NCBI GenBank assembly: GCA_905147135.1
Contig: LR990053.1
Coordinates: 4,414,501-4,478,500, forward strand
Length of the DNA stretch: 64,000 bases
Origin: Blastobasis lacticolella
Taxonomy: Eukaryota > Arthropoda > Insecta > Lepidoptera > Blastobasidae
Direction: 5' to 3'
Part shown: positions 1 to 64,000 of the stretch, in pieces
Layout: every line of letters begins with the position of its first letter
How positions within the stretch are numbered: position 1 is the first letter of the stretch
The notes under the pieces: model-generated
Databases searched by the model: none
What the model saw: the letters and a program-made list of their open reading frames with translations, nothing else
What the model was told of the DNA's origin: nothing
Program-made: the position numbers and the translations under genes

Positions 1-107
1 CATTCGGTATTTTCGCTTGTGATGTAAAAGGTAGCTTGAGCTGAATAGGAGGAAGGCACAGTGTATTGCTTTTATAGCCTTTCGGTTCTTTCTTATCTCG
101 ATTTGGA

Positions 108-222
108 TTTTTGTTTTATGTTATACGGTAAGCAAACAAGCAAGCGGTCTACCTGCTGCAAAGTGGTCACCGCTGCCTATAGACATTAGCAACACCACGG
201 GTATCGCCAATGCTGATTGCCT
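108..222 (-). mobile_element. 3' end of a short poly(A)-tailed retroelement (family D)
   Basis: Reverse complement of the 3' part of the repeat seen complete at 29511-29798 and 48882-49216. It shares the segments for 'caggtggcccgcttgcctgtttg' (in shorter form) and 'tctataggcagtgg'. It is truncated at its 5' side near 222. Confidence 0.7.
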
Positions 223-1065
223 AAAAACCAGTTAAGACTGAACTTAGGCGATTCCAAAGTTTAGTAAAAATGGCCATAAGGATTCCAATAGGATGCATGA
301 GAAAATATAAACGGGCCGTTATTTACATTTTTTTTTAATTTTTGTCTTTGGTAACAAGACTATGGTCAAGACTTGGAAGTCCGTTTTGTGAAGAAAATTT
401 ACAAATAATAATCGGACTACCACCGATGTTTTTAGAATTCAGCCACCTAATAATGATAGGGTTACCAATATAATTGTAAATGTCAACCTAGTCAACCTAC
501 ACAAACAGCGAACTACCGAAGTGGAGGCACCTATTGCTCATATTTTCGAAAAGAATAAGTATAGTAGCTACAAAATATTAACCCGCGATACATAAGGGTA
601 CCTTTACTCTAGTCGGTGGTGAAAAATGCACATCGGTTAATTTCATTGTCACAGTGAGAACTAAAATGGAGTGCCTCATGCAGTGCTTGGTAGCTGACAC
701 CTTAACAGAGTCCTGCCATCTGCTAAAAAAATTACCTATATTATCATTAGGTAGGCATATCAATCAGTTCCCGTAAGAGCAGCGCCACAAAATAAAGCAA
801 AGTAGGTACTTAAAGAATTGGCGAGTGGGCGATGTTACTCTAAAAGCTCACAAGTCGACTGGAGGAAAGATTTATGTGGCGAAGTGAAACGAAGCCGGCT
901 GCCGTGACGGACAAGCTCTGGAACGCTTTAAGGTGTTTGTTCCATTTACAGCTATACTTTTGAGATGTATTGGTTTTCGTATTGAATAGATTGTGTATTT
1001 AAATTTGTATCAAACTATAGTGTAATGAACCTCCTGCATATTAACATAGTCGTCAGCTTATAACA
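223..1065. other. No gene recognised
   Basis: AT-rich sequence with only short chance reading frames. I see no exon, tRNA or repeat that I can match elsewhere in the window. Confidence 0.5.
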
Positions 1066-1222
1066 GTTCTGGGCCCTCTATTGAATTTTAGTTGGATCGC
1101 AATTGCCGTTCAATGGCAGGTTGACACGTTTTTGGTATTCTGTACTAATGGGTCAATTGAATTGTAATGGCAATGTCAGTCGTGTTACAAACGAAACTGC
1201 CATTGACCTGCTGTTGCGATAA
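1066..1222. repeat. Truncated MITE-like repeat, family E
   Basis: Shares its interior with the fuller copy at 8085-8363 (cgttcaatggcaggttgaca... ttttggtattctg...). It starts with gggccctct and is cut off at 1222, where a SINE tail begins. Confidence 0.5.
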
Positions 1223-1345
1223 ATAAATAAATATAAATATTTGTGGACAAATTCACACAGCGCCATCTAGCCCCAAACTAAGCAAAGCTTGTGCTATGGG
1301 TGCTAGATATCTGATAAATACTTTCCAATCCAATTAAATTACGGA
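1223..1345 (-). mobile_element. SINE family B, 3' half only
   Basis: Reverse complement of the family-B tail: the plus strand reads acaaattcacacagcgccat, then ccaaactaagcaaagcttgtg, then the 'gggtgctagat' segment. An AATA-rich 3' tail lies at 1221-1240. The tRNA-like head is missing. Confidence 0.8.
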
Positions 1346-1379
1346 CAGTTGTGGTCGCTCTGCGTAACCGTCTTTTTTC

Positions 1380-4300
1380 TTGATGCTCACCACTCCCGTA
1401 CCGGGTGCCTGGCTTCGGAGGGCAGCGGGATCCGAAGCACGGTGCCGCCGCTGGCCGACCGTAGATAGTTGGGGGCCCAAGTAGCTGGTTAGCCGCCAGT
1501 GAAAGGCTGCCCCGCCATCTTACGAAAAATCCCAGATTGCTCTACCTTGCCGGTTGGCGACCGGATGGGAGGGCCAGGTAGCCAATTTGGGGGGGTTCGG
1601 GCGTCCCCGCGGTCTCCGCGTCAGGCACCTTCCCGTGCGGTATTGGTGAGCATGTTTGCTGGTGGGCGGAGCGCCACCTCGTCCAACTGCCATCCTCCTA
1701 AAACAACCTTTTCACTCAAACTCATGATCAGTAAAAAAAAGAGAAACGTTAAACAGCGGCTGCACTCCCTCCCACTCAAAGTGCACCTCACTAACATCCG
1801 AGGCCTGCACTCAAATCTCGATGCAGTCCACTACCACCTTGAAACTGAACAACCACAGCTGCTGTTCCTCACCGAGACGCAGATCAGATGTCCGGCTGAC
1901 GCGGCGTACCTCAGCTACCCAGGGTATACTCTCGAGCACAGGTTTGTACCTCGTGCCGGAGTCTGTGTCTACGCTCGCGAAGACATCTGCATTCGGCGTC
2001 TAAGGAGCTTTGAGGGGTCTAGTTTCTCTATTTTATGGTTGCTGGTGGATACAGGTCAAGAACAACTCCTGTATGCGTGCATTTACCGATCGCACAGCGG
2101 GGATCAGGAGACGACTCGCTTATGTGACCATCTCGTAGAAGTGGCGGATGAAGCGAGGGAACGTTACCCCGCGGCGCAGTTAGTCATTCTGGGGGATTTC
2201 AATGCCCACCACCAAGAGTGGCTTTTCCCATACCAGATGACGGATCATGCTGGGAGAGAGGCACGTAAACTAGCTCTGTCGCTAGATCTCACCCAGCTGG
2301 TAAGCTGTGCCACGAGGGTACCTGATGTTGACTCCCATACCGCCAATTGCTTAGACCTTCTGCTGACAACTGATCCGGACAGGCACTCAGTATCGGTTTC
2401 TGCACCGCTGGGTACATCCGATCACTGTCTGGTGAAATCTGTATCCGTTTATTCCCCACCCGAGCAAACCCCATGCAACCCCCGACGGGTGTGGCGATAC
2501 AAGTCAGCAGATTGGGATGAGATGCGCCACTTCTTTTCGTCCTATCCTTGGCGGGAGGCATGCTTCTCTTCGGGCGATCCGTCGAATTGTGCCGAAGCCG
2601 TTACCGCGGTTATACGGCAGGGTATGGAGTATTTTATTCCGTATTCTGACGTAGCGATGAACGGCAGGTCTCGTCCATGGTTTAGTGCTGAGTGTAGTCG
2701 CGCTGAAGTGCTGAAGCGGGCGGCATACTCTGCCTGGGCTGAGGCTCGAGCGCATATGTCTCCGGATACTCGCAAACTGAAGAGAGCCTTTAACCTCGCC
2801 GCCAAGTCTTGCAAAAGGACGCTACGCAGGGCTCGATTCGATCACATAAGCCGGATTGGCGCCAAACTGGCCTCTTACCCTCCTGGGAGTAAGGCGTTTT
2901 GGTCTTTGGCAAAAGCGGTCGAATCAAATTTCAGCCAGTCTTCGTTGCCTCCGTTGCTAAAACCAGACGGAACATTGGCCCATGCTGCTGAAGAGAAAGC
3001 AAATTTGCTTGTTTCTCTTTTCGCGGCGAATTCGCGTTTGGATACTGCAGGAAAAACACCACCTATCTCACACCGTGCTGACTGCGCTATGGCTGAGGTG
3101 CGAATACATCAGAAAGAGATTTTGAAAATCCTGCGGAGTCTGGACGTGAACAAGGCTAGTGGACCAGATGGTATACCGGCAATAGTCCTGCGTAGTTGTG
3201 CCCCTGAGCTGTCTCCTGTTCTCACGCGCCTGTATCGCCTCTCACTTGAGACTGGTATTGTACCTAGGTCGTGGAAGCTTGCCAATGTGCAGCCCGTGCC
3301 AAAAAAAGGCAGCCGTGCCGACCCTTCCAATTACCGCCCTATTTCGGTCACTTCCATACTCTGTAAGATTATGGAACGTGCGCTGAACAATAAACTCCTT
3401 GCGCATCTTGAAGGTAACGATCTCCTCAGCGATCACCAGTACGGATTCCGCCGTGGTCGGTCTACTGGGGACCTTCTGGTGTATGCCACACAATTATGGA
3501 GTGAGGCCATTGAGAGACATGGCGAGGCCCTTGCTGTGTCTCTTGATATTTCTAAGGCCTTTGACAGGGTTTGGCATGCTTGCCTTCTAAGCAAGCTTCC
3601 TTCATTTGGTATTCCTGTTGGCTTTTGCACCTGGATATCAGATTTTTTGAGTGAACGTTCAATCCGTGTAGTTATCGATGGCTACTCGTCTAATCTTCAG
3701 GCTATCGACGCGGGAGTTCCTCAGGGATCTGTACTGTCCGCGACTTTATTCCTGCTGCATATTAACAATCTGCTTGTACCAGGTACCTTTGGGTATGCAG
3801 ATGACAGCACGGTAACGGATAGATATCTGTCAGAGGCAAAAGCCAACAGGGACGATATTCAGTCTTGTCGAGAGGCCATGGTTGATCGTTTGGACATAGC
3901 TCTCAAGGCAGTTTCTGATTGGGGCGATGCCAATCTGGTGGCGTTCAACGCAACCAAAACTCAGGCGTGTTTGTTTTCCGCCAAAAGGAGTCCATTCCAT
4001 CTTACTCCAACTTTTCGGGATGTTCCTGTGGAAATTACCGACAACCTACAGCTTCTTGGTGTTGAGTTATCTTCAAATCTCAACTTCGGTCAGTACATCG
4101 AATCCAAGGCAAAGACTGCAGCAAAAAAACTTGGTATCCTCTCGAAGGTTAGGCGGTACTTCACTTCTAGGCAGTTGCTTCAGTTATATCAAGCACAAGT
4201 GCGGTCCTGCATGGAGTACTGCTGCCACCTTTGGGATGGATCAGCTAAATATCAACTGGCGGCTTTGGATTCGGTGGAAAAACGTGCAAAGAAGATAATT

Positions 4301-4730
4301 TGTGACCCGCGGTTGATTAAGGCTAGGCTGCAGAGCCTCGAACATCGGCGTAGGGTTGCGCGTCTTTCGGTCTTCTACAGATTACATTTCGGAGAGTGTG
4401 CGAAGCAGCTGCACGACCTCATTCCGCCGGCCCCTTTCCGCCATCGGGAAACGCGATCCGGGCGAGCGCTTCATCCTTATGTCGTGGATCTTCCAGCCAT
4501 CCGCACGAACCGCTTTGGCTCGACCTTTATAATGCGTACGGCTAAGGAATGGAACGCTTTGCCTGCGGGTGTGTTCCCTGATCAATATAATCTGGATGCC
4601 TTTAAGGCTAGAGTGAATAGGCTGTTCCAAGACGGGCATGCTTCATCTTCGGCCGCATCGTCACTTACCAACAGGTGAGATGGCGGTCAAATGCCCGACT
4701 TGTTTGCCATAAAAAAAAAAAAAAAAAAAA
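1380..4730 (+). mobile_element. Long non-LTR retrotransposon (CR1/Jockey-like LINE) with poly(A)
   Basis: A GC-rich leader (about 1380-1498) precedes a single long ORF, a short 3' UTR and a run of 20 A at 4711-4730. Its base composition is much more GC-rich than the flanks. The 5' boundary is uncertain, and I found no convincing target-site duplication. The 3' end recurs as fragments at 16215-16352 (minus) and 24610-25842 (plus, broken by a solo LTR), so the family has been repeatedly active here. Confidence 0.85.
1499..4678 (+). CDS. LINE ORF2-like endonuclease/reverse transcriptase, uninterrupted
   Basis: The 1059-residue ORF encodes an apurinic-like endonuclease followed by reverse transcriptase, the machinery for target-primed reverse transcription of a LINE. 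The endonuclease spans about residues 95-313, with NIRGLHSN (99-106), TET (125-127), GDFNAHH (232-238) and SDHCLV (307-312). The RT spans about 545-880, with NKASGPDGIP (551-560), NYRPIS (611-616), QYGFRRGRST (647-656), DISKAFDR (683-690), GVPQGS (739-744) and the catalytic YADD (766-769). The C-terminus holds the usual EWNALPAGVFP motif. There are no stops or frameshifts across nearly 3.2 kb, so the copy is young. The first 70 or so residues look low-complexity and unlike the endonuclease, so the true start may be the Met near residue 76 or the N-terminus may be an ORF1/leader remnant. No separate ORF1 or CCHC knuckle was seen. CR1 versus Jockey clade is not resolvable by eye. Confidence 0.9.
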   Translation: MKGCPAILRKIPDCSTLPVGDRMGGPGSQFGGVRASPRSPRQAPSRAVLVSMFAGGRSATSSNCHPPKTTFSLKLMISKKKRNVKQRLHSLPLKVHLTNIRGLHSNLDAVHYHLETEQPQLLFLTETQIRCPADAAYLSYPGYTLEHRFVPRAGVCVYAREDICIRRLRSFEGSSFSILWLLVDTGQEQLLYACIYRSHSGDQETTRLCDHLVEVADEARERYPAAQLVILGDFNAHHQEWLFPYQMTDHAGREARKLALSLDLTQLVSCATRVPDVDSHTANCLDLLLTTDPDRHSVSVSAPLGTSDHCLVKSVSVYSPPEQTPCNPRRVWRYKSADWDEMRHFFSSYPWREACFSSGDPSNCAEAVTAVIRQGMEYFIPYSDVAMNGRSRPWFSAECSRAEVLKRAAYSAWAEARAHMSPDTRKLKRAFNLAAKSCKRTLRRARFDHISRIGAKLASYPPGSKAFWSLAKAVESNFSQSSLPPLLKPDGTLAHAAEEKANLLVSLFAANSRLDTAGKTPPISHRADCAMAEVRIHQKEILKILRSLDVNKASGPDGIPAIVLRSCAPELSPVLTRLYRLSLETGIVPRSWKLANVQPVPKKGSRADPSNYRPISVTSILCKIMERALNNKLLAHLEGNDLLSDHQYGFRRGRSTGDLLVYATQLWSEAIERHGEALAVSLDISKAFDRVWHACLLSKLPSFGIPVGFCTWISDFLSERSIRVVIDGYSSNLQAIDAGVPQGSVLSATLFLLHINNLLVPGTFGYADDSTVTDRYLSEAKANRDDIQSCREAMVDRLDIALKAVSDWGDANLVAFNATKTQACLFSAKRSPFHLTPTFRDVPVEITDNLQLLGVELSSNLNFGQYIESKAKTAAKKLGILSKVRRYFTSRQLLQLYQAQVRSCMEYCCHLWDGSAKYQLAALDSVEKRAKKIICDPRLIKARLQSLEHRRRVARLSVFYRLHFGECAKQLHDLIPPAPFRHRETRSGRALHPYVVDLPAIRTNRFGSTFIMRTAKEWNALPAGVFPDQYNLDAFKARVNRLFQDGHASSSAASSLTNR

Positions 4731-4944
4731 TACTATTCAATTTATGCAAGTAAATTACATTTTGGAGCACTTTCACCAAAATCTTTACGCTTGGTGGGTT
4801 GGATATCGCAGTGATGTGAAGACTTAACAGAAAACGATGCTGTCCATTTCCTAGTCTAGAGAGCAACTAACTGAAACATGTCTGTAAACATTTTAGCGTT
4901 ACTTCTGATTAATAAAATAATTGTCTAATGGTTAATAGCCGCTT

Positions 4945-5036
4945 TGTATTTTACTCGCCCATCTTAAGGGCGACAGTTACCACTTACTATCAGGTGAGTT
5001 GTGCGCTCTGTTGTCACTGAGTAGAAAAAATAAAAA
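4945..5036 (+). mobile_element. LINE 3' tail fragment with A-rich end
   Basis: Reads gcgacagttaccacttacta-tcaggtgag and ends in an A-rich run. It is the sense version of the tails at 20535-20620 and 36010-36085 (minus). Confidence 0.55.
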
Positions 5037-5732
5037 AAGACACCATACACCATATCCATCAATACTTTTATAACTTGCTGCTTTGTTATATTTGATGTAT
5101 TATGAATTGTAGTTTAAAGAAATAAAGTGGTTTTTGTTTTATAATCATCATCGGCCTGAACAATAAAATAAGACATTATCCTTGCGTGTGTTAAAAATTA
5201 CAACACTCTATCATTAATACTTTATGAACTAAAGAATTAAGAAACATATTTATAGCGTAGCTATAACGCATCACAAACCCTCCATTCCTAGCGAGACGAA
5301 TTGTTCCAGAAACTAACTTTCCATGAAGGGGTTGGGAAGGAAAAATATGTTAATAGTACTTTAGACTTCTTAAATTACTGTTGTTGCGGTTTCCTATTCC
5401 AGTTATGTCTTCGTCTGTGGCCTGAATAAAGATTGGGGTGGACCTTTCGAGTCGAGGTCGGGGCGAGGCCTCTGGCAGTGCGGTGGGTGGGTGTGATTCG
5501 AGGCCTGGAAGTGTGGTTTTGATTTGAACTTGAAATAATGTATTTGAGGATGAATTCTTTTGGGGTTTTAAAGGTATTAGAGTTATTTATTTATTTATTT
5601 CCAGTTTTTTGTACACATGAAAGTTTAAGGAAAAATACAAAATTTTAGATTAGTATTTATTGATTTATAAGTTTTACAGTTTTACAGCATATAAATTATT
5701 TTTAAAAAGGTTTCATTATTAAGTTGTTATGC
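5037..5732. other. No gene recognised
   Basis: Unique-looking AT-rich sequence with a GC-richer patch at about 5440-5520. I see no supported feature. Confidence 0.4.
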
Positions 5733-6138
5733 CAGCGTCGGTAACCGGGTGGTTAAGTATGCAACTCGTAAGCGAGAGGGTCCGAATCCCGCTGCGGCTG
5801 TGTACCAATGACTCTTTTCTGAGTTACGTCGCGTGCGTCGGTGGCCGAGCGGTTAGAGTATCCGACTTGTAAGCCAGAGGTCCCGGGTTCGAATCCCGCT
5901 GCGGCCATGTACAACTGACTATCTTCTGAGTTATGTACATTAGTTGAATTCTAACCGATGCTCTTACGGTGAGGGAAAATATCGTGATGAAACCTGCAAA
6001 TTCAGGCAACTGAATTTGTAACCATGATACAATCTGGTCGGGTTCCGATGGTAGCAGGGTCACGGAGGTCAGATGGTAGGCGCTCCACTGTAATTACCTG
6101 ATCTCGAAATCCTGAATCATGGTTAAGGTGGACCCCTG
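5733..6138 (+). mobile_element. SINE family A with a doubled tRNA-like head
   Basis: The head carries a Pol III A box (tggccgagcggtt) and B box (ggttcgaatcc) at about 5838-5898. It is followed by the family body (gatgctcttacggtgaggg, ctccactgtaattacctgat, aatcctgaatcatgg). A degenerate extra head occupies 5733-5829, immediately 5' and in the same orientation, including its own ccaatgactcttttctgagt segment. The element stops at about 6138 against LINE debris, short of the usual tail. Confidence 0.85.
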
Positions 6139-6282
6139 GAACTTTCTCATGTACTGGTAAGACATAGGCTACATTCCACGAAGACGGAACTTCCACAACA
6201 GGAGTGGGACAGCAAGAACAGGCGATTTAAAATCGGAACCAATTCAGGAGCACACGTTTTAAGCACAATTGATGGAATATCA
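6138..6282 (-). pseudogene. CR1/Jockey-like RT fragment
   Basis: Minus-strand frames read IPSIVLKTCAPELVPILNRLF and then, after a frameshift, VPSSWNVAYVLPVHEK. These correspond to IPAIVLRSCAPELSPVLTRLY and VPRSWKLANVQPVPKK in the intact LINE at 1499-4678. This is a short internal RT piece of a related LINE. It lacks the catalytic boxes and is directly fused to RTE sequence on its upstream side. Confidence 0.75.
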
Positions 6283-7090
6283 TGGGCTTCCTGAAAAATT
6301 TGTTCATCATATAGAGTCCGTCCTTCTCCATAAAGCCGGCCAGCATCTGGCCACGGGCGTTCCGACTTCAGACTCCAAATTGCCCCACTCTCAACTCGTC
6401 TCCGCTTCGTTTGCCCAGTTTTGCGTTGAAATCCCCCATGACAACGGTATGTATGGCTGTAGAAATGTCCTCACACATAGCCTCTACTTCATCATTAGAG
6501 TGAGTCGAAGTTGGTGCGTAGAACTGTATGACCTTCAATGAATACCGTTCGATAATTTTGAGTATAAGGTACGCTACCCTAGACGACACACTTTCGATCT
6601 TGTCGATGTTGTTCACGAAGGATACAAGTCTATCACGTCTACAAGACGAGGAACCCGACACCACCTAAGGACAGTTGGTCGCCCTCCCGGAAGTAAAGCA
6701 GATTTCCGAACTTCATAATTATCGTGTCCTCCCCTTTCTTCGGACTTCAGATAACCCTATTGTCCCAATGTAATATGCTCACCACTTCCTACAGTTCCAC
6801 GAGCTTTTCGTCGGACCGCAGTATCTGGACATTGTAGGTGGCCAGGGCCAGGGGTCTTTCGAAATTCTTCGCACCCCCCGCCGTTACCATGACCGTTACT
6901 ATAGTCCGGAATAGCGGGGCCGCCGGGTACTGTTCGTGGCCTGTGTCTGCTTATCATCGGGCCATAATCGCCACGCTTGGCAGGCGGGTTGGCGATCGTA
7001 GTGCAGTTGATGTAAATCTACCCAGAAAGATGCTGCTGCCCATATTGTAATGGTCGAGCGGGCGAAAGTTAAACTACCAGAAAACAAGTT
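6283..7090 (-). pseudogene. RTE-type LINE endonuclease fragment, frameshifted
   Basis: The minus-strand frame from about 6664 to 6368 reads VIQFYAPTSTHSNDEVEAMC followed by VMGDFNAKLGKRSGDE, the typical RTE-clade APE endonuclease pattern (YAPT and GDFNAK). Downstream frames give RGQMLAGFMEKDGLYMMNKF, also RTE-like. Several frameshifts and stops break it. The 5' part (about 6940-7060) contains the 'aacccgcctgccaagcgtgg' segment that also marks RTE 3' tails elsewhere in the window, so two RTE pieces may be abutted here. Confidence 0.75.
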
Positions 7091-8084
7091 TCACGCTGAC
7101 GTAGTTGCAGGCAAAAACTTCTAGTAATAGATTTTAACCAGTTACGAAATAACTCTTTTATTCATGTTTTCGCAACTGGTTATCAAACAAGAAAAAGTAA
7201 TCCACGATCGTGATTGTTTTTCGCAACCAGTTACAGTAACCAATTAAGAAATTTTGAAAAAATTTTGATCTTATACTCCTTACAAATGTCCATTGAGTTC
7301 AACAATGTAAATCATTATCTACGCCCCCGGCGACGCTGTCAATTCAGTGAAACAGATAAAGATGAACAAAATTAAAGTTTCACTGTTAAACCGGCACTCT
7401 TTTCAAAACTGTAAACTATGAAGATCACATGTTTATTTAGAAGACCCGTGCAAAGACGGGGCGGGTCGTTAGTTAAACAAAATATAACAAAATGGCGACC
7501 ATGAAAGCGGACAGTATAATCCCCGTAATTTTATCTATCCTAAAATCCTGTTAACTATTTTATAAAATGTGCAATTATAACCGCAAATGTTTGAAACAAT
7601 ACGTTATCTATCTTATTTTTTTTTAGGTATATCATTTATATCGAACTACATGAAATATCTTATCTACTTAAACTGATATGATTATTTTGCAATGTGGTCT
7701 AATGGCATTATCGATACAATTGTTGTAGTACTCAGCTGTGTCATTCTTGGGTTGAAACTGAAATAGTAGAAGTGTCTAGGACTACACTTAGTCAAAGATC
7801 AGAGGGCTGAGCGTTTTCGTGGCAATTAGAATTAAAAACTGCATAGCTACATCTAGTGGCAGGTAAATTAAGTTTTTTCTACATAGTAATTTCCAAATGT
7901 AAACGCAAATGCAATAGTAAAGTAAAATTAAACCAAAACTTACACTGGGCCCTCTGTGCCTATGCGTGCAAGTCGTAACTAGTGGGTGCGTGTCGAATTA
8001 ATTAAAGAGTGTATAATTGTGTGTTCTGTGAAAATTTAATAAAAAAATTTAACATGCCTGTAACATTCCTTGGAAGAATAAACA
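7091..8084. other. No gene recognised
   Basis: AT-rich sequence. A local echo occurs at about 7128-7235, where 'aaccagttacgaaataa', 'cgcaactggttatc' and 'cgcaaccagttacag' form weak inverted and direct repeats. I see no coding signal. Confidence 0.4.
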
Positions 8085-8363
8085 GGGCCTCAAGTCCGCT
8101 AATTTACAAATAATTGTATTGAATTGTAATTGGATTGCATCCGCAGCTCAACGGCAGTTTGACATGATTTGGTATTCTGCTACTGTTACTAATACCTCGA
8201 TTGGAATGTAATTGAATCACAATTACATTTCAATAAAAGGTATTAGCTTTATGACAGTTCTACATGTTGTCGCTGTCCTGCTACAATTAAAACTGCCGTA
8301 AAGCAGCGTTTGCGATCCAATTACAACCCAAGCGCTGCAAGTAGATTAGCGGACTCGACACCC
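8085..8363. mobile_element. MITE-like element, family E
   Basis: Imperfect terminal inverted repeats: the left end reads gggcctcaagtccgctaatt, and the right end in reverse complement reads gggtgtcgagtccgctaatc. The 279-bp body has no ORF. A truncated relative is at 1066-1222. No clear target-site duplication was found. Confidence 0.65.
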
Positions 8364-8484
8364 AGTTGGAATATCTAACTGATATGGTGATATGTAGTGA
8401 CAGCCGGCCGCGCCATCGATTATTAGACGATTAAATCGCACTAGTAAAAAAGCAAAAGTACTCCTAAAAATAACAAACCTAAAT

Positions 8485-9330
8485 ATGTCTCTTGAAAATA
8501 TACTTGTGAGAAAATTCGCAAGTATAGAGCAAAATGAAGTGAATGTTCATATAAGTGAAAGTAAATCTGTATTTGTACGAAATCCAGTGATTTGTGTAAA
8601 TGGAGTATCAATGTTACTATCAAGCTATACAGACGGAGATTTTAAAAATCTATTCGTAAGATTTAGAAATTTCTCAAGCTGTGGAAAGTCGTATGTTATA
8701 AATATCGATAATAAAGGTATACGCCTAATAAAATATACTCATTACACTTTAACAGACCGAAATCCAGAAAGCTGGACAGATGAAATGAAATTGGACTATG
8801 TTTTTTCGTCAAAACATAAAAGGACGATTATATTAAATATATCTGTGGAACTTAATCTTTGTCCTAACAATTTCGGAGAACTTCTTTATGATGATGTAGA
8901 ATTTACGGACTTCGAAATGCGTAGCAAGGATGGTTCAATAAGAATGCATAAAGCAATTCTCGCTATTTCAAGCGATGTTTTCAAAACCATGGTGACCAAG
9001 ACATACTTAGAGAAAATCAATGGATTCGTTGATATGCCATATTCAGTATCTGTTTTAAAACAGTTTAAAGACTACATATACTTACAAGAGATTCCTAACA
9101 GTGAATTAGAAGAATGTCTTCTGTTCGCTCGCATGTACAACATTCCAGGCCTAGAGGCTGATTGCTTGGATAAATTGATTTCAAATTTAACGGTTCAACA
9201 GTCACAGGATTTGATGAAGTTTTCATACGACCATGAAATTGACTCTCTCCGTGAAGCTATAGTACAATGGTACAAAGACGGTGCCATCGGTTTGGAAGAG
9301 CCAGATGAACAATGTTGCGATGGCTCTTAA
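8485..9330 (+). CDS. BTB/POZ domain protein, intronless
   Basis: The 281-residue ORF runs from an ATG in an A-rich context to TAA, with no intron needed. The N-terminal 135 or so residues are beta-rich and could be a diverged MATH-like domain, but this is not recognisable by motif. The C-terminal half is a BTB fold: FTDFEMRSKDGSIRMHKAIL (about 140-159), ISSDVFKTM (161-169), the helix LKQFKDYIYL (191-200), then ECLLFARMYNIPGLEADCLD. This arrangement resembles speckle-type POZ (SPOP/TDPOZ) proteins, whose BTB domain binds cullin-3 as a substrate adaptor. That role here is family knowledge, not shown. Single-exon structure and AT-rich codon use fit either a native single-exon gene or an old retrocopy. 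I found no poly(A) scar or flanking duplication. Neighbours are repeats, so there is no operon-like context. Confidence 0.8.
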   Translation: MSLENILVRKFASIEQNEVNVHISESKSVFVRNPVICVNGVSMLLSSYTDGDFKNLFVRFRNFSSCGKSYVINIDNKGIRLIKYTHYTLTDRNPESWTDEMKLDYVFSSKHKRTIILNISVELNLCPNNFGELLYDDVEFTDFEMRSKDGSIRMHKAILAISSDVFKTMVTKTYLEKINGFVDMPYSVSVLKQFKDYIYLQEIPNSELEECLLFARMYNIPGLEADCLDKLISNLTVQQSQDLMKFSYDHEIDSLREAIVQWYKDGAIGLEEPDEQCCDGS

Positions 9331-9707
9331 AGAGAGACGAAGGAGAATGAATAGACGTAGATTATTAAAAACGTTTCAACACATGGAGTCATTAACGTCA
9401 AAATGGAGTCATTAACGCCAATGACATTTTTGACATGTTAATATCATACAACTAAGACACTCTGATCTATCTGGTATGTGTGAGTAGATATGACTAGAGT
9501 GGTCCAACCCACACATATGGTGGATGTGCATATCTAAAATAGGTATTATAATATTGTAACTTGTCTTAAATATTTTTGTTATTTTGGGTGATTATATTTT
9601 TTTTTTCATGTAAATTGTCTAAGTCATTTGAAACGTTTCAGAGAATGTGTTATTGTTGAGATAATTCACAAAATGTTGTAAGACGTCTGGAATGTTTCAA
9701 GGAAAAT

Positions 9708-9713
9708 AATAAA
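9708..9713 (+). terminator. Candidate poly(A) signal for the BTB gene
   Basis: AATAAA about 380 bp after the stop codon, on the coding strand, and before the next repeat begins near 9789. Confidence 0.45.
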
Positions 9714-9788
9714 TACTGTCTGCACACATTGCGACGATGGAACAGTTTTGAGAATTTATCTCATCTATAACGATTTTTATCAAATTAC

Positions 9789-9962
9789 CTACTTTGGCGA
9801 CCACGTACCGGAAGACGCAGTGTGGGTAGGCCTCCCATAAGGTGGACCGACGACCTGGTCCAGATCAAGACCTCAGGTACCAGCTGGATGCGGAAGTGGA
9901 GATCTCTGAGGGAGGGAGGCCTATGCGCAGTGGGCGTCATTCGGCTGATATGATGATGACCT
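9789..9962 (+). mobile_element. LINE 3' end fragment ending in ATGATGATG
   Basis: Frames read RRPGPDQDLRYQLDAEVE and then the tail gatatgatgatga. The same family is present on the other strand at 36163-36400 (GRPPTTWTDDLVNIAGTSWM). This is the extreme C-terminus and tail of an RTE-like LINE. Confidence 0.65.
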
Positions 9963-10204
9963 ACATTAGACAATTACCTTTAATCAAACTGATATTACAG
10001 TATTACAATATATATTTTTCAAAAAAACAAAATGGCTGAAATGGTATATAAAAATCAAAACCACAAATATTCACCAATACTTTTCACTACCATAACAGTA
10101 TTTCATAGGCTGTCATAAACAACGTTATCTTTGCTTTGTTTAGTGTATGTCCATAAGTAGTTTGTGTGGCAGTGTTGCCGAACTATCGACTGTTTGATTG
10201 TATC

Positions 10205-10440
10205 GATATGTGGCAGAAGCCGGTAATGAAATACAAAGTTGATGAAGCCAGTAATGGCTACAAGCTAATATACGCTGGCTTTCCGAGTAGGGACACTGTG
10301 CAAGGGGTGGTGCTCTCTGAGAAGTTTCGGGACTGTGTCTTGAACGTAAAGGGTGTAAGAGGTATTATGGTTGTTGGATATTATTGAAGCACCTACGCTC
10401 CACAAGTCGGTTACAGCGACGCGGACAAGGCATTGTTCTG
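10205..10440 (+). pseudogene. RTE-type endonuclease fragment
   Basis: The frame reads NGYKLIYAGFPSRDTVQGVV then LSEKFRDCVLNV. After a frameshift near 10385, YAPQVGYSDADKALF follows. This order (GYKLIYAG...GVV, then YAPQVG) is typical of RTE-clade LINE endonuclease N-termini. It is truncated on both sides. Confidence 0.75.
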
Positions 10441-10569
10441 AGACTAAATACTACATAATATTACGTTGCCACATGGTATTGTTGTGAATCTCATTCGAAT
10501 TTGTTGGCGTGGCGTTAAACCGCCCGTGCTCGGTGAGTATCTGTGAAGTAACATGGTCTGGATCTACCC

Positions 10570-10896
10570 ATCATCATCATCTTGGCGTTCATGTCCCGAT
10601 TGTGCGCCTTGGCCATAATCCAGGATTTGGTGATCAAGTAATTACAGTGGAGCGACTGCCGTCTGACCTCCGTGACCCTACTACCAGGGGAACCTGACCA
10701 GATTGGATCATGGTTACAAATTCAGTTTGCAGTGTCTGAATTTGCAGGTTTCCCTCACCGTAAGAGCATGGGTTAGCATTCAACTAATGTACATAACTCA
10801 GAAGAAAGTCATTGGTGCATGGCCACAGCGGGTTTCTAACCCGGTACATTTCGATTACGAATCGAATACCCTAACCCCTCGGCCACCGACGCTCGC
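10570..10896 (-). mobile_element. SINE family A, near full length
   Basis: On the minus strand the order is tRNA-like head, tctgagttatgtacattagt, cttacggtgagg, and the tail ending in the reverse complement of 'catcatcatcttggcg'. The body lacks about 25 bp in its middle compared with other copies. Confidence 0.85.
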
Positions 10897-11619
10897 ACCG
10901 TGCTTCTAAATAAATAAAAATAGAAATACGGGTCAGTTTAATCATTTAATTAAACAAAAAAGAAGACATAAAAGAGGAAGGACCGGCTGCGCCATTCCGC
11001 AGTCCTTTCACTGAAGTTTAAATAAATGAACATCCCTAACGAAGTAAAGAAACGTTGTTTATTTCTCACTAAGCAAAAGAGACATTAAAAATGATACGAT
11101 TCACGATGAAGTGGCCGTCTTAGGGATTTTAATTTTGTCTCCATGAAGTAAGATGGGTCTCACGATCTTTCTCCGTAATTTTTTACCCTTTCTTCTTGAC
11201 AATAAATTATTTTTATATAGGGTTTGGCTTACAATGTAGCCTATTAAACAGGTGCTGTAATATTTTTTGGCTTTTAGTAAAAAAAATCGCGTCTATTTTC
11301 ATTCTTTAATGTAACCTTTTATATACATTCTTTCAATAATTTGACGTTTTTAATGTGTGTTTGTGACTTGGTGAAATAGAATTCTACATAATATGAAAAA
11401 GCAAAGCAATAATAAAAAATGAAAAATAAAGGGATAGCACTTCTATTTTCATCTTCAAGAAACGTGTAAAAGAGCACTACCTTTCTCTATCTGTCTAATA
11501 TATGTATGTATGTGTATATGTATTTGTATGTATGAATGTATATGTATTTGTTTTCAATGTAGGTATATAGGTATGTATTTATTTATGTATTGTATTAGTT
11601 AAGCATCATTATTTTGTTT
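10897..11619. other. No gene recognised
   Basis: AT-rich sequence. A (tatgtatg)-type microsatellite lies at about 11500-11590 and probably belongs to the LINE tail that follows. Confidence 0.4.
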
Positions 11620-11796
11620 TTGCTACAGTACTGTGCACGTCTTTACTGCATTTAATTATCACGATCTCTCTGCTGTAGGCCTGCTGGAAGAAATTTCTTT
11701 ATAGAAATAAGTTGGCCTGTTATGTCTGATATATGATGTAATATATTTTTGTAACAATCATGTGTACAATAAATGGTTAAATAAATAAATAAAAAT
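11620..11796 (+). mobile_element. LINE 3' UTR tail (family with AATAAATGG end)
   Basis: Contains taggcctgctggaagaaatt, tatagaaataagttggcctg and gtacaataaatggttaaata, then a (taaa)n tail. Minus-strand relatives with 'aactctttattgca' are at 23428-23490 and 26265-26415. Confidence 0.65.
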
Positions 11797-11992
11797 AATG
11801 AAATCACAAACAACGCCATCTGGCGACGAATTGTGATACTTTTCGAATTAACTGCTTTATATCATTATGCTGTAGAAAGTCATTTGGTGTACTATTGAAT
11901 ACGTTTACTAACAATAAAAACCATAATACAATTACTAAGCACTCTAACGAATGAAAGAATGGTAACAGAAATTTAGTAGGTATGGCAGATAA
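11797..11992. repeat. Dispersed repeat G, copy 1
   Basis: About 190 bp shared with 60880-61072: aatcacaaacaacgccatct, cattgaatacgtttacta-type and aatcataatacaat-type segments, ending near gaaatttag. No ORF. Family unknown. Confidence 0.65.
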
Positions 11993-12090
11993 TACCTCAG
12001 AGAAAATAAAACAACACGTTTGTTTTTTGTTATCTAATTTATGTTATTTAATTAGAGTATTTGGCCATATTCTGTAAGCTGACAGGTATT

Positions 12091-12345
12091 ATCATAATCA
12101 CAGCCCATAACGATCCACTGCAGGAGTTAGGGCGTCTCCCACGATAGGCTATATAGTGTTATTGCCGTAATCTCCACGCTTGGCAGGCGGGTTGGAGATC
12201 GCAGTGTTATAAATATAACAATGGAAGAACCTGCTGCCCATTTTCCAGCCTATAGACACTCTAGATATTTTGCCTAGGAATCATTAGTCGCCGTGTACAG
12301 GGTTGGTGCTATCTACACTGCCGGACACCACACGGCCAACGGACA
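12091..12345 (-). mobile_element. RTE LINE 3' end
   Basis: The minus strand ends 'gtggatcgttatgggctgtg-attatgat' and contains aacccgcctgccaagcgtgg, the hallmark 3' segment of lepidopteran RTE elements. It starts near ggccgtgtggtgtccggcag. Not coding. Confidence 0.75.
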
Positions 12346-12373
12346 GGTATTTAATTAATTATAATTATGCTTG

Positions 12374-12520
12374 GACCAAAGTAAGCAAAGCTTGTGATAT
12401 GGGTGTTAGATAACTGACAAACTACTTATATAGTTATTTTTAAATACTTACTTATTATATACATACTACACCCAGACCCGTAACAGAAACTAAAATTTAT
12501 CATTTAAATTTCTATATATT
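12374..12520 (-). mobile_element. SINE family B fragment (middle and 3' half)
   Basis: The plus strand shows aagtaagcaaagcttgtgat, tagataactgacaaactact and acacccagacccgtaacaga. The tRNA-like head and extreme tail are missing. Confidence 0.75.
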
Positions 12521-12783
12521 ACCAATATAGTGAGATTTATTGCTTAATAGCGACCGCGAATAGCATGGGCTTCGTAAGGGTTTTCTCAACTTTCTTAAGT
12601 ATAATAATATGCATGTATTATACGTACAAACCTTCCGGAAGAAATTCTGTAATTGATGCTGAAAACTGCATCAGAATCAGTGGCGTCGTTTAGAAGGAGT
12701 TAGCGGAAATACTTACAGATAGACGCGGAAAGCGACTATGTACATAGATAAATATTACAGGAATAGCTACTGAGTGAGACGTT

Positions 12784-13025
12784 AGACGACCTGAGTGGTT
12801 TAGTTGGTTAACATGCCGGTCTCCACACAGAGGTCCCGGGTTCAATTCCCAGCCGAGCAGTTTAATTGATGTATTTTAATTTCTGTTACGAGTCTGGGTG
12901 TAGTATGTATATTATTAAGCATGAATTAAAAAAACTACATATTTAGTTTATCAGTTACATAATACAAGCTTTGCTTACTTTGGGGCTAGATGGCGCTGTG
13001 TGAAATTTCCAAGCATATATTATTA
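12784..13025 (+). mobile_element. SINE family B, full length
   Basis: tRNA-like head with A box tggtttagttgg and B box ggttcaattcc at about 12797-12848, then the body (gttacgagtctgggtgtag) and the tail gctagatggcgctgtgtgaa. It is followed by AT-rich sequence and then a second partial tail. Confidence 0.9.
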
Positions 13026-13039
13026 TATTATATATATTA

Positions 13040-13133
13040 TTATATTAGTTATCTAACAGCCTCAACACAAGCTTTGCTTACTTTGGGTCTAGATGGCGCT
13101 GTGTGAATTTGTCCTAGCATATTTATTTATTTA
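13040..13133 (+). mobile_element. SINE family B, tail only
   Basis: Repeats the last 90 or so bp of the SINE just upstream (tatctaacagcctcaacaca ... gctagatggcgctgtgtgaa ... tttatttattt). It is either a 5'-truncated second insertion or a local duplication. Confidence 0.75.
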
Positions 13134-13314
13134 TGACTACTGACTTACGGTCAACGATCCTGAGGATGCTCTGTGAAGGAGCGAAATACGTGTCGAGGTG
13201 TACCAGTAATAGTGACGTGGTGGTGGTGTAGGGGGGGCACTAGTGGTGACACTAGTGATAAAGGTGCAGTGAGGTGATCCATTAACAGGTAAGACTAAAC
13301 TAAAAACTTCATAT

Positions 13315-13684
13315 ATATCTTCTATAAGGAGCGTCAATGACCGAACGGTTAGGGTATCCGACTCGTAACCGAGAGGTACCGGGTTCGAATATCGCCACGG
13401 CCATGTACCAATGACTCTTTTCTGGGTTACGTACATTAGTTGAATACTAACCGATGCTCTTACGGTGAGGGAAAACATCGTGATGAAACCTGCACATTCA
13501 GGTAACTGAATGTGTAATCATGATCCTGTCTGGTCAGGTACCAGATAGTAGGTAGCAGGGTCACGGAGGTGAGATGGCAGTCGCTCCATTGTAATTACCT
13601 GATCGGCCAAATCTTGGATCATGGCCAAGGCGGGCCTCGGGTCCTTGTGCGCGGGAGCACATCCGAATATAAGGCCATGATGAT
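13315..13684 (+). mobile_element. SINE family A, full length with target-site duplication
   Basis: The head at 13329-13402 has an aberrant A box (tgaccgaacggtt) and a B-box-like ggttcgaatat. The body and the tail (aaggccatgatgatga) are complete. The flanks 13293-13314 and 13685-13706 match at 21 of 22 positions (gactaaactaaaaacttcat versus gactaagctaaaaacttcat), a clear target-site duplication. Confidence 0.9.
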
Positions 13685-13896
13685 GACTAAGCTAAAAACT
13701 TCATATGTTACTTACTATGATGGCACAGCGGTCTAAAATCAGTCTGGCCTCCGACACTAAAAAGCTCTCCGCTCTGTCTTGTGCCACCTTATGCCAACAG
13801 TCAGCCCGGAGTTGCGACAGATCTCTTTTCCAAGTATGCCTTCTTCACTGTCCGATCCTCTCCCATCCTCTCTTCGTGACCAATCCAGCGAAGCCA

Positions 13897-14158
13897 TATC
13901 ATCATCACAGCCCATAACAGTCCACTGCAGGACTAGGGCCTATCCCACGAAAGGGGAGGTTATTGCCATAATCTCCACGCTTGGTAGGCGGGTTGGAAAT
14001 CGCAGTGCTATAAATATAACATTGGAAAACGCTGCTGACCATTTTTCAGGCTACGGAGACTCTATCTTTTGTCTCGAAAACTTTTGTCGCCTCGTACGAT
14101 ACCCACGAGTGTAAGGGGTTCGTGCTATTCTACTCTACCGGACACTACACGGCACACT
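13897..14158 (-). mobile_element. RTE LINE 3' end
   Basis: Same family as 12091-12345: the plus strand begins atcatcatcacagcccataa, then aaaggggaggttattgcc and ggcgggttggaaatcgcagt. Confidence 0.8.
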
Positions 14159-15407
14159 CTACCGAAGCATAGCCATATATTAACAACTAAAATCTTATCG
14201 ATTTTCGCAAATTAATGCCTGAAATGATAAATAGTCCAGAATTATCGTTATCATATATTGCATGCTTCTATTAACTAGAGTTCTACAAAATTCCTTTACA
14301 CTTTTATTCAGAAAAGTCCCAACTCATTCAGTGTTTCTACACTATGAGCCAGTGAGTACAGGGTGCTGTGTGAGTTTTTAGCCAATAAGCCGTTTCCATT
14401 AGCTTGAAATGAGATAGCACAATGTTTTGTTCTGTTCCGTTTTCTGTTCAAACTGAGCGCATTGCATGCGAGGTGGTAGTGCGAGTGCCGTTGCATATAT
14501 TTTATATGAATTTAGGTATCTCAACGTAGGTTCTAAAGGGCAGTATCTTCGTTTTCTCCCTGCAATCTGAGACCATAAAGAATTTATTTTCCCTTGGAGT
14601 CTTCTCCACAGTTTTTTGCTAAAAATGTGTAATTGGTTTTAAGAAAAGAAGGGAACAGCTACAGTGGTTCCAGAACTTGCTCTCATAAACAAGCAAAGGC
14701 AATAACAAAAGAAAAACACTAAAACAGTTACCATAGTAAACATCGCTTATAGCAATTGCAAAATAAAGAACTCACAATATTATCATCATCACTCTGTCGT
14801 CAAGTTTGGTCGTACAATGCATGAGGGCTCGGGGTCCGCCTTCCTACTTTCCTTCCTTCCACATTGTTCGGTCTTCGGAATCCTTGGTGGCGTATTTGTG
14901 AACAAGCTTGTGGCATGGCCGTTTATTTTATTCTTTTTCCCCACGTAATTTGCCGGTCTGCGTGGCCATATCAACGAAGGCACTCTTGCGGAAAAGGCTT
15001 ATACGAATGTGGGCATTCGGATACAGTCTTTAGACTTCAATTCCAGACATTTTTATTTCAATGCGATAGGTACCACTTACCATCATAAAAAAACAGTATC
15101 CTGTTTGAGGCGCTCTATGTAGGCCAAGTCTCGCTGATGTACCGTTAAGATGGGCAAGCTGCTGATGTGATGGTACATTTTCACATTGCATGGGGAACAT
15201 AATACGAACGTTTACAAAATGTTTCTTTCGTTCAAGAATAAAAACTTACAAAACAAACAAGTATTATTGATTATGTCAGGCGTTAATTCGCGAGACTCCA
15301 TAATTCATTTGTTGTTGAATGAATTGTTAATGAAACAGCTATTCCTTTTTTGGTACATTACCAAATACCAAATATCAAAATTCAAAAGGTATATTAGAGG
15401 TCCCTTC
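14159..15407. other. No gene recognised
   Basis: Mixed unique-looking sequence. It is GC-richer at 14800-15010, with short frames of about 60-75 codons on both strands and no recognisable domain. Confidence 0.4.
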
Positions 15408-15525
15408 AGAGGCGGGCAACGCATTAGTGACTCCCCTGGTGTTGCTGATGTCCTAAGGCGGCGGTGACCACTTTCCATCAGGTGGCCCGCTTGCCTGTTT
15501 GTCTGCTGTGTAACATAAAAAAAAA
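15408..15525 (+). mobile_element. Family D retroelement, 3' end with poly(A)
   Basis: Contains ggcgggcaacgcattagtga, ccactttccatcaggtggcc and cgcttgcctgtttg, then a poly(A) run. 5' truncated. Confidence 0.75.
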
Positions 15526-16214
15526 CTCATTCTCCTATCTATTTCGATCTTGCATCTAGCCGTATATTAAGCAGCAGCATCCAGTAACATAATTTTGATC
15601 TTGTATCTAATTCTATAAGCCGTATTTTTATAGCCAGTGACATATATAATTTTTACATTAGATTGAAATAATGTAGGTTCACATTATTATTTCGCACCCC
15701 AGCTCCCGTACTAGCGGGTAATGGACGCTCGCTGCATTCTGTTTCTTTGTACGTCACGTGTACGGACAGTGTAACTCGCTGCACCCCGCCCCTCCGTTCA
15801 TCGATCATGTTTTTGTTGCCGACGGTATCGTATAATGTACTAATGACTTCTCGGCGCCTTCAAAGGGGAAGGACAGGATTATACCACCGTACTCGGCTTT
15901 AGGGATTTTGACTGAGTCAGGCTGGTATTATCAGTTCAGTCTGTATCAGAAAAAGTCGGTTCCGTAGTTATTATAAACTAGATTATCTTGTATGGAGGAT
16001 CTTTTATTTTCATTCATAGGTGTTGGGTTGGGATAGTGATAATGGGTTGATCACAGAAATGTAAATAAGTTATTTAGATAGGTAGTTATTACTAGTATTT
16101 TTTATTATGCCAAACAATATTGCCCTCACTGAAAAATGTGGATAGTATTATTCGATACATTATCATTATCACACATCGAAAATGGAGTTACCTATGCCCA
16201 AAACATTTGTGACC
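15526..16214. other. No gene recognised; GC-richer patch
   Basis: 15695-15900 is markedly GC-richer than its surroundings, with cgccttcaaaggggaaggac and several CpGs. I could not assign it to a repeat seen elsewhere or to an exon. Confidence 0.35.
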
Positions 16215-16352
16215 TTTTTTTTATATATATTATACAAGACAGGCAATTTGACCACCATCTCACCTGTTGGTAAGTGACGATGCTGCCGAAGATGGAGCAT
16301 GCCCGTCTTGGAACAGCCTATTCACTCTAGCCTTGAAGGCATTAAGACCCCG
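16215..16352 (-). mobile_element. 3' end of the long LINE family (copy 2)
   Basis: Reverse complement of the last 120 or so bp of the element at 1380-4730: ORF end AFKARVNRLFQDGHA-like, then the UTR caccaacaggtgagatgg-type and an A-rich tail. Heavily 5' truncated. Confidence 0.85.
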
Positions 16353-16384
16353 ACTGCCCGAATTATATCAGGTAATATCTGTCA

Positions 16385-16560
16385 CATAATCTATACACAG
16401 TATAAAAAAGTCGCTTCCCGCTATCTGTCCCTATGTATCAATATACGTTTAGGTATTTTAAACTACGCAACGGATTTTAATACAGTTTTCAACAATAGAT
16501 AGAGTTATTCAAGAGGAAGGTTTATAAGTAAGAAATAACAAAGCCGCGCCGGATCTACAA
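16385..16560 (+). repeat. Dispersed repeat J, copy 1
   Basis: Shares cttcccgctatctgtcccta, actacgcaacggattttaat, caatagatagagttattcaa and gaggaaggtttataag with copies at 41345-41540, 43020-43215, 43553-43750 and 62955-63195. Non-coding; family not identified. Confidence 0.65.
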
Positions 16561-16895
16561 GTGGAACCGCGTCTCTTCTTCTAAGCGTGTCGACTAGTGG
16601 TGGGTCAAATTCGCGAGGACCAGTGCTCCGCCACAGATACAGCGTTGTTCAACAAACCTACCCTACCTACCAACCTACCAACAAATCCTAGCGCGTACAG
16701 GTGGTAGGGCACGCTGGACAAATCAACAGTGCTTAATATAGTTTCGTGGATTTTTCGAAAACATTTTTTTCGGTGGTCGTTCACCAACAAATCTCTATTA
16801 ACAAGTGCTGCCGTACAACGCCGTCACATGGTTACATCAGTGGTAGAAATTAGTATGTACAAGCGACCAGCCTTGGCTTCGGATGGGTGCGTAAG

Positions 16896-17000
16896 ATTGC
16901 CACTTAGGTGGTAGACAAACTTACGGCCTGCCTGAAGCAGTTACCACAGTCTATAAACATTTCCAATACTAGGTGTGGGTACTCCCTTGCTGCCGACCCG
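16896..17000 (-). mobile_element. LINE 3' tail fragment (family of 55972-56193)
   Basis: The plus strand reads cttaggtggtagacaaactt and acggcctgcctgaagcagtt, matching the minus-strand tail at 62638-62875. Confidence 0.6.
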
Positions 17001-17004
17001 GCTA

Positions 17005-17372
17005 AAGCTAGTGTCCCCGAGCGCGCTCCAGTAAACTCCATACAAACGTTCTTTGACCATATTTTCAATATTACGCTATCAAAGCTAATGTAATTTTGTA
17101 GACCTAATCTACAAACCAATACCTAAGCTTGTGGTTTATCAGATTTTCGTTGAAATATATTATTTCAAAGTTACACAGGATTTAAAATTTGTATGGATCC
17201 CTTAAATTAACGATATATTTATTTTACCAAAAAGCTAAAAACCACAAGAATAGGTGTTGGTTTCTGGATCACGTCTACAAAATTTCATTGGCTTTGACAG
17301 CGTAATAATGAAAATATGATCAAACGACGTTTGTGTGCGGCGCGCTCGGAGGGAGACTCCTCTTAAAACTTT
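17005..17372. mobile_element. Long-inverted-repeat MITE, family H, copy 1
   Basis: The left arm (tttgaccatattttcaatat, tacgctatcaaagctaatgt, attttgtagacc) pairs with the right arm in reverse complement (tttgatcatattttcattat, tacgctgtcaaagccaatga, attttgtagacg). The arms are 120 or so bp with scattered mismatches and together form nearly the whole element. A second, right-truncated copy is at 55598-55825. Confidence 0.75.
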
Positions 17373-17381
17373 TTCATTCCA

Positions 17382-17732
17382 TGTTTTTTTTTTAATTATG
17401 TCATACGATAGTCAAACAGGCAAGCGGGCCACCTGATGGGAAGTAGTCACCACTGCCTATAGACATTAGCAACACCAAGAGTATCGCCAATGCGTTGCCC
17501 ACCTCTATAACACGTTGCTCTGGCAGCAAAAAGTCAAATGCCACTCCACTGCCAAAGCCACAGATCCCCAAATCCCCACCCCATGGAGCACTGGAAACCT
17601 TACTCACCGGCAGAAACACAATACTATTTAAAAGAGTATTATTTAGCTGCGATATTCTGTAAGGTGGAGGTACTTCCCCAGTTGGGCGGCTCCAATTCGA
17701 ACGAGATACCCCGCTATGCCCTACCTCTCTTA
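17382..17732 (-). mobile_element. Family D retroelement, near full length
   Basis: Reverse complement of the copies at 29511-29798 and 48882-49216. It includes both 'gagaggtagggcatagcggg' at the 5' end and a T-rich (poly(A)) 3' end at about 17382-17395. No internal Pol III promoter is obvious, so it may be a 5'-truncated LINE rather than a SINE. Confidence 0.8.
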
Positions 17733-17843
17733 AAATATGTGTGTCTCCATGTGTGTGTGTGTGTGACAGTGGAAGCTGAGACGTATCGTCTTTTACATTT
17801 CACAGTGGGGGAATTTCAGATATTATATTAAAAGTATATAAAA

Positions 17844-18179
17844 AAATAATCATCTTGGCGTTAATGTCCCGGTTGTGCTCTCGCGCACGAGGGCCCGGCG
17901 TCCGCTGTGACCATGATCCAGGATTTGGCAGACTGCCATCTGACCTCCATGACCCTGCTACCAGGGGAAACTGACCAGATTGGATCCTGGTTACACATCC
18001 AGTCGCCTTAATGTGCAGGTTTCATCACAATAATTTCCCTCACCGTAAGAGCATCGGTTAGTATTCAACTAATGTACATAACTCAGAAAACAGTCATTGG
18101 TACATGGCCGGAGCGGGATTCGAACCCGGGACCTCTGACTTACGAGTCGGATACTCTAACCGCTCGGCCACCGACGCTC
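17844..18179 (-). mobile_element. SINE family A, full length, flanked by a 21-bp duplication
   Basis: The head (A box tggccgagcggtt, B box ggttcgaatcc) is at the 18130-18178 side and the tail at 17848. The 21 bases at 17823-17843 recur exactly at 18180-18200, a perfect target-site duplication that fixes both ends of the family: the 5' end begins agcgtcggtggccgagc and the 3' end is 'gccaagatgattatt'-like. About 50 bp of the body are missing relative to other copies. Confidence 0.95.
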
Positions 18180-18212
18180 TTATATTAAAAGTATATAAAA
18201 CTACATTAAATT

Positions 18213-18302
18213 TGTTGCAGGTAGCCGGAAACAGACAGGCGTGGAAGCTTGGGGAGGAGGGTTACGTTCGGAGACGGACACACTATGGGCTGATTATGAT
18301 GA
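18213..18302 (+). mobile_element. LINE 3' end fragment
   Basis: The frame reads AGNRQAWKLGEEGYVRRRTH, followed by a (gatgatga)-type tail. This resembles RTE-type LINE C-termini. It lies just after the SINE target duplication. Confidence 0.5.
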
Positions 18303-19160
18303 CGATGAAATTGAAAAGTCAAAAGTTCGGCGTGTCTCACTAGATGGCGCTGCTTAGACAGGATTCTCAAGTATAGAATTTGGTAACCGAAGTTACTCGG
18401 AAAGGTGTTTCGTGAAAAGGTACTTAATTTTAATATTGTTTCTAGGAAGAAAGCGCAAAATGTGTACATTTTTATTTATCTAACGGTGTCATTTTGATTT
18501 ATTTTTGAGAAACCTGCCTAATCAACGCCATCTATTAGAAATAGAAATATTTATTTGTCTATAAATTAACAGGTTTGTATCGTTATAAATTTTTAAAATA
18601 AAAATATATAGACAAAATGGTCCATGACTCAGTGTTTGGGTGCAGGCAAAACCCACACCCGCTGGTATTCTGTCATGGCCAGACTTAATACTAAAAATAA
18701 CAACGTAAAGTTTATATATACATACATACACAATAAAATTATACAGTTAAAATGGCACAAAAAATTAATTAGAATAAACTTACAGTCTAAAGGTATTACA
18801 TATACAATTATAATGGCACAAAAAGATTTAAAATTATTTAGGTATAACAGTATTACTAAGAAAATTAGATAATTTAATAATTAGATTGTTGAACATCACC
18901 ACAAACCGTAGTCTAGACCTTCACTCCCCCTATTAAAGTTATTAGAACTATTTTTTCCTTTTAATCGGCTTTGGGAAAATCTTCCATTGCTACACCACAT
19001 TGCACTGAAGGCACGTTTTATCATGCCGCTGCGTTCTGAATGAAATTCCTTGCTAGGATGGTCTGTTTTGTAGGATTTGAGCGTTCAGTAAATGAAAATC
19101 TCGATTAGTTCAAATACGGTGATGGATATATTATGAAATAATCCTGGCGAATCAAATAAA
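18303..19160. other. No gene recognised
   Basis: Mostly AT-rich. Two short stretches, 18340-18350 and 18525-18540, resemble the 'atggcgctg' and 'acgccatct' ends of SINE tails but are too short to call. Confidence 0.4.
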
Positions 19161-19164
19161 TTTT

Positions 19165-19413
19165 GCTTATATTTCATTTATTTATTTATTCTGTGTACTT
19201 TAAACATGCTTATCGTCAGGATCCCACTGCACATCAGCACTGACTGTAGCTTATGCTGAGTTAGGGTATTTTTTTTGGGATGGCATGGTAAATGATTTAT
19301 TGTATTTGTATGTTTGTATCTACTTTATTTAAGCATTGAACTGTTCTAAAAGTACCTTAATATATGTAAACGTTTATGGATTTTTTGTAATGCCAAAATA
19401 AATCATGTCTATG
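19165..19413 (+). mobile_element. 3' UTR of the Jockey-like LINE family
   Basis: Matches the 3' tail of the dead LINE at 51435-53190: tttatttatttattctgtgt, ggatcccactgcacatcagc, gtaaacgtttatggattttt and aaataaatcatgtctatg. The (tgtcta) tail is interrupted by the TRIM that follows and resumes at 19855. Confidence 0.8.
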
Positions 19414-19574
19414 TGTCTATGACACAATCTCTTTTGATTATATTTTTATACTCTGTTTTTTGTCTATTCTTATTGCAGTGTAACGAAGATACATACATTT
19501 CACAAATATATTAATTTAAAATATTAAAGGGTAGTTTAACTAGTAAAAGTCCTAGAAAAGTGTTGTCCTTTACA
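19414..19574 (+). repeat. TRIM 5' LTR
   Basis: 161 bp, TGT...ACA. It differs from the 3' LTR at four single bases (c/a near the start, g/c, t/c and g/a near the end). Confidence 0.9.
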
Positions 19575-19590
19575 TGGTGCCGAAACCCGA
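19575..19590 (+). promoter_or_regulatory. TRIM primer binding site
   Basis: TGGTGCCGAAACCCGA directly abuts the 5' LTR. It starts with the TGG expected opposite a tRNA CCA 3' end. The priming tRNA was not identified. Confidence 0.8.
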
Positions 19591-19693
19591 ATTAGTTGAC
19601 TAATAATGTTTGATAGTTAAGTTAAGATTATAAGTTAATGTTTTGTTTAATGTTAATGCTAAGTTAATTTTAATTTATCCTTCCTGGGGAGCA

Positions 19694-19854
19694 TGTATAT
19701 GACACAATCTCTTTTGATTATATTTTTATACTCTGTTTTTTGTCTATTCTTATTGCAGTCTAACGAAGATACATACATTTCACAAATATATTAATTTAAA
19801 ATATTAAAGGGCAGTTTAACTAGTAAAAGTCCTAGAAAAGTGTTATCCTTTACA
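19694..19854 (+). repeat. TRIM 3' LTR
   Basis: 161 bp, TGT...ACA, preceded by ctggggagca (polypurine-like) and followed by the CTATG target duplication. Confidence 0.9.
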
Positions 19855-19859
19855 CTATG

Positions 19860-20367
19860 TCTATATAAACCAAAAAAGGTGCCCTAGTTTATAAATATAA
19901 CCACCGCTGGACGTGGTGAAATGAGAAATAAGGGCTTTTGTCGGTCTTGCCTATTGAAGTCCTGGGTCTTGAATATTCATCTTGTTCAGTTCTGTTGTTG
20001 ATATTTAATATATACCCTTGTATAATATATTCTATTTAAAATGAAGTGTGATGATGATCGAACAAATAACTTTCAAATATCGTAACTAACAGTTTCAGAA
20101 AATACGAATTCATATTATTGGCTTTCTTCCAAGCTATGTTACTGATTTTGCAACCTAATACTTGAACCGCTTTAAAGAGTGTCTTGCAAAGTTGTCGTGT
20201 TGAAAAATATCCTCTCAAGAAGAATAGTGGGAAACCTAAAAATATACGCCAAGGGTCGTTTAAAAACCTTGAGCACAAAAAATGTAAAGCTGAAAAACAC
20301 TAGGTCTAGTAATATTTAAATAGGTATTTTATTTGTCTAACGTTTTATTGGTGAGAGGTATATCTAA
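19860..20367. other. No gene recognised
   Basis: AT-rich sequence with no repeat I can match and no exon signature. Confidence 0.4.
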
Positions 20368-20432
20368 CTATACATAGTGTATAACAAAGTCGTTTTCCGC
20401 CGTCTGTCCCAATATGGGAAAATATTTTTCAA
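20368..20432 (+). repeat. Dispersed repeat J fragment
   Basis: tatacatagtgtataacaaa followed by tcgttttccgccgtctgtcc, the 5' end of repeat J. Confidence 0.55.
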
Positions 20433-20534
20433 ATTGACTCTTCAATCTCCGTCTACCATCATACCATCAGGCATATCAGGTGAACCTCTTAATACGTCCC
20501 CTGCTCAAAACATCTCTGGAGCATAGGTAGGGCC

Positions 20535-20620
20535 TTTTTTTATCTACGCAGTTGCAAACGAGCAGACAGCCTACTGATGGTAAACGGTAACTGTCGCTTA
20601 TAACCCCCAGCGAGCACCTT
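20535..20620 (-). mobile_element. LINE 3' tail fragment
   Basis: A T-rich start (poly(A) on the minus strand) is followed by acgcagttgcaaacgagcag and cctactgatggtaaacggta. The same tail is at 36010-36085. Confidence 0.6.
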
Positions 20621-21067
20621 TTATAGGCAGCGACTTGCCGCTATGTTACTCGCTGTTAGTGTTATGAATAAAGAAAATAAAATTAAAAAATTAAAGAAAC
20701 ATCTACAGTTCATGCATTTAGGTTGCAGCAATGAAAATGCAGATGCGTTGTCACTGTGAGGACTAACATGAATTTCCATAGGCTTGTAATTACGCTGGCT
20801 ACCTAATCCTTTAAACCGGAATACAACAATGCAAGCATTGTTGCTTTTTAGTAGAAATAAATAAGGCAGACAGACTTGACAGAGTCTTAACACCTGATAA
20901 ATCCTAAACCTACTTTAAATTATGTTAAAATTTAATACGGTCAACGTTTCTCATCGGTGCTGCATGGCGGAGCGAAACGCTTCTTGACTCTTAAAGGCTA
21001 CGAGGTTTAAGGTTCTACTGTTATCAAGTGTTTTATGTGTGATAAGACACTTAAAATCAATATACGA
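20621..21067. other. No gene recognised
   Basis: Contains an open minus-strand frame of about 90 codons with a hydrophobic end. No homologous domain is visible and the codon pattern looks random. Confidence 0.35.
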
Positions 21068-21310
21068 GTATAGATTGAGGACCTGAGTGATTCAGTTGAT
21101 TAACATGCCGGTCGCCACGCAGATGTCCCGGGTTCAATTCCCGGCCGAGCAGAAATTGAAATGATGAATTTTAGTTTCTGTTACCGGCCTGGATGTGTAT
21201 AATAAGTATGTATTAAAAAAATATAAGTAGTTTATCAATAATCTAACACACATAACACAAGCTTTGCTTACTTTGGGACTAGATGGCGCTGTGTCAATTT
21301 GCCTAAAACA
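21068..21310 (+). mobile_element. SINE family B, full length
   Basis: Head gaggacctgagtgattcagt with B box ggttcaattcc (about 21129-21139), body cggcctggatgtgtataata, and tail gactagatggcgctgtgtca. Confidence 0.9.
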
Positions 21311-21675
21311 AAAAAAGAAGATCTTTGTCTTTTTTTTATACCACTAAGGTGGCAACCAACTTATGATAATGTAGATATCCATTCATTTTTCGTTTGCGCC
21401 TAGGTATTAAAACCATTTTATTTGTAAATACGATGAACTAGCGCGCCAAATACTAGGAACCTAGGAACAGATACCAAAGGTAACAAATGAACACCGCTAT
21501 TGAGCGATGGGCGTCCATTCGTTGATTTATGGACGCAATTTTTGCCCAAGTCTCCTCCCATAGCGCTTCTATGGCGAAAAGTTGAATTAATGTATTGATT
21601 TCTGGTATTTCAGGCAGCTGTGCTTGCTGTCTTCTTGAAGTAGTAGGACCGTTTTAATTACTATTTTTATGTTAA

Positions 21676-21985
21676 TGAGAGGTACCGGGTTCGAATCCCA
21701 CTGCTGTCGTGTACCAATGACTCTTCTTTAGTTGAATACTAACTGATGCTCTTACGGCGAGAGAAAACGTCGTGATGAAACCTGCACATTCAGGCGACTG
21801 AATTTGTAACAACGATCCAATCTGGTCAGATTCCATTAGCTGACCATGTCATCCATCCATCCCATCTGACGATGGCAGTAGCTCCTTTGTAATTACCTGA
21901 TGTGCCAAAACCTGGAAGATGGTCAAGGCGGATCGAGGGCCCTCGTGCGTGAGAACACAACCGGACATTAAGGCCAAGATGATTT
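21676..21985 (+). mobile_element. SINE family A, head truncated
   Basis: Begins in the head at gagaggtaccgggttcgaat, so the B box is kept and the A box is lost. The rest of the body and the tail aaggccaagatgat are present. Confidence 0.85.
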
Positions 21986-23427
21986 CTTTGCAGAGTAATT
22001 TATTTTAAAATTTATCTGCATAAGTATACTACTATGATATCATTTTTTGTCCTAATGGTTTGTAATGTGTTGTAATGGTATTTTTACCAACAAATGGTTA
22101 GTAAAAAATATTTAAAACTCATTTACAGTAAATACTAGACTTTGACTGCTAATTACAAAGGCCACATGCGAATAAACCAGATCTCCAAATTACACGATGA
22201 ACACATCAAAATATTCCAAAAGCACAAATTAGATATTCCGCAACAGCGCAGCAATCCCACATTTCCCTCCCTCCCTACTTAGCCGTGCTATTTCCGAGAT
22301 AATTTTGTCAGACAAAGAAAAAATCAACGCCGAATTACTCTGAGAGCTCGCAATCCCTGAAGGTCTGTTATGAAATGGGAAGAAAGTTTTTGTTCAAACT
22401 TCAAAATGTGGCATAATGAAGCTAAATGACACCCAGTGATGGTTGGATGGGGTGAACCCCATTAACGACAGTGCCTTGGAAACAGCGGTACGTATATTTG
22501 GGGCTTTTTATGAAATTGAAATGTAATAGGGTAGAGCCGGGCCTTAGATGTTATTGTTTTACAGGTGAAGGTAGAATCGACGGTTGAATTTAATTCGAAG
22601 AGGCCTGTAATTTTATGATGGTGGATATTTACTGCTCACACAACACAGTCACAACGAAGCTTACCAATACCACAGTAGCGTAATTACAACTTACATATTT
22701 TCGTTGCTAATTTCACCATCATTTTTGCATACCAACCGACAAGCTTGCAGTAGCGTCGTCCAAACATCTGTTACAGCAAGATTTGCTTTAAGGAAGCGTC
22801 AAGTTTTAAGATGCTTTTTGATAAAGATTTGTATTATTTTGCCTAAGTAATCAGTAATCAGTGATACGCTTTTCGTTTCCCACATAAACATTTACTTACC
22901 CACGCAGAACAATGTTCGCATACCATGTTCACGCACTGCACCTCTCCTTGGCATCTCACCGGGTAAGATTGTACGCGCCAGCTAGCCTAGGATGGAACCC
23001 CCACACTAGAATTACGAAAGAGCCAAACTCAATGAGCGGTATAATCTTTACGGGCTGCTAAGAGCAACTCTGACATAGACTTCTAGCAAATAAAAAGTAA
23101 AAAGAACTGTATTTTCGGTCCGTTATCGCTACTCGAGAACCTTTACACCCCATCGGTCATTGGCTCTATTCAGCTATTCGGCTGCACATTTACTTATTCA
23201 GTTTTACCTACAATCCCAAGATATCGTTGTTGTTTCTGGTCTTTCCATGTACAGAAACTCCGAAGACTGTTATGTCCATCGCACGCTAAATGACTTTACT
23301 ATTTAGTGACTATGGTACCTACTTACATTTATTGACTCTTTGTTGTAAGATAGGAACAAACTGTTCCCACGTATGCCACGTTAACGCATTATGGATCTAG
23401 TTATTTAATTTGTACTCTTAGAAGCAT
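21986..23427. other. Unassigned sequence, 1.4 kb
   Basis: The longest stretch of the first half without recognised repeats. I scanned both strands for Ig, BTB or RT motifs and saw none. Short frames only. Confidence 0.4.
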
Positions 23428-23490
23428 ACATGTATGTATGTATGTATGTAAACTCTTTATTGCAATTAAAAAGAAATACAGTAGGTCATA
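23428..23490 (-). mobile_element. LINE 3' tail with (tatg)n
   Basis: A (tatg)n run followed by aactctttattgcaatt, the reverse complement of the LINE tail at 11620-11796. Confidence 0.55.
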
Positions 23491-23577
23491 CACAACGCTG
23501 TCACACGCTGCCCACGCTGTGCGTGGAAAAGTGTAAGCATAAGAATATTGATACCTATATTCTTATGTGCAGTATTA

Positions 23578-23737
23578 TAATGTGCAGGTTTCATGATTAT
23601 GTTTTCCCTCACCGTAAGAGCAACGGTTAGTATTCAACTAATGTACATAACACAAAAAAGAGTCGATTCGAACCCGGTACCCCTCGCGAAGTTAGCTTAC
23701 TAGTCGGATACCTTAACCACTCGGCCACCGACGCTCA
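23578..23737 (-). mobile_element. SINE family A, 5' half
   Basis: The head (reverse complement of 'ctcggccaccgacgct' at the 23736 side) through cttacggtgagggaaaa. The 3' half is absent. Confidence 0.8.
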
Positions 23738-24203
23738 TACGTCACGCCTTCAATACTGCCCGATTTAACGTCTCTTGTAGCCATCGACTTCCAACAATCT
23801 TTACAAAGTACCTTTCTCGTAGAGATATCTACTCTACCATTATTGTAAACTAATATTTAGATCCAATCTTCAAATCTACATGCTGAATAGTATTTGCGTA
23901 CCTATTAGATTCTGTTCAATAAATTGGTATAGGTACTCATAAATCAAGTCCTGCGAGATAGTGTGGCTAGATAAGTGGTTGGTCTTAATTACCTACGTTC
24001 GAAGTAGTCCGAAGTTTAACAACGGATACCAATTATAAGATAACTCGGCTACCTACCAAGATAGCTGATACCTAAGCGTTCAGTATCTAATCAGCTGTTA
24101 TCTAATTTCTTTACTAATATTATAACGAGAAAATATTTGTATATTTGTGAGTTTGTTTTAATCTTCGAAACTACTGAACAGATTTGAAGATTCTTTCACA
24201 AAT
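23738..24203. other. No gene recognised
   Basis: AT-rich sequence with many short ctacctac-type motifs. Nothing assignable. Confidence 0.35.
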
Positions 24204-24338
24204 AATCGTCGTTGCGTTAATATCCCGGTTGTGTCTCGCGCACGAGGGCCCGGTTTCCGCCTTGACCATGATCCAGGATTTGGCAGATCAGGTAATTACA
24301 GTGGAGCGACTGCCATTCGACTTCCGCGATTCTGCTAC
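24204..24338 (-). mobile_element. SINE family A, 3' part
   Basis: The plus strand reads cgcacgagggcccggtttcc, accatgatccaggatttggc and taattacagtggagcgactg. It is cut off before the head. Confidence 0.8.
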
Positions 24339-24399
24339 GTACGATAAGTAGGTACTAGGTGGTATATGCGATAAACGCGGTATAATCCTATACCTACCA

Positions 24400-24570
24400 A
24401 TACCATTCCAAAGAGCCTAAACATGATCGGGTTATCTTATTGCGTTCATTAGTTCCACCAGTAATTACCACCAACTCCAACTCCATCGTTAGACCAGCTC
24501 CATGGTACCTTGGTATATTTATGCATTGTCATCCAAGTTACATACGTATACCATATTTCAGCTCAATCGG
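24400..24570. repeat. Dispersed repeat P, copy 1
   Basis: Shares ccattccaaagagcctaaac, agaccagctccatggtacc, catccaagttacatacg and atttcagctcaat with 41822-42105. Non-coding; family unknown. Confidence 0.6.
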
Positions 24571-24609
24571 ATATTCGATTGATTGGACCAACTCCAATCA
24601 ATCGAATAT
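24571..24609. repeat. Perfect 17-bp hairpin at a LINE junction
   Basis: The arm atattcgattgattgga (24571-24587) pairs exactly with 24593-24609 across a 5-base loop (ccaac). It sits precisely at the 5' truncation point of the LINE fragment that follows. Confidence 0.85.
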
Positions 24610-24643
24610 CAACTGACGGCTTTGGATTCTGTGGAAAAGCGTG
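24610..24643 (+). mobile_element. LINE fragment, left piece (split by a solo LTR)
   Basis: Matches the ORF end of the 1499-4678 LINE at about 4255-4288 (ctttggattctgtggaaaag). It continues at 25458 after the LTR. Confidence 0.85.
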
Positions 24644-25457
24644 TGTTATATTATATGGTATTATAGAGTATTTTTAATTGTTATTTGATTGTAAAACTAT
24701 CGTAATTAATAAGAAATAACATTGCCAAATAAATATATAAACATTTCTGAACGAACGTAAGATATTCCTAAACGATGTTAAATCTTGAAGTACATTCAGT
24801 ACTTATTAACTAAAATTTAGGTTTCTTAACATGTAATTTATCATATAATTATTAAAAATAGTTTTAAGAGCTATTTTTATGTTTTTGGTTTGTATCTTTG
24901 CACAATATCTCATAGTTAATTAGAATTATTTAACGTGCTGTCATTGGTTGAAATGTAGTCGATTTCCGTTCAAATGTTGGCTATATAAACACAGTCGAGA
25001 GACTGGGAGGGGCTTTTTGCTCCAGATCCGGCACAGAGTTAAGTACAAACTTGCGTTGTTTTATTGTTGCTTTATATTTTGTATTAGTTTTATTCATCTA
25101 TATAATCGGTTATTGATTGAAACATACGTAATACTATTGTCCCATTTTTAGGGATTTTGTATTTTGCCATGTTTTATTATGTTCAGAATATATTGTTATA
25201 TTTCCCATGTAACTTTGTTTGCTATGATTGCCTATCCTATAATATAACTTATCTAATTTGATCTAATATGTGTGTTTAAATATGCTTTTCCTTTTCTGAA
25301 TAAATAGCTATTTTTATTTAACTAACGTGCCCTATTTTTATTTCATTAAGCTTTCCACCCTTAGTTTTCGATGAAATGCTAGACCACCATCATAAATATC
25401 TTCTAAATACTTAAATTCACACCCGAGATCTGTACACTCTATACACCCTATCTAACA
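24644..25457 (+). mobile_element. Solo LTR, 814 bp, inserted in a LINE
   Basis: The ends are TGTTA...TAACA, a short inverted repeat typical of LTRs. The 4-bp duplication CGTG lies on both sides (24640-24643 and 25458-25461). Removing the segment plus one CGTG restores the LINE reading gaaaagcgtgcaaagaag, matching the intact copy. Internally there are a TATA box (tatataaa, 24982-24989) and an AATAAA (25300-25305), giving plus orientation. No internal coding region or second LTR is present, so this is a recombined solo LTR. A 4-bp duplication suits Ty3/gypsy or Bel-Pao better than Copia. Confidence 0.85.
24982..24989 (+). promoter_or_regulatory. TATA box of the solo LTR
   Basis: tatataaa about 340 bp into the LTR and about 310 bp before its AATAAA. 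Confidence 0.55.
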
Positions 25458-25842
25458 CGTGCAAAGAAGATAATTTGTGACTCGCGGTTGATTGAAGCTA
25501 GGCTGCAGAGCCTCGAACATCATTTCGGAGAGTGTGCGAAGCAGCTGCGCGGCCTCATGCCGCCGGCCCCTTCCGCCATAGGGAGACGCGATCCGGGCGA
25601 GCGCTTCATCCTTACGTCGTAGATCTTCCAGCTATCCGCACGAACCGCTTTGGGTTGACCTTTACAATACGTACGGCTAAGGAATAGAACGCGTTGCCTG
25701 CGAGTGTGTTCCCTGATCAATATAATCTGGATACCTTCAAGGCTAGAGTGAATAGGCTGTTCCAAGATGGGCATGCTTCATCTTCGGCCGCACAGGTTAG
25801 ATGGCGGGCAGATGCCTGTCTATTCTCATATACAAAAAAAAA
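25458..25842 (+). mobile_element. LINE fragment, right piece, with internal deletion and poly(A)
   Basis: Continues the LINE of 24610-24643 to its 3' end (caaagaagataatttgtgac ... gaataggctgttccaagatg) and an A-rich tail. About 40 bp (corresponding to roughly 4344-4383 of the intact copy) are deleted after 'cctcgaacat', and several frameshifts are present, so it is non-functional. Confidence 0.85.
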
Positions 25843-26264
25843 CAAATGATCGAAAAAATTTCCATTACAAAATGAAGTTTACTTTAATTGACCATAACTC
25901 TTCTCCTACAGCGACTCGAGAGTTATCGCCATAGTAAAAATTAAATATCATTTCCAATGACATATTGCTCAACGCTATTGGTCATATAGGCTGGGTTATC
26001 TAGACCTCCTTTTGACAGACAACTTACTAAATATAAGCTTGTAATGAGAACCCCCGCTTTCGTGTTCCGGCACAAAAATGCCTGCAAGTGAATATTTTAT
26101 CAAATGCCTAAATAGCGTTTGCTGCTTCCGGCACTCCAGCAGGGTTCAGTCAGGAAAAATTTGCCTGAATAATTTGAAAGGACACGGCACTGCACTTGAC
26201 TGCAAGCTCTAGCTTAGTGCCAGGTGCTTTGTATCTGTGATGGAGTTAAGCTCACTGTAAGCTA
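25843..26264. other. No gene recognised
   Basis: Unique-looking sequence with short frames only. Confidence 0.35.
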
Positions 26265-26415
26265 TGTCTGTATGTATATAAACTCTTTATTGCATAAGAA
26301 TTACATACAGAAATGAGAAAAATGAAATTTTACAAAGCAAAGGCGAGCTTGTCCCACAATGGGATTTCTACAGCCAACCCCAGACCCTTTGAAAGGAGAT
26401 CTAAAGAGCGGTGGA
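26265..26415 (-). mobile_element. LINE 3' UTR tail
   Basis: The plus strand reads aactctttattgcataagaa, cttgtcccacaatgggattt and ctacagccaaccccagaccc. This is the antisense of the lepidopteran LINE tail related to 11620-11796. Confidence 0.7.
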
Positions 26416-26925
26416 GGTAAAACAGAGCACTTATAATTAAATTACATTTATTTCTACAGTATTAATTAATGTGGCGTTATATTTTCTCTATGCTTTTTAA
26501 CTGACAATTGAACTCGGTTATTAATTTCGTAGCCTAGGTGATTCTAAAATAATAAATTCTTTCTTCAACTTCTTTAAAGCAATATTTTTCATTATTTAGT
26601 GTTCAAGTCGTGTTATATATTTTCTATACTTTCCTCTTACCTTCTACAATTAAATAGTAAGTAGCTACCTACCAATCTACTTCGTGGTCAAGGATCGTCA
26701 ACGATACTTCCCTACATTAACCTAAACAGAAACTCAATTATGTTTATATATTTTATATAAGATATTAATTAAATGGCTGACTTCGCTTAATTTAAATTTG
26801 TAGTTGAATGTGTTTCTCGTACATTGTATTTTTGTCATATGAATAAATAAAAATATAAGCTATATTTAGGTATGGCAAGCAGGTTAGATGACAATCAGTG
26901 GATGGTCCTGAATGTATCACTTATC
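26416..26925. other. No gene recognised
   Basis: AT-rich; nothing assignable. Confidence 0.35.
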
Positions 26926-27143
26926 CCATTAAGTTCGATTCCCGGCCAGGCAGAAATTGAAATGATGAATTTTAATTTCTGTTACGGGTCTGGGTGTTCT
27001 ATGTATAATAAGTATGTATTTAAAAAGTATTTAAGTAGTATATCAGTTATCTAGCACCCATGGCACAAGCTTTGCTTAGTTTGGGGCTAGATGGCGCTGT
27101 GTGAATTTGTCCACGAATATTTAATATTTATTTATTAAATTGG
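26926..27143 (+). mobile_element. SINE family B, 5' truncated in the head
   Basis: Begins at the B-box region (gttcgattcccggccaggca). The body and the tail gctagatggcgctgtgtgaa are complete, followed by a (ttta)-rich end. Confidence 0.85.
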
Positions 27144-27724
27144 GGGTTGGCACAGTATGTTTTCTTTCTCCATTCATCCCTATCACCTCTCTTATGTATG
27201 TATGTTTTATAATTATGGCTGGGTGATTGTTCTAATTTTTGTTAAGTACTCAACTCTATCTGCTGTTCGATTTCTCTTCTACATTTCTGTCAAGGTTGCC
27301 TAGAAGATATTGATTTTATCGAGAAGGCCGCTTTTGTTCAACTGTCTCACTGATTTTAACTGTATCCACTGTATTATGTATTGTATGAGCAATCAAGTGT
27401 TTATCTATTTATCAATTATATCTACAGTCTATAAAGATTGTACGGTCTGTCGCTCAAACAGTCGCATACGTAGTCTGTCAGTCTTAAATCAGATACCACA
27501 TAGAGTTGCAATTAGTACCCAACGTAAACTTTAATTACTTCTAGCTTCTAATTACGCCCCACGCTTCTTACTGTTGTGCATGTATTAGACACGCACACCC
27601 TTGCGAAGAAATTACCTTGCAGAAGAAATTCTCTATATGATCGTGAAAACCGCATCGCAATTCGTTGCGTGGCTTAGGAGTTGGCCCGTATACAGACAGA
27701 CAGATGCGGATAGCGTCTTTAGTA
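27144..27724. other. No gene recognised
   Basis: AT-rich; one short plus-strand frame of about 75 codons without a domain. Confidence 0.35.
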
Positions 27725-28140
27725 ACTACTAGCTTTTGCCCGCGACTTTGTCCGCGTGGAAATCGTTTTTAGGGCAGTTTATCTTTTTCTTCCAGGCTTC
27801 CATTTTAAATGACCTCCCTAATATATGGAAGCTAGTACTATAGAGAGGTCAAGCTGTATCACTTTTTCTACCCAACTGAATAAGATGAAATATTCAAGTT
27901 GGACCCCAAACTACCAATTTGTGAAAACCCCATTAAAATCCATTCGGCGCCATTTCCATATTTCTTATAGGTTGGCTGGTCTATTATGGTTCTACATTAG
28001 GTGTTCTAGTTTCCAAAATAAACTATACTCAGCTATAATATATATGTTGCCCAGGCCTAATAGCTACACAATAAAAAACATTCAAATCCGTCCAGTAGTT
28101 TTGGAGATCAGCGCGTACAAATAGACAAACAGACAGCCAA
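27725..28140 (+). repeat. Dispersed repeat K
   Basis: Starts ctagcttttgcccgcgactt and ends near ccgtccagtagttttggaga with 'acaaatagacaaacagacag', a widespread lepidopteran repeat architecture. Short related pieces occur near 53195, 54150-54275, 56775-56920, 57390 and 61305. Class uncertain. Confidence 0.55.
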
Positions 28141-28256
28141 AAGTTCTTAATTTTTATTTTCTCATACGTTTTCTTCAATGCTCTAAATTATTTATTTTGT
28201 AAATATATTCAATGTACAGTAACACTTTTTTATTGTTTTATAATATTATTATGTAT

Positions 28257-28517
28257 AGGTAGGTGGTCGTGTGGCGTCCGGAAAAATAGAATAGCATCAT
28301 ACCCTTACACTCGTGAGTGTCAATCAGGGCGACTATGTTTCCGAAGCAAAAAATTTTGAGTCTTCGTAGGCTGGAAAATGGGCAGCAGCGTTCTCCATTG
28401 TTATCTTCATAACACCGCGATCTCCAACCCGCCTACCAAGCGTGGAGATTATGGCAATAACCTCTCCTTCCGTGGGAGACTCGTGCAGTGGACTGTTATG
28501 GGCTGTGATGATGATAG
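28257..28517 (+). mobile_element. RTE LINE 3' end
   Basis: Sense-oriented: gtcgtgtggcgtccgg, then tctccaacccgcctaccaag, cagtggactgttatgggctg and tgatgatgat. Confidence 0.8.
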
Positions 28518-29510
28518 ATGTAAGGAAGAATGAGGGAAATCAAGAAAACGCATAGTGATATTATTTCTTTCTTTATATTTGTTGTAAACAGTCTTATAAT
28601 CGAGCGATGAGTTTACAGATTCTTCACCGAGTGTAAACAATAATTGTCAAGTTTGGCGAACCTAAGCAAAACATGGTTACAAGAGCTAGTCTCATTTTAA
28701 GTTTGATTCTTTTAATATTGTATCGTTGTTGCCAGTTATCCTTAATTTTAATATTTTTAATTAATCAATATTTACAGTTCTCTTTAAACATGTAATTGAA
28801 TTACGTTTCTTGTTTTTTTAAAGCATTTAAATAATAGTATTTGTTTGCTATGCAAAGTTATTATTCGTGATTGTCTATATACAGTTGGATATCTCAATTA
28901 AAAAAATGAAAACAAAAACACATAACTAACTCAAATATGACAAACTTGTGAACTGATCGTTTTCAAAATTTCACAACTCTTATATTAATCAATGAAATCA
29001 TTTTTTATCTTTCAGTCTTCAATCACGAAACTAAATACACTTCGTACACTTTCATACACATTGTCACGAAAGACATGAAATTGTTCAGTTCACTTGTGTA
29101 GGTAGAACTGTAGATTTACTATAGTACTAATACTGAAAAGTCTTAAATTCATAAAGAAGTTAAAAAATCTTAACTTAACTTAACTTAAACTATTTCTACT
29201 TATAATTATAATAACTTGGCATAACAAACAAGGATTCCTTAACAGACATATATTTACATATCGCGAACTATGTCAACATGTACAAACTTACAGAATAACA
29301 AATCAATATTATCAACAAAGTCCTTTCAGATTGGGATCTATTTGTAGTATTTCCTTTAGCTGCTTCCGTCAGACCTGTAAGAAATATATTATTACTTTTA
29401 TGCTTCTCTAGAATAAACGGTGGGCTCAATTTTGAACCATTCGCCTCGAGACGAATAATTTTGTTTTTCGGTATAAAAATTCAATATTGTTTAATTTAAT
29501 ATGAAGAAAC
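28518..29510. other. No gene recognised
   Basis: Strongly AT-rich. A (taact)n-like run lies at about 29160-29190 (cttaacttaacttaactta). No exon seen. Confidence 0.4.
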
Positions 29511-29798
29511 GAGAGGTAGGGCATAGCGGGGTATCTCGTTCGAATTGGAGCCCCCCGACTGGGGAAGTACCTCCGCCTTACTGAATATCGCAGCTAAATA
29601 CTCTTTAATAGTATTGTGTTCCTGCCGTTGAGTAAGGTTTCTAGTGCTCCATGGGATCGGGATTTGGGGAACTGTGGCTTTGGCAGTGGAGTGGCGCATT
29701 AGCGATACTCTTGGTGTAGCTAATGTCTATAGGCAGTGGTAACCACTTTCCATCAGGTGGCCCGCTTGCCTGTTTGCCTACCGTATGACATAAAAAAA
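29511..29798 (+). mobile_element. Family D retroelement, near full length
   Basis: gagaggtagggcatagcggg ... ggggaagtacctccgcctta ... ccatcaggtggcccgcttgc, then a poly(A) run. It lacks about 50 bp in the middle compared with 48882-49216. Confidence 0.8.
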
Positions 29799-30187
29799 TT
29801 ACATACGCTATAAATAAAGTGACTTGTTCAAAATTTGGATAAATCAGTTTCATATATCAAAATATGAGCTTTTAATGCTGACAATAAAAATATTAAAACC
29901 ATTCGACTCGAGGTGAGCGGTTCAAAAATAAGCGGACTAGTATAGACTTGTGATGATGATGAGCGACAAACGACGGTAAGCGGTAATTGTCGCCTATATT
30001 ATTGTGATATCGAGAAATTTATCAAATTGAAAAGATACAGCCATTTCTAACCCAAGCTCTGCCTAAAAAATTATTAGAATCTCTTTCGTACCAATATGAG
30101 TTGAAACTCCGCACACTGTTCCAGTAGTCGGACGCTCCTCTAGACGCTAGGATTACATTCTAAATAGTTTTGGGTAGGACAATACTG

Positions 30188-30541
30188 ATCATCTTGGCGT
30201 TAATGTTCGGTTGTGCTCTCGCTCACGAGGGCCCGGGGTCCGCCATGACCATGATACAGGATTTGGCAGATTAGATATTACAGTGGAGCGACTACCATCT
30301 CCTATCTGTGACCTTGCTACAACCAGTGGACCCTGACCAGATTAAATTATGGTTACACATTCAGGCGCCTGAATGTGCAGGTTTCATCATGATGTTTTCC
30401 CTCACCGTAAGAGCATCGGTCAGTATTCAACTAATGTACATAAATAAGAAAAGAGTAATTGCTACGTGGCCGTAGTGGGATTCGAACCCGCTATCTCACG
30501 CTTACGAGTCGGATACCTTAACCACTCGGCCACCGACGCTT
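30188..30541 (-). mobile_element. SINE family A, full length
   Basis: The plus strand runs from catcttggcgttaatgttcg to actcggccaccgacgct, which is followed by an extra 'tccgacgctt'. Head A and B boxes are recognisable though mutated. Confidence 0.85.
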
Positions 30542-31474
30542 CCGACGCTTGGGTGAAACAATAATATGGTTAATTTAGATCAATTGAATTGCGACAAATG
30601 GCACACCCTGCCTAAGCTTATGCGTTTCTGTGTGTTTTTACAAGGATTAACACCTGAGTTGTAATGACGAGTCTGATATTAGTAGTATTAGTACGTAGTG
30701 TATAATGTTATAGGTAGAATATTAATAACAATTTACGATGTATTTAGATAAGATCACGGACAAGAGTATAAATGCTTATACAATACCTCCAGCTACGCTG
30801 ATTTGATTGCTAAAGTCTTCTGACTGCGAGTTCAATTTTATTTCTGAAACAAAGGCATGCTTTAATGTAACTACCATAGAAGGCAGCGGTAATATTTATA
30901 ACTACCCAATACGAAAATGTATTTGTAATTATTTAATTCTTAGATATTTAACCTCGAAGTATTTATAATCGACAAATCTTTCAATATTTTTTATACTTTT
31001 ACTTTGAATTTAAAAAGAAAAATGAACGACCAATAAATTGCAATAATACCAAATCAAAACATTTACAACATACAAAATTCAGACCGCTTAGCAAACTATT
31101 ATGTACGACTTTTAAAAGACAAGTAACTAAGTATGTGAAAAGGAATTCTCAAAGTTCTTCAAATAATCCACTTGGAAGCAATGTTCAGATCCGGGACGAG
31201 GAAGAACTCTGAAGAAGGTCTGAACCTGGATGTCCCGTCCTAACGGACCTTACTACAGTGCAAAATATAAATATTATATTACATCGCTCACTGCGCACTG
31301 CTTAGAATCACGAAAGTAACTAACTTTCAAATCTTTCCTGTTTTAGGTTTGTAAATAAATCCATACATACATACATAAAGCTCACGCCTGTGTCGCACAG
31401 GTGGGGTAGGCAGAGCCTATGGACCTAAATAAAGAAACCCTTTATCTTCAATAATTTTTGTTCAAAGTCCTTAC
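30542..31474. other. 3' flank or 3' intron of the IgSF gene
   Basis: Lies downstream (minus strand) of the last recognised Ig exon. I looked for a short hydrophobic anchor exon and could not identify one. A short tract at 31376-31425 (tcacgcctgtgtcgcacagg) looks repeat-derived. Confidence 0.35.
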
Positions 31475-31623
31475 CGTATAGTCTGAGCGTGCCCTCGCTC
31501 TTCCCTAAGGAGTTGGTGCTGACGCAATTGTATGTCCCAATATCGCCCCTGGAGAACTGGCGTATGGTCAGCCACATGGAGACCTTGTAGGACGACTTCT
31601 CCTCCCTTATTGTGTACTTTGGC
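31475..31623 (-). CDS. IgSF adhesion protein (DIP/lachesin-like), exon for 2nd half of Ig3
   Basis: The 149-bp exon encodes PKYTIREEKSSYKVSMWLTI then RQFSRGDIGTYNCVSTNSLG and KSEGTLRLY. DIGTYNC is the conserved D-x-G-x-Y-x-C of a C2-type Ig domain. The acceptor (tttgtcaaacag) and the donor (g|gtaagg) are both clean. It enters in phase 2, joining GG|G, and leaves in phase 1. Together with the next exon upstream it completes Ig3. Downstream coding for the membrane or GPI anchor is not identified in this window. DIP and lachesin proteins are neuronal cell-surface proteins with three Ig domains; DIPs bind Dpr proteins in synaptic matching. Which family member this is cannot be settled by eye. Confidence 0.88.
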
Positions 31624-33480
31624 CTGTTTGACAAATAAAAATAATGAAGAATAATTTACATACACCTTTATCATCATCATGCTCACCACTATCAATTGGT
31701 GGTAGGACTCTGTCAAGCCTGAGGAATTTGCCTGGGGGAGTCCCATGGCCTTTTCTATTTCTGCCACCTCGAAGCAATGTTTGTATTGTTGTATTCTGTA
31801 TTACATGCATTAGGCTTTATCACAATCTGCATAGTGGTTCTGCATATTTGTTACAGAAACTGAAGTGTTACCGCTTACCATCAGGTGGGCGGACTGCTTG
31901 TTTGCGAACGCGATTTATACAAAAGCGTTCAAACCCGCCTTCCTACAATATCCGCTTCCTTACTCTCCTCCTTTGTCCGGTCTACAGCATCCTCACATCG
32001 TTAACAGTATCCTATTTTTTCCTTGTGATGACATACATTAATGTGAACCTACATATCTGACATGCGAAAAGTGTACAATAAGTACAACGCGGGTTCTAGG
32101 ACGCTTCCTTGTGGTACCCCAGCTTTTATGAAGCAGTAATAAATGGGGATAAATGGCAGAAGGCGGAACTGACCCTTGGAAGTTGAAGAGTATTAAATGG
32201 GGACAAATTAACCTTACGACTGTAAAGTTAATATTTAATTCGACCTCTGGTAGGCAAGCTTTTAATAAAAATAAATAAATTTGCCTTCAAATTATTATTA
32301 CAAATTCAATAACGGGTAACAAACTTTCTTTAATATTACTTAGCTTAGTTTTCGGCGGCCTAATCTAAACGTAGTCTTTGAACTCTAATAAGCACTTAAA
32401 ATTTCTGGTTATAATTTCGAAAGTAAATTAAGTGGTTTCATAAGCAGAAACCCCGGTAAAGGCAACTCAAAGCCAGACTAGACTACACAGCAATTAATGG
32501 AGGACCAGCGATTGGTTTATAAATAACCCATTTTAGTTTCACCAGATACCAAAGGAAAATAATTTTCATAGGTAATTTTCATTTAATAATAGGTAGGGGA
32601 TTACACATGAAACTAAAACTTATTTACAGCGTGATTCCAACAGACAAATTGTTATGTTGTACCGACTCCACATAGTGGGATAATTATGGGCAGTGGGACC
32701 AATCATCATCATTATCTTGGCATGAATGTCACGGTTGTGCACGAGGGCCCGGGGTCTGCCTGGACCATGATACAGGATTTGGCAGATCAGGTAATTACAG
32801 TGGGGCGACTGATGATGATGAATAGGTACTATAATAAAATAAATACTTTAGGTGTGTTATGGAACTGAATATCACGGTCATGGGCAAGATCTTTTATCAT
32901 TGTATCTCAGTTCTCACATTCACATGGAATTTAAAGCGACTACGTATTTATTTTCAACTGAAACTAAAATTTAATCAAATTTATGCCCAACTTTTCGAAT
33001 AAATTCAATAAAAAGCTAAGAGTCCTAATCGGGTTATTGTATGAAAACTGCACGACGAAGGCAAGCGACCCGAGAAAATACGGAGCAACTTGCTTATTCA
33101 AAGTTAAGCGTCCAGATTGAAAAACTTGAGAGCTAGTTTGCCCGTGCTTTAGTAGCTATAAGTACTTATAGCGCGCACGCTTTGCTCTCAGAAGACCCGA
33201 CAAAAACTATACCGGACCAGATGCCAGTAATGTAAATATATTTTTGCTAATATTAAAAGTTATTGAGAAATCGATTACCAAAGCAAATGCAGTGAACTTT
33301 TTAATTCACCCTAAAAATCCAACTTTGAAAATGCGCATATTTATCGAAGTAAAATAATCCTTATAAGTGTCTTGTCTATGCAGATGTATGAGTTTAGAAG
33401 AGGTGAATGAGGTGTTTCAGATCGTAACTGCACCTGTGGGATGCGTGCATGAGAGTGTTCTGATATCGAAGGTTTCTCAC
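31624..33480 (-). other. Intron of the IgSF gene
   Basis: 1.86-kb intron between the two halves of Ig3. It contains a LINE tail-like piece at about 31860-31915 (taccgcttaccatcaggtgg) and a SINE A fragment at 32707-32815. The 138-codon plus-strand frame at 31644-32060 overlaps this debris and shows no domain. Confidence 0.75.
32707..32815 (-). mobile_element. SINE family A, 3' fragment (intronic)
   Basis: The plus strand reads tcatcattatcttggcatga, accatgatacaggatttggc and aattacagtggggcgactga. It is followed by gatgatga. Confidence 0.75.
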
Positions 33481-33619
33481 CCATCGAGCAGCATTTCGCC
33501 CCGATTCTTGATCCAGTAGTTGATGGTGTTAGGATACGCCTCCACGTAGCATTTCAGCTTCACATCAGTGCCCAGCGGAGCACCGAGGAGTTGATTTGGC
33601 ACTTTCACTGTAGGTGCAA
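33481..33619 (-). CDS. IgSF adhesion protein (DIP/lachesin-like), exon for 1st half of Ig3
   Basis: The 139-bp exon encodes (F)APTVKVPNQLLGAPLGTDVK then LKCYVEAYPNTINYWIKNRG and EMLLDG. LKCYVEAYP and NYW give the first Ig cysteine and the core tryptophan of Ig3. The acceptor is tattttcacag and the donor gg|gtgaga. Phase 1 in and phase 2 out match the neighbouring exons exactly. The sequence LGAPLGTDVKLKCYVEAYPN is close to the DIP/lachesin pattern (QLVGIPIG...L.C.IEA.P). Confidence 0.9.
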
Positions 33620-35046
33620 CTGTGAAAATAAAATTCTGTATAGTTTTGTACTTGACATCAGGAATCTGCAAATTTGTCGCATTTGTGTGTGATCAACAGT
33701 CGGGGTTATATTATAGTTGATAATCCCAGCTCGTTCTATTTGAGTAATTTGAATAATACATTTATCAACGCCATCATCGTCAAAATATGATTCTTTTGTT
33801 TGACAAGAGCCTTCACCAAAATTATCTACATCAATCGATCTTGTCTCTCCTATAGTCTTGGTTCATATTGCTGTCGCCACAAGTGAACAATTTAGAACCA
33901 ACATCCATAATTCTCCCAAAATATATTCCACTCATTGCCAGTTAACTTCAGCAACGGTAACAGGAATAAGAACTTATTCAGTTTTAAGTCAAGAATTTTC
34001 ACATAAACTATTTTACATATCTCGCCGTTTACATGGCCGTAAATTTCTTATTCACGACATTTTATTAGCACGATTCAAGTTTCATTGCATGGAAGAGATA
34101 TAAAAGTCTTGTGGACGCAACCTTTACTGCGCTGAATATAATTTATGGGCTGTAAAATTATTTCAACGTTTCAAATTCCGCTCCGCTAATAACATAGGAG
34201 GGGTCACGCATTTGCTCTCTAATTAGACAGTTGACACCCAAATTGCTCTGACCTGTCTGTTACACGCTATCCCACGCATGAAACCAAAATTATAGCCGGA
34301 ACTATAATAATTATGTAATATCGTTAGGGCATTGAACAGACGCAATCATGGTGTGAAATAGATCAAAAATTCATTCTAAAAAATGAAATATAAGATGTCA
34401 CATTGGAGATATGTTCTAGCTGTGTATGCTTTGCCTGTCCCGCTATACAATTGGCTTCATACCATTAGTGGTAAGCTGGTAGAAATCTCTTATAGAGATA
34501 ATTTCGCCACTGTACTCATTTTTGTTTGATGTATCTAATTAAGTATGTAAACAATAAAGAATATAATAATATATTAGATTTTTACAAATATTAGTATTCT
34601 GGAATTTCAAACTAATGGTTTGATGTGATCCTACTTTAGGGTAATTTTGATAACTTATAGCTCTCTTTACTTTCACAAGGTATACAAAGGCATAATTAAT
34701 TTAATGTGTGTTTGTAAATGAAAATATGTACCTAAAAACTAGTATCTACAAATAAATAAATTCTATTATTTTTCATACACAATGTACTTGAGAAACGAAG
34801 TAATGGTTTTTGTTAATGCTAAAAATTGAAATTAAATCTATAACTACACTTATCTATCTAAATTTCAGAACCTGACATAGATACAGAAAGCAATTATTTA
34901 TCGTCGGTGATCAAATTTCGTTCCGTTTGAGATTCACATAGCATTTTCTCTGTTAACGCGATGCTCAGACATTTATTGAAAGCGTTCAATTTGGCTCATT
35001 AGATTTTCATTCATAATAACCTGTCTTAAGGTCTAAAAAGGCTCAC
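33620..35046 (-). other. Intron of the IgSF gene
   Basis: 1.43-kb AT-rich intron. No repeat or secondary gene identified. Confidence 0.75.
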
Positions 35047-35175
35047 AGTTAACTAAAAGTATGATCCTCTTGCTGACGGCCGGCGGCACGTCGTTGGACG
35101 CGATGCAGAGGAAGGCGCCCATCTGGCGGCGGTCGACGCGCCACAGCGGCAGCGCACTGCCCGTGAAGCTCTCCA
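35047..35175 (-). CDS. IgSF adhesion protein (DIP/lachesin-like), exon for 2nd half of Ig2
   Basis: The 129-bp exon encodes VESFTGSALPLWRVDRRQMG then AFLCIASNDVPPAVSKRIIL and LVN. MGAFLCIASNDVPPAVSKRI is the diagnostic end of Ig2 in DIP and lachesin proteins (MGAYLCIASNGVPPSVSKRI-type). The acceptor is accattttgttcgcag and the donor aact|gtgagc. Phase 1 in joins G|TG from the upstream exon; phase 1 out joins T|TT to give Phe. The intron side abuts five further copies of the acceptor and of the first 86 or so bases of this exon (35176-35763). Only this proximal copy carries the full exon, including the VPPAVSKRI end and a donor. Confidence 0.92.
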
Positions 35176-35763
35176 CTGCGAACAAAATGGTGATGCAGTA
35201 ATCGGATGTTGAAAGCGAGACAGAGGAAGGCGCCCATATAACAGCGGTCCACGCGCCACAGCGGCAGCGCGCTGCCCGTGAAGCTCTCCACTGCGAACAA
35301 AATGGTGATACAGTAATCGGATGTTGGAGGCGAGACAGAGGAAGGCGCCCATATGATAGCGATCCACGCGCCACAGCGGCAGCGCGCTGCCCGTGAAGCT
35401 CTCCACTGCGAACAAAATGATGATGCAGTAATCGGATTTTGTAGGCGAGACAGAGGAAGGCGCCCCATATGACAGCGGTCCACGCGCCACAGCGGCAGCG
35501 CGCTGCCCGTGAAGCTCTCCACTGCGAACAAAGTTATGATGCAGTAATCGGATATTGGAGGCAAGACAGAGGAAGGCGCCCATATGACAGCGGTCCACGC
35601 GCCACAGCGGCAGCGTGCTGCCCGTGAAGCTCTCCACTGCGAACAAAATGGTGATACAGTAATCGGATGTTGAAAGCGAGACAGAGGAAGGCGCCCATAT
35701 GACAGCGGTCCACGCGCCATAGCGGCAGCGTGCTGCCCGTGCTCTCCACTGCGAACGAAACGG
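35176..35763 (-). repeat. 115-bp tandem array of splice acceptor plus half exon
   Basis: Splice-acceptor copies lie at 35176, 35291, 35406, 35522, 35637 and 35749 (plus-strand coordinate of the AG's G complement), a period of 115, 115, 116, 115 and 112 bp. Each unit holds about 29 bp of intron end (atccgattactgcatcacc ... ttgttcgcag) and about 86 bp of exon start encoding VESFTGSALPLWRVDR then MGAFLC and ASN-like residues. The units lack a donor and the VPPAVSKRI part. Because 115 is not a multiple of three, distal acceptors would shift the frame. The most distal one is in phase (573 bp) but its frame meets a stop near 35534. Confidence 0.92.
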
Positions 35764-36009
35764 TGGTACAGTAAACGGCTTCCTCACTTGACAGGCGATA
35801 TTGCGACCTAGTGCCTGGCTACATGCCTCAAGCAGGATCTCCATCATGGAGATCAGTGGAGAGAGTTGTAGGAAGATTTAAACGTGGGTTAAGAATATCG
35901 TCAATATATCGTCACGGGGTGTCAATCGGCTATCGAGACTCTGAGTTTATTTCTACTACAATAAAGAAAGGAAGGCATTGTTATTGTTTTACTGTTTTTA
36001 TTTTATTTT

Positions 36010-36085
36010 ATTTTACGCAGTCACAAACGAGCAGACAGCCTACCTAACTGTAAGCGGTAACTATGTAAGTAGCCCATAACATCTA
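36010..36085 (-). mobile_element. LINE 3' tail fragment (intronic)
   Basis: tttacgcagtcacaaacgag, cagacagcctacctaactgt, aagcggtaac. Same tail as 20535-20620. Confidence 0.6.
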
Positions 36086-36162
36086 TGGTTAAGGTTACAG
36101 GCAACAAAAATGCAGAACCGCAGAACTTATCCTGGAAATCAGACTACAACAATGTTGATTGT

Positions 36163-36400
36163 GATTTAAATCATCATCATCATCATATCCGGCATCAGCC
36201 GAAACACGCCCACCGCTGGGCATAGGCCTCCCCCAGAGATATCCACAATGTCCGTGCCTGAGCCTTTTGCATCCAGCTGGTACCTGCGATATTTACTAGA
36301 TCGTCGGTCCACGTTGTGGGTGGCCTACCCATGCTGCATCTTCCGGTACGTGGTCGGCAATCGAGAACTTTACTGCACACTGCCACTTAAGCCTGGCAAT
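36163..36400 (-). mobile_element. RTE-like LINE 3' end (intronic)
   Basis: The minus frame reads GRPPTTWTDDLVNIAGTSWM then QKAQARTLWISLGEAYAQRW, followed by a (gatgat)n tail at 36163-36185. Related to 9789-9962. Confidence 0.8.
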
Positions 36401-37299
36401 CCTTCGGGCTATGTTTGTGAATCTCTTAAATTCTAGTTCGATCGCATTAATTAATACAAGCTTATAAAGCTTAAAATACATAATGCCCGAAATAATATAT
36501 TTATTATTATTGTTAATGAGACTCCGCTTGCCCTTTGCGTGACAAAGAACTTTCTAATAAAGGCCACAGTGACACAAATATAAATACTTACACATAGGTA
36601 AATACATATTTAAAAAAGAAATTACCCATAAACACGTTCCTTCGATTTCGTTAATACCTAGACAATATTCCAATCTAATTTCAGTAGACACTCGATTTTG
36701 CCTATAATAATAAAGTAAGTTAATGATGGTGTAGTAGCCATGGGTATGCCGTCTAATAAATGCTTCGTAGCGATGGTATGGCCGTCTCCACTTATATTAT
36801 TCATGAGATTTAAAGGTCACGTACAGAGCACCTAAAATCAATGAGTGTATTTACAATTATAAGGTTATGTTTGCTTGGTGCTGGTTATTTTATAAAGCAT
36901 ACGGGCTTTGAACAACTCTGCTTGGAATAATAACGTTGTAATGTGAAGTGAAAAGCCCCGAACATGTGACGTCTTTCTACTAAATAGACGACTAATGAGG
37001 TACACGTGACTTGGGAAGCTAAAGCGGTGGAAAAATATAATACATATATAGAAGCACGCTTCCCACACGTTAGTAGTGTTAATAAATACGTCAACTACAT
37101 CTTAATTGTACCTAAATGAATGTAAATCTAAATGAAACACGACCCTACAGAAAGTAATTGTCCACCTATTATTTTAAATGGCATATCACTTTAATTGCTA
37201 ACGGCTAGAGAGGTTACTCCATCATGTTGGCACGCTGACGACCTTTTTACCAAAATGAGATAATTACGAACGTGATTTTGGGACAATAGATTATTTTAA

Positions 37300-37565
37300 C
37301 AGGAGGAGGCTCGCCTGCGCTGGTATGGTAACGTGTTGCGTAATCCTATGGGATACGTGAAAAATAGGTGTCTGAACCTGCCGGTATCAGGAAAGAGGCC
37401 CCGTTGGCGACCCAAGAAGCAATGGATTGACATCGCTGAGTCGGATTCGAGAGCCAACAGCCTACGACGCGAGGATGTTGAAGACCGAGCAAAGTGGAGA
37501 AGAATGAGTCGGAAAGCGGACCCTGATAAACGGCCGTGATAAACGCTAGGATGATGATGAGTTTA
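37300..37565 (+). mobile_element. RTE-type LINE 3' end (intronic)
   Basis: The frame encodes LRWYGNVLRNPMGYVKNRCL, then GKRPRWRPKKQWID and VEDRAKWRRMSRKADPD. This is the typical RTE-clade ORF C-terminus (RWYGHV...GRPK.RW.D...DR.KWR...R.ADP), with a gatgatgatga tail. Confidence 0.85.
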
Positions 37566-38431
37566 TTTTAACGCTATTTTAATTGATATGAAATGTTACG
37601 ATCTTATCTACGGTTTCATACCTGGCGTCATCAAAAAAGAAAAAGAAAAGGTAACTACTAATTTTGAACATGGATCCGGTTTGGTAAACGATACCCGGGT
37701 AACGTAATGAGCGAGAGTAACTCGGGAGTTGACGTCAGGGCTTGCTAGCGAATTTTGTAAACACACCTGGGTCCCAGTTACACACGAGCCTCGCAATACC
37801 CCTGGGGTGAAATGATATTTTTTCCCACCAAAAATTAAGGCAAATGAAAGTGGTCCTTTATTAAGGAAAAAGGTAAACCGCTGGGTTTCGCTTTTGAATC
37901 TGAAAGCAAATAACCTATGTGTACACAAAAGAGTTACTTTGTGAAGCAATGTTTTGAAGCGATGTTACATTAATCAGTATAATTAAACACTTTTATTATT
38001 ATATGAGAATATATTAAGACATTAATAAAATTCACAGAGTTTTATTAAAAAGTTGATAATTAATGTTTTGTTTAATAAACTAGCAATGAAACTAATATTT
38101 GATAGTCCAACACCAATAAGTAGTGTAGTTGAGACTTTAACAAGCATAATTATTAAATTTTAATTGACTAGATAATTTACTGAATGACTGGTTCCCTTAA
38201 CACAATGGAGCTTATTTTAAGTATTACAAAGATACCTAAACATATATGTATTTGAACGTTTTAGGGTGTGTTTGAAATCCGCCAAGCTGCATTATGCTAG
38301 CATATATTAAGACCTAATCTTCACAAGATTTTTAAGAATGAGGTTTGTGTTTACGTCAGCTTCAATAGGTATAGGATATAGGTATTTATTTTCATATTAA
38401 TATGCCATACGATAAATAAATAAAATGGGCT

Positions 38432-38640
38432 GATGATGAGTCATCGTCATCATTTTAGCGACAGGACGTTCACTGATGGACATAAGCCTCCTTTCATGCC
38501 TTCCACACCGATCGGCTCAGTTTTCATGCATCTTGCATCCACCGGCTCAACACGAACCCCACCAGGTCGTCCGTCCACCTCGTAGGCGGGGGGGGGGGGG
38601 GGGGGGGTGACCTACGCTTCCTGTTTCCGAACACATCATC
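38432..38640 (-). mobile_element. RTE-like LINE 3' end, with a 20-base G tract (intronic)
   Basis: The plus strand reads tgatgagtcatcgtcatcat, ggacataagcctcctttcat and accccaccaggtcgtccgtc. A run of 20 G at 38588-38607 sits where related copies have a short G-rich codon stretch. Confidence 0.7.
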
Positions 38641-39205
38641 GTTTTCATCGTCCTAGCGCTTATCTCAGCCTCTCCCAAGGTCCGCTACTCTCATATTCAT
38701 CAACCGTTTCATTTTGTTTTAATATTTAATGCGGCATACTTACAGGACGTCAGCTTTTTACACAACAACAACAGATTATCACCATACATACATATTACGG
38801 ATGCGGTCAATAGTATAGAATCAATCAGTCTCGACGGCACGACTCGGGCGGAGTGGCGGCCATTCTTGGCGCGACCACCGCCGAGGAGTGACGCGTCTTG
38901 AAACTGTTTCCACATTTCGTTTATAGAAAGTGTTTTACGTTTGAAAATAAAGTAATTATAAAAACACCTTTGAAATAAGAAAGTTAATTACCTAAACTGC
39001 CTACATTGTGATACTGCTCTGATTTCAAGTGAAATTATAAGTGATATGCAAAAATGAATTGGAATAAATAATGTGAACCTTTTCTTTAATTTATATGGAC
39101 GAATACGACCTAATACTGATATCACCACCCTGATGACAATGATCCTGATAAACCCCTTTCCTTCACGCGACGACACATATGTAACATCACACATTAACAC
39201 CATAC

Positions 39206-39379
39206 CTTTATCGAAATCCCTCGATAGCGGTTTCTTCAGCAGTATGGGCTCGTGGTCCTCTCTCCTCCAGGTTATTTTCGGTGGCGGATGGCCGGTGGCT
39301 TTGCAGGTCAGGGTCGCGTTCTCCAGCTCCTGGACTGATACGTCCCCTGACGTGTCGTCGCTGATGATGTCAGGAGGCA
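39206..39379 (-). CDS. IgSF adhesion protein (DIP/lachesin-like), exon for 1st half of Ig2
   Basis: The 174-bp exon encodes (V)PPDIISDDTSGDVSVQELEN then ATLTCKATGHPPPKITWRRE and DHEPILLKKPLSRDFDK. PPDI at the start, NATLTCKATGHPPP and ITWRRE match the Ig2 start of DIP/lachesin proteins. The acceptor is ccttccacag and the donor g|gtatgg. Phases are 1 and 1, so it joins directly to the exon at 35047-35175 to give DFDK-VESFTG. Immediately upstream in the gene should lie the Ig1 exon ending in a 'QVGYLEV'-like strand. I searched the minus strand up to 64 kb by eye for its conserved W...DRG.YMCQ pattern and found none, so that intron probably exceeds 24 kb. Confidence 0.9.
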
Positions 39380-40097
39380 CTGTGGAAGGATTGGGCTTGT
39401 TATTCTTCGAGCTACAGCTAGCAAGCAGTAGTGGGTCAGGATGAATGATTTCGTTAATAATTTGTGTGTTTAAGTCCTACTCATTTTAGAGCAAATTTAT
39501 TCAGATAATTTAGATGTCAACATAATTTACACAGTCAAATTAAAACTTTAAACGGTTATCTCCGTATAACTTCGTCATAAAACTTAAACTAGTTGTATAA
39601 CCCTTACTTTGCCATTCCCGGTGCAAAGGTAACACTGGCAGCGGCGCCACGCATAATAGCGAGCGAAACCCTTTGGACCAGGATTGATCCTGAGTGAGAG
39701 TCAAAACCTTCTCCTACACATTAGTCTTAATTACTTTATTTAGCGTAGGCCTCCTCCTATTTTGTGTCTGATTGGCTTGTCTGATCATAAGCAGTTACCG
39801 CAGCCAAATTTCATAGGCCTTACTCTCAAATAACTTGGAGGGAGGTTTACGACATTTGTTTGGCTTTCTCTTAGGTACGTGCACAGAGAACTGACCCCAC
39901 TACCATACATTAAATTTATGCTAGGGTCCATTCAGTCTGCAGTTGTACTACGTGCACTGACTGCATATAGGTAAAAAAGTAACATTGGCAGAACAGCGTC
40001 AAAGTTAAAGCTCACCTACATTAACCTTTTAAATCGTTTCGTATAATAAATCGTAATCCATTCGCAGTATCATTTCCCGAAATCCACAAAGAATGCC
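39380..40097. other. Upstream intron of the IgSF gene or intergenic
   Basis: AT-rich. A 123-codon plus-strand frame at 39073-39444 is only the antisense of the Ig exon. No other feature. Confidence 0.4.
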
Positions 40098-40205
40098 ACA
40101 AACTTATCTGACGCGGTGGCCAAAACTGGAACTAAATGTAATTTTGAAATGTCACTTTGTCGTCAACAGCAGCGACGCCGTCACCGTTTCATATAACTTT
40201 GTGGC
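40098..40205. repeat. MITE-like repeat F, copy 1
   Basis: ccacaaacttatctgacgcg, tggccaaaactggaactaaa and aacagcagcgacgccgtcac recur in pieces at 45350-45375 and 46240-46335. The ends look inverted (acttatctg ... cagataagt in the second copy). Confidence 0.5.
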
Positions 40206-40464
40206 ACTCTAGCGTCGCTGCCTCTCAACGGCTTTGATCGGGTGGCGTGTGACATATTTACGTTTTCAATGAGATTTGCTGTATCGATTTCATTTGCTGG
40301 TGCGATACCGTTAATGCTTTGTTTAGCAGTTTCTGGTGTAATATTTAATCTATTTTAAAAAGCGACGAAATAAAAAAGAAAAATCCGCGACTGCTAGGTA
40401 TTAAAACGTTAAAAGTTAAAAACAAGCCGAATGTTGGAAGTAAGTTGGTGTGCCTAAAAAGTTC

Positions 40465-40608
40465 AAATGTTAGTTTAATTTAAACTTGAAAGCAATCGGG
40501 GCCCCATCTTCATATGGACACGGATACGCAATCGAAAAATATACGTAATATTTATAGAAATTTAGAATGGGTCCGGCCTACTTTCCAGTTTAAATTAAAC
40601 TAACATTT
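40465..40608. mobile_element. 144-bp MITE-like palindrome
   Basis: 28-bp terminal inverted repeats (left aaatgttagtttaatttaaa ..., right arm at 40581-40608) match at 27 of 28 positions around an 88-bp centre. No target duplication recognised. Confidence 0.75.
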
Positions 40609-40748
40609 GCATTATATATGTACAATATAATATCAGAATTACAGAAAGACAATACTCTAAACCAGATAGAATATATAAGAACGTTGATGATTGCAGAAGA
40701 AGCGAGAGAGGTTCACAGCCAGTGGAACAATGTGGTAGAGCTCATCTA

Positions 40749-40989
40749 AGCTGAAATGACGCGCCCCACTATCGCATTAACGCACACAAGCAAATTTAAA
40801 ATATGGACGCAATACATTTACAAATGCCGTTGCAATTGGCCATTCAGTTGCCGGTGAGATTCAAACGTAGGAGCACGCGTCGTTCGATTGGAGCAGTCGA
40901 CGCTCCCACACAGATGAAGTTTCGTTATTAATATTTGCACTAACACATCGAAATCAATTAATTAAATAGTGGGGCGCGTCATTTCAGCT
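40749..40989. mobile_element. 241-bp element with perfect 23-bp TIRs
   Basis: 40749-40771 (agctgaaatgacgcgcccca...) is the exact reverse complement of 40967-40989. The interior is non-coding. No clear target duplication, so the superfamily is unassigned. Confidence 0.8.
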
Positions 40990-41344
40990 CTGGAACCCTA
41001 CGGGGAAAACGCTTGCGTGACGTTATGTATGCATGTATGAATTTTTTATGTTTGTTTTACTGTAAACCAATTATCTTTCAGGTAATATCTCTTGAGAGTT
41101 TAACCCACACATGCTGCACTGCGCAGTGCGACAAATTAATAAGAGTTTGTATGCAACTAAGCCACCTCAGCAGAGTTTTAGGAGATTGTTTTGCTGCTTC
41201 GCATATTATATTTTTAGTTAAATTAAAGCGGCAGACTCAACCGATTTTAATTAGTTTAGAGACGTTAGATTTTACCATAAAAGCCACTTTTATACCATGC
41301 TATCGTAGTCAATCCCAGTAGCAACGGCTGAAGCATTTACAATA

Positions 41345-41540
41345 TAGTATATCACTATACATAGTATAATAAATCGCTTTCCGCCGTCTGTCCCTATGTA
41401 TCTATGTATGCTTAGATCTTTTAAACTACGCAACGGAATAAAGTGATTCAAGAGGAAGGTTTATAAGCACGAAAAAAGGGTAGGTAGGGGTAAAGTAGGT
41501 GTACGCGAACGAAGTCGCGCAGGGTCCACTAATTTAAATA
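41345..41540 (+). repeat. Dispersed repeat J, copy 2
   Basis: tatcactatacatagtataa, gctttccgccgtctgtccct, gaggaaggtttataagcacg and gaacgaagtcgcgcagggtc. Confidence 0.7.
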
Positions 41541-41821
41541 TATATGGCTCCCGAAACTGTTCAACGAGACAGTAGGTATATTAAATACAATATAAATATT
41601 TTTCATCGAACAAAAATACAGTAAAAAGAAAAATAGGAGTTCAAACAATGTACAAGGAAGAGAGAAATAAAATAAACTATCAGGACAGAATAACAAGAGC
41701 GTGAAATGGGAATAAATGGAACGGCAATATTAACTGTGAGAAATACTACTGTGAATACGAAGCCCCATTCGACCTTTGAATAAGTTCTCAAATAAATTCT
41801 ATTATTTAAATAAGTACTCAT

Positions 41822-42105
41822 TAAGACCATTCCAAAGAGACCATACACGATGGGCTTATCTTGTGCGGTAGTTCCTAAGGTCACCTTCTGTCATAATTAT
41901 CAGACCTTGAATTTCACATAACTATGGGGTATAGCGCTCATTAATACCGTTACAAAGAGCCCAAACACGATTATGTTATCTTATTAATTCGTTCCTATGA
42001 TCGCCTTCTGGCTCCATCATCAGACCAGCTCCATTGTACCATATTAATTCATTATCATTCAAGTTACATAGGTCTAAAAAATTTCAGCTCAATAGGATAC
42101 CAACA
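41822..42105. repeat. Dispersed repeat P, two tandem partial copies
   Basis: 41822-41925 (agaccattccaaagagacca) and 41940-42105 (accgttacaaagagcccaaa, agaccagctccattgtacca, tttcagctcaatagga). Same family as 24400-24570. Confidence 0.6.
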
Positions 42106-43019
42106 AATGGTCGATAAACCGTTTGCACATTTTGATGGACAGCTTACATACCTACATCCGAACAGTGCAAGCTAAATAAAAGCTTGTAAAAAGGGAAGTT
42201 GTTGTTCAAAAATATCCGATTGAATAGCACAGTGGTTACATGTTTTGTTCTCCATAGAACCCACGATAACAAATTTAGGTAGGTGCCTATGCAAAACTTC
42301 AAAAATAACTCATCAAAAGTATCACAATTATGTGTAAAATTTTTAAATAAATACCAAGGAGTGAAATGAGAAGAAAGGGTCGCCAAAAGAAAATATAGAC
42401 AGATGTATTTGTACAACGAATTGGACCAGACTGAATGAAAAAAGCTAGAGACAGGGCATCATGAAAGACACTGGTGGAAGCCTACCCTGAGGAGACGACT
42501 TCCTGACTACATTTAATTAATAATTACTATAATAATGAATAACGACAATATTAAAAAAATATTTTGACAAATACAATGTACTAAAAAGTAGTGGAATAAT
42601 CGTGTGGCGTCCTACACCTACCCTACCCTATCCAATGAGGTATAGCCCTGGAGTGTCCGGTCTATAGAATATAGCATGAACCCCATTCCATTGACGCAAG
42701 TCGTTAAAGGCGACTAATTTGATAGAGACATACCAGCTGGCACCTCCCTAAACCAGAAAACGGCAATACAAAGTCTAGCAGAAAACAGTTACGGGCTGTT
42801 TGTTGACGAAATCAAAATTTATGTTTAAATGTTGCGCTTCCCTATCTTATACCAAGCTTTAACATACTGAATACTAGATTCTAATTAAGAAAAAATAACG
42901 ATAGTAGTCAAGAATCCAAATTTTTCAATAGTACCTATTTATGTATTCAACAAAACAGAGGATCTATTAAGCAAAGAATACCAGATGTATCTTAAGCTAC
43001 CAAGATACCGAGTCCATGT
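42106..43019. other. No gene; one possible RTE-like fragment
   Basis: 42600-42740 (tcgtgtggcgtcctacacct ... gttaaaggcgactaatttga) looks like a diverged piece of the RTE 3' region. The rest is AT-rich. Confidence 0.35.
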
Positions 43020-43215
43020 AATTATAGGTATATTGTGCTTCCCTCCGTCTGTCCCTATGTATCTATGTACGCTTAGATCTTTTAAACAACGCAACAGATT
43101 TTAATGCGAAGTTCAACAATAGATAGAGTGATACAAGAGGAAGGTTTATAAGCAAGAAAAAAACAGTAAGTAGGGGTATAGTAGGTGTCGAACGAAGTCG
43201 CGCTGGGTCCACAAG
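43020..43215 (+). repeat. Dispersed repeat J, copy 3
   Basis: gcttccctccgtctgtccct, caatagatagagtgatacaa, gaggaaggtttataagcaag and aacgaagtcgcgctgggtcc. Confidence 0.7.
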
Positions 43216-43552
43216 GTGGAAAACAAAAATGGCTCACGCTTTTCGATATTTGGCTATACACTCCCCGATCAATCATGGGCTCAGCGACGACCGAAGCCAT
43301 TTGACGTTGACACGTACCCGTTACCTAGAATATGTCTAAAAATACTGCACATTTACTATTCTGGTATAACAATACCGAGTACAGCATAAGGCTTAGATGG
43401 GTTAGTAAACAGTGCCGGAGTAAAATTGGTGCAACATTGTTCCTCTGTGCTTAATAAGAGTAGGATAGGATAGGGTAAGGGTGTGTTGTCCTACCTCTAG
43501 TCTACCCTAGGGTAGGGGTAGGACAACCCGTGAACGAAGTCGCACTTATTAT

Positions 43553-43750
43553 TATACTAGTGGACCCGGCGCGACTCCGTTCGCGCACACCTACTTTACC
43601 CCTACCTACAATTTTTTCTTGCTTATAAACCTTGGTCTTGAATCAGTCTATCTATTGTTGAAAACCGCATTAAGATCCGTTCCGTAGTTTAAAAGATCTA
43701 AGCGTATATAGGGACAGACGGCGGGAAGCGACTTTTTTATAATATGTGTA
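43553..43750 (-). repeat. Dispersed repeat J, copy 4
   Basis: Reverse complement of copies 1-3: ctagtggacccggcgcgact, cttgcttataaacc, gggacagacggcgggaagcg. Copies 3 and 4 lie in inverted orientation about 340 bp apart. Confidence 0.7.
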
Positions 43751-43850
43751 GATAGAGGAAGGATTTGATAAGTCGATTGTATTTCGCTTTGTTTGTTTTC
43801 GCGTGATAACCAATTTTGAAAATGCTTTCACTAATAGGAAGCTACATTTA

Positions 43851-44105
43851 TCATCACAGCCCGTTACAGTCCACTGCAGGACTTAGGGCCTCTCCCACGA
43901 AAGGGGAGGTTATTGCCATAATTTCCACGCATGGCAGGCGGGTTGGAGATCGCAGTGTTTAAATATAACAATGGAAAATGCTGCTGCCCATTTTCCAGAC
44001 TACGGAGACTCTTGATCTTTTGCCTCGAAAACATTAGTCGCCTTGTACGACACCCATGAGTGTAAGGGGTTGGTGCTATTCTACTCTGCCGGACACCACA
44101 CGGCC
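43851..44105 (-). mobile_element. RTE LINE 3' end
   Basis: tcatcacagcccgttacagt, aaaggggaggttattgcc, ggcgggttggagatcgcagt ... ccggacaccacacggcc. Same boundaries as the other RTE tails. Confidence 0.8.
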
Positions 44106-44351
44106 ATGAAGCTACATTATTTGCGGGAAAATAATGAGATGCCGCGGGAACGTTGAATGTTTATAGAGATCCGAATTGCGAGCGAGTGAATGCCGCTGGG
44201 GACGGCTAGTTGGTGGATAAACCAGTCGAGTATTTGTAGTCATACGTAGTTTAAAATTAACCACAGAATACGGATTCTCACTTTCTAGGGTAATATATAC
44301 GATCTTTCTCGCCGTATTCGATGACAGAGCCTCACTTACATAATGGAACAG

Positions 44352-44562
44352 TACTTAATCGATGCTCTCACCGTTCTTACGGCTAGGGAAAACATCGTGA
44401 TGGAACCTGCACATTCAGGCGACTGAACGTGTTCCCATTATCCAATTTGGTCAAGCCCCATGTTAACAGGGTCACGGAGGTCAGATGGCTGTCGCTCCAC
44501 TGTAATTACCTGATCTGCCAAATCCTGGATCATGGTCAAGGCAGACCCCGGGATCTCGCACC
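44352..44562 (+). mobile_element. SINE family A, part 1 (split by SINE B)
   Basis: gatgctctcaccgttcttac ... ctccactgtaattacctgat ... tggatcatggtcaaggcaga. The head is missing. The tail resumes at 44783. Confidence 0.8.
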
Positions 44563-44782
44563 ACAAAATGTAAGCAATGCTAGTGTTATGGGTGCCAGAA
44601 TACTGATAAACTAATTAGGTATATATTTTTTAAATACATACAAATTATACATGCAAAACCTTGACCCGTAACAGAATTTAAAATTCATAATTTCCATGTC
44701 TTCTATGTTCGGCCGGGTATCGAATCCGGGACCTCTGGGAGGCTGACCAATGTTAGCCAACTGAACCACTCAGGTCGTCAAC
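44563..44782 (-). mobile_element. SINE family B inserted in SINE A
   Basis: The plus strand starts near aaaatgtaagcaatgctagt (diverged tail) and ends with ccgggtatcgaatccgggac and accactcaggtcgtc (head). It separates the two parts of the SINE A copy. Confidence 0.8.
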
Positions 44783-44816
44783 TGGACCGAGGCCAAGATG
44801 GTCATGATGATGAGCC
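44783..44816 (+). mobile_element. SINE family A, part 2
   Basis: accgaggccaagatgg then tcatgatgatga, the expected SINE A tail. Confidence 0.65.
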
Positions 44817-45349
44817 GTCTTATTAACGTTCTTACACGCTTTGCCCTAAACATAGCCAACATAATACTTCGATACAAATATTATTAACCGACTAATTTAA
44901 GAACTTGAAATGTACATGTCAATCGGGGAATGAAAAATTAACGCCGCTCTCAACGTTTTGACAGTTTGATTGGTACGGAAATAATGTTTTATTATGACAA
45001 TTTTATTTCTTAACTTTACTTCGTGCTTCGTACGAGTACATTCCACGTGCCTATCATAATTACGTTTGCAGCTATTCGGATACTGTGTGTTTTACTAAAT
45101 ATGTTCCTGTTCATCTTTACACAAAAAAAATATTTTATCATAATTTCTTGTGGATATTTTTTTCTTAGTAACATAAACTTTTACGTGTGTTAGCTTAGCT
45201 TAGTTATTAATTTAGACCAATGGAATAAAGTAAGCAATATCAAAATAGATAATTATAAATAACCTCCACTGAAACCTCGGATTTTTTGATACTCGAGTCA
45301 GTTTAGTACTGTCATACTGACTTTAAATATATACCAATCAAGATTATAA
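44817..45349. other. No gene recognised
   Basis: AT-rich; nothing assignable. Confidence 0.35.
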
Positions 45350-46340
45350 TACAACAAACTTATCTGACCCGGTGACAGCAGTACACAGGCAGTGCAAATA
45401 GACACGCTTATCTGACCAGGGCTTCGATTCTGGTACGGAAATCGTCTCAGTTGCAGTAACATTACAATTGCATCGCATGTCAAACGTGTGATTTTTATTC
45501 AAATGACAGATGCTGAGTTGCAACTTTCATGTGATTGTTATTCAAATGACAGATGTTGAGTTGCAAGTTTCATGAGTTCGAACTTTGCCACAATTCGTTT
45601 TCTGGTACTTTAGTTGCATTATGATTTTATATGGCTCTTGGTACTCCAATAAATAAATAAATTACTAAGTTGCATCTTTCTTAGTTGTCAAACTGCCTTC
45701 AATTCTGTCAACGAAAACGTATCAAAAGTCGAACAATTATTTAACTACAATTTAACTGGGATGATGCTGGGACTAACTCAATACCTCGTCGTAGTTATAG
45801 TAACATCACAGTTATATTGCAACATAATAACAACTGCATTGCACACCAGAATCGGTAGCCAGCGCTTCAATTCTGGTACGGAAATCGTCTTAATTGCAGT
45901 AACATTACAATTACAGCGCATGTCAAACGTGTGATTTTTATTCAAATGACAGATGTTGAGTTGCAGTTGCAATTTTACTGGGATGATGCTGGACTGACTC
46001 GATAACTGGACGTAGTTATAGTAACATCACAGTTACATTGCAACATTATAACAACTGCATTGCACACCAGAATCGGTACCCAGGGCGGCTATTGGCTATC
46101 TCAGTAGACAACTGAATTTGACATATAATAATCTTACACTACTCTAATTTGATAGATGTTATAGCCACGTAGATGACGTAGTGTAGAATTATCTAATGTA
46201 AAATTCAGTTACTTACTGCCTTAGACAATAGCCCCGCAGGTGACCAAAACTGGAACTAATTGTCGCTATTTGAAATATCTATACTAAATTCAACAACAGC
46301 GTGGCGACGGACGCCGTTATTAGGCCAGATAAGTAAGTTA
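45350..46340. repeat. Nested MITE cluster
   Basis: Repeat F appears to be split: its left end at 45350-45375 and the remainder at 46240-46335. Between them lie two adjacent copies of one element (45418-45864 and 45866-46084), each starting ttc(g/a)attctggtacggaa and ending ttgcacaccagaatcggta, which are related inverted termini. A further palindromic MITE follows at 46084-46240 (gctattggctatctcagtag ... actgccttagacaatagcc). Confidence 0.65.
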
Positions 46341-47265
46341 TGCTTTTTGATGAGTAATTTTTTATTAGTAAAACTGTTAGTATAATGCTTGATTTACTTG
46401 CTAAATTACCCACGATAATAAGGACTGTTATGATGGTACTTATAAAAGATATCGATTAAGGCAACTAATGTAAAAGGCAAGAAAAAGGGTGGTTTCGTGC
46501 ATTCTAATGCACCACTAATGGGCTTATGTGAAATATACTGTCAATACCCTAGAAAATACTGCCCATCGTAGTCACAGTAATTTCCATACTGGCTTAGTTT
46601 GAATTTCATAAAACCCCCAAAGGTTTACTTTTTTGCGTGGCAAGAAATACTATAATACTATATTCTGCCCGCATGTTAGTTTCGTCTGTGGAAACTATTC
46701 ACCTTCATTGGAACTGACTATAAGATCTGTATTTTTACGAACTCCGATTGGGTGCAGTGCCTGAACGCTATTACGCTCGAATAACTAGTATAACTTAAAC
46801 GTTCAGTGCTAAACGATCCAATTTGACCTTTATATTGTAAGTAGCAATGTAGTTTGTAGCACAATAGAAGTAATTTGATGGAGTCTGAGTGTTCGTGGAG
46901 AAATTGCAGTGGCCAGGGTGGCAGAGCGTGCAAACTGCGTCCCCAGTTTTCGTAATCGGTTGAACTGGCCACTTCAAAAGTTATTGCAGCGGAAAGGAAT
47001 AGAGTAAATTGAAACTAAACTGGACAGTACAGACATATGTATTAACACACCTTGTAGTTTATTAAATTGTATATTTTAGTTTCCACGAGTATTACAAAGT
47101 ATGTAAAGTTATGTTTTTTTTTATTACCTTAAAAGAGCTGAAGCACCGAAAATCTTAAATCTTTGTTTTACATGTGAATTCTTTAATATAAAAGCGAACA
47201 AAAACCACAAAAAAATAGGTCTATTTTAGCAGTTATACTAACTATTAAAGTTTCATTTTTTGACA
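46341..47265. other. No gene recognised
   Basis: AT-rich sequence with short frames only. Confidence 0.35.
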
Positions 47266-47340
47266 GAAGAGTGAACGCAAGCAAAGCAGTCCGGGACTAA
47301 CCGCTCGGATGATGATGATGATGATGATGATAATAATAAG
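47266..47340 (+). mobile_element. Possible LINE tail ending in (GAT)n
   Basis: gtgaacgcaagcaaagcagt and ccgggactaaccgctcg precede a run of (gat)8 and (aat)n at 47308-47340, the style of RTE tails in this window. Confidence 0.5.
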
Positions 47341-48735
47341 TTAATAAATATTTATGTTTAATAATAGGGACAAAAATCAGTAGGTGTCGTCGATTAGAGT
47401 GGAAATTCATTGGTTTAAACGTTATAAACGTTATCATCATTAGTTTAAAACAGATTACATTATTTCACTTTCGTAAAATTATTCCGTGGAAAATTTACAG
47501 GATAACGTGTGATTTATTCTCTTAAATTGCAAATAATATTGTAAGCTGTTTGTTTTCCTTAATCAAGAAAAAAAATGAGGGAACGCAAAGCTAAAATAAC
47601 TTTTCTATTTAAAGAGATACCTACGCTAATCTACTACACAAAGTTGCCATGTGGCTGCCATGACTCGGCCGCCTACATAGAACGATTTCCTTTTCCAATT
47701 TCAAACTTGTTCCATATTTGAACGCCCGAGATGGGCTGTAATCGAATCGATTAGTTTTGTTTTTCTCTTTTTTATTCCTTTCTAACCAGTACTGTGATTT
47801 GAGTTTGGAATTGACATTTGTTTTCCGATCGCTACAAAGGCTACAAGTAGAGTAAAAAAGGTAAACCACCGTGAAACCGGTTTGTGAGAACCATTTACTT
47901 ATTTTACTTTTGTAGAGTGTATACGTTCTTATTTATTTTAGCTCAGTGTCATTACTCGCGTTCACTGGACTTTACCATAGAAATACATTTTGTTGGTATA
48001 ATGTATTGCTTGTCTGCATGCTATAGGTATAAATTAAAGAACTTAATCGCGATCCTCATTTCCTGAACTGTCCGTCAAAGTCCTCGTCACTAGGTATCGC
48101 ACCTGCCATCGGCAGACTGAATATTTTTATCTTGAGTGTTTAATTATACCAATCACGGTTGGATTATTTTTGACTTGATATTAATACAGAGTGGGTAGCA
48201 AGTTACGAACAAAAGAAATTGATTTATATGACCCGGTACTATAACACAACGGAAGGCGATCATATAACATTCATAAAAGTTTAGTAAATCAAATTTGAAT
48301 AAAATTGTTGACTATTGACTATAGATTTTTTATTTTATTTATTGAAGCTGGGGTAAGAAGTTTAGTGACTTTTGCCCACTTTATGTCTTTACTCGTATAA
48401 ATTAGTAGATTGGTAGGTACGGTTTTATTGACTGACTGAGTCTATATTTCACTGAGTCTGTTTTCACACCTAAACCGCGTTAATGGATTTAGACAAAATT
48501 TGTTAAAGAGATAATAGCAATCTAAGGTAGGACTAAGGCTACTTGCAGGTTTGTTTTTATCTTATTATCTATTTTGCGATGGCGGCTGGAAAACTATATG
48601 GATTTCTAATTTGCACACCGACGCAACTTGCGTTGTCGACGCAACTTGTTCGTCGCCGAGGCTTGAAATAATCCGCGTCTTATTGAACAGCTCAGAGACC
48701 GCCCACTATTTTGGCCCATCAATTCAATAATAATA
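47341..48735. other. No gene recognised
   Basis: Mostly AT-rich. 48610-48660 has a short duplicated cgacgcaacttg motif. Short frames without domains. Confidence 0.4.
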
Positions 48736-48881
48736 ATATAATATGTTTGGACAAATTCACACAGCGCCATCTATCCCCAAAGACTACTTATATGCCTTTA
48801 TTTTGATACATAGGTACTGGTTGTACGTTCTACACCCAGACCCGTAACAGAACTTAAAATTCATCATTACAATTAAATTTA
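48736..48881 (-). mobile_element. SINE family B, part 1 (split by family D)
   Basis: ggacaaattcacacagcgcc, acacccagacccgtaacaga and ttaaaattcatcattacaat. About 50 bp of the tail region are deleted. The head side resumes at 49217. Confidence 0.8.
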
Positions 48882-49216
48882 AGAGAGGTAGGGCATAGCG
48901 GGGTATCCCGTTCGAATTGGAGCCGCCCGACGTGGGAAGTACCTCCACCTTACAGAATACCGCGGCTAAACAATACTCTTTTAAACAGTATTGTGTTTCT
49001 GCCGGTGAGTAAGGTCTCCAGTGCTCCATGGGGTGGGGATTTGGGGAACCGTGGCTTTGGCATTTGCCTTTTTGCTGCCAGATCAACGTGTTATAGAGGT
49101 GGGCAACGCATTGGCGATACTGATGGTGTGGCTAATGTCTATAGGCAGTGGTGACCACTTCCCACCAGGTGGTCCGCTTGCCTGTTTACCTACTGTATGT
49201 CATAAAAAAAAAAAAA
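48882..49216 (+). mobile_element. Family D retroelement inserted in SINE B
   Basis: Longest copy of the family: agagaggtagggcatagcgg ... ttttgctgccagatcaacgt ... gtggtccgcttgcctgttta, then poly(A) at 49203-49216. Confidence 0.85.
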
Positions 49217-49241
49217 TCTGCTCGGCTGGGAATCGAACCCT
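49217..49241 (-). mobile_element. SINE family B, part 2
   Basis: tctgctcggctgggaatcga, the SINE B head in reverse complement, directly after the family D poly(A). Confidence 0.7.
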
Positions 49242-49861
49242 ACCCTACTAATATTACCTACTTACACCAACATCGAACAAGCCGCCAATTACTTAAATTC
49301 GGATAAGGAACTCGCAACAACCTGCCAGTAATTTATGTGATTCCGAAGTCCAGAACTGAGGCCGCGAGGAGTTTAGTAATTTTGTAGTCGCGCGGATATT
49401 TGCATTCGCCGGGGCCGGCCCCAGATTTCGTTTTCAATTTGGAAGTTGTTCCCTACTTTATTGAAGCTGGGTGTCACTTGGGCCGACAAGCTACGGTGTT
49501 GCCAGTAAGTTAGGTAACGTTTTCCAATGCAAACGTTCCTTTTCCGAATGTTTAGCGGAGCGGTAACTTTAGGGTAATTCCAAGTTCTGCGTAGTTTGTT
49601 CGACTCTTTTATTTAAAAGTGTTTCGGATTTCCAGTGGGTCTCTTTTTCCCGTTCGCGAGTTTTAAGTGGATTTTCTGCGGTCGAGAGCGGGTTATGTTT
49701 ATTTATTTTTTTAACTTTTGTGGAACTAATTGGTTGCTGTGATGGGAGTTTATTCGAATTTTCTTAAAGTTTTCTTTGAACAGGCATACTGAATGTCCTG
49801 TGACTGATATTGAACTGTTTAGAGTGAATTATGAAGCCTTTTGAAAATTTCTTAATTGACT
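49242..49861. other. No gene recognised
   Basis: Slightly GC-richer around 49350-49510. No frame or repeat assigned. Confidence 0.35.
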
Positions 49862-50172
49862 AGGTAATTTTATTTATGTAATAGAGCAGAAAAACAGGAA
49901 AGCGAGCCACCTGAGCGAAAGTGGTCACTCTGAATCGACCTCTAATATACTTCTGGCAGTCAAATGCTGTGTTGTCTAATATTTAAAAAAATACTCTCGA
50001 ACGATCCCATGTCATAGTTCAAACGAAACACTGGCTGGGAGCTCATTCCACATCCGAATCGTACGAGCAAAAAACGTTCTTTCGAACCTTCGCGTGGTGA
50101 CCAACAGAGGGTCTACGTAGTGGGGATGAGTACCCAGCCCACGACGAGTGGTGCGATGGCGGAATCGAAAAC
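49862..50172 (-). pseudogene. LINE ORF C-terminus and tail
   Basis: Minus-strand frames read RRGLGTHPHYVDPLLVTTRR then FERTFFARTIRMWNELPAS. RTIRMWNELPAS is the conserved C-terminal motif of CR1/Jockey-type LINE ORF2. It is frameshifted downstream and ends in the tail caggtggctcgctttcctgt. Confidence 0.75.
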
Positions 50173-50361
50173 CTCAATACACCCCCCCATTTAAATATAT
50201 TTTTCATGTAAAAGAGGTAGAGTATCAATCGTCAAAGAGGAGGGGGCAGGAAAGTAGGAAGGAAATATACAGTGACATGTTGGCCGCCCCAGGACCGGAG
50301 CACACCCACCCCATAACGATAACGACCGGACGGTGTCCGTGTTCTTTTTTAGAGGTAAATA

Positions 50362-50588
50362 AATAATAATAAATAAATATTTGTGCAAAACTAAGCACTA
50401 CTACTATATCTTAAATACTTTTTATCTTATATACTACTTAAATACTTTTTTAAATACATACTTGTTATATATATAACACCCAGACCCGTAACAGAAATGA
50501 AAATTCATCATTTCAATTTCTGCCCGGCCGGGAATCGAACCCGGGACCTCTTGCGTGGTGGATGTTGACCATTGAACCACTCAGGTAA
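50362..50588 (-). mobile_element. SINE family B, nearly full length
   Basis: caaaactaagcactactact (tail side, truncated), acacccagacccgtaacaga and cggccgggaatcgaacccgg (head B box) to accactcaggt. Confidence 0.85.
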
Positions 50589-51038
50589 ATAATAAGCGTA
50601 AATCCCATCAAAATATAATGAATGAGTTTAATACAACCTATACATAGATAATGTTGTTTAAATTTCAACATTAAGCGATTGTAACATCTTGATAAAGAGA
50701 AACTTTTATGAACCCGCCGAACTTCAAGCCAAGAAATTTCTCTAAAATAACAAAGCAAATATTCGCATAAAAGCAAAATAATTTAAACTAAATGTGGGCT
50801 TTACGTGTCTCGAGTTAGTAAATAAAGCCTTCCCCCATATAAACTTCCATTAAGTTCCTTGAAGGCTTTTTGTTGGAAAGTAAGCTGTCTGATGCTCGTG
50901 GTTGCGCTTTAGCGAAGTATCAAGCGCAGTATATTATAAAAAGTTTTTGTAAAAACAATTTTAATACGCCTGTAAGTTATTTCGACTACATCGCTTTTGC
51001 CTATCGACCTGTATCAGATTTGTTTATCTACCATAATC
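50589..51038. other. No gene recognised
   Basis: AT-rich; nothing assignable. Confidence 0.35.
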
Positions 51039-51300
51039 ATAGTCATCTTGAAGTTAATAGTCCGGTTGTACACTCGCGCGCAAGGGGTCGGGATCCGCCT
51101 TGACCGTGATCCAGGATTTGGCAGATCAGGTAATTACAGTGGAGCAGTGCTATCTGACGTCCGTGACCCTGTTTACAAGGGAACCTGACCCGATGGTTCC
51201 ACATTCAGTGGCCTGATCATTTCGGCTCACTGTAAGAGCATCGGTTAGTGTTCAACTAATGTATGAGACGAATCTCTTAACCATTAGGTCATCCAAACGG
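51039..51300 (-). mobile_element. SINE family A, diverged
   Basis: catcttgaagttaatagtcc, gtgatccaggatttggcaga and taattacagtggagcagtgc ... taagagcatcggttagtgtt. The head is degenerate (aaccattaggtcatcc). Confidence 0.75.
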
Positions 51301-51434
51301 AAGATGGCCTATGGTAAACCCATCGACTTTGAGCTCGTTTGATTAGCTCGCTTGACATATACTCTGACTGATAATAGAGAATACTGTGAAAAATTTTTTT
51401 TTATTTGTACATGTTGCCTATTTGTTTGCCCATC

Positions 51435-53190
51435 GATCAACATAACAAACATCAAGATCTCGAAATTACGGCAATATATATTTGGTGCTTATATTAAGCA
51501 TGAGACGGCGGTGGCTTTGCTGGACGTTGTTGATAATATCATCGCAGCACAGGATGAGGGCAAGGGCACAATCATGACGTTGCTAGATTTTTCGCAGGCT
51601 TTTGGCTAAAATGGCGTTCCATGGATTTTATGCGATGACAATACATTGGTTCTCTAGTTACCTTACTAATCGTTATCAGGTGAATTACGATAGGGGACAG
51701 ACGTTCTTATCCAGTCCGAAATTACTGCATAGAGGCGTGCCTCAGGGCTCAATCCTGGGCCCTGTTTTATTTATATTTTACACCGCAGATATGAGCAACG
51801 TAATCGAGCATTGCAGAAATCACATTTATCTCTCAAGTTTATATTTCTTTTAACCCAGCAGAGACTAATGTAGCAGTAGATATATTGCGTGCCGACCTGG
51901 AGCGATTAGCCGCTTGGTGTGACAGGAATTGTCTACTTTTAAATCCGATAAAAACAAAATATATGTTATGGGGGTCCAGGCAACAAGTTGCACGTTTGTC
52001 AGGCCGTAATCCGGTAATTTCAATTAAAGGTGTCCAAATCAACCGAGAAAAGGATACCCGCAATCTAGGTCTTAAATTAGATGAAGATTTGTCACATGTT
52101 CTTGATACAATTCGCAATTGCTTTTCTCGATTGAAAGTACTATATTTCATACGGGATTTTTTATCAGTTGACTTGCGTGTCAGGATATGCGACTCTCTAG
52201 TGCTGTCTAAGTTGGAATACGGAGACGTTGTCTATGGACCTAGACTGTTGGCACGAACGGACAGAGCTGTACAAAGGGTGAGCTGTACAAAGGGTGCAAA
52301 ACGCTTGTGCCCGTTATTGCTTTTCGATTCCTCCTAGAGGCCATGTCACCCCTTTTCTCAATGATGCTAATGTGTTGAAAATGACATTGCGTAGGGAATT
52401 ACATTTGGTTACACTATTGTTTGGTGTAATTAATACTGGAAAGCCGGAGTATATTTTTGAAAAACTTAGATTTCTGAAGGGAGGAGGTTCAAGAGGACTG
52501 CGCGCTGTCGGGGAGGTGCTGAACGTCCCGCGCCACCATTCAGCAGCTTTTCGTGGCAGTTTTCGTTACGCGGCTCCCAAATGTTGGAATAACTTACCAC
52601 CGCCATTACGTTTATGCAAAACTATCAATGCTTTTAAATGCAACCTTAAGAAAATGCTTCTAGTTTCAGAAAAGTATTCCGCTTGGTGGTCGCGCCATTA
52701 CACGTTACTTGGCAACATCTTGGCAATGATATATGAATTTTATCATATACATATTTAGATATATGAATTATTTATTTATCAAAGTATGTATCTTCGTTAT
52801 TTATAAAAGATGCCTACGCCTACGTAGTGTTTAATCAATTTTTTATATTTCGCAAAAACACATTAACTTTGTTCTTTTTTACACATATACTTTAATTTAA
52901 TTACGTATATATTTCATTTATTTATTTATTTTATTTATGCTGTGTACTGAAGTATAAACAGCAGGTTTCCATAACGTCAAGATCCCACTGAAAATCAGCG
53001 CTGCAGCACTTGTTGTAGCTAATGCTGAGCTGATGTCTTTTTTTGGCATTGCATTGGTCCATGATTTGTTGGGTTTGTGTGTTTGTAACTACTTTATTTT
53101 TGTTTAGTATTGTAGTGTTCTAAAATTTTCATAACATGTAAACGCTTATGGATTTTTGTGATGTCAAAATAAATCATGTCTATGTCTAAC
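51435..53190 (+). pseudogene. Jockey-like LINE reverse transcriptase, inactivated
   Basis: Successive frames give HETAVALLDVVDNIIAAQDE, TIMTLLDFSQAF, KMAFHGFYAMTIHWFSSYLT, RGVPQGSILGPVLF, then WCDRNCLLLNPIKTKYMLWG and CWNNLPPPLRLCKTINAFKC. This is the palm and thumb of a Jockey-like RT. Three disabling events are visible. A deletion after LDFSQAF (51602) shifts the frame. The catalytic ADD of the YADD box is missing between HIY and the following SQVYISFNPAET frame (about 51829). A 16-bp tandem duplication (agctgtacaaagggtg at 52265-52280 and 52281-52296) shifts the frame again. The 3' UTR runs to aaataaatcatgtctatgtc at about 53165-53190 and is shared with 19165-19413. Confidence 0.88.
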
Positions 53191-54794
53191 TACATTATGC
53201 CCGCGACTTTGTAAGCGTGGACTAGTTTATTCTGCGTGTTTGTTTAGCCACGAAACCGTGTTTAAGTCCGCCAATTGTATTAATTTAAGTGTAATAAAGT
53301 TTTAAATTAAATAAACAGTAATACTAATAAAGCAGACAACAGGCACACTTACCGCGTATGTTACACAGGCGTACAGGCATACTTTCACATTTATAATATT
53401 AGAAGGCAATAAGACAACTTCCTGATATCGAGCCCTTTCCGCAAATTATAAACTGTTTTCTAACAATTCACCGTATAAATTGCTCCAGGTACAGCCAACT
53501 TGGCCGCCGATCCCGAATGGAATTGGAAAACAAAAACCTAATCTTCATTGTAAACTCGGAACAAAGAGTAAACACAACTCCCCTGCGGCTAACTAACTCG
53601 TGTAAATCAATCTTGGTAAACCGTTCGTTTCACCATAAAAAAAAGGGAGCGATCGCACCAACATATTGCGTTCTAAAATGAAAAATTCCCAGCGTAAAAC
53701 GGGGCGTACTGCACTCGAACGTCTTGCAGCGTCAAAGGGAATAAAAATAAAAATTGCAAACATTAAACATTTCCCGTGGAAGTTGGGAATAAATAAAGTT
53801 TCGTAGAGTCTGCTGGCGAACTCTATCTGGTAGAGTCGAGGACAGATGGGGGATATAGAAAAATAACAGTGTGTACCAACTTTCGATTGATTTGGTCGGC
53901 AAATAAAAGTTGTGGCGCACTTGCTGAAGTTTGTGGGATGCTCGTTCAAGAGTTGCCTCGAAGCCTTTTCTTTTTGTAAACAGTTTATATTGTAATATAT
54001 TCAACAGTTTACGGACGTAATTTCTTTAAGAATAATTGCAAAATTCCGTGTCACTTAAATTTAAAAAATATTTTTATGATATTGTAATTAAGATTATCTT
54101 ACTAACATTTACATCTAGTTTCTACGAATATTATAAAGGTAATATTTGCTAACAACTTGTTACTCACTCACGCCAAAACTATTGACGGATTATGATAAAA
54201 TTTGTCAGTTCAAAATTAAATTTAGTCCCCGCAGGAACGGGTCGAGAACGGGACGAGCAAAAGCTAGTCTGTACTATCTATACTAATAATTCGTTGACTA
54301 ATAGAAAGCTACATCATTCCCGAGTGTCATATGATACTATTGCATGTGTGATCTGACAGACCTTTAGTCTAGGCTGAGCTTTAGAACACGTTGACCTTGA
54401 GTGTGGCCGGGCACTAGTAGGATTAAGTTAGTAGGTTGGGTCGTTAGGTATAGGTAGGTTTGATTTAGACTAGGGAGCTAGCTAGCGTTCTGATATGACT
54501 AATCATATTATACCTACGTAGGGTATATGTATTGGCTCCTGGGTCCGCTGGCTAGTGCTCGCACTCGTTTGGTGTGATTGCGCTTTGGCTAGGTAGGTAA
54601 TAGGATAGGATATCGGAGCGTTTGCCTTTTCAACATACGTAGCGCTGACTAGCTTTAAGAAGGTATGCATTTCAAATCACGTTCGATTTTAGGCACGAGC
54701 GTGCGTTGACAGATAATCGACGCGTCTGGCGGCGCCTGCGTCATCTTTCGCACTGCCGAGTCGCTGTCTTTTCGACGATGCGGTAGCGTAGTTT
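53191..54794. other. No gene recognised
   Basis: Contains short repeat K-like pieces at about 53195-53230 and 54150-54275 (the latter antisense). 54660-54790 is GC-richer (gcgtctggcggcgcctgcgt) without an assignable frame. Confidence 0.4.
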
Positions 54795-54828
54795 TATTTA
54801 TTTATTTATTTATTTATTACACACTATA
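54795..54828. repeat. (TTTA)n microsatellite
   Basis: Six or more consecutive ttta units, probably the tail of a minus-strand retroelement continuing with acactataaagaaatacag. Confidence 0.7.
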
Positions 54829-55597
54829 AAGAAATACAGATATATAACATATATATAACTGACACAGGAGGCACTACTTATTTCTAGTTTTGTTTTTGTT
54901 TACGTTTTAAATTCAGGTACAGTCGGCATACAATTTTAATGTAGGCTTGGTCGTTTGCGCTGCGTCGGACTGAACCTGGATTATTATTGTATATTAAATG
55001 GAAACAATGTATAAGTGTAAACATAATGATGATTATGTTTTTGTAACGGCATGACGTCGAATATATATACTTTCTTTCTTACTTCCATTTGTCGGTTGCT
55101 CTTTCTGTTTTAGACTAGATTTTTCAAGTATCATACTTTATGAAGTCCTTTTCATTATATTTTCATCCCGAAAACATAATAGGATCCTACAACATACATC
55201 AATGTTTACACAGATCTGAACTGTGCGCGAGTGAAAACTGCGTAGAACGTCTGGTAATTAACAAAGTGGAAACCATACTGAAGCTCTAACATTAGTATTG
55301 GATCGAGGACAACAAACTGTTATATAAATAGCTTTCCTGATGAATAATAGACAAGTCTAGTGACAATGGAGCAGACAGCACACCTGACGGGAAGCGGTGA
55401 CCACGTATCTCTCAAAATATATACGTTTTACTGCGACACTACACCAGTTTTTTGCTGCGGCTTTGCCCCTATTTTACGCAGGGAATATCCATTTACGGAT
55501 GTCTACTTGGCTTCCAAGGATGGCGAGAAGATTATGAGGGACTTGACTGTAATTGAAAATGACAGCCCTACCCACTAAAAACCATCTCTTAGGAACT
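54829..55597. other. No gene recognised
   Basis: A 72-codon plus frame at 55360-55578 includes MEQTAHLTGSGDH, which is the retroelement-type 'gcagacagcacacctgacgg' tail in translation, so it is not a gene. Confidence 0.4.
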
Positions 55598-55825
55598 CTT
55601 CCTTAAGAGGAGTTCTCCGAGCGCGTTCCATACAAACGTAGTTTTAATCATATTTTCAATATTACGCTATCAAAGCCAATGAAATTTTGTAAACGTGATC
55701 CAGAAACCAATAACTTAATAACTTTGAAACAATATATTTTAACGAGAATCTTACTAGCCACAAGCATAGATATTGGTTTCTAGATCACGTACTCGTATAC
55801 AAAATTTCATTGGAGATCAAGGGAC
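55598..55825. mobile_element. Long-inverted-repeat MITE, family H, copy 2
   Basis: ttttaatcatattttcaata, ttacgctatcaaagccaatg and acgtgatccagaaaccaata on the left arm. The inverted right arm is partly kept (ggtttctagatcacgtactc, acaaaatttcattgga) but truncated. Confidence 0.7.
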
Positions 55826-55971
55826 CGGTTGACACACTAATTAAAAACCTTCAATTATCCGAATGACGCGAATGTAGTCGCAGACGACGTCACGAGCTAT
55901 TTCAGTAATCGTTGGAGAAACTTTTAAGCAAAGGATATTTGGAGGTTAATAATTACACTATCCTATCTAGC

Positions 55972-56193
55972 AGTACATAACACAAATGAAAAGGTTGTGG
56001 AATGAAGTACCTGGAGAGGTTTTCCCTGGAGAGTACAACATGGAGTTCTTCAAGAAAGGGGTTAAAAGGTTTTTACGGGGTCGGCAACACTTGGGTGATG
56101 CCCCCGGTATTGCAAACGTCCATAGGCTGCGGTGACTGCTTACCATCAGGCGGGCCGTAAGCTTGTTTGTCACCTTGTTGATATAAAAAAAAA
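55972..56193 (+). mobile_element. LINE ORF C-terminus and 3' tail with poly(A)
   Basis: The frame reads KRLWNEVPGEVFPGEYNMEF then FKKGVKRFLRGRQHLG, then the UTR cataggctgcggtgactgct and taccatcaggcgggccgtaa, and a poly(A) at 56185-56193. RLWNEVPGEVFP is the CR1/Jockey C-terminal motif. Confidence 0.8.
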
Positions 56194-57486
56194 GGTAAGT
56201 GCTGAAACACTTTGCAAGGAAAATGATATCTCTAACACGCTGCGTCCAAGGCTGTATGCTGTATCCAAACTAACATCCACCACACTATTTATATACACCT
56301 TACATCCTGTACTATACATAGAACCCGTGTACTATACATAGTACATACGGAAATAACCAAAATGGCATTATGGTAAATCAGTACACGGCCACGCCACCTG
56401 ACCGGTGACCGATCGATCAGTCTCGTCTTACGTGCCTTGTGTAGGCATGTCGACGTGTCGATAAAATAATGTCAACAGTCTATCGATGTTTTGATAGTTT
56501 ACTAGTGTCGTGGCTAAATTGTGTCGGGCATTTTTAGATACTCTTATACAGGGCATTATAAGTCTGTGCGTGGGGTTTTGGGTTTTGGTTCTTACAACTC
56601 AAAACTTATTTTGAAGCTTGAACATAAGGAATAAAAGGTATTTGTTTGTTATTCTGTAATAGTTTATGAGTAACTTTTTGCATCAATCATACACAAGCAT
56701 TAAATTGTCTGTTATGGTTTGAAGTACCTCGTCTTGTAGTAGAAGTATCTGTTAAGAATAATCCCTATACCTATAAATACGAAAGTTATTAAGTAAAGTC
56801 TGTCTGTCTGTTACACTGTCACGGCTAAACTACTGTACCGATATTAATGAAATTCGGTGTGTAGATAGTTTGGAGGAATTGTCCATGCGGGCGGGGCCGT
56901 GGACGCAAGGCTAGTTCTAATAGTATAATCATGTCCCACAATAACAAAATAAAATTGCATGCGACTTATGCGCAAAGCTATCTTAAACTTTGCCAAATAT
57001 GTAGATTTTCACTTGTATGAAAGCCGAAACTACTTTCTACCGACACCGTCCACCCGAAACTATCGACAAGGGAGCGACGCTAGTGGTACCCGATCGGAAT
57101 AAAAAAGGGTGAGGTAGGTTATCGGAAATATACGGGGCAGGTAAGGCCCCGTATAATCTAGGAGAGAGGCAATATTTCCAAAGGTCCCCAGGTAAAGCTG
57201 TCCAGGGGAATTGGCGAGCGTATCAGGTTGCCTGGTCCCAATCACAGACGCCAAAGAAATGTAGTGGCGGGGAAATATGAGGGGATCGGATTCGTTACAC
57301 GAGCGGGCGGGGGGGACTGGTCAATATAAGTTCCACGAAAAATATATGTGGATTTAAATACTATTTCAGAATGTAAAATTATATAATCGACTAGTTTTTG
57401 CCCGTGGCTCCGCCCGCGTGGACTATTGTACGTTTTATCTAAGGAGCTTGCAAATAAAAAGAAAAAAAAGGAGGATAATAAAAATA
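56194..57486. other. No gene recognised; repeat K-like debris
   Basis: 56775-56920 resembles the end of repeat K in antisense (taaagtctgtctgtctgtta, gggcggggccgtggacgcaa). 57390-57440 carries the repeat K start (ctagtttttgcccgtggctc). 56390-56530 is unassigned. Confidence 0.4.
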
Positions 57487-57609
57487 AATAAATAGATAAA
57501 TAAATGTTCGTAGACAAATTCACACAGCGCCATCTAGCCCCAAACTAAGCAAAGCTTGTGCTATGGGTGCCAAATAACTGATAAACTACTTAAATACTTT
57601 TTCAATATA
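57487..57609 (-). mobile_element. SINE family B, part 1 (split by the 4.84-kb TIR element)
   Basis: gtagacaaattcacacagcg, ccaaactaagcaaagcttgt and actgataaactacttaaata, ending ttcaatata. It continues at 62451 with tatactagttatacataaaa and acacccagacccgtaaca. Confidence 0.9.
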
Positions 57610-57640
57610 CAGGGTGTTTCATAATACATGTATAAAGCCG
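57610..57640 (+). repeat. Left 31-bp TIR
   Basis: Exact inverted match to 62420-62450. It contains an in-frame ATG at 57628 that opens a 61-codon frame. Confidence 0.95.
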
Positions 57641-57813
57641 AAAGGGTGTTAAAGTATAGCTTGCAAAGAGTACACTGGCGACTTCATATTATCCAGACAT
57701 TGAATTTTAATTTTTATAAAAAATCATCGTTTTTAAAGAAAAATAACCATATCGACTACGTTGATGCGCAGCTCTATTTCAAGTTGATGATCCTAGAAGG
57801 AGAAGTTCAATAA
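57628..57813 (+). other. Unidentified 61-codon frame starting inside the left TIR
   Basis: Lys- and Phe-rich frame (RVHWRLHIIQTLNFNFYKKS ... DAQLYFKLMILEGEVQ). It could be the start of a degraded element gene or chance. No domain recognised. Confidence 0.25.
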
Positions 57814-58232
57814 CCGCGTGCGACCCCTATGAAAAAAGCGTGGCGGTAACATCAAACGGATAGAAGCAATCGACCAAACGCAGCTTGGGCGGATACCGAA
57901 GGCCAACGAACAAACGTGCGATTACGAGCCCGAATAGGTTCCCAAAACTCCCAAAGATCGTTTGCTTGACCACGAAATGCAATTACCTATTGGACCTTAG
58001 AAATCCAAATCGGCCGACAACGCTTCGTTGGCGTAAGTTGAGTGTGTACACACCATAAAGAAGAGTTTAATAACCTCGCGCCATTCATAACAAAACAAAC
58101 GAACCTCCTACATCTTGCTACCAGGCGCCGAACTAAATGTTACCTACTTATCTCCATGAATAATCTCTACCAAATTAACTAGGAACTTACCTACACTAAT
58201 TACTTTCAATAGGTAGGTATGCTTAAATAGTC

Positions 58233-58549
58233 GGAGCGTCGTCGGTGGCCTAAGGTTACGGTATCCGAGTCGTACGCGAGAGGTACCGGGTTCGACACCC
58301 GCTGCCGCCACGTACCAGTGACCTTTTCTGACGGAAAACATCGTGATGAAACCTGCACATTTAGGCGACTGAATGTCTAACCATGATTTTAATCTGGTCA
58401 GGTAATCAGGTTCCCCTGGTAGCAGGGTCAGGCAGGATTCAGGACTGTCAGACGTAATGACCAGAAATGCGAAATCCTGGATCATGGTCAAGGCGGACCC
58501 CAGGCCCTCGTGCGCGAGAGCAAAACCAGGTCATTAACACCGAGATGAT
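58233..58549 (+). mobile_element. SINE family A, full length, inside the TIR element
   Basis: Head gagcgtcgtcggtggcctaa with B-box-like ggttcgacacc, body atcgtgatgaaacctgcaca, tail cattaacaccgagatgat. About 45 bp of the body are deleted. Confidence 0.85.
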
Positions 58550-59639
58550 TTCTACTAGGTAGGTACCTAACAGAACAAACCACCCCAGCACAACAAAAGT
58601 AAAATAAGAATTAAAATCATAATACTTAGGTACTTATTAACTAAAGGCCTAAAAACAGTATCTAAGTAGGTTAGGTAGGTAGGAACCTACGTAAATAAAA
58701 AACAAAACATGTTAATCAGTCTGGAAGACAGCCGGACCCGCGGTGTGGACTGCCGCAGGTACTTAAACTAAATAAAAATAAACATAGTCAGCTACGTACT
58801 AAAGATATCTACTACACTAAAACGGGATTCGTTCAATTGACAAAATGCCTCTACACAGATAGGTAAGTACTAGGTACCTACTAACACGGTTCCCTCATCT
58901 AAGTAGCTACGTACCTAGGGAACCACTTATGAATCTAGTTTTGGTGAAACACATTACAGACAGGTTCCACTAAATACCTACATGTTTTTATGAAAAGATA
59001 AAAGCGTTGTCTTTTCTACCTATTTCCCGTTGGAAAAGAACCGAGCGCGGCGGTTGCGCTTCTAACGTCACTATTAGGTGGTAGGTAGCGTCTCCTAGTC
59101 TAGCTAGCACCTAGACCTTTAAAGCATGTAGGTACGTACCTTTTAAACGATATTTTATGGAAACAAACAGTGTCAGGTGCCAGCGCAGTTAACCACACTT
59201 TCTTGCTGTCTTGTGGCTCGATGACCGATAGGTAAATACACTCATACACACAGCTACACAACACTACAGCATGCACTGGTTGCTATGCAATACGTAAGTA
59301 GGTAGGTAACATGGTCTTTGGCCTACTGCTTGGTTGCACTCATGCACAGAATAATGATTATCACAATACTTAAACTGTTGAACATTGTACACAAACAAGA
59401 CTACGTTAATATTGGTACCTGAAGCAATAAATCATTCATTCATTCATATCGTTTACAGTCTTATCACAGTTATTTTCACAGTACTTAGGTATCCTATACA
59501 TACAACGCAACAAACAATCACACCGATCACGCGAAAAGCTAAAAACCGAATAAACGAACACGACTCGAAAATAGGTAACACAAGAAGCCACGCTGTCGGC
59601 GTGAGCGGTTCAATCAAACGACACACCCAAGTGCAGCAT
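58550..59639. other. Interior of the TIR element rich in TAGGTA/TACCTA
   Basis: About 58555-59300 holds an unusual density of aggtaggtacct, taggttaggtaggtaggaac and gtacctaggg-type motifs on both strands. No coding domain. Confidence 0.5.
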
Positions 59640-59745
59640 GCACACTGCCAAAACTCCGGCGTGTCGACACATGTTCGGCGCGGCGCACGGGGCGGCGGGT
59701 GGCGGGAGGCGAGGCGGGAGGCGTGGCAGCAGGCAGCGCTTTAGG
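59640..59745. other. GC-rich island inside the TIR element
   Basis: cggcgcggcgcacggggcgg, cgggaggcgaggcgggaggc and cagcaggcagcgctttagg stand out against AT-rich flanks. It could be a captured promoter or 5' exon, or a simple GC repeat. Frames here are Gly/Arg-rich and not domain-like. Confidence 0.5.
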
Positions 59746-60108
59746 CAGCGTTGCCAGATCGTACCTTTTAGTACGATTTACGTACTATTTGGCCGACTGT
59801 CGTACCTTAAGCGTACTTTGCTCCACATCGTACTATTTAGTACGTTTTTACAAAATGCTGAATTTAGCTGAGGGGGGTAGTCACTTCACCTTTCAAATTC
59901 ACAATTTCACCAAAAATAATGGGAAGGAAGGGTTGATTTTGCCACCGGCAACAAAATAACGTCATTAATTGACTAAAAATCACCCCCCCCCCCCCCAAGG
60001 TCGATAAAATATAGAAGATAATAAGAAGAAATCGTAACTTTTTAGCCATTTTCGTACTATTTTAAGAGCCCAGACGTACTTTTTTGGAAACTACTGCTGG
60101 TAACACTG
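59746..60108. mobile_element. hAT-like MITE with 8-bp target duplication
   Basis: 363 bp with termini CAGCGTTGCCAG and, inverted, CAGTGTTACCAG. The 8-bp gctttagg occurs on both sides (59738-59745 and 60109-60116). The CAG termini and 8-bp duplication indicate the hAT superfamily. The interior repeats gtac-rich motifs (ttagtacgatttacgtacta) and has a run of about 15 C at 59983-59997. No ORF. Confidence 0.85.
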
Positions 60109-60438
60109 GCTTTAGGGATCCGCGTGTTAGGTGTCGTACTTATTTCGCCTCTTATGTTTTCCTGGTAGATGCACCGTAATGTTGATTGTGTTTATTTAAT
60201 AAAGTGAGGCTCAAACAAGTCCAACAGTGGACTAATAATAATCCTTATGATGTCGGTGATGGAATACATTTTCTTACCACTATTTTATCGGGTAATTTGT
60301 ACAGACAGTAATTACTAAAATTGTGTTTGGGTCCGTGTTTCACCTAGGTGACCTAGGTTCAGTGGCGTTGCTTGCCTTCCAGGGGCCCCGTATCAATAGC
60401 TGTCTGGGGCCCCATAGTTAGTACCCCCAACTACAAGG

Positions 60439-60708
60439 GATCATCATCATCATCATCACAGCCCATAACAGTCCACTACAGGACTTTGGGCCTCTCCCGC
60501 AAAAGGGGAGGTTATTGCCATAATCTCCACGCTTGGCAGGCGGGTTGGAGATCGCAGTGTTGCAAACATAACAATGAAAAACGCTGCTGCCCATTTTCCA
60601 GTTTATGGAGACTAGATATTTTGCCTCTAAACGTTATTCGCCTTGTACGACACCCACGAGTGTAAGGGGTTGGTGCTATTCTACTCTACCGGTTACCACA
60701 CGGCTACA
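60439..60708 (-). mobile_element. RTE LINE 3' end inside the TIR element
   Basis: atcatcatcatcatcacagc, ccataacagtccactacagg, ggcgggttggagatcgcagt ... taccacacggct. (TGATGA)n tail on the minus strand. Confidence 0.85.
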
Positions 60709-60879
60709 AGGGATGCTAATGAGTAACTTAAATCCAAGCCATTCGCGTGTTAAGGCTGTACGATTTTCATACAATTTTTATGTAACGTTTTTGTGCAATT
60801 GGCTATTAGAAAATATGTTCAATTGTGCGCGAAATAGATTTCTACATGTTAATAATGTAAAACAAAGCAATGAAAAAGA

Positions 60880-61072
60880 AAAATAATTAAATCACAAAAC
60901 AACGCTATCAAGCGGCGATTTGTGCTTTTTTCGATTTAACTGCTTTTGAAAAGAAAACCACTTTGCGCACCATTGAATACATTTACTAAGAGTAGAAATC
61001 ATAATACAATCACTAAACACTCAAACAAATGAAAGAATATCGAGAGAAATTTAGTATGGGCGTTGAATCACC
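60880..61072. repeat. Dispersed repeat G, copy 2
   Basis: Shares aatcacaaaacaacgctatc, cattgaatacatttactaag and aatcataatacaatcactaa with 11797-11992. It ends just before a TTAA-flanked MITE. Confidence 0.65.
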
Positions 61073-61076
61073 TTAA

Positions 61077-61275
61077 AGGCCTTGCCACATACAAAGCTCG
61101 GCGCGAGCGCGGCGCGTTATTTGCTAGGCAACCATCGCGCCGCCCGATGGTTGCCTAGCAAATAACGCGCCGCGCGATGGTTGCCTAGCAACTATCGCGC
61201 CGCGCGATGGTTGCCTAGCAAATATCGCACCGCGCTCACGCCGCGCTCGCGCCGAGCTTTGTATGTGGCAAGGCT
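61077..61275. mobile_element. 199-bp GC-rich MITE flanked by TTAA
   Basis: TTAA lies at 61073-61076 and 61276-61279. The ends aggccttgccacatacaaag... and (inverted) agccttgccacatacaaag... continue as ctcggcgcgagcgcggcg on both arms. The centre holds three direct cgatggttgcctagcaa units and one inverted unit. A TTAA duplication is the piggyBac hallmark, but the termini are not of the usual CCC type. Confidence 0.85.
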
Positions 61276-62174
61276 TTAATAGTAAGAATAACATATGTAT
61301 GAAAGAAAGTTCCACGCCGCGTCTGTCTGCCTGTTTGCGATAAACTCAAAAACTACTAAACGGATTTTCATGCGGTTTTCACCAATTGACAAAGTGCGTG
61401 AGGGGCTCTAAGTTGTTGTTTTTTATTAAAAATGTTAATTATCTCTAAGCGAAAGGGGAACGAAAACGGATTGTATCACTTGATTTCATTTGCATCTTTG
61501 GTGGAGGGGGCCCCGACCCTGGTCTGAAAATCACTAAAGAATTTTTTTTTCCGGGAAATAGTGTTTAACTGAAATTGAGGATAACAGTACGTATTTTTGC
61601 TTACAAACGATTTGGGATCCCGTATCATTGATACGGCTGATACGGCGGTTGTTGCGCCCCTGCCTAGGTTCCCAACTGGGTGAAGCATGGGATATTTACA
61701 GGTATAGCTCCGTCAACTAAGATTAATTTAGTTAATTTTTGTTGATGAGAAATATTCGTGAAATCGTACGGATTTTAACATAACAGTCCTCTGAGAGTTT
61801 AAGCCTTCCCCACATTAGTGGAGGGTTCTGTCTTAAGCTCCACTCTCTACTGTCTTTGTTTTATTTATGTTTCATTCATTACACTAAGGTATTTTATTTG
61901 TTTTATTTAATACAAAAATATGTGTGTGTAGTTACTGAAAAATCTCATAGCAGATAGGTACGATTACCTTTGCGACACTGAAACATGACTGACAGGCATG
62001 ACATGAGAAAGCAAACTTATAAAGACAAATATGCTACATTAATTAGAGTTTGCTACATTAATATGCCACAGTAATTTGAATTAGACTACTTTGCTATTAG
62101 TTAGGTGGTGGTGCACTTTCGAAAAAACTATGAAGGAACCTATTAAATTAAAATTACAATATTTTTTTGTACAG

Positions 62175-62318
62175 AACCCTCAAACCAAAAAATACAAAAT
62201 GGCTAATTTAGATCTCCTTAATATCATTGCGCCTAGTACTATGAACTTGAGTGACCTTTTACAACTGATTTCTAGAGATGCGGTCTTTCGTTTTCAAAAT
62301 GTCGATTATCGACATTGA
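62175..62318 (+). other. Possible terminal exon or frame near the right TIR
   Basis: tttttttgtacag followed by an open frame NPQTKKYKMANLDLLNIIAP then STMNLSDLLQLISRDAVFRF, ending QNVDYRH and a stop about 100 bp before the TIR. It looks like a 3' exon with an acceptor, but no family is recognised. It may be element-encoded or captured. Confidence 0.3.
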
Positions 62319-62419
62319 AAAGGTAAAAGTTCGATAGTCATTTTCTCGCTTACTATTCCACGCACGAAAAAAATAATTGTACCTATCGTTTTAATACGTT
62401 TAGCACTCCATCCAGTTCA

Positions 62420-62450
62420 CGGCTTTATACATGTATTATGAAACACCCTG
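62420..62450 (-). repeat. Right 31-bp TIR
   Basis: Exact inverted match to 57610-57640. Confidence 0.95.
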
Positions 62451-62592
62451 TATACTAGTTATACATAAAACACCCAGACCCGTAACATAAATTCAAATTC
62501 ATCATTTCAATTTCTGCCCGGTCGGGAATCGAACCCAGGACCTCTTGCGTGGCAGACCGGCATGTTGACCACTGAACCACTCAGGTCGTCAA
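62451..62592 (-). mobile_element. SINE family B, part 2 (head side)
   Basis: acacccagacccgtaacata, ggtcgggaatcgaacccagg and tgaccactgaaccactcagg. Completes the SINE begun at 57487. Confidence 0.9.
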
Positions 62593-62637
62593 GTAAGTGC
62601 TCAGGTGCTAAGTGCTATTTTTATTAAAGTATTACCA

Positions 62638-62875
62638 TTTTTTATACCACTAAGGTGGTAGAAAAGCTTACGGCCTGCCTGATGTTAAGCAGATACCGCA
62701 GCCTATGGACATCAGGTATTTGTTATACCAGGGGTACCACTCACATGCTACCGACCCCTTAAAACCATTTTACCCCTTTCTTAGAAGAACTCCATATTGT
62801 ACTCTCCAAGGAAAACCTCTCCAGAGAGCTTATTCTTCAACCTTAGTGTGCGTGGGAGAAACTAGGCTAATTGAT
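62638..62875 (-). mobile_element. LINE ORF end and 3' tail
   Basis: Reverse complement of the type at 55972-56193: aagcttacggcctgcctgat, cagcctatggacatcagg and tctccaaggaaaacctctcc. A better-conserved UTR than the plus copy. Confidence 0.75.
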
Positions 62876-62954
62876 TGAAGTAGAAACGTTGGTATTTTTG
62901 AAGTCACGGACAGTTACGATTTAGCTGACTACTTACTTCATAACTAGAGGAGCC

Positions 62955-63195
62955 GTAGCTGCTTTGTTCGCGTGGCATCTTACGCCATCACCTACCCTAA
63001 ATCTACTCTACGCCTACCCTACACCTACATTACCCCTAAATGTCCTTTTTTCTTGCTTATAAACCTTTCTCTTGAATCACTCTATCTATTATAGAAAACC
63101 GCATTAAAATCTGTTGCATAGTCAAAAAATGCATAAGCGTACATATATACATAGGGTCAGACGGCGGGAAGTGACTTTGTTTTATACTATGTATA
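62955..63195 (-). repeat. Dispersed repeat J, copy 5
   Basis: ttcttgcttataaacctttc, cactctatctattatagaaa and gtcagacggcgggaagtgac, in reverse orientation. Confidence 0.65.
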
Positions 63196-63511
63196 TATAA
63201 TCAGGTGGTCATTTAAATCACTGATCGACTGTACGATATTGGTATCTAAATAACGAACAGTACAGAACAGAAACACCAGTCTTACATTAATATTTTCGTC
63301 GAAATTATTAGAACTGTTTTATTATTCCGTTGGCAACCCGCCTACGATTTTCACACTGACAATTATTACACACACTCGACAAGTTTCCTACCTTAATGGG
63401 TATTAATAATAAATACTTGAAACTATCCATTTATGGAACAGAATTACAATCGGTATTACCTCCTTTATAAATATATATTCGAATGTATATTTTTAGGAAG
63501 GTTAGTAACCC
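63196..63511. other. No gene recognised
   Basis: AT-rich; nothing assignable. Confidence 0.35.
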
Positions 63512-63543
63512 TTGTTTGGCTAGGATCGATCCTAGCCAAACAA
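63512..63543. repeat. Perfect 32-bp palindrome without spacer
   Basis: The half-site ttgtttggctaggatc is followed immediately by its exact complement, centred on atcgat at 63527/63528. Confidence 0.9.
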
Positions 63544-63548
63544 AGGTT

Positions 63549-63668
63549 TATCATCACAGCACATAACAGTCCACTGCATGACTTATCTCCCACGAAAGGG
63601 GAGGTTATTGCCATAATCTTCACGCTTGGCAGGCGGGTTGGAGATCGCAGTGCTATAAATGTCGCAGC
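63549..63668 (-). mobile_element. RTE LINE 3' end, short
   Basis: tatcatcacagcacataaca, cgaaaggggaggttattgcc and ggcgggttggagatcgcagt. Starts 6 bp after the palindrome. Confidence 0.75.
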
Positions 63669-63699
63669 CATCTGGTTAAATCAGCCATTTAATGAGAAA

Positions 63700-63764
63700 G
63701 CTAGTCCGTTAATTAAAAGCCGGCATTCAATTGAATGCCGTGGCCGATCGTTGATTAAACTAGC
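63700..63764. repeat. Inverted repeat around a 20-bp perfect palindrome
   Basis: cggcattcaattgaatgccg at 63721-63740 is perfectly self-complementary. The imperfect arms extend outward to gctagt (63700) and actagc (63759-63764). Confidence 0.75.
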
Positions 63765-64000
63765 AACACTCAACGTTTAACTAGTTGGCTTATAGTTAGG
63801 TAGCCCTTTAAAGACGGCTGACGCTAAATCAGGCGGGTGATTTAAATGTAGTTCAAATTTTATTCACTTCGGCTTTAGACAGCTCGCACACCAAGCAATG
63901 TTTTTGAATTTTTTCGTTTTAACTGTGATACCTATATGTTTTTAAGTAAGAATTAAGATAACTTAATTTGATCAGTTTCTATTTATACTTATAAATTGAA
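63765..64000. other. No gene recognised
   Basis: Short, AT-rich; nothing assignable before the window ends. Confidence 0.35.

Follow-up and report, generated by a model that had tools for sequence, protein, structure and literature searches.

The window, the 64,000-nt stretch of Blastobasis lacticolella DNA analyzed here, corresponds to C14:4414501-4478500 of its source genome (577 Mb, 45 contigs; C-numbers denote contigs), and this genome was the one searched. At 19414-19854 of the window lies a 441-bp insertion with the layout of a miniature LTR retrotransposon, set in the (TGTCTA) tail of a LINE. The locus contains the following features.

19172..19413 (+), interrupted LINE 3' tail, matching the copy at 52921-53188
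19409..19413 (.), target-site duplication CTATG, left copy
19414..19574 (+), 5' LTR, 161 bp, TGT...ACA
19575..19589 (+), PBS, 15-nt uninterrupted complement of the tRNA-Phe(GAA) 3' terminus plus CCA
19590..19593 (+), AATT, 4 nt at the deletion junction, with no source found in relatives
19594..19693 (+), 3'-terminal 100 nt of the parent interior, starting with AGTT
19686..19691 (+), purine run GGGGAG ahead of the 3' LTR, probable plus-strand primer region
19694..19854 (+), 3' LTR, 161 bp
19855..19859 (.), target-site duplication CTATG, right copy

The two LTRs start with TGT, end with ACA, and show 4 mismatches (19414-19574 versus 19694-19854; 97.5% identity; K2P 0.025 +/- 0.012), just as in the preliminary description, which took the element for a textbook TRIM and proposed a family. 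Its account of the interior also holds: the 119 bp between the LTRs open at position +1 with the PBS-like sequence TGGTGCCGAAACCCG, for which the proposed comparison with tRNA 3' ends gives a 15-nt match to tRNA-Phe(GAA), and coding capacity is absent, with 39 aa as the longest ORF overlapping the element. The polypurine-like tract described ahead of the 3' LTR stands in part. The tract (CTGGGGAGCA) is weakly polypurine but includes a short run, GGGGAG, and is identical in C4, C6, C7, C23, and C30; since the run is the same in these five relatives having that end, it is probably the purine tract in use.

CTATG flanks the element on either side (19409-19413 and 19855-19859) as a 5-bp target-site duplication. 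The LINE tail matches the copy at 52921-53188, which had previously been placed as ending at 53190, over 19172-19199 and again, with about 79% identity, over 19235-19413; the LINE-tail block of 190 columns has 79% identity and 12 gaps. When one CTATG is kept and the flanks are joined, the end of the tail is restored in phase and with no gap at the join. The joined site reads TCATGTCTATG plus TCTA, versus TCATGTCTATGTCTA in the copy ending at 53188, and the alignment extends 4 nt (TCTA) beyond the join, to what is the end of the tail of that copy too. We judge a 161-bp repeat inside a 5-bp duplication that restores the tail phase to be far beyond chance. The 5-bp duplication, the site restored by joining the flanks, and relatives elsewhere in the genome all speak against an ordinary local duplication, the alternative raised in the preliminary description, which we reject.

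The window holds several other features. A 1059-aa ORF at 1499-4678 (+) with endonuclease and reverse transcriptase domains represents a LINE with long coding capacity. A 115-bp unit is repeated 5.9 times (92%) at 35106-35778, enclosed by minus-strand open frames (35049-35847) that have no Pfam match at E 0.001, and a GC-rich 30-bp minisatellite of 3.4 copies occupies 61134-61235. ARAGORN calls a tRNA-Thr (cgt) gene at 10821-10892 (-); because it is missing from the Rfam scan at the gathering threshold, it is perhaps a tRNA-derived repeat.

Searching the genome with the 441 bp yielded 29 matches, all of them scored (29/29) and giving counts that are lower bounds; the sequence of 26 of the 29 places was retrieved, all but three short ones (C5, C25, and C30:24.8M). 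The window's own copy is the only match at full length (1/29). Similarly, a 29-mer across the junction has no second site in the 577-Mb genome with up to 3 mismatches allowed. Nine of 10 matches to the interior start at base 20 or later and the window's alone starts at base 1, so the interior's 5' 19 bases and 3' 100 bases are joined only in the window. Six near-full-size single LTRs (158-161 bp) occur elsewhere in the genome, with a flanking duplication that is exact (5/5) in four, 4/5 in one, and 3/5 in one. Paired and solo LTRs with 5-bp duplications, as previously predicted, therefore exist, but they belong to the parent element and not to a 441-bp family. We reject a TRIM family in this genome on the single match found of the 441-bp form and its unique junction; the preliminary description had itself named the finding of only this copy as counting against its proposal. 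An exact 33-mer from the LTR has 0 matches among IMG/VR viral contigs.

The LTRs, PBS, and interior of the element derive from a low-copy BEL/Pao retrotransposon of 5.5-6.1 kb in the same genome, which is the larger element sharing LTR ends and PBS that had been anticipated. Both ends are present in four copies (C6, 5778 bp; C4, 6093 bp; C7, 5466 bp; C30, 4917 bp), whose interior ends are the same as those of the 441-bp element. In C30 the 5' LTR is truncated by 58 nt at its start, short deletions affect the 3' LTR in C4 and in C6, and C23 and C21 keep interior sequence with one end. BEL/Pao elements make a short target duplication of about 5 bp; here it is exact (5/5) in C4 and C6, 4/5 in C7, and 1/5 in the rearranged C30. 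The C6 and C7 copies, with their sequence left as it is, gave eight reading frames for a protein scan, and five of these had Pfam matches. Peptidase_A17, the Pao retrotransposon peptidase (best E 4.5e-45), passed the cut-off together with DUF1759 and DUF5641; RVT_1 (26.1 bits, cut-off 29.6) and rve (20.2, cut-off 32.6) fell short of it. A 560-bp query running from the PBS into gag has seven matches at six places: those on C4, C6, C7, C30, and C21 include the PBS region, and that on C22 begins 51 nt in.

Differences between the LTRs of a copy number 0/144 in C6, 1/143 in C4, 6/160 in C7, and 4/161 in the window. The window 5' LTR differs from the LTRs of C6, C4, C30, and C23 at 1-3 sites and the 3' LTR at 3-4 sites; the C7 and C21 LTRs are farther from both (4-10 sites). 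The majority base is present in one window LTR at each of the 4 differences. Three of the variants occur in no other of the 25 aligned rows, and the fourth (T in the 5' LTR) is common to the C7 5' LTR only, so the two LTRs were probably identical when made; this alignment leaves out five matches with little or no LTR (two on C22, C5, C25, and C30:24.8M).

Relative to the parent, the interior is missing from directly behind the PBS to 100 nt ahead of the 3' LTR (about 5.4 kb, measured on C6), which leaves the layout LTR-PBS-(AATT)-100 nt-LTR. Only the 5' breakpoint abuts a signal: it adjoins the PBS directly, and the 3' breakpoint is 92 nt ahead of the purine run. The parents carry AGTT right behind the first 18 interior nt, a microhomology with the 3' breakpoint. 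The C6 copy has CAGTT at interior base 18 and again at the 3' breakpoint; the window junction retains AGTT without the full CAGTT. Random breakpoint pairs have at least 4 nt in common in 2.0% of cases (3.9% when restricted to the two interior ends) and at least 5 nt in 0.66% (2.3%). Ahead of AGTT the window reads CCGAATT, versus ATATTC in C6. The CCG extends the tRNA-Phe match, and no source for the AATT was found among the relatives. Source element, deleted segment, junction, and 5-bp duplication are all directly visible at this locus and its relatives.

Genes for tRNA-Phe(GAA) lie at five exact places in the genome, each with discriminator A; with CCA added, the tRNA 3' end pairs with TGGTGCCGAAACCCGGGA. 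The match is 15 nt long in the window, 16 nt in an abnormal insertion on C28, 13 nt in C4, and 12 nt in C6, C7, and C30. All five copies keeping the PBS and 5'UTR (C4, C6, C7, C30, and C21) have ATATTC or CTATTC behind GAAAC, including C21, in which the second PBS base is mutated and ATATTC is retained. The longer matches occur in both abnormal products (window and C28) and in 0/5 copies with PBS and 5'UTR, a contrast to be read as an after-the-fact comparison of 2 abnormal with 5 normal copies. A longer-PBS variant (CCCG...) is absent from all five.

A PBS-pattern search with up to 3 mismatches gave 68 matches, versus 180 for a reversed control, so most of the 68 are chance matches; six are exact (C4, C6, C7, C30, C28, and the window). 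At 30 of the 68, the sequence behind the PBS was read, and five of these sites (four on C8, one on C11) show GAAAC-CGG-ATATTCAG. This C8/C11 group, which retains GAAACCGGATATTCAG, is presumed, from its PBS region, to be a sister group. Three of its PBS sites (C8:4687064, 4692590, and 4698144) lie on one strand with 5526- and 5554-bp spacing, possibly as a tandem array with common LTRs.

How was the miniature made? Our preferred reading, which we give roughly even odds, is a single-copy, internally deleted BEL/Pao derivative that became defective while being reverse-transcribed, around the step of plus-strand transfer, in a particle supplied by a full-length relative. Plus-strand strong-stop DNA, ending in a copy of the tRNA-Phe primer, would have bypassed its normal PBS partner and been linked to the minus strand in its 3' part, perhaps assisted by the AGTT microhomology, and the relative's integrase would have inserted the short double-stranded DNA with the usual 5-bp duplication. 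In this reading the deletion would have come ahead of integration, an order that a single copy cannot demonstrate, and the tRNA-copy step is plausible. Copying of the tRNA primer usually covers 18 nt, and Lauermann and Boeke reportedly dealt with tRNA inheritance in Ty1 in 1994 and 1997. Full 18-nt copying of tRNA-Phe lacks support because it predicts CCCGGGA and the window reads CCCGAATT. Against a tRNA copy, the AATT fits neither 18-nt tRNA-Phe copying (GGA expected after CCCG) nor in-register extension on the parental PBS, and the retention of AGTT without the full CAGTT also weighs against the preferred reading. Further, the CCCG could stem from a since-lost, longer-PBS variant of the parent, because the presumed sister group reads GAAAC-CGG-ATATTCAG.

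More tentatively, the element may be a TRIM caught at birth, made in one step when a long tRNA-Phe copy misdirected plus-strand transfer. The copy would exceed the 12-13 nt of the element's own PBS, and its 3' end, unable to pair with the normal acceptor, would jump to the interior's 3' end. The C28 insertion would then be a relic of the intermediate, left untransferred by the same mismatch. That insertion (C28:1230992-1231167, minus strand) consists of a single LTR, a 16-nt tRNA-Phe-matching PBS, and an inverted 15-nt U5 end, followed by flank. No 5-bp duplication is seen there, and the parent interior is absent within 8 kb behind. The probable empty site is the neighboring tandem unit (…CCCTGTC CGCCAACC…), of which a 27-nt stretch was matched by BLAST and the remainder read by eye. 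Judging from this one locus, C28 is possibly plus-strand strong-stop DNA that folded back on itself and entered the chromosome through end joining.

Two further unusual sequences of the family were seen. In the Pao copy at C30:31966723-31971639, the 5' LTR starts from LTR base 59; a piece of LTR that likewise starts there lies inverted within the copy, and part of the interior is found inverted beyond the 5' end. The copy looks like a self-integration or inversion. At C20:12166680-12166835 (minus), a poly(A)-tailed mRNA-like sequence joins the 3' interior of the element at query base 184, close to the window breakpoint at 181 (3 nt away), and ends at LTR base 61, a possible template-switch chimera.

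The preferred reading, a defect during reverse transcription, competes with a deletion in the chromosome. A full-length Pao could have integrated here normally and lost its interior later by microhomology-mediated or slipped deletion. AGTT microhomology with a 4-nt filler is typical of end joining, and enough time has elapsed for such an event, since the LTRs differ at 4/161 sites. However, the tRNA-like bases would need another cause, because the five copies with PBS and 5'UTR have ATATTC or CTATTC, and not CCG, behind GAAAC; a random deletion also has no reason to end behind the PBS, though neat cases get noticed. On balance we regard a later deletion in place as doubtful. Alternatively, a longer-PBS form of the parent (CCCG...), since lost, could have supplied the RNA, with minus-strand synthesis switching template from its 3' AGTT to its 5' one. 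This route would likewise use the microhomology and draws on the GAAACCGGATATTCAG kept by the presumed sister group, but that form is missing in 5/5 copies that keep PBS and 5'UTR, the more diverged C7 and C21 included, and CCGAATT itself is unseen in surviving copies, so we consider the route unlikely. A genuine TRIM family of the source lineage, with one copy kept in this species, is highly improbable: the structural features that a single copy can share with TRIMs are all present or nearly so, but the form is confined to 1/29 matches, the junction is unique at up to 3 mismatches, and of 10 interior matches the window's alone begins at the PBS.

The 441-bp element is a TRIM-like singleton and possibly a stillborn TRIM. 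It is under 1 kb in total, has LTRs within 100-350 bp, a PBS directly behind the 5' LTR, no coding capacity, and a target-site duplication. The miniature LTR structure behind the label "textbook TRIM" stands; a multicopy family transposed as a miniature is not found in this genome (1/29 matches, junction once), and for want of this property we do not file the element as a TRIM family. PbTRIM of the harvester ant (PMC3532108), ta-TRIM of cestodes (PMC4558846), and biv-TRIM of bivalves (PMC6934838) are likewise under 1 kb and non-coding with LTRs of 100-350 bp; unlike these three, the element has one copy and a full-length BEL/Pao parent in the same genome. PbTRIM (LTRs 152-184 bp) resembles it in having a PBS of about 15 nt directly behind the 5' LTR but has 4-bp rather than 5-bp duplications, whereas in biv-TRIM no clear PBS was found.

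The closest precedent is the rice TRIM OsajRetroS10 (PMC4717578), an internal deletion of the still-present full-length element OsajLTRA10. There, too, the LTR is followed closely by the 5' breakpoint: the LTR measures 115 bp and the breakpoint falls near nt 130, about 15 nt farther in, on a 25-bp sequence; unlike the parent here, OsajLTRA10 is Ty1-copia and has that sequence duplicated at the breakpoint, and unlike the one-copy 441-bp element, OsajRetroS10 transposed recently (PMC4717578). In the same source, 11/289 plant TRIM subfamilies have a related larger element, and the TRIM sources named in the excerpts of PMC10886601 and PMC4717578 are Copia and Gypsy. The whole words BEL and Pao are absent from PMC10886601 and PMC4558846, which does not establish that such a source has gone unpublished, and our search of the open-licence PMC literature found no paper on a lepidopteran TRIM, a weak negative. 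BEL/Pao LTR retrotransposons are the source of the LTRs, PBS, and interior ends of the 441-bp element, from which gag and pol are both gone. We take the 25-bp sequence at the OsajRetroS10 breakpoint to hold the initiator-Met PBS.

To our knowledge, the origin of TRIMs is poorly known. A miniature with a BEL/Pao parent in the same genome makes one hypothesis of their origin testable, since a tRNA-primed intermediate may have left its trace in the junction. If misdirected transfer of a long tRNA-Phe copy is general, families with a shortened PBS would be prone to producing TRIMs with a 5' breakpoint right next to the PBS.
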